A stretch of DNA of 5,314 bases from a bacterium. Lineage in GTDB: Bacteria; AUK180. A program made the position numbers and the translations under genes. A model generated the notes under the pieces. It did not search any database. It was not told where the DNA came from and saw only the letters and a list, made by a program, of their open reading frames with translations. The stretch is taken from the NCBI GenBank assembly GCA_030622125.1, contig JAUXGM010000144.1, positions 1-5,314 on the forward strand. The letters run 5' to 3'. How positions within the stretch are numbered: the first letter of the stretch is position 1; every line of letters starts with the position of its first letter. Positions 1-5,314 of the stretch are shown one piece after another.

Positions 1-120
1 AATTGGATACATACCCAAAAACCCTAATACGATAAGAAGAAGAAATAAAACATTCTCAAAAATAGCATAATATTTCTTTACTTTTTCTATACCTTCTTTA
101 TATAATTTTTGTTCATCCAT
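1..120 (-). CDS. Small membrane protein, N-terminal part (gene runs off left edge)
   Basis: Forty codons are visible on the minus strand from an ATG at 120, and the frame is open to the window edge, so the C-terminus is missing. The peptide starts MDEQKLYKEG, continues as a charged, Lys-rich helix-like stretch to about residue 17, then becomes a hydrophobic segment of about 16 residues (VLFLLLIVLGFLGMYP, near residues 24-39) that looks like a transmembrane helix or signal anchor. A Shine-Dalgarno site AAGAGG lies 8 nt upstream of the ATG (129-134), which supports this start. The gene follows the possible 36-codon ORF by 16 nt and is probably the last visible member of the CPBP-lipoprotein operon. 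I do not recognise a family, and no function is assigned. Confidence 0.6.
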   Translation of the reverse strand, partial: MDEQKLYKEGIEKVKKYYAIFENVLFLLLIVLGFLGMYPI

Positions 121-136
121 ATTTTAAACCTCTTTT

Positions 137-247
137 TTAATGGCATATAAATTCGTTATTCAAATAATTTTGTTGAAAAGAGGGAGGTTCTAACTTTAAA
201 AAGATAGCATCATCAATAAGTAAGTAGTTTTTGTCCATTCTATTCAT
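137..247 (-). CDS. Possible 36-aa small protein between lipoprotein and membrane protein
   Basis: An ATG at 247 opens 36 codons ending in TAA at 137-139; a second in-frame ATG lies three codons later, at 238. The peptide begins MNRMDKNYLLIDDAIFLKLE and ends in NEFICH, with no signal peptide or membrane segment. It starts 12 nt after the lipoprotein stop. The sequence AAAGGTGA that forms the last codons of the lipoprotein gene could act as its Shine-Dalgarno site, although about 14 nt from the first ATG is long. Its stop is immediately followed by the Shine-Dalgarno site of the next gene, so it fills the gap between two genes exactly. That packing is the main argument that it is real. It could instead be chance or the tail of a decayed gene. 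No family is recognised. Confidence 0.35.
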   Translation of the reverse strand: MNRMDKNYLLIDDAIFLKLEPPSFQQNYLNNEFICH

Positions 248-259
248 ACTATTTTTTGC

Positions 260-1528
260 TTATTCACCTTTTATATAGGGATTTGTTTTGTAATCTTGAT
301 ATATCTTATGTTTCATTCTTGCAAATTTTGTCTTATCGGTTAATTTCTCACCTTCATTATAGCAATCAATGGCTTTCGGACGCTCTCCAATCATATCATA
401 ACACCATCCTAAATTTCTATAAAGAATACATTTTACAAAATCATCATCTATATTCTCTTTTTTTAAATTATCCTCAACAATATTATAGTACTTGATAGCA
501 ACCTTATACGATGAAGATAAAAAATAATACCATCCATATTCAAATTGTAATCTAATTGATTCAGGATTTTTTTGCCTCCATTCATTAAGTATAATCTTTG
601 CTTTTTGAATGTTCTCTTTGGGAATAATATTCGGTTTAAAATCCATATTCGGACCATGTAGAAATGTAGTTATTATGGAAGAATAATATCCATTAACTGC
701 TTCTGTATTACCAAAATCATAATATGTTTTTAGGTCTTCCATTGATGTAATATCAAATATTTCCGAGTCTAAATCAGTTTTTTTAAGTGGTAAAATATCA
801 TCTAATTTTCTAAGTGAAATATCAGACCTATTCAGGAATGAATCATCAAAAAAATGCTTATGTTCTACACCGGTAAGGACAATAATTTTTCTGCCAATAT
901 TTTTATCAATAGCTTTGTTAATAAGATTTAACATATTTTGGTTGCGTGTCATGTAATATAGATTAAAAGGATTATCGCCAAATACCTGCATAGATATTTT
1001 ATAACTTTCTCTGATATAATTGTTATATTCATCCCCATTCCAGAATTTATAGTCATATTCCTTTACATTCTCCCATATATTTCTGTATGTTTTATTAAAT
1101 TTTTGAATCAAATTATTGTTTAACTCTAATGAATCAGCAATTTTTTGTTTTTCGATGTATTCCGGTTCCTTACTTAATTTTTCCCGTAATGCTCTGGTAT
1201 TTTCACCGGAATACCAATCAATAGGATAAACTTTTTTATTATATTTCATTCCATATATTGTTGCCATCATCATTTCAATTAAGTAGGGCTTTTTTCTAAA
1301 ATCCTCCGGACGAATTTCAACACAGATAACATCAATATCATAAGTTGCAAGGATTTGAATAATATTTTTATAAGAATAATTTATATTGTTTTGATGATTA
1401 TGATGGAGTGTACCTATAATTAATATTTCTGTTTTCTTCTTTCCAACTTCTTTATTCAACACACATCCGGTAATGAATATTCCGATACCTATTAACAAGA
1501 TAAACACCATTTTAATCGATGTTTTCAT
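260..1528 (-). CDS. TraB/TIKI-like (EreA/ChaN-type) lipoprotein with C-terminal TPRs
   Basis: This 422-residue lipoprotein is predicted to be anchored outside the cytoplasmic membrane. Residues 1-22 form a lipoprotein signal: Lys at 2 and 6, a hydrophobic core, and lipobox ITGC with Cys22. The N-terminal domain has the hallmarks of the TraB/TIKI/EreA-ChaN superfamily: a first GxxH motif (GTLH, 39-42), a conserved acidic strand (VEIRPE, Glu71), an RNxxM motif (195-199) and a second GxxH motif (GVEH, 220-223). In this superfamily these residues line a metal or ligand site; TIKI members are proteases, PrgY/TraB reduces pheromone activity and ChaN binds haem. Residues of about 326-352 and 367-398 form two TPR-like helical repeats, a likely protein-binding tail. 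I chose the ATG at 1528 because GGAGGG lies 6 nt upstream; an ATG two codons earlier directly abuts that site. Substrate and activity are unknown. It lies 89 bp after the CPBP gene and probably shares its transcript. Confidence 0.8.
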   Translation of the reverse strand: MKTSIKMVFILLIGIGIFITGCVLNKEVGKKKTEILIIGTLHHNHQNNINYSYKNIIQILATYDIDVICVEIRPEDFRKKPYLIEMMMATIYGMKYNKKVYPIDWYSGENTRALREKLSKEPEYIEKQKIADSLELNNNLIQKFNKTYRNIWENVKEYDYKFWNGDEYNNYIRESYKISMQVFGDNPFNLYYMTRNQNMLNLINKAIDKNIGRKIIVLTGVEHKHFFDDSFLNRSDISLRKLDDILPLKKTDLDSEIFDITSMEDLKTYYDFGNTEAVNGYYSSIITTFLHGPNMDFKPNIIPKENIQKAKIILNEWRQKNPESIRLQFEYGWYYFLSSSYKVAIKYYNIVEDNLKKENIDDDFVKCILYRNLGWCYDMIGERPKAIDCYNEGEKLTDKTKFARMKHKIYQDYKTNPYIKGE

Positions 1529-1534
1529 AATCAT

Positions 1535-1540
1535 CCCTCC
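1535..1540 (-). promoter_or_regulatory. Shine-Dalgarno site deciding the lipoprotein start
   Basis: GGAGGG on the minus strand lies 6 nt from the ATG at 1528 but directly touches the alternative ATG at 1534. The spacing favours 1528, giving a protein that starts MKTSIKMV rather than MIMKTS. Confidence 0.75.
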
Positions 1541-1555
1541 TTTTTTTATTTGTTT

Positions 1556-1584
1556 TTAATATTTCGCTTAGCTTGTATATCCAA
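1556..1584 (-). promoter_or_regulatory. Weak candidate promoter upstream of the lipoprotein gene
   Basis: TTGGAT (1579-1584) and TATTAA (1556-1561) are separated by 17 nt in the gap between the CPBP and lipoprotein genes. Both hexamers match the consensus poorly, at 3 and 4 of 6 positions. The gap also holds a small inverted repeat, ATATCC/GGATAT with a 9-nt loop. With no terminator between the genes, read-through from the CPBP promoter is at least as likely. Confidence 0.2.
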
Positions 1585-1617
1585 GTAGTTCGGATATCTT
1601 TCCAGTCTGCCTATCAT

Positions 1618-2475
1618 TTATTGATTAACCGGGTATTTTAAATAACAATAAACAGCGATTATTGATACAATAAATAATCCAATTATTCCGGTTGGACCTT
1701 CAAGGAACATATTCATTTTATCCTTAACCACTAAAAAGAGCATAACCGTAGTTCCTGCCCAATTCATAATTCCATGGGCTAAACCGACGGAAAAAATAGA
1801 TTTACTCTTTCGATAAAAATATTGTAATATAATTCCCCAGGAAATGCAAAAGATAATCATAAAAAGAATGCCCAAGATTGGGTTTGAAGGATAATTCAAC
1901 CCCATTAAAATCATCGGTAAATGCCAGAGCCCCCAGATAATTCCACCAATAACAAGTCCTGCCTTTTTGAATAATGCTACCAAATTTGGATAAAGAAAAC
2001 CTCGCCAACCAACTTCTTCCCCCAATAATATCGGCAGATTAATTATTGGAGCTACAATCAAATTAAGTGCAAATATTATCAAAATCGACCCGAATAGAGG
2101 AATGTTACCAAGCGGGATATTTGCCTTGCTGATATTCTCAATTAATATCTGCTTGTTCACTAATAGATCGGGGTTCAAAAGAATGGTTGTTATATAAATC
2201 ACCACCAAAATAATTAAAGTTATTAATGGAGCAATTAAGAGATATAATGGTTTCCCGATTCTGAATCCAAGTTTACCACCCTTAAACAAAGGCTCTTTTG
2301 CAATAACTTTTTGAACAAAGAAAGCACTTATCAAGGGAATAAACATAATAATTGTTTGCAATGGCGACTTACCTAATCCTCCCTGTAAAAAAACGACTAA
2401 ACTAAGTCCATAGGTCAAAACAAAATTAATCCCCAGAAACCATACAATCTTTTTAATAATATTTTTTTTATCCAT
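1618..2475 (-). CDS. CPBP-family intramembrane metalloprotease (Abi/CAAX type)
   Basis: This 285-residue polytopic membrane protein has several hydrophobic helices spread over nearly its whole length. The three CPBP (CAAX protease and bacteriocin-processing enzyme) motifs are all present: EExxxR as GEEVGWRGFLYP (Glu153, Glu154, Arg158), a WxxxH motif in IIWGLWHLPMI (Trp181, His185), and HxxxN as HGIMNWAG (His235, Asn239). In this family the two Glu and the His residues form the active site inside the membrane. Bacterial members are linked to bacteriocin self-immunity, peptide maturation or membrane-stress responses, but the substrate here is unknown. Length and motif order are normal and the catalytic residues look intact. 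The start at 2475 has AAAGGAG 8 nt upstream. It is the first large gene after promoter copy A and probably leads an operon with the TraB/TIKI-like lipoprotein. Confidence 0.9.
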   Translation of the reverse strand: MDKKNIIKKIVWFLGINFVLTYGLSLVVFLQGGLGKSPLQTIIMFIPLISAFFVQKVIAKEPLFKGGKLGFRIGKPLYLLIAPLITLIILVVIYITTILLNPDLLVNKQILIENISKANIPLGNIPLFGSILIIFALNLIVAPIINLPILLGEEVGWRGFLYPNLVALFKKAGLVIGGIIWGLWHLPMILMGLNYPSNPILGILFMIIFCISWGIILQYFYRKSKSIFSVGLAHGIMNWAGTTVMLFLVVKDKMNMFLEGPTGIIGLFIVSIIAVYCYLKYPVNQ

Positions 2476-2483
2476 ATTTTAAA

Positions 2484-2490
2484 CTCCTTT
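2484..2490 (-). promoter_or_regulatory. Shine-Dalgarno site of CPBP gene, overlapping a leader-ORF stop codon
   Basis: AAAGGAG lies 8 nt before the CPBP start codon. Its first two bases are also the last two bases of the TAA that ends the 27-codon leader ORF, a layout that could couple the two translations. Confidence 0.7.
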
Positions 2491-2572
2491 ATTTAACCAA
2501 ATCAAAATTATCCAAAGAACTCACTATTCTCCTAAACTGCTTCTTTATTATCTTGAATTTATACTTTCTCAT
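2489..2572 (-). CDS. Possible 27-aa cationic leader peptide ahead of the CPBP gene
   Basis: The ATG at 2572 lies 8 nt after the TATAAT of promoter copy A, about where transcription would start, so the ORF would be leaderless; no Shine-Dalgarno site precedes it. It begins MRKYKFKIIKKQFRRIVSSL, has a net charge of about +7 and ends with TAA inside the CPBP Shine-Dalgarno site. An ORF with the same geometry and a related N-terminus (M-[RK]-[KE]-Y-K-x-x-I-I-K) precedes the methyltransferase at 4669-4758. It may be a regulatory leader peptide, a small cationic peptide, or only the translation of a conserved untranslated leader. The two ORFs diverge after about codon 10, which weakens the case for selection on the protein. 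Confidence 0.3.
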   Translation of the reverse strand: MRKYKFKIIKKQFRRIVSSLDNFDLVK

Positions 2573-2611
2573 ATATTTAATTATATCACTTTTAATCCCA
2601 AAAATCAAATT
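2558..2611 (-). promoter_or_regulatory. Promoter and leader module, copy A (upstream of CPBP gene)
   Basis: The minus strand carries TTGATT (2603-2608), a 17-nt spacer and TATAAT (2580-2585), with TG one base upstream of the -10 box, an extended -10 element. Transcription should begin near 2572-2573, giving a 5' leader of about 97 nt before the CPBP start. The module matches copy B (4744-4797) at 48 of 54 positions without a gap, including spacer and initial transcribed bases. That is far more than shared hexamers would produce. Confidence 0.8.
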
Positions 2612-2696
2612 ATTTGGTGCAAATTATACGAATAGAAATAACGAATAACCCGAAAGTAAAAATGGGGACGGAGGAGAACTTTCGCAACTAACGAAT

Positions 2697-2734
2697 GAGA
2701 TTGCCTCAGTCATTTCATTCCTTCGCAATGACAG
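2697..2734. repeat. Palindromic element R1 (GAGATTGC...GCAATGACAG)
   Basis: ATTGC (2700-2704) pairs with GCAAT (2725-2729), and the right end reads GCAATGACAG. The layout matches R2, R3 and R5. Elements of the form GAGATTGC...GCAATGACA are familiar as dispersed intergenic repeats in several bacterial lineages. Confidence 0.6.
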
Positions 2735-2748
2735 AAAGAGAAAGAAAT

Positions 2749-2798
2749 GAGATTGTCACATTGGAGTTTATCCCGCACTCGATGCAGGACAATGACAG
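2749..2798. repeat. Palindromic element R2 (GAGATTGTC...GACAATGACAG)
   Basis: ATTGTC (2752-2757) pairs perfectly with GACAAT (2788-2793). The centre, GGAGTTTATCCCGCACTCGA, is clearly related to the centre of R3, GGAGTTTACCCCGTACTTGA. R2 and R3 are therefore copies of one element family even though their stem sequences differ. Confidence 0.65.
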
Positions 2799-2824
2799 AA
2801 AATAAATACAGAATGAAAAGAAAA

Positions 2825-2876
2825 GATGGATTCCTGCCGGAGTTTACCCCGTACTTGATTCGGGGCAGGAATGACA
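2825..2876. repeat. Palindromic element R3 with 9-bp stem (ATTCCTGCC/GGCAGGAAT)
   Basis: ATTCCTGCC (2830-2838) pairs perfectly with GGCAGGAAT (2864-2872). An alternative inner hairpin, CCCCG (2847-2851) with CGGGG (2861-2865), competes for the same right arm. The right end reads GGAATGACAG. It is the best-formed copy in the cluster. The stem recalls the dRS3 repeats of Neisseria (ATTCCC-N8-GGGAAT), although the centre is different and longer. Confidence 0.7.
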
Positions 2877-2890
2877 GAAAAGGACTCTCT

Positions 2891-2910
2891 ATCTGGTGAC
2901 CTGGTGCTCT
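2891..2910. repeat. Short 8-mer tandem repeat (CTGGTG type)
   Basis: The stretch reads ATCTGGTGACCTGGTGCTCT: CTGGTG occurs twice at 8-nt spacing, followed by a partial third unit, TCTG. It is a short imperfect tandem between R3 and the GTTCAAGG block. Confidence 0.5.
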
Positions 2911-3033
2911 GAAAAAACAATGTCAAAAGTGACGAAGTCATTAAAAAAGTTCAAGGTTCAAAAGTTTACCCAGCACCGTGAAACTGGTACGGGGTGAAAA
3001 GGTTCAAGGTAAGAAAATGAAGTAAAAAAATAC

Positions 3034-3062
3034 TGGATTCTTCGCTGTGTTCAGAATGACAG
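3034..3062. repeat. Palindromic element R5 (GGATTCT...AGAATGACAG)
   Basis: ATTCT (3037-3041) pairs with AGAAT (3053-3057), and the right end AGAATGACAG matches the other elements. On the minus strand the stem is followed, six bases on, by seven Ts (3024-3030), so it could act as a weak terminator for the GNAT gene. The stem is short and AT-rich and the U-tract is displaced, so I do not call it a terminator. Confidence 0.5.
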
Positions 3063-3085
3063 ATCTTCTTTATTTTTGCATTTTC

Positions 3086-3109
3086 ACTATTTACCATTTA
3101 CTATTTACC
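3086..3109. repeat. Direct repeat of ACTATTTACC covering the GNAT stop codon
   Basis: ACTATTTACC occurs at 3086-3095 and 3100-3109, 14 nt apart. Read on the minus strand as GGTAAATAGT, the right copy encodes the last two residues (Gly-Lys) and TAG stop of the GNAT gene. The array lies exactly where coding sequence meets the repeat mosaic. Confidence 0.65.
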
Positions 3110-3829
3110 GTTACATTTATGCAATATCCATACATTCGGCTCAATATATTCACCTAAATTATTTTCTAAATCAATATTTACGGAGTTTAAAGCACCTTCA
3201 ACAATATATTTATTGGTTTCACCAAAATACATACCCGTCCACTTTTCCCAATCGGAAACAGTTCCCCTAACCGTCATAGATGAATTCGCCACTTTTAAAA
3301 TTTTACCACCAAGCTTTATATGAACCCTCAGCCATGGATCAAAAGGCAGATCATTTTTTTTCCAATTTATAAAATTATTAAATGAAATTGTAGGATACTG
3401 TGGTTTTAAGGTCGGTCTGATAGGAAGAATAAGATTGGAATACCCACATTTCTTTCCAAGTTCCTTAAAGCCCTCAATGATCTTGTAGCTTATTCCTTTT
3501 CCGAGATGATCTTTTGATATTACCGCTGCCATTCCACACAATGTATTGGGATTTTCATTTTTTCCGATTATGGTTTTTAGCGCATCATCAAATCCATCAG
3601 GTAAACCGTCTATTTTACCGTTCCAATAAATGGGAGCAGAATTACCGATACCGACATAAGCATTATCGATCTTGAATAATAATTGAAATTCAGGATATTT
3701 TGAATAGATGGTTCGCCAATATTTTTTAACAACGGCATCCTCATTTAGAAAAACAGGCCATGCATTACTGTGCATACTGTTTATTACATCTACTAATTTT
3801 TCATTTTCAGACAATTTTTCTATGATCAT
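3101..3829 (-). CDS. GNAT-like N-acyltransferase, unknown substrate
   Basis: This 242-residue soluble protein contains a GNAT acetyl-CoA-binding core. In the segment AAVISKDHLGKGISYKIIEG (101-120), the beta-strand, Gly110-Lys-Gly112 loop and following helix match motif A; the usual Gln/Arg of Q/RxxGxG/A is Asp107. The N-terminal half includes a beta-strand pair (LLFKIDNAYVGIGNSAPIYW, 50-69) typical of the fold. The C-terminal half carries DLPFDPWLRVH (160-170), GTVSDWEKWTGM (189-200) and EPNVWILHK (230-238). I recognise these as conserved in a subset of long GNAT-like proteins of unknown substrate. AAGGAG 8 nt upstream supports the start. It lies 55 bp after the methyltransferase without a promoter or terminator between them, so the two are probably cotranscribed. 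The last residues, NGK, overlap or adjoin a short repeat, suggesting the original C-terminus changed slightly. Confidence 0.75.
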   Translation of the reverse strand: MIIEKLSENEKLVDVINSMHSNAWPVFLNEDAVVKKYWRTIYSKYPEFQLLFKIDNAYVGIGNSAPIYWNGKIDGLPDGFDDALKTIIGKNENPNTLCGMAAVISKDHLGKGISYKIIEGFKELGKKCGYSNLILPIRPTLKPQYPTISFNNFINWKKNDLPFDPWLRVHIKLGGKILKVANSSMTVRGTVSDWEKWTGMYFGETNKYIVEGALNSVNIDLENNLGEYIEPNVWILHKCNGK

Positions 3830-3884
3830 TTTATCATCTCCTTAAAAAGAATTTCACTTAACATTGTTTATCTGAGGTCGCCAT

Positions 3885-4664
3885 TCATTCATCTTTCTTC
3901 ACTTCTTTTTTAGCAATAATAATCATTCTTTTAGAATCACTTGTGAGAGGATTTGCCTGCCAGTCTCCATACATCCTGTAGATGTTAAATCCAGCCTTCA
4001 TTAATAAATCTCGTATCTCTGTTGGATTATAAACCCTTACCAAAAAGGGCTTATCTTTCCGTTTACCATTTCTAATGATAATTCTTCGGTTGGAAAGACA
4101 TCCCGTAACACTATCAAAAGTATTCCTATCTATCATCAAATCGTCTCCTTTTTCTGTCACTATGTATGGTAGAAAGTGCTTTAAGAAAACATCTCTGTTT
4201 GCTGTATCAAAACAGAATAATCCTTCTGGTTTAAGAGCATCAGCGATATTTTTGAGAACCTTAAAATTCTCTTCATCTTCAAAATATCCAAACGAAGTAA
4301 AAAGAAGAAGAACCCTATTAAATTCCTCTACAAATGAGATCTTTCGCATATCTTTTTGAATATATGTAACACTTATGCCTTTTTCTTTTGCCTCTTTTTT
4401 TGCAATTTTAAGAAATCCCCTGGTAATATCAACACCTGTAACATTGTATCCAAGTTTTGCCAAGGGATTAGCATGTCTCCCATGTCCACAAGCTAAATCA
4501 AGAATCTTCATAGACTTATCAAACTGCAATTCTTTTACCAAGAACTTTATTTCTGTTTTTGTTCGTTTTTCAGTCAACGAATCCCCATAAAAATATAGAT
4601 AATCATCCGGCTCAAAAACTGCCTTGAAGTCAAATCCTGACTTTATGTATTTTTCTTTGTTCAT
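3885..4664 (-). CDS. Class I SAM-dependent methyltransferase
   Basis: This 259-residue cytoplasmic protein has the order of motifs expected of a Rossmann-type methyltransferase. Motif I is ILDLACGHGRHANPLAKLG (54-72, with the glycine loop CGHG). The acidic residue at the end of strand 2 is Asp79 in VTGVDIT. KDMRKI (104-109) corresponds to the strand 3 loop, LLLFTSFGYFED (119-130) to motif IV and LKPEGLFCFDTAN (144-156) to the strand 5 region. It resembles small-molecule methyltransferases more than DNA methylases: there is no DPPY/NPPY motif, and the length is normal for the former. The substrate cannot be read from sequence. GAGG about 8 nt upstream supports the start. It is the first large gene after promoter copy B and likely shares a transcript with the GNAT-like gene, so the pair may modify one compound. 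That functional link is inference. Confidence 0.88.
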   Translation of the reverse strand: MNKEKYIKSGFDFKAVFEPDDYLYFYGDSLTEKRTKTEIKFLVKELQFDKSMKILDLACGHGRHANPLAKLGYNVTGVDITRGFLKIAKKEAKEKGISVTYIQKDMRKISFVEEFNRVLLLFTSFGYFEDEENFKVLKNIADALKPEGLFCFDTANRDVFLKHFLPYIVTEKGDDLMIDRNTFDSVTGCLSNRRIIIRNGKRKDKPFLVRVYNPTEIRDLLMKAGFNIYRMYGDWQANPLTSDSKRMIIIAKKEVKKDE

Positions 4665-4668
4665 TGCG

Positions 4669-4758
4669 TTACCTCTTTTTGGCGATTTTGTATGAAGTGT
4701 TCATATCAGCACTTAGCTGGGTATAAATCTTGATTATTATAATTTTATACTCTTTCAT
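4669..4758 (-). CDS. Possible 29-aa cationic leader peptide ahead of the methyltransferase
   Basis: The ATG at 4758 lies 8 nt after the TATAAT of promoter copy B, the same geometry as at 2572. The ORF starts MKEYKIIIIKIYTQLSADMN, ends in KIAKKR and has a net charge of about +5. Its TAA (4669-4671) directly follows the methyltransferase Shine-Dalgarno site AAGAGG (4672-4677). Six of its first ten residues equal those of the leader ORF upstream of the CPBP gene; the rest differs. Translation would have to begin on a leaderless or nearly leaderless mRNA. It may be a real leader peptide or only a conserved 5' leader that happens to be open. Confidence 0.3.
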   Translation of the reverse strand: MKEYKIIIIKIYTQLSADMNTSYKIAKKR

Positions 4759-4797
4759 CTATTTAATTATATCTCTTTTAACCCTAAAAATCAAATT
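4744..4797 (-). promoter_or_regulatory. Promoter and leader module, copy B (upstream of methyltransferase)
   Basis: The minus strand carries TTGATT (4789-4794), a 17-nt spacer and TATAAT (4766-4771). Transcription should start near 4758-4759, giving a leader of about 94 nt. Unlike copy A, the base pair before the -10 box is GA rather than TG, so it lacks the extended -10 element. The match to copy A (48 of 54 positions) includes the spacer and initial transcribed bases. Confidence 0.8.
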
Positions 4798-4867
4798 TTT
4801 ATCCCTACTTTTTTAATTTCAGTCAATAAATCCTGAAAATATTTTTTAAAAAAAAAATTTAGAAAAT

Positions 4868-4885
4868 CAAATTCCACAAATTCCA
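4868..4885. repeat. Tandem duplication of CAAATTCCA
   Basis: Two perfect, adjacent 9-bp copies (4868-4876, 4877-4885) lie about 70 bp upstream of promoter copy B. They could be a regulator binding site or simple slippage; nothing similar lies upstream of promoter copy A. Confidence 0.5.
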
Positions 4886-4916
4886 CCATCGTCCCCAAAT
4901 TTTAAAATACGTGGAT

Positions 4917-4942
4917 AAAAAAAGTTGCCGAAAGCAATTTTG
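4917..4942 (-). terminator. Probable intrinsic terminator of the RAMA-domain gene
   Basis: On the minus strand TTGC and GCAA pair around a TTTCG loop, extended by A-T pairs after one mismatch, and are followed by C and seven Ts (4917-4923). It begins about 20 nt after the stop codon at 4963. The stem is short, so strength is uncertain, but the position and U-tract fit termination of the upstream gene before promoter copy B. Confidence 0.5.
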
Positions 4943-4962
4943 GGAAATCTTTAGTTCCCTTT

Positions 4963-5314
4963 TTATTCACTGTTATCTGAAGTTTCGCTTTCAATTTGCT
5001 CAATTTTTTCCTTTCTCAACTCATCTAAGGTCTTACCAAATTTCTTATGAATAGCCCACCCATAGATACAAATTGAAGACCACCCTGTTACTTTTTGCCC
5101 CCACTGATTATATGTTAATTTTTCCTCATTAAATTTTACTTCTCTGGCATCTAAAACTTCTGCTTTTGAATTATCATGATTCTTTATAGAAAGTTTATCT
5201 CCTTTTTTCAATATACCCCATTCAAATAATTTAGGCATTCTTGGAAGGTTTGCTCTCTTAATTTCTGTAATTGGCTTCTTACCCCGGCTTGGTAATTCTC
5301 TTTCTAAAATGTCA
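4963..5314 (-). CDS. C-terminal part of a protein ending in a RAMA-like domain
   Basis: The frame is open from the TAA at 4963-4965 to the right edge, giving 116 visible residues (codons start at 5313). An internal Met at 5238 is probably not the start: 25 further sense codons precede it, reading DILERELPSRGKKPITEIKR and on, and no Shine-Dalgarno site is seen before it. Residues of about 26-105 resemble the RAMA domain (restriction enzyme adenine methylase associated): LFEWGILKKGDKL opens it, followed by beta-rich sequence, then VTGWSSICIYGWAIHKKFGK and TLDELR. In known proteins this domain sits at the C-terminus of DNA methylases, nucleases or restriction-modification partners and is thought to bind DNA. 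The catalytic part lies outside the window, so the full function is unknown. The tail after TLDELR is charged and probably disordered. Confidence 0.75.
   Translation of the reverse strand, partial: DILERELPSRGKKPITEIKRANLPRMPKLFEWGILKKGDKLSIKNHDNSKAEVLDAREVKFNEEKLTYNQWGQKVTGWSSICIYGWAIHKKFGKTLDELRKEKIEQIESETSDNSE

Follow-up and report, generated by a model that had tools for sequence, protein, structure and literature searches.

Genes and a repeated promoter module in the window

The window analysed here is a whole contig of 5,314 bases (C169) from a WOR-3-like metagenome-assembled genome of 2.08 Mb in 192 contigs (G000). Read 5' to 3' along the minus strand, it carries the end of a PDC-S57-like gene, a promoter module (copy B), a hairpin site, a methyltransferase gene, a weak site, a GNAT-like gene, 500 nt with dispersed repeats, a second promoter module (copy A), a CPBP gene, another hairpin site, a TPR lipoprotein-like gene, a second weak site and the next gene (Table 1). 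The C-terminal part of the first of these genes, at 4963-5313, matches the PADLOC candidate defence family PDC-S57. At 2660-3070 the dispersed intergenic repeats (TGTCATTGCGAAGG..., GTCATTCCTGCCCCGAATCAAGTACGGGGTAAACTCC...) are dense, and they have many copies both in G000 and in the related genome G002. Rfam gave no match in the window.

Table 1. Features of the window, listed 5' to 3' along the minus strand; bit scores and E-values refer to the site model R1.
Feature	Position	Strand	Remarks
Module copy B	4728..4800	(-)	-35 TTGATT 4794-4789; -10 TATAAT 4771-4766
Leader start codon of module B	4758-4756	(-)	
Leader ORF B, MKEYKIIIIKIYTQLSADMNTSYKIAKKR then stop	4669..4758	(-)	5' codons only, recombinase C-terminus lost
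Hairpin att-like site, module B to methyltransferase gene	4682..4737	(-)	37.5 bits, E 3e-7 in the window
Cargo: SAM-dependent methyltransferase	3885..4664	(-)	
Weak degenerate att-like site, methyltransferase/GNAT-like gap	3848..3913	(-)	core GTTAAGTG; 16.4 bits, E 0.04; tentative
Cargo: GNAT according to the sequence-only reading	3101..3829	(-)	no Pfam match
Module copy A	2542..2614	(-)	-35 TTGATT 2608-2603; 17-nt spacer; -10 TATAAT 2585-2580
Leader start codon of module A	2572-2570	(-)	
Leader ORF A, MRKYKFKIIKKQFRRIVSSLDNFDLVK then stop	2489..2572	(-)	shared 5' codons, then last codons of recombinase (~KIxSPLDNL)
Cargo: CPBP (Rce1-like) membrane protease	1618..2475	(-)	
Hairpin att-like site, CPBP to TPR lipoprotein-like gene	1558..1610	(-)	43.5 bits, E 1e-8
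Cargo: lipoprotein-like, TPR-like C-terminus	260..1534	(-)	weak TPR matches below cut-off
Weak degenerate att-like site, TPR gene/next gene	137..178	(-)	core TTTATATGCC; 16.6 bits, E 0.04; tentative

The sequence-only reading of this DNA had pointed to an ungapped minus-strand match between 2611-2558 and 4797-4744, and its coordinates, its count of 48 identical positions in 54 and its reading of the letters were exact when we recounted them. Over the longer stretches 2614-2542 and 4800-4728 the match is likewise ungapped, with 61 of 73 positions identical. When the window was shuffled 40 times with its dinucleotides preserved, the best direct 54-nt match in any shuffle was 37 of 54 (mean 33.9). 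TTGATT, the 17-nt spacer, TATAAT and the ATG are common to modules A and B, and by sequence the -35 and -10 hexamers, with their 17-nt spacing and their conservation among copies, are those of a sigma-70 promoter. The TGn of an extended -10 is found in module A and is absent from module B, as that reading had also noticed; because TG before the -10 is the commoner state across the genome-wide family, it was probably lost in module B.

A dispersed module and its recombinase remnants

By DNA and pattern searches, the module of promoter and leader was found in about 13 copies in G000. Besides the two in the window, copies lie on C25, C65, C1, C138, C54, C17, C124 and C15, and more diverged ones on C91, C75 and C115; the module pattern read backwards gave no match in this search. 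The module is also present in three relatives, G001, G002 and G005, with two copies 1.9 kb apart in G002, and two copies 1.6 kb apart plus one more in G005. The genome search suggested in the sequence-only reading therefore returned many copies before diverse genes, which was the outcome expected there of a mobile or regulon promoter and not that of a two-copy duplication. The same reading had judged the match too long for independent promoters and had considered copying by recombination; both views agree with a homologous module dispersed in many copies.

The first genes behind the module copies differ and were read as nuclease-like, DUF1611-like, lipoprotein, restriction enzyme, radical SAM, CPBP protease, KamA-like aminomutase, DNA methyltransferase, GNAT and papain-like, these names being readings of the sequences except for the scanned genes of the window. 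Beyond cassette-like cargo, they show no common theme. In C25 and G002, the module, the site and the DUF1611 gene form one block of 1.39 kb that is 89% identical between the two, with flanks that are unrelated on both sides.

Window positions 5284-5314 are identical over 31 nt to positions 15-45 of C54 (L050), and the match follows the reading frame of the cut gene. Possibly the two contigs adjoin each other, or a duplicated gene is present in both; if C54 adjoins the window contig, three modules might stand in one array, which is uncertain.

In most copies a short ORF (MKKYKIKITK...) begins downstream of the promoter and continues as a tyrosine-recombinase C-terminus, for example MKKYKIKITKRHIGRMVSPLDNLGECRDDES in C17, and in many copies this leader is continuous in frame. 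The least reduced copies retain (I)QELLxH...TT(E/M)IYTHV...SPLDxL and match the integron-integrase model TIGR02249: the leader tail of G001 does so at 5.3e-10 (model positions 281-313 of 315) and that of C65 at 1.2e-7 (model positions 278-315 of 315), with the tyrosine motif IYTHV present in these tails. The C65 tail has a weak PF00589 match too. In module A and in most of the remaining copies the tail is too short to be scored by itself and was assigned via the alignment; for leader A, the C-terminal homology was established via the less reduced copies of C65 and G001. The stop codon of leader ORF A abuts the ribosome-binding site (RBS) of the CPBP gene, and leader ORF B extends into the hairpin site. 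As judged from these alignments, the leader joins a start region to a tyrosine-recombinase C-terminus.

No intact non-Xer integrase was found in G000, whose only two intact PF00589 members are XerC- and XerD-like, and no intact integrase was found with the MKKYKIKI start and the module promoter. Because of the latter, it is by inference only that we assign the 5' half of the leader to an integrase gene, its shared 5' codons presumably being the start of a gene that was lost. Among recombinases of the viral collection, the 80 matches listed all cover the leader consensus from residue 15 on, and none covers the N-terminal codons.

The -35 TTGA, the TA and AA of the -10 and the hexamer spacing are identical in all compared copies (16 of 16). 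The promoter boxes and start codon hold the most constant columns of the module; parts of the spacer and of the upstream region vary. Leader codons 2-11 vary about equally at their three positions (17, 23 and 20), with 6 synonymous and 38 nonsynonymous differences, and on this evidence a conserved functional leader peptide was rejected. A kept promoter with freely changing leader codons would fit selection on the promoter, in a comparison that is partly biased because the copies were found by their similarity to the promoter region.

A hairpin site with an integron-like core

Behind most leaders lies a conserved hairpin site of about 45-95 nt, the 3' end of which is an integron-like GTTRNRY core. 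Its consensus is GTATATCCGAACTnnTTCGGATATAAACAAGTTATnTGAAAT. The hairpin is imperfect, and the 3' core is conserved, often as GTTAGGC or GTTAGCC and elsewhere as GTTATAT or a degenerate form. The ten-pair stem is 87.8% paired, and slid versions of it fall to 16-52%. It shows 14 double-sided (compensatory) changes; shuffles average 4.3, and 0 of 500 reach 14. As a tight site pattern matched only 3 copies, a covariance model, R1, was built from 14 sites.

With filters off, the four best R1 matches in the window all lie in gaps between co-directional genes and on the gene strand. Both strong sites are among the 14 on which R1 was trained, and the one next to module B has an E-value of 1.2e-4 at genome scale; the two weak sites are outside the training set and were scored in the window. 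Between module A and its first gene there is no site. Across 79 kb of other contigs that carry modules, R1 found good sites only beside modules and none between further cassettes; an extended array in which every gene is followed by a site had been expected and was not found there.

In seven genomes of the phylum, R1 found mainly sites beside modules or other recombinase remnants, plus the window site at 1558-1610. When 290 genomes were scanned, sites were found in 15. Many of those outside the phylum are located 30-150 nt 3' of genes of the same recombinase family (G007, G266, G174, G142 and G060), and most of the recombinase genes 5' of such sites are internally deleted or broken. The sites in G152, G157, G176 and G027 have no obvious recombinase upstream. 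Further internally deleted genes of this family are L180 and L181 (G002, C294 and C110), L183 (G006, C205) and L307 (G060), those of G002 and G060 being followed by the site; gutting of the recombinase gene thus seems to recur in different lineages.

In a full-length alignment the site measures about 95 nt and comprises two hairpins, and the AGTT of its 3' core is invariant. When three full sites were folded as single strands with RNA parameters, the two hairpins paired together, with no clear pairing between R'' and R' boxes, which complement each other over the full length of a classical attC site. The structured hairpin with its GTTRRRY-like 3' core beside an integrase gene is an integron-like arrangement. 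No description of this site was found in the literature searched, which was covered in part.

The cargo genes were compared with their homologues at the upstream junctions. Homologue records of the methyltransferase come from candidate division WOR-3, Cloacimonadota and others, the closest (85%) being from WOR-3. In that record (L114), the 85% identity spans only the methyltransferase gene and about 29 nt upstream, with other neighbours around it, and the block of homology begins, near-exactly, within the core (...CTTCATAC in the window, ...GTTATGC in L114). A CPBP-family gene in C65 lies directly behind a site and has a shortened homologue that stands second in C25, behind the DUF1611 gene; in both contigs GTTAGCCG (also given as GTTAGCCGTAATAATT) is the exact start of the homology. 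The GNAT-like gene has a homologue of 90% DNA identity in G002 and the CPBP gene an 80% homologue in G001, each in a different upstream context. Both of these homologies start at the RBS, not at a site core, and give no support for site-core junctions.

In G266, a full-length recombinase ORF of 372 aa is followed by the site and then by a cargo gene. At 6192-9179 of L301 the full-length recombinase, the double-hairpin site and a DUF262-like gene stand in a row, near transposase-like genes. This set is possibly an active member of the system. The G266 protein scores 207.9 against TIGR02249, under the cut-off of 265 bits, and so is not a canonical IntI; against NF040815 (XerA/'integron integrase') it scores 240.3, over the cut-off of 220. 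It is most similar to Vibrio IntI4 (2A3V) and XerA. The alignment with 2A3V breaks where query residues 257-286 (28 aa) stand against IntI residues 171-242 (70 aa), a stretch which we take to be the IntI-specific insertion between the halves of the catalytic domain, and the relative lacks this insertion. Because of this lack and of the score below the integron-integrase cut-off, we call the system integron-like and not an integron.

Origin of the modules and comparison with known systems

We consider it fairly probable (about 0.68) that the modules are relict integron-like platforms, in which an integrase facing its cassettes was gutted and its promoter was kept as a cassette promoter. In the ancestral platform, the integrase gene would have faced the cassettes and the recombination site belonging to it. 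Deletion would have removed the catalytic middle and spared the promoter with the first 12 or so codons, usually leaving a short C-terminal tail and the 3' att-like hairpin site. Because the integrase was presumably co-directional with the cassettes, its promoter would read through the leader and the site into the cargo gene and would serve as the cassette promoter (Pc). The sequences themselves show the module copies, the C-terminus of the recombinase and the hairpin site, which elsewhere lies 3' of recombinase genes; from these we infer that the module promoter is active and that the hairpin sites recombined cassettes.

Copies that are dispersed, short and divergent, and that have no transposase of their own, would also be expected of a promoter-bearing non-autonomous transposon (MITE-like) with its promoter facing outward. 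We regard this origin as improbable, as a non-exhaustive comparison of copies by eye showed neither terminal inverted repeats nor target duplications at the edges of the module, and the unit holds a recombinase C-terminus and an att-like site.

The order of promoter, short ORF, hairpin and gene, together with the in-frame continuity in many copies, might suggest a regulatory leader, that is, a short peptide with an attenuator-like hairpin that evolved for gene control. This seems quite improbable: the peptide is not conserved at the codon level, the hairpin also stands behind the full-length recombinase of G266, and only one of the four window sites directly follows a leader.

Many module copies do precede different genes, as they would in a regulon, with the module conserved as an operator for a common regulator. 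We found no positive evidence for the shared regulator which the sequence-only reading had considered for the two units of the window, and consider it very unlikely. The constant columns are those of the promoter boxes and the start codon and not those of an operator, the downstream genes share no theme other than cassette-like cargo, and the homology extends past the promoter to the recombinase codons and on to the hairpin site. Local duplication of one promoter within the window contig, offered in the same reading and favoured by the 2186 nt between the two copies, is hardly credible and was refuted by the genome search, because modules A and B are only 83% identical and are not each other's closest copies among the 13 or so, several on other contigs reaching 85-89% (A against C138 87% and against C25 86%, B against C138 89%; 53-72 positions compared).

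More tentatively, with the odds somewhat against it, the relict platforms may belong to a wider integron-like class, which would combine recombinases of the XerA/NF040815 type, lacking the IntI insertion, with the conserved double-hairpin site of about 95 nt across several lineages, and in which the co-directional integrase would have been gutted repeatedly and many copies of its promoter stub would act as cassette promoters. Such relicts would illustrate how promoters of mobile elements become ordinary host promoters, since, where an integrase reads toward its cassettes, losing the enzyme and not the promoter would leave a ready expression platform. The conserved double-hairpin site may serve as a handle for finding units of integrase, site and cargo in other candidate phyla.

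Several known systems resemble the relict platforms in part. CALIN and other integrase-less integron remnants consist of sites and cargo without an integrase. As in those remnants, sites and cargo here outlast the loss of the integrase; here, however, an internal deletion appears to have kept the promoter, the start and the C-terminal tail, at many loci of one genome. Integrase pseudogenes are frequent (PMC2426708). The gene-less cassettes of Vibrio superintegrons carry promoters within the array that read into downstream cassettes (PMC11014356), a property shared with the modules, whereas the promoter here lies upstream of the site and is accompanied by what is left of a recombinase gene. In layout, the modules also resemble the arrangement in which the recombinase gene is transcribed toward the site and the cassettes, so that one promoter can serve both (PMC3607928). 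The modules share this layout and differ from it in that the recombinase is not a canonical IntI, and in that G000 has a gutted recombinase gene and carries the platform in many dispersed copies.
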